Shown: one piece after another, positions 1-6,488 of the stretch
Numbering within the stretch: the stretch's first letter is position 1
How the letters are laid out: every line of letters begins with the position of its first letter
The notes under the pieces: model-generated
What the model was told of the DNA's origin: nothing
Database searches by the model: none
The model's input: the letters and a program-made list of their open reading frames with translations, nothing else
Made by a program: the position numbers and the translations under genes
Source: Nitrospirae bacterium CG2_30_53_67
GTDB taxonomy: Bacteria > CG2-30-53-67
DNA length: 6,488 nt
Assembly: GCA_001873285.1 (NCBI GenBank)
Contig: MNYV01000031.1
Location: 1 to 6,488, forward strand
Direction of reading: 5' to 3'

Positions 1-1178
1 CCCATCACCTCATGATCGGTATGACAATCAATGCAGTCAAGCTTATATTCACAGCGGGTGAAAAGGGTCATGGGGACATAGTAGTCCTGCAGACGCAGGG
101 CCTCGCCTGAGAGACCGGCCGTCTCATCGAGGTCGGTCCTTTTGTCAAACTGCATGGTGAAGAGGGAATGAACCCCCCGGTTATGGCAATGATTGCACTG
201 CGAATAGGGGATTTTCAGGGTCAGGCGGTGAAACGACCCGTGGCCGGGCTCGTCCCGCCGGATCGTGGGATCGCCGCCCCGGTAATAGGCTTCCTTGTCA
301 TACAGATAGTGACAGGAAGAGCAGCCCGATGCCCTAAAAAGGTAGGGTTGATCCACGCCCCGGCTCCAAAGATGGCATTGATCCGCGCAATGCTGATGGA
401 GTTCTGTGTCCACACGATGTCCCGAAAAGGTATACTCGGCTCCCGTGGGATCCGTACGGATCATCTTTCCCTCTGAATCCGCCGGCAGATCGGACGCTCG
501 GGTATAAGGCAAGGGCCGCAAAGCGGATACGGTTTTCTCCCTGTCCACAGGCTCTTTCCCCCGGATGCCGGCAACTCCATACAAGGGGCGAAGGCTTTTC
601 TGAGCGCCGAAGCTGTAGCGGGGATTGGCAATCTCGCCTGCCTTGGTGGCCATGATCGTGGTCTTGACCCGCTGGATGTGATTTCTCTCCTCCAGAGGAT
701 CGCCCTGGTGGCAGGCCGTGCCGTCCGGCATGGTCCTGCCGCAGCCCTGGTCCGCCACACGAAAATCCGAAGGGTTTCCCCCGCCGATCAGCCCATCATG
801 GGCCGCAGGGAGGGATACGGAAAGCGGATCGCCGCCATGACAGATGCTGCATCCGAAGGTCTCCACGGGATGGGAGTCGCTGATCGGCTCGATGCCGATA
901 TGGCACGAGGTGCACCTTTCTTTTTTCCCGTCTTTCAGAACCACCTCCTGAAGGCCGGGAAGGTCCCGCTTAAGGGCCAGACGCAGGTCGAGGATCTTAT
1001 CCCTTTCCTCACCTGAAAGGCCGCCCGCCTCGAGGGCTTGAAGCTCATGCAACCTTCGGTTCTTATAGATCTCCTGATAGATCTTGTACGGTTTGTTCCC
1101 TTCCTGGACCATGGCCCAAAGGATCGTAAGCAGAACAAGGACCACGAGGATGAGCAGGGTTTCAGGGTACCGGTTCAT
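1..1178 (-). CDS. Membrane-anchored multiheme cytochrome c (3' end beyond window)
   Basis: The frame is open from an ATG at 1178 to the window edge: 392 complete codons, no stop. Residues 7-24 form one hydrophobic segment after a short N-terminus, a Sec signal-anchor that should leave the rest in the periplasm. Residues 30-85 are charged and probably helical. Canonical CXXCH heme sites start at C89, C110, C286, C328 and C382. Two expanded candidates are C264-ADQ-C268-H269 (CX3CH) and C146 to C156-H157 (CX9CH), so the visible part may bind five to seven hemes, with many spare His for distal ligation. It begins 4 bp after the subunit-IV-like gene, and the AGGTGA ribosome site at 1183-1188 overlaps that gene's stop, which supports this start and translational coupling. 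By position it replaces cytochrome f/c1 as electron partner of the Rieske protein (inference). I do not recognise a named family; total heme number is unknown. Confidence 0.9.
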   Translation of the reverse strand, partial: MNRYPETLLILVVLVLLTILWAMVQEGNKPYKIYQEIYKNRRLHELQALEAGGLSGEERDKILDLRLALKRDLPGLQEVVLKDGKKERCTSCHIGIEPISDSHPVETFGCSICHGGDPLSVSLPAAHDGLIGGGNPSDFRVADQGCGRTMPDGTACHQGDPLEERNHIQRVKTTIMATKAGEIANPRYSFGAQKSLRPLYGVAGIRGKEPVDREKTVSALRPLPYTRASDLPADSEGKMIRTDPTGAEYTFSGHRVDTELHQHCADQCHLWSRGVDQPYLFRASGCSSCHYLYDKEAYYRGGDPTIRRDEPGHGSFHRLTLKIPYSQCNHCHNRGVHSLFTMQFDKRTDLDETAGLSGEALRLQDYYVPMTLFTRCEYKLDCIDCHTDHEVM

Positions 1179-1182
1179 GAAC

Positions 1183-1188
1183 TCACCT
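1183..1188 (-). promoter_or_regulatory. Ribosome binding site of the multiheme cytochrome gene
   Basis: AGGTGA on the minus strand lies 4 nt before the ATG at 1178. Its last three bases are the TGA stop of the upstream subunit-IV-like gene, so termination and re-initiation are adjacent. It supports the cytochrome start. Confidence 0.6.
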
Positions 1189-1587
1189 GAAAAGATTGAA
1201 AAACGTCATGACGGCAATCAAGAGCAAAACCAACGACAGCAGCGCAAGGGGGATCAGCCTCCGCTTGAGCGGCGCCGGCCCTTCCTCGGCCTCCCCAGCC
1301 TGAAAGAACGGAAGCGCCATCAGCAGGAGGAATGCCGCCAGCGGAATCAGGACCCCGGCCGCGAGCGGAGGGAGATGGCGGAGGAGTTCCTGCACCCAGG
1401 CGAAAATCCATGGGGCGCTTACATGGGGAGGCGTGGCCGTCGGGTCGGCCATCCCGCCCAGGGGCGCGGGCATGAACAGGGCGAGGGCCATCAGGGCCGC
1501 CGAAGCGGCCAGCATGGATAGAACCTCCATCCTGACCAGGATGTCCCTGGAGACGTATTGAGGTTCCTGCTCTTTCTTTTGTTCCAT
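1183..1587 (-). CDS. Cytochrome b C-terminal domain protein, subunit IV-like
   Basis: 134 residues, somewhat shorter than the roughly 160-residue subunit IV (PetD) of cytochrome b6f. Hydrophobic segments lie at about 22-42, 74-95 and 110-131, matching the three helices of subunit IV. Residues 46-95 align well with the Qo-site region: ADPTATPPH corresponds to the NPxATP stretch, then APWI (58-61) sits where PEWY normally is, followed by QELLRHLPP and a GVL-type helix. It should pair with the b6-like protein upstream to complete a split cytochrome b in the membrane and form the quinol-oxidation pocket with the Rieske protein. Loss of the PEWY glutamate and tyrosine is notable; other cytochrome b lineages also have APW variants (from memory). 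The start is supported by AGGA, 8 nt upstream, and a second AAGGAA abutting the ATG. The gap to the b6 gene is 57 bp. Confidence 0.82.
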   Translation of the reverse strand: MEQKKEQEPQYVSRDILVRMEVLSMLAASAALMALALFMPAPLGGMADPTATPPHVSAPWIFAWVQELLRHLPPLAAGVLIPLAAFLLLMALPFFQAGEAEEGPAPLKRRLIPLALLSLVLLLIAVMTFFNLFR

Positions 1588-1602
1588 TTCCTTCTTCCTA
1601 AC

Positions 1603-1615
1603 CCGGCATAGCCGG
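1603..1615 (-). other. Short hairpin in the b6 to subunit-IV gap
   Basis: CCGGC-TAT-GCCGG is a perfect 5-bp inverted repeat with a 3-nt loop in the 57-bp gap between the two cytochrome b genes. No T-tract follows, so it does not look like an intrinsic terminator. It could affect mRNA processing or stability; it is short enough to be chance. Confidence 0.3.
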
Positions 1616-1644
1616 AACCAAACAGGATTCGAGGGTTCAAGGGG

Positions 1645-2313
1645 TCACAGCGGTCTTCCCGTCCATCCCAGTTTGCTGACCTTCCAAAAATGATAGATCA
1701 TAAAACAGACGACCGTGATGGGAAGCACCACGCAGTGCCAGAGATAGATCCGCTGTATGGAGCCCTGCCCATAGATGGAAGTCCCGGTCAGGACCCGGTG
1801 CAGCGCCTCGCCCGCATAGGGGATCTCCTTGAGGACTCCCAGCGCCACAAACCCCGCCCAGAAGGTCTCCCTGTCATCACGGAGAAGGTATCCGCTGAAA
1901 TCCATGATGAGCGCCAGGGCCATCATGGTCATTCCCACAACCCAGATCCACTGCTTGGCCCCCTGGTAGGAACCGGTCAGGGCCACACGGATCATATGGA
2001 ACAGGATCAGGATGACCATCCCCTGTCCGCCCCAGTAATGAAGATTCCGGATCAGGCCCCCGTAGGGGACAAATTCCGTGATCTCCCGAACCGAAAGGTA
2101 TGGAGAGGCATCTCCGGGACGGTAATAGAACATCAACAAAATACCGGTGACCAGGAGAACAAGAAAAAAATAAAAGGCGAGGCCCCCCAGACAGAACGTG
2201 AAAGTGAGCCGGATGCGCTCTCTGGGAATCAGAGGGGGATGGAGATGAAAAAGAAAGGCGGCCATGCCGCTGTGATCTTTTTTCCTTGGCTTAAAAATCT
2301 CGCAGACCTCCAT
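1645..2313 (-). CDS. b6-type cytochrome b (N-terminal, heme-binding part)
   Basis: 222 residues, the size of cytochrome b6, with four transmembrane helices at about 36-62, 88-112, 120-142 and 188-210. Both heme b ligand pairs are present: H92/H106 in helix B and H193/H208 in helix D. The 14-residue gap between the helix-D pair is the b6-type spacing. GGLIRNLHYW and the end WTGRPL also align with b6. Cys41 in FCLGG aligns with the b6 cysteine that covalently holds heme c_i. The helix-C loop reads GYLLRDDRETFWA instead of the usual GYxLPWDQ. It should carry electrons between Qo and Qi sites as the core of a Rieske/b complex with the proteins encoded on either side. The start is uncertain: the ATG at 2313 has no good ribosome site before it, while GGAGGT lies just inside the frame (2306-2311). 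Confidence 0.93.
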   Translation of the reverse strand: MEVCEIFKPRKKDHSGMAAFLFHLHPPLIPRERIRLTFTFCLGGLAFYFFLVLLVTGILLMFYYRPGDASPYLSVREITEFVPYGGLIRNLHYWGGQGMVILILFHMIRVALTGSYQGAKQWIWVVGMTMMALALIMDFSGYLLRDDRETFWAGFVALGVLKEIPYAGEALHRVLTGTSIYGQGSIQRIYLWHCVVLPITVVCFMIYHFWKVSKLGWTGRPL

Positions 2314-2319
2314 CTCTCA

Positions 2320-2361
2320 GGAAGGGCGGAGCTTTATTGACGGACTTGAGACGACCCTTCC
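2320..2361 (-). repeat. 7-bp inverted repeat upstream of the cytochrome b gene
   Basis: In the 84-bp gap after the Rieske gene, the mRNA would carry GGAAGGG (2355-2361) and, 28 nt later, CCCTTCC (2320-2326), ending 6 nt before the annotated ATG. Pairing would place a stem next to the translation start. The loop is long and the arms short, so the functional meaning is doubtful. Nothing else is recognised in this gap. Confidence 0.25.
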
Positions 2362-2397
2362 GGTACGGTGTGCTTGATGCCGGATGACGGATCCCTT

Positions 2398-2973
2398 TTA
2401 GATTCGAAAATCTTCAGGAACCGGTTTCAGGATGTCGGCAATTATTTCATTCTTCTGATTTTTTGTCAAGAGAACGTGTTGGAGCGGCTTTCTGGCGGGC
2501 CCGGAGACAAAACGTCCGGAAAGTTCAAAACGACTTCCGTGGCAGGGACATTCGAAGAGTCTGATCGCTTCGTTCCAGCGGAAACTACAGCCCAGATGGG
2601 GGCAGTCCCCCTTCAGTGCAAAGAGTCCATTTTCATCACGGACCAGATAGACCCCCTGGATCTTGGCCACCCCGCCCATGGGAAAATCTTCAGAACGCCC
2701 CACGGAAAACCGACTGGGCGCATCTTCCTTCCGGCCCATGGAGAGAAAGGCCTGAACCATCCTGGAAATACCGAGAAAGGAGAGGAGGGAAAATGAGAGG
2801 GTTCCCCATTTGAGGAACCCTCTCCTGCTGAGATGGGTCCCCCGCTCTACAGGAAATGCATGATTGAAGGAATTCTGAGGGGTGATTCTTTCAATGCTTT
2901 GCAGTAGGCATTCCTGATGTGCGGGATTCCCTCCGGGCAGCTTTGAATTCTGGTTTCGGGAACCTTGGGTCAT
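2398..2973 (-). CDS. Tat-targeted Rieske [2Fe-2S] protein
   Basis: 191 residues. Box I is C124-P-H126-L-G-C129 and box II is C142-P-C144-H145-G-S: C124, H126, C142 and H145 would bind the [2Fe-2S] cluster, and C129-C144 would form the disulfide typical of high-potential Rieske proteins. GPARKPL (158-164) matches the conserved GPAPRPL loop. A twin-arginine motif, LSRRGFLKW (48-56), is followed by a hydrophobic stretch (57-72), as in Rieske proteins that keep the Tat signal as their only membrane anchor. The protein should accept electrons from quinol at the Qo site of the cytochrome b encoded downstream and pass them to the multiheme cytochrome. The 47-residue hydrophilic extension before the Tat motif is unusually long. 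No other ATG lies before the motif, and GGAG 6 nt upstream of M1 supports this start. It lies 68 bp after the FeS-subunit gene. Confidence 0.95.
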   Translation of the reverse strand: MTQGSRNQNSKLPGGNPAHQECLLQSIERITPQNSFNHAFPVERGTHLSRRGFLKWGTLSFSLLSFLGISRMVQAFLSMGRKEDAPSRFSVGRSEDFPMGGVAKIQGVYLVRDENGLFALKGDCPHLGCSFRWNEAIRLFECPCHGSRFELSGRFVSGPARKPLQHVLLTKNQKNEIIADILKPVPEDFRI

Positions 2974-2979
2974 AAAAAA

Positions 2980-2983
2980 CTCC
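2980..2983 (-). promoter_or_regulatory. Ribosome binding site of the Rieske gene
   Basis: GGAG followed by six T residues precedes the ATG at 2973. It is the reason to accept the start that gives a long N-terminal extension. The surrounding 68-bp gap (2974-3041) shows no terminator. Confidence 0.55.
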
Positions 2984-3041
2984 GGGACTCTTGCTCCCCT
3001 CTATGAGCCATGGGCTATCCATGACCTGATACCATCGGCCC

Positions 3042-3596
3042 TTAGATGTAATAGATGGCCGGTCCGGTCCCCTTCTCTTTTAGTTTCACATGGTGTTTGT
3101 GCTTGGCCAGGAGCTTGGAAACTTCGCTCTTGGGATCATGGATATCCCCGGCCTGCCTGGCGCCGGTCATGCAGGTATGAACGCAGGCCGTGTCCAGACC
3201 GGCCTTGAGCCGGTGCTCACAGAAGGAGCACTTGTCCACCTTGCCTTTTTTCTCGTCGTAGTATCGGGCATGGTATGGACACGCAGCCATGCACGCCTTG
3301 CAGCCGATGCAACGATCCGGGTTGATGGCAATGATCCCGTTCTCCTCTTGGTAGGTGGCCTCGGTGGGGCAGGCCGCAACACACGGCGGATTCTCACAGT
3401 GCATGCAGTTCCCCGGTTCAAAATCCATTTTGAGATCCGGGAATTTCCCGTTGGGCCCGTGCTCATAGACCCAGGCTCGGCTGTGCCCGACGGGGACGCC
3501 GTTTTCGGCCTTGCAGCCCACCATGCAGGCATTGCAGTCAATGCACTTCGAAAGATCAATGACAAAGGCATAACGTTTATTTTTATTCTCGCTCAT
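3042..3596 (-). CDS. [4Fe-4S] electron-transfer subunit of DMSO reductase-family enzyme (PsrB/PhsB-like)
   Basis: About 184 residues from the preferred start. Numbered from the upstream ATG at 3605, its 16 cysteines form four clusters: C21/24/27/31, C67/70/75/79, C99/102/105/109 and C126/129/141/145. This is the standard four-[4Fe-4S] beta subunit of PsrB, PhsB, TtrB, ArrB and DmsB. It has no signal peptide and should be exported as a folded complex with the Tat-bearing catalytic subunit. It passes electrons between the molybdenum subunit and the membrane partner. The usual NrfD/PsrC partner is absent nearby and a Rieske gene follows. The start at 3596 is preferred because an AAAGGGA element sits 8 nt upstream; the ATG at 3605 directly abuts that element. 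It follows the catalytic gene closely (15 bp from this start, 6 bp from the other). Confidence 0.95.
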   Translation of the reverse strand: MSENKNKRYAFVIDLSKCIDCNACMVGCKAENGVPVGHSRAWVYEHGPNGKFPDLKMDFEPGNCMHCENPPCVAACPTEATYQEENGIIAINPDRCIGCKACMAACPYHARYYDEKKGKVDKCSFCEHRLKAGLDTACVHTCMTGARQAGDIHDPKSEVSKLLAKHKHHVKLKEKGTGPAIYYI

Positions 3597-3604
3597 AATA
3601 GACA

Positions 3605-3611
3605 TCCCTTT
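3605..3611 (-). promoter_or_regulatory. Ribosome binding site deciding the FeS-subunit start
   Basis: AAAGGGA lies between the stop of the catalytic gene and the FeS subunit. It is 8 nt from the ATG at 3596 but overlaps the ATG at 3605, so the downstream ATG (MSENKNKRYA) is the likelier start. Confidence 0.5.
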
Positions 3612-5840
3612 CTACACAGCAGCCTTGGATACGGTGACCATGGTTTGAGAAAGCGCCTGGGACCCGCTGACACGATCGCTGATACTCTCATGCACGTCGG
3701 AGTCGAGCGCCCCTTTGCCGTAAGCGGTGGACAGCCCTTTAGCCTTGTGACCAAAACCGAAATTCATCCAGACGCAGTCCGGACGGATCCCTTCTGTAAC
3801 TTTTGCCTTGAGTGTCACCTTCCCGACCTTGCTCTCTACGGTGACCATGTCCCCGTCTTTGATCCCCCGGGACGATGCCGACGCCGTATGGATCCAGAGA
3901 TGATTTTCGGGGACGAATTCGGCCAGCCACTGGTTGTTCTGCGTGGAGGACTGGGTATGGTGGGCCACCTTGCCTGAAAGGAGATAAAACTGATTCGCCT
4001 CGGGTTTGGGCAGGTCCTTCCACTTCGGGACCGCATCAAACCCGACCTGGCTGAGAGGAGCGGAAACAATTTCTATCTTCCCGCTGGGCGTCTGGAAGAC
4101 ATCCTTCTCAGGCTTCTTGCCCTCCTCATGCCGGGCAGGAACCTCGTAATATCCCTTCTTCTTCAGATCGTCCAACGTGACCTTGAACGGCTTCAACTGG
4201 GCATTGAGATACTCGTCTTCGTTTTTGTAATTGAAGAACTCATTCAGACCGACCCGGTCCCCCAGCAGTTTGAAGATCTCGAGTCCGGACTTGGTGTCGT
4301 AGAGCGGCGGCACCACCGGCTGCCTCAGGAAGACCTTGCTGCCGGCCACGCTCAAGGGATCGTACCGTTCCAGATAACTACTTTCCGGAAGGATCACGTC
4401 CGAGTAGAAGGCCGTGTCATTGGGGATGATGTCAATGGTGACGATCAGGTCCAGATTCTTGATGGCCTCCAGGGTCTTGGCCCGGTCGCAGAGCGACATC
4501 ATGGGGTTCTGCCGGTAGATCAGCCACCCCTTGGCCTGATAGGGCTTGCCCCGAAGAATAGCGTCCCGCAGTTCCTGGAACACACCCAGGTTGAGCGGAA
4601 CCAGGGGATACCTCATGGGAACCGCATCGAGGCGCATGGCAGAGATCCTGGGATAAGGAGGCTGCGGAATGACGCCAAGCTCCATGCCTCCCTCTCCTCC
4701 TGCGGGCATCAGCCCGCCCGGCTGTTTCCAGTTTCCCACCAGGGCATTCAGGATCGCGATGGCCCGTTCGGCCTGGAAGGAATTCAGCGTATTGGAAGTC
4801 CTCCAGTTGGGATGGGCGAATGCCGCCGGAGCCGCCTTGGCAAAACCCCTGGCCACCTGCACAATCTTCTTGGCCGAGATATCGCATTCCTTTTCGGCCC
4901 ACTCAGGCGTATACTCCTTTATCCCCTTTTCCAGTTCGTCAAAACCCTGGGTATATTCATCAACGAATTTCTTATTGTAGAGTTTTTCCTTGATGATGAC
5001 ATGGTTCAACGCCAGGAAGAAGGCGAGATCCCCGCCCGGCCGGACCGGCAGCCATTCCGATGCCTTGGCGGCGGACTTGCTGTACCTCGGGTCGAGCACG
5101 ACCACGTGGGCGCCTCTCTCCACGGCCGCCATAAAATCCTGCGTCTCGGAGTTGGCGATCCCTTCCAGGAGGTTCCGGCCGTTGTAAATGATGTACTTGG
5201 TATTCGGGTAATCCCCGCCTACGGCCTCGGTCCCGTAGGTCATGGTGAACCCCATAACCATGGCATTGAAACAGAGGCTCCTCTGGGTCCCGTAATTGGG
5301 CGTCCCATAGGCCTGCAGGAGATTCTCAAACTGCAATTGCGCCAGATTGTGGGTGGAACTCATGACCATGGCCTCAGCGCCATGCTGCTCCTTGATCTTC
5401 TTCATGCCTTCGGCCACATAGTCCAAGGCCTCATCCCATGAGACTTGTTTGAATTGACCGGACCCTCTTTCCCCTACTCGCATGAGCGGGCTCTTGAGCC
5501 GGTCCGGATCGTAAAGGGTCATGATCCCGGCATTCCCTTTGGGGCAGAGCCTGCCTCGGGAGTTGGGATGCTCCGGATTGCCTTCCAACTTGTAGGCCAC
5601 CCCGTCCCGCACCTTGGCGATCAGGCCGCACCGCCAGACACACATCTCGCAGATGGACGGGATCTCAACATTCTTCCCGCCGGACGTATCGGCGCCCTCT
5701 TCGGCCATGGCCAAAGACCGGAATCCCGTGAGGTTCGACACCATCACGCCGGCCGCGATCGTCCCGGCACTGGCCCCGAGAAAACGACGGCGAGTCACCC
5801 CCTTTTGAAAAGTCTCATTCTCATACCTTCTTGACTTCAT
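3612..5840 (-). CDS. Molybdopterin oxidoreductase catalytic subunit, Psr/Phs-like, Tat-exported
   Basis: 742 residues, about the size of PsrA/PhsA and shorter than typical ArrA/ArxA. A Tat signal (TRRRFLGASAG, 16-26) with a hydrophobic region to about 35 predicts periplasmic export. C64, C67, C71 and C99 bind the FS0 [4Fe-4S] cluster, followed by PKG. C190 (QRSLCFNA) is in the position of the molybdenum-ligating cysteine. GGDYPNTKYIIYNGRN (208-223), AERAIAILNALVGN (357-370), RQNPMMS (443-449) and NLDLIVTIDIIPNDTA with DVILPESSYLE (462-491) are typical bis-MGD-binding segments. Residues 615-740 are the C-terminal dinucleotide-binding domain, including HHTQSSTQNN and GFGH. It should carry out two-electron oxo or sulfur chemistry on an inorganic substrate with the FeS subunit; the substrate cannot be assigned (polysulfide, thiosulfate, tetrathionate and arsenic or selenium oxyanions are candidates). 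The chaperone gene overlaps its start by 20 bp. Confidence 0.95.
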   Translation of the reverse strand: MKSRRYENETFQKGVTRRRFLGASAGTIAAGVMVSNLTGFRSLAMAEEGADTSGGKNVEIPSICEMCVWRCGLIAKVRDGVAYKLEGNPEHPNSRGRLCPKGNAGIMTLYDPDRLKSPLMRVGERGSGQFKQVSWDEALDYVAEGMKKIKEQHGAEAMVMSSTHNLAQLQFENLLQAYGTPNYGTQRSLCFNAMVMGFTMTYGTEAVGGDYPNTKYIIYNGRNLLEGIANSETQDFMAAVERGAHVVVLDPRYSKSAAKASEWLPVRPGGDLAFFLALNHVIIKEKLYNKKFVDEYTQGFDELEKGIKEYTPEWAEKECDISAKKIVQVARGFAKAAPAAFAHPNWRTSNTLNSFQAERAIAILNALVGNWKQPGGLMPAGGEGGMELGVIPQPPYPRISAMRLDAVPMRYPLVPLNLGVFQELRDAILRGKPYQAKGWLIYRQNPMMSLCDRAKTLEAIKNLDLIVTIDIIPNDTAFYSDVILPESSYLERYDPLSVAGSKVFLRQPVVPPLYDTKSGLEIFKLLGDRVGLNEFFNYKNEDEYLNAQLKPFKVTLDDLKKKGYYEVPARHEEGKKPEKDVFQTPSGKIEIVSAPLSQVGFDAVPKWKDLPKPEANQFYLLSGKVAHHTQSSTQNNQWLAEFVPENHLWIHTASASSRGIKDGDMVTVESKVGKVTLKAKVTEGIRPDCVWMNFGFGHKAKGLSTAYGKGALDSDVHESISDRVSGSQALSQTMVTVSKAAV

Positions 5841-6488
5841 TGAATACCTCCTCGAATGGATCGAGTTCCACTGGATGATTAAGGTTCCTATATTCCAGAA
5901 CCATGAAGTTCTTCATAAACCTGGCCAGGACCCTGTAATAGGGTTCATGGCTGTTGGATTGAATCCGCCCGCAGTACTCAGGCAGCCAGTTTAAGATATG
6001 CTCCTCAATAAAACTCAGTTCCCTTTCTCGAAGCAGTCCGCGCGCCTCGGTCTCGCCCTCATCAGCGGCCCTCTTCTCTCCAAGACAGAGAAAACGGAGG
6101 TATTCCATCTGCGTGAGGATATGATCAGGGAGTTCTCCTCCCTCCCGGACCGTAAGGCCGTCCTCGGCATAGATGGAGCGGCAATCCAGGGCAGCTTTAC
6201 CCATCACCCTCCCCTCCTGGTAGAACGATTCGTAGGGCGGGGCCACAAGAGTGGGAAAGGCATTGACAAAAAGCCTGGTATGCTCAGCGGCCAGTCTGGT
6301 CAGCGTCCCGGCCTGGTCCTCATCCTCCTCAAATGCCCTAAGGAGTCCCCGGATCTCTTCCATCAAATCGGGCCTGAGACAACACCGGGCGGAGATTCCG
6401 CAACACTCCTGCACCGTATTTAACAGACGCTCCAGCAGCCGGCCCCCGCACTCCTCGGCGCCGGATGAGACGTCATCCGGCGGACGGA
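5821..6488 (-). CDS. TorD/DmsD-family molybdoenzyme chaperone (5' end beyond window)
   Basis: The frame stays open to the window edge: 24 more codons precede the GTG at 6414, which has no ribosome site, so the true start is probably outside. RPPDD at the edge resembles the start of a TorD-family helix. 221 residues are visible. In numbering from the first full codon (6486), EHTRLFV (68-74), APPYESFY (82-89), ELPDHI (118-123), an EYLRFL segment (128-133) and FIEEHILNWLP (159-169) mark the all-helical TorD/DmsD/NarJ fold. Such cytoplasmic chaperones bind the Tat signal of a molybdoenzyme and hold it until cofactor insertion; the client here is surely the overlapping catalytic gene. The N-terminal part is unusually Cys-rich (C13, C28, C29, C35, C36). 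The gene end contains the strong ribosome site of the catalytic subunit, so the two are translationally coupled. Confidence 0.9.
   Translation of the reverse strand, partial: RPPDDVSSGAEECGGRLLERLLNTVQECCGISARCCLRPDLMEEIRGLLRAFEEDEDQAGTLTRLAAEHTRLFVNAFPTLVAPPYESFYQEGRVMGKAALDCRSIYAEDGLTVREGGELPDHILTQMEYLRFLCLGEKRAADEGETEARGLLRERELSFIEEHILNWLPEYCGRIQSNSHEPYYRVLARFMKNFMVLEYRNLNHPVELDPFEEVFNEVKKV
5846..5852 (-). promoter_or_regulatory. Strong ribosome binding site of the catalytic subunit
   Basis: AGGAGGT, 5 nt before the ATG at 5840, lies inside the end of the chaperone gene. It fixes the catalytic-subunit start and suggests strong translation of the catalytic subunit relative to the chaperone. 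Confidence 0.8.
6459..6482. repeat. Perfect 10-bp inverted repeat with 4-nt loop
   Basis: CGCCGGATGA (6459-6468), loop GACG (6469-6472), TCATCCGGCG (6473-6482). It would form a stable GC-rich hairpin in RNA or DNA, or serve as a symmetric binding site. It lies inside the frame assigned to the chaperone, in its poorly conserved N-terminal part. On the coding strand no T-tract follows, so it is not a standard intrinsic terminator. Confidence 0.6.

Follow-up and report, generated by a model that had tools for sequence, protein, structure and literature searches.

Our findings suggest that the window, the whole 6,488-bp stretch of DNA analysed here, carries a recurrent gene cluster in a form that has lost its anchor; a diverged block would have been exchanged as a unit, and the molybdoenzyme PsrAB would now be coupled to a neighbouring multiheme cytochrome and Rieske/cytochrome b complex; to this reading as a whole we assign a probability of roughly 45%. 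The window is one entire contig (C31, MNYV01000031.1) of the draft genome of Nitrospirae bacterium CG2_30_53_67 (assembly GCA_001873285.1, here G000; 183 contigs, 95% complete). Because it is a complete contig, both of its end genes are cut and its flanks are not directly readable. The genes form a single tight run on the minus strand, with intact open reading frames and conserved cofactor residues, in the order TorD-like chaperone, Psr/Phs catalytic subunit, four-cluster FeS subunit, Rieske protein, cytochrome b6, subunit IV and multiheme cytochrome c. The last six had been named in a first-pass annotation, and profile searches return a strong family match for each of them.

The run extends to position 6486 with the TorD/DmsD-like molybdoenzyme chaperone (5821..6486, minus strand; PF02613, E=2e-25), whose 5' end is lost at the contig end and which is 45-49% identical to the TorD genes in the same place of L014, a locus of a same-genus relative, and of the locus L013. 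The catalytic subunit (3612..5840, minus strand; PF00384 (Molybdopterin), E=1.6e-47) carries a Tat signal and aligns with Thermus thermophilus Psr (2vpw_A, E=3e-135), SLC on SLC. Its bis-MGD domains, N-terminal 4Fe4S motif and Cys190 at the Mo-ligand position place it in the PsrA/PhsA clade; PhsA is its best NCBIfam model, yet the score of 646 bits lies below the cut-off of 694. The PsrA/PhsA/SrrA clade includes selenite and sulfur reductases too (PMC10100899). The adjoining FeS subunit (3042..3605, minus strand; 2vpw_B, E=5.7e-54; Fer4_11, 2.3e-27) is of the PsrB type, retaining all 16 cysteines for four [4Fe-4S] clusters.

The Rieske [2Fe-2S] subunit (2398..2973, minus strand; PF00355, 2.6e-11), whose nearest solved chains are the Rieske proteins 9rk4 and 9rk3, has a twin-arginine-like N-terminal anchor and presents the CxHxxC and CxxH ligands in the boxes CPHLGC and CPCHGSRF. 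The position of the tuning Tyr is occupied by Phe. We do not take this as proof of a low potential, since an anammox Rieske protein with Phe at that position was measured at +335 mV (PMC12954380). The cytochrome b6-like, ExtP-like subunit (1645..2313, minus strand; PF00033 (Cytochrome_B), 1.2e-32; ExtP model, 8.1e-62) shows, on direct reading of the sequence, the four b-heme His with b6f-like spacing and Cys as the residue where the heme cn ligand is expected. It is followed by a subunit IV-like, ExtQ-like protein (1183..1587, minus strand; PF00032 (Cytochrom_B_C), 8.4e-09; ExtQ, 5.7e-10), in which the Qo motif reads APWI, as in L014 and the sister genus G002, instead of the canonical PEWY. 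This motif varies within the Rieske/cytochrome b family, and its absence is therefore not disqualifying for a bc1/b6f-type complex. The run ends with the membrane-anchored multiheme cytochrome c (3..1178, minus strand; ExtM model, 9e-28), of which the first 392 of about 515 amino acids are encoded; 7 heme sites remain in the cut gene, against about 9 in the full-length homologue, and it is 86% identical to its L014 counterpart. As to whether this cytochrome is catalytic or a carrier, the AlphaFold model is unusable (mean pLDDT 49.5). ExtM, ExtP and ExtQ, of a selenite/tellurite reduction operon, are the closest NCBIfam models for the multiheme cytochrome, b6 and subunit IV, but the window scores far under the curated equivalog cut-offs (97/800, 209/290 and 40/150 bits, respectively) and no substrate is implied.

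NrfD-type anchors are regarded as essential for Psr-type enzymes. Duval et al. (2008; PMC2500031) describe PsrC as indispensable, with a copy in every Psr cluster. The window contains no NrfD/PsrC open reading frame. A 68-bp spacer (2974..3041, minus strand) separates the stop of the FeS gene (3042) from the Rieske start (2973), with a GGAG ribosome-site-like sequence ahead of the Rieske gene, whereas L014 has the same operon with NrfD (12868-13806) between the two genes and L013 likewise has NrfD at the homologous position. Local alignment of the spacer for an NrfD remnant scored no better than shuffles, and an orthologue of the same-genus NrfD is absent from all 183 contigs of the 95%-complete genome. 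The first-pass observation of a run lacking NrfD is confirmed. The window is like PsrABC and PhsABC in its catalytic and FeS subunits, A-B order, Tat signal, TorD chaperone and Cys at Mo; unlike them, its cluster contains no integral quinone-active subunit, whether PsrC/NrfD or a PhsC-type cytochrome b. Because the anchor is absent from the window and has no orthologue in the genome, we do not class the enzyme as a complete PsrABC.

Comparison with relatives shows that the combination of molybdoenzyme, Rieske/b complex and multiheme cytochrome is a recurrent cluster that normally retains its anchor. A quinone-active anchor gene follows the FeS gene in 71 of 71 readable relatives (56 NrfD, 15 cytochrome b561); L061, at first a candidate for an anchorless relative, was rejected when tblastn revealed a b561. 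The window is therefore an anchor-loss variant of this cluster. Among the 44 long relative loci, cytochrome b, multiheme cytochrome and Rieske genes are all close by in 27, and at least one of them in 39. The association of the two modules claimed in the first-pass annotation is thus genuine; its further suggestion, that the Rieske/b complex replaces the anchor as a type of system, is not supported, given the NrfD of the same-genus relative and the 71 anchored loci. The modules are also split in the sister genera G001 and G002, where b6 and the multiheme cytochrome are present without the molybdoenzyme and the Rieske gene lies elsewhere, accompanied by a YedE-type transporter. This separation of Rieske, b6 and molybdoenzyme genes is a weak side of our preferred reading, as is the fact that a single metagenome-derived 6.5 kb contig shows the loss.

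An anchor encoded elsewhere in the genome could serve PsrAB in trans, leaving the mechanism unchanged. G000 indeed has eight NrfD-family genes, all distant from the relative's NrfD (best 30% identity), and the one on contig C114, which reaches that 30% to the lost NrfD, is encoded in the operon of another PhsA-like enzyme, the second in this genome. Those with readable surroundings, however, mostly lie beside their own partner subunits of other systems (two DsrP, hydrogenase, formate dehydrogenase and Qrc/ACIII-like); none is closer than 30%, and every one of the 71 readable relatives encodes its anchor in cis, all of which makes an anchor in trans improbable.

The TorD, catalytic, FeS and Rieske genes are far more diverged from L014 (Ks 2.2, 1.18, 1.23 and 1.26, respectively; about 1.2 overall) than those of b6, subunit IV and the multiheme cytochrome (0.34, 0.59 and 0.44), and a G000 contig that shares its gene order with the stretch directly upstream in L014 matches it at 87-90% identity. 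Therefore, the stretch from TorD to Rieske was probably replaced as one block by a diverged version without NrfD, as judged from sequence divergence. Base composition gives no support for a foreign origin of the block, as most of its genes resemble the genome in GC and GC3; replacement is therefore argued by Ks and tree only, the tree conflict of the catalytic subunit being marginal (AU p=0.048). The breakpoint falls at the Rieske/b6 boundary and not at the FeS/Rieske junction, where a misjoin would sit. This counts against an assembly or binning artefact, as do the clean gap at gene boundaries with its ribosome-site-like spacer, a lineage-specific change confined to the FeS subunit, and a bin free of orphan NrfD fragments. 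Even considering that the contig is short with both ends within genes, that the draft comprises 183 contigs and that the loss is seen in one genome only, we regard such an artefact as quite improbable. The L014 flanking genes (YedE and a 270-aa cytochrome), sought in G000 to place neighbouring contigs, gave no match.

The FeS subunit alone is accelerated in the window lineage, and the catalytic subunit is not (relative-rate chi2 3.6-13.4 and 0.01-1.3, respectively); 13 of 82 clade-invariant residues of the FeS subunit are changed, versus 1 of 70. Such acceleration could reflect relaxed constraint on an unanchored or decaying PsrAB remnant, for which soluble periplasmic cytochromes would be unspecific partners, with the Rieske/b6 neighbourhood as inherited linkage only; L013 offers a case of the opposite partial loss, with NrfD kept and the adjoining Rieske and subunit IV genes no longer at that site. 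Such a remnant nonetheless seems to us of low probability, given that none of the 16 Cys and no catalytic motif is lost, that the catalytic subunit is not accelerated, and that the Rieske gene diverged jointly with the catalytic and FeS genes as one block. Mapped by anchor type, most changed FeS sites are clade-specific and only 104 tracks NrfD versus b561, and we make no claim of a changed NrfD interface. The Ala at the changed position 104 is shared by T. thermophilus PsrB, whose complex includes an NrfD-type anchor; at position 152, every anchored relative has an aromatic residue.

With the anchor lost, the neighbouring Rieske/b complex may have become the enzyme's electron partner. In our preferred reading, the recurrent cluster unites a periplasmic Psr/Phs-type enzyme with a Rieske/cytochrome b complex that oxidises menaquinol and with a multiheme cytochrome anchored in the membrane; in the window, the TorD-to-Rieske block would have been swapped for the NrfD-less version, with a changed FeS subunit. 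Protein contact with the multiheme cytochrome would now let PsrAB exchange electrons with it and, by way of this cytochrome, with the Rieske/b6 complex, the contact of PsrB with the cytochrome being one we infer. That this transfer is the sole route, in a single supercomplex with Rieske/b6 and an FeS subunit remodelled for its partner, we propose only tentatively. Electrons leaving the Rieske centre are too oxidising for polysulfide or thiosulfate reduction, so that the idea of a Q-cycle boosting such a reaction, put forward in the first-pass annotation, is contradicted by established potentials. Such reduction through the Q-cycle is thermodynamically implausible, and a high-potential substrate or an oxidation is likelier: by a route from quinol via Rieske, only selenite, tellurite, tetrathionate, arsenate or the like would be reducible, or the enzyme would oxidise a reduced sulfur compound and feed the cytochrome.

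An oxidative direction can also be taken as fixed, with PsrAB oxidising periplasmic sulfide, polysulfide or another reduced compound and passing electrons to the multiheme cytochrome, itself also fed by Rieske/b6, and to a shared acceptor further downstream. It amounts to our preferred reading with the direction settled. This flow is thermodynamically downhill, and YeeE/YedE-type sulfur transporter genes border the operon in L014 and accompany Rieske in the sister genera; G000 has ATP sulfurylase and DsrMKJOP, together with a heme-copper-oxidase-like gene, though this is a weak match to cbb3 models. However, the nearest named model, PhsA, is a reductase, and DsrMKJOP together with Sat would fit sulfate reduction just as well. 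We consider this reading, with its direction fixed as oxidative, rather unlikely.

There are precedents among other molybdoenzymes. Haloarchaeal Nar is encoded in one cluster with the Rieske/cytochrome b complex that supplies it, and is antimycin-sensitive (PMC4683180), but it is a Nar-type enzyme with a high-potential substrate. The Nap cluster of Caldithrix abyssi lacks NapC and holds Rieske/cytb and NapM, so that a Rieske/cytb complex and a multiheme cytochrome were proposed to replace the dedicated quinol dehydrogenase of a periplasmic molybdoenzyme (PMC5317091); there, however, the enzyme is NapA and NapGH is an available alternative. ArrAB without ArrC is a Psr-related enzyme lacking an NrfD-type anchor (PMC2500031), although its coupling is not described as via a co-encoded Rieske/b complex.

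An anchor-less lineage beside a same-genus relative that keeps both the anchor and the Rieske/b module constitutes a natural experiment on how the enzyme contacts the quinone pool. The same modules also form a single run in Chloroflexota, with the anchor kept (NrfD or b561), in the order catalytic subunit, FeS, anchor, cytb, multiheme cytochrome and Rieske, and with b6 and subunit IV fused. In the literature searched, the exact cluster is not explicitly described apart from a brief remark on Chloroflexi RBG-9, where octaheme genes are reported to occur in operons with DMSO-reductase-family subunits (PMC3971608). The combination of a Psr-type enzyme, Rieske/b and multiheme cytochrome in Chloroflexota and other lineages suggests an uncharacterised respiratory chain.

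As the first-pass annotation had described, NrfD is missing from the gene run in the window. Seven minus-strand genes encode a TorD-like chaperone, the Psr/Phs-type catalytic subunit, the PsrB-type four-cluster FeS subunit, a Rieske protein, b6-like and subunit-IV-like proteins and a multiheme cytochrome, the two end genes (chaperone and cytochrome) being cut by the contig ends; none encodes NrfD, and FeS and Rieske genes lie 68 bp apart. Thermus thermophilus polysulfide reductase (2vpw) is the top solved-structure match for the catalytic and FeS subunits. No orthologous NrfD was found in the source draft genome (2.36 Mb, 95% complete), of which the window makes up the entire contig C31. A second PhsA-like operon of this genome (C114:1-5158), truncated upstream at the contig end, includes NrfD together with a catalytic subunit, TorD and a multiheme cytochrome with 12 CxxCH motifs.

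The nearest relative belongs to the same genus (L014, Hainich H32-bin143-1); its operon reads TorD-catalytic-FeS-NrfD-Rieske-b6-IV-multiheme cytochrome, with NrfD in the exact place of the 68-bp spacer. The Dive96_bin10.193 locus (L013) has TorD-catalytic-FeS-NrfD and then b6, Rieske and subunit IV being missing from that place. We compared 80 related loci, mostly from Chloroflexota; in all 71 that reach at least 1.4 kb past the catalytic gene, FeS is followed by a gene for a membrane anchor (NrfD in 56, cytochrome b561 in 15, that of L061 found by tblastn). In 44 loci the sequence runs on for at least 6.5 kb downstream; 27 of these have cytochrome b, multiheme cytochrome and Rieske genes all nearby, and 39 have at least one of the three. 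Therefore, the molybdoenzyme-Rieske/b association proposed earlier is recurrent, but it coexists with the anchor rather than substituting for it. Cytochrome b561 (PF01292) takes the place of NrfD in L026, L039, L052, L056, L061, L066, L091 and other Chloroflexota loci, and several such clusters still carry the Rieske/b/multiheme module alongside. An FmdE-family gene follows Rieske in the Chloroflexota clusters L042:16819-17439 (PF02663 plus a zinc-finger end) and L081:17227-17850 (similar in appearance).

Ks between the window and L014 is 0.34 for b6, 0.59 for IV and 0.44 for the multiheme cytochrome, versus 2.2 for TorD, 1.18 for the catalytic subunit, 1.23 for FeS and 1.26 for Rieske. A simple misjoin could account for the missing NrfD, but the divergence breakpoint falls at Rieske/b6 and not at the FeS/Rieske junction, which argues against it. 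Contig C158 of the same genome is syntenic with, and 87-90% identical to, the L014 region just upstream of the operon. The catalytic-subunit tree places the window outside L013+L014 (support 95/93) despite the genus shared with L014, a placement marginal in the AU test (p=0.048). The simplest reading of these sequences is that TorD-catalytic-FeS-Rieske was swapped as one unit for a diverged version without NrfD. Anchor loss in this lineage, based on one short metagenomic contig, is very probably genuine; no second genome among the relatives compared shows it.

Relative-rate tests with six outgroups (twelve comparisons, not independent since sequences are shared) gave 19-27 unique FeS changes in the window versus 6-9 in L014 or L013, and even counts for the catalytic subunit (41-51 versus 41-53). 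Of residues invariant in nine relatives, window, L014 and L013 changed 13/82, 1/70 and 1/70 in FeS and 8/260, 8/260 and 10/262 in the catalytic subunit (Fisher p=0.0017 and 1.4e-4 for these invariant-residue comparisons). Thus, the subunit expected to contact NrfD has changed and the catalytic subunit has not. The window FeS keeps 16/16 cysteines, and its departures from the positions that all 71 anchored homologues conserve do not exceed those seen in L013 or L014. NrfD loss may have caused the FeS change.

With neither a cis anchor nor an orthologous NrfD in the genome, the likeliest partner of the catalytic-FeS pair is the co-encoded, membrane-anchored multiheme cytochrome, which would connect it on to the Rieske/b6 complex; we hold this wiring tentatively, at a probability of about 0.45. 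Haloarchaeal Nar and Caldithrix Nap, molybdoenzymes served by co-encoded Rieske/b complexes, offer precedents. A full-length homologue of the cytochrome has about nine heme sites, seven of them inside the window. Residues 146-157 of L014:15668-17215 and homologues hold a probable heme site, CX9CH in this phylum and CX4CH in Chloroflexota.

Potentials are about -260 mV for polysulfide, -400 mV for thiosulfate and -75 mV for menaquinone, so polysulfide and thiosulfate lie too low in potential to accept electrons from a Rieske centre. Hence either a high-potential substrate (selenite, tellurite, tetrathionate, arsenate) is reduced or a reduced sulfur compound is oxidized. The solved chains nearest to the window Rieske, 9rk4 and 9rk3, appear to be the anammox Rieske proteins with reported potentials of +303 and +335 mV (PMC12954380). 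The closest models for b6, IV and multiheme cytochrome are those of selenite/tellurite reduction (Ext), and the transporter flanking the L014 operon best matches selenium YedE; both hint weakly at a high-potential substrate, while Sat, DsrMKJOP and YeeE/TsuA-like genes hint, also weakly, at sulfur.

In two sister-genus genomes (G001, G002), b6 and multiheme cytochrome genes occur without the molybdoenzyme (subunit IV is clear in G002), and in these and G005 Rieske lies elsewhere, beside a YedE-type transporter. The window run thus combines modules that can occur separately, and the linkage first proposed, common as it is, comes apart in G001 and G002. Sister-genus loci L134, L135 and L136, with gene names assigned by eye, share a conserved set of Rieske, YedE-type transporter, 371-aa one-CxxCH protein, FtsX-like permease and ABC ATPase; L135 and L136 also have NosL-like proteins close by. 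Near-repeats in the window's genome occupy L104:16340-17603 (translation 'LFSWMALS...FNPCFHGWPSST').
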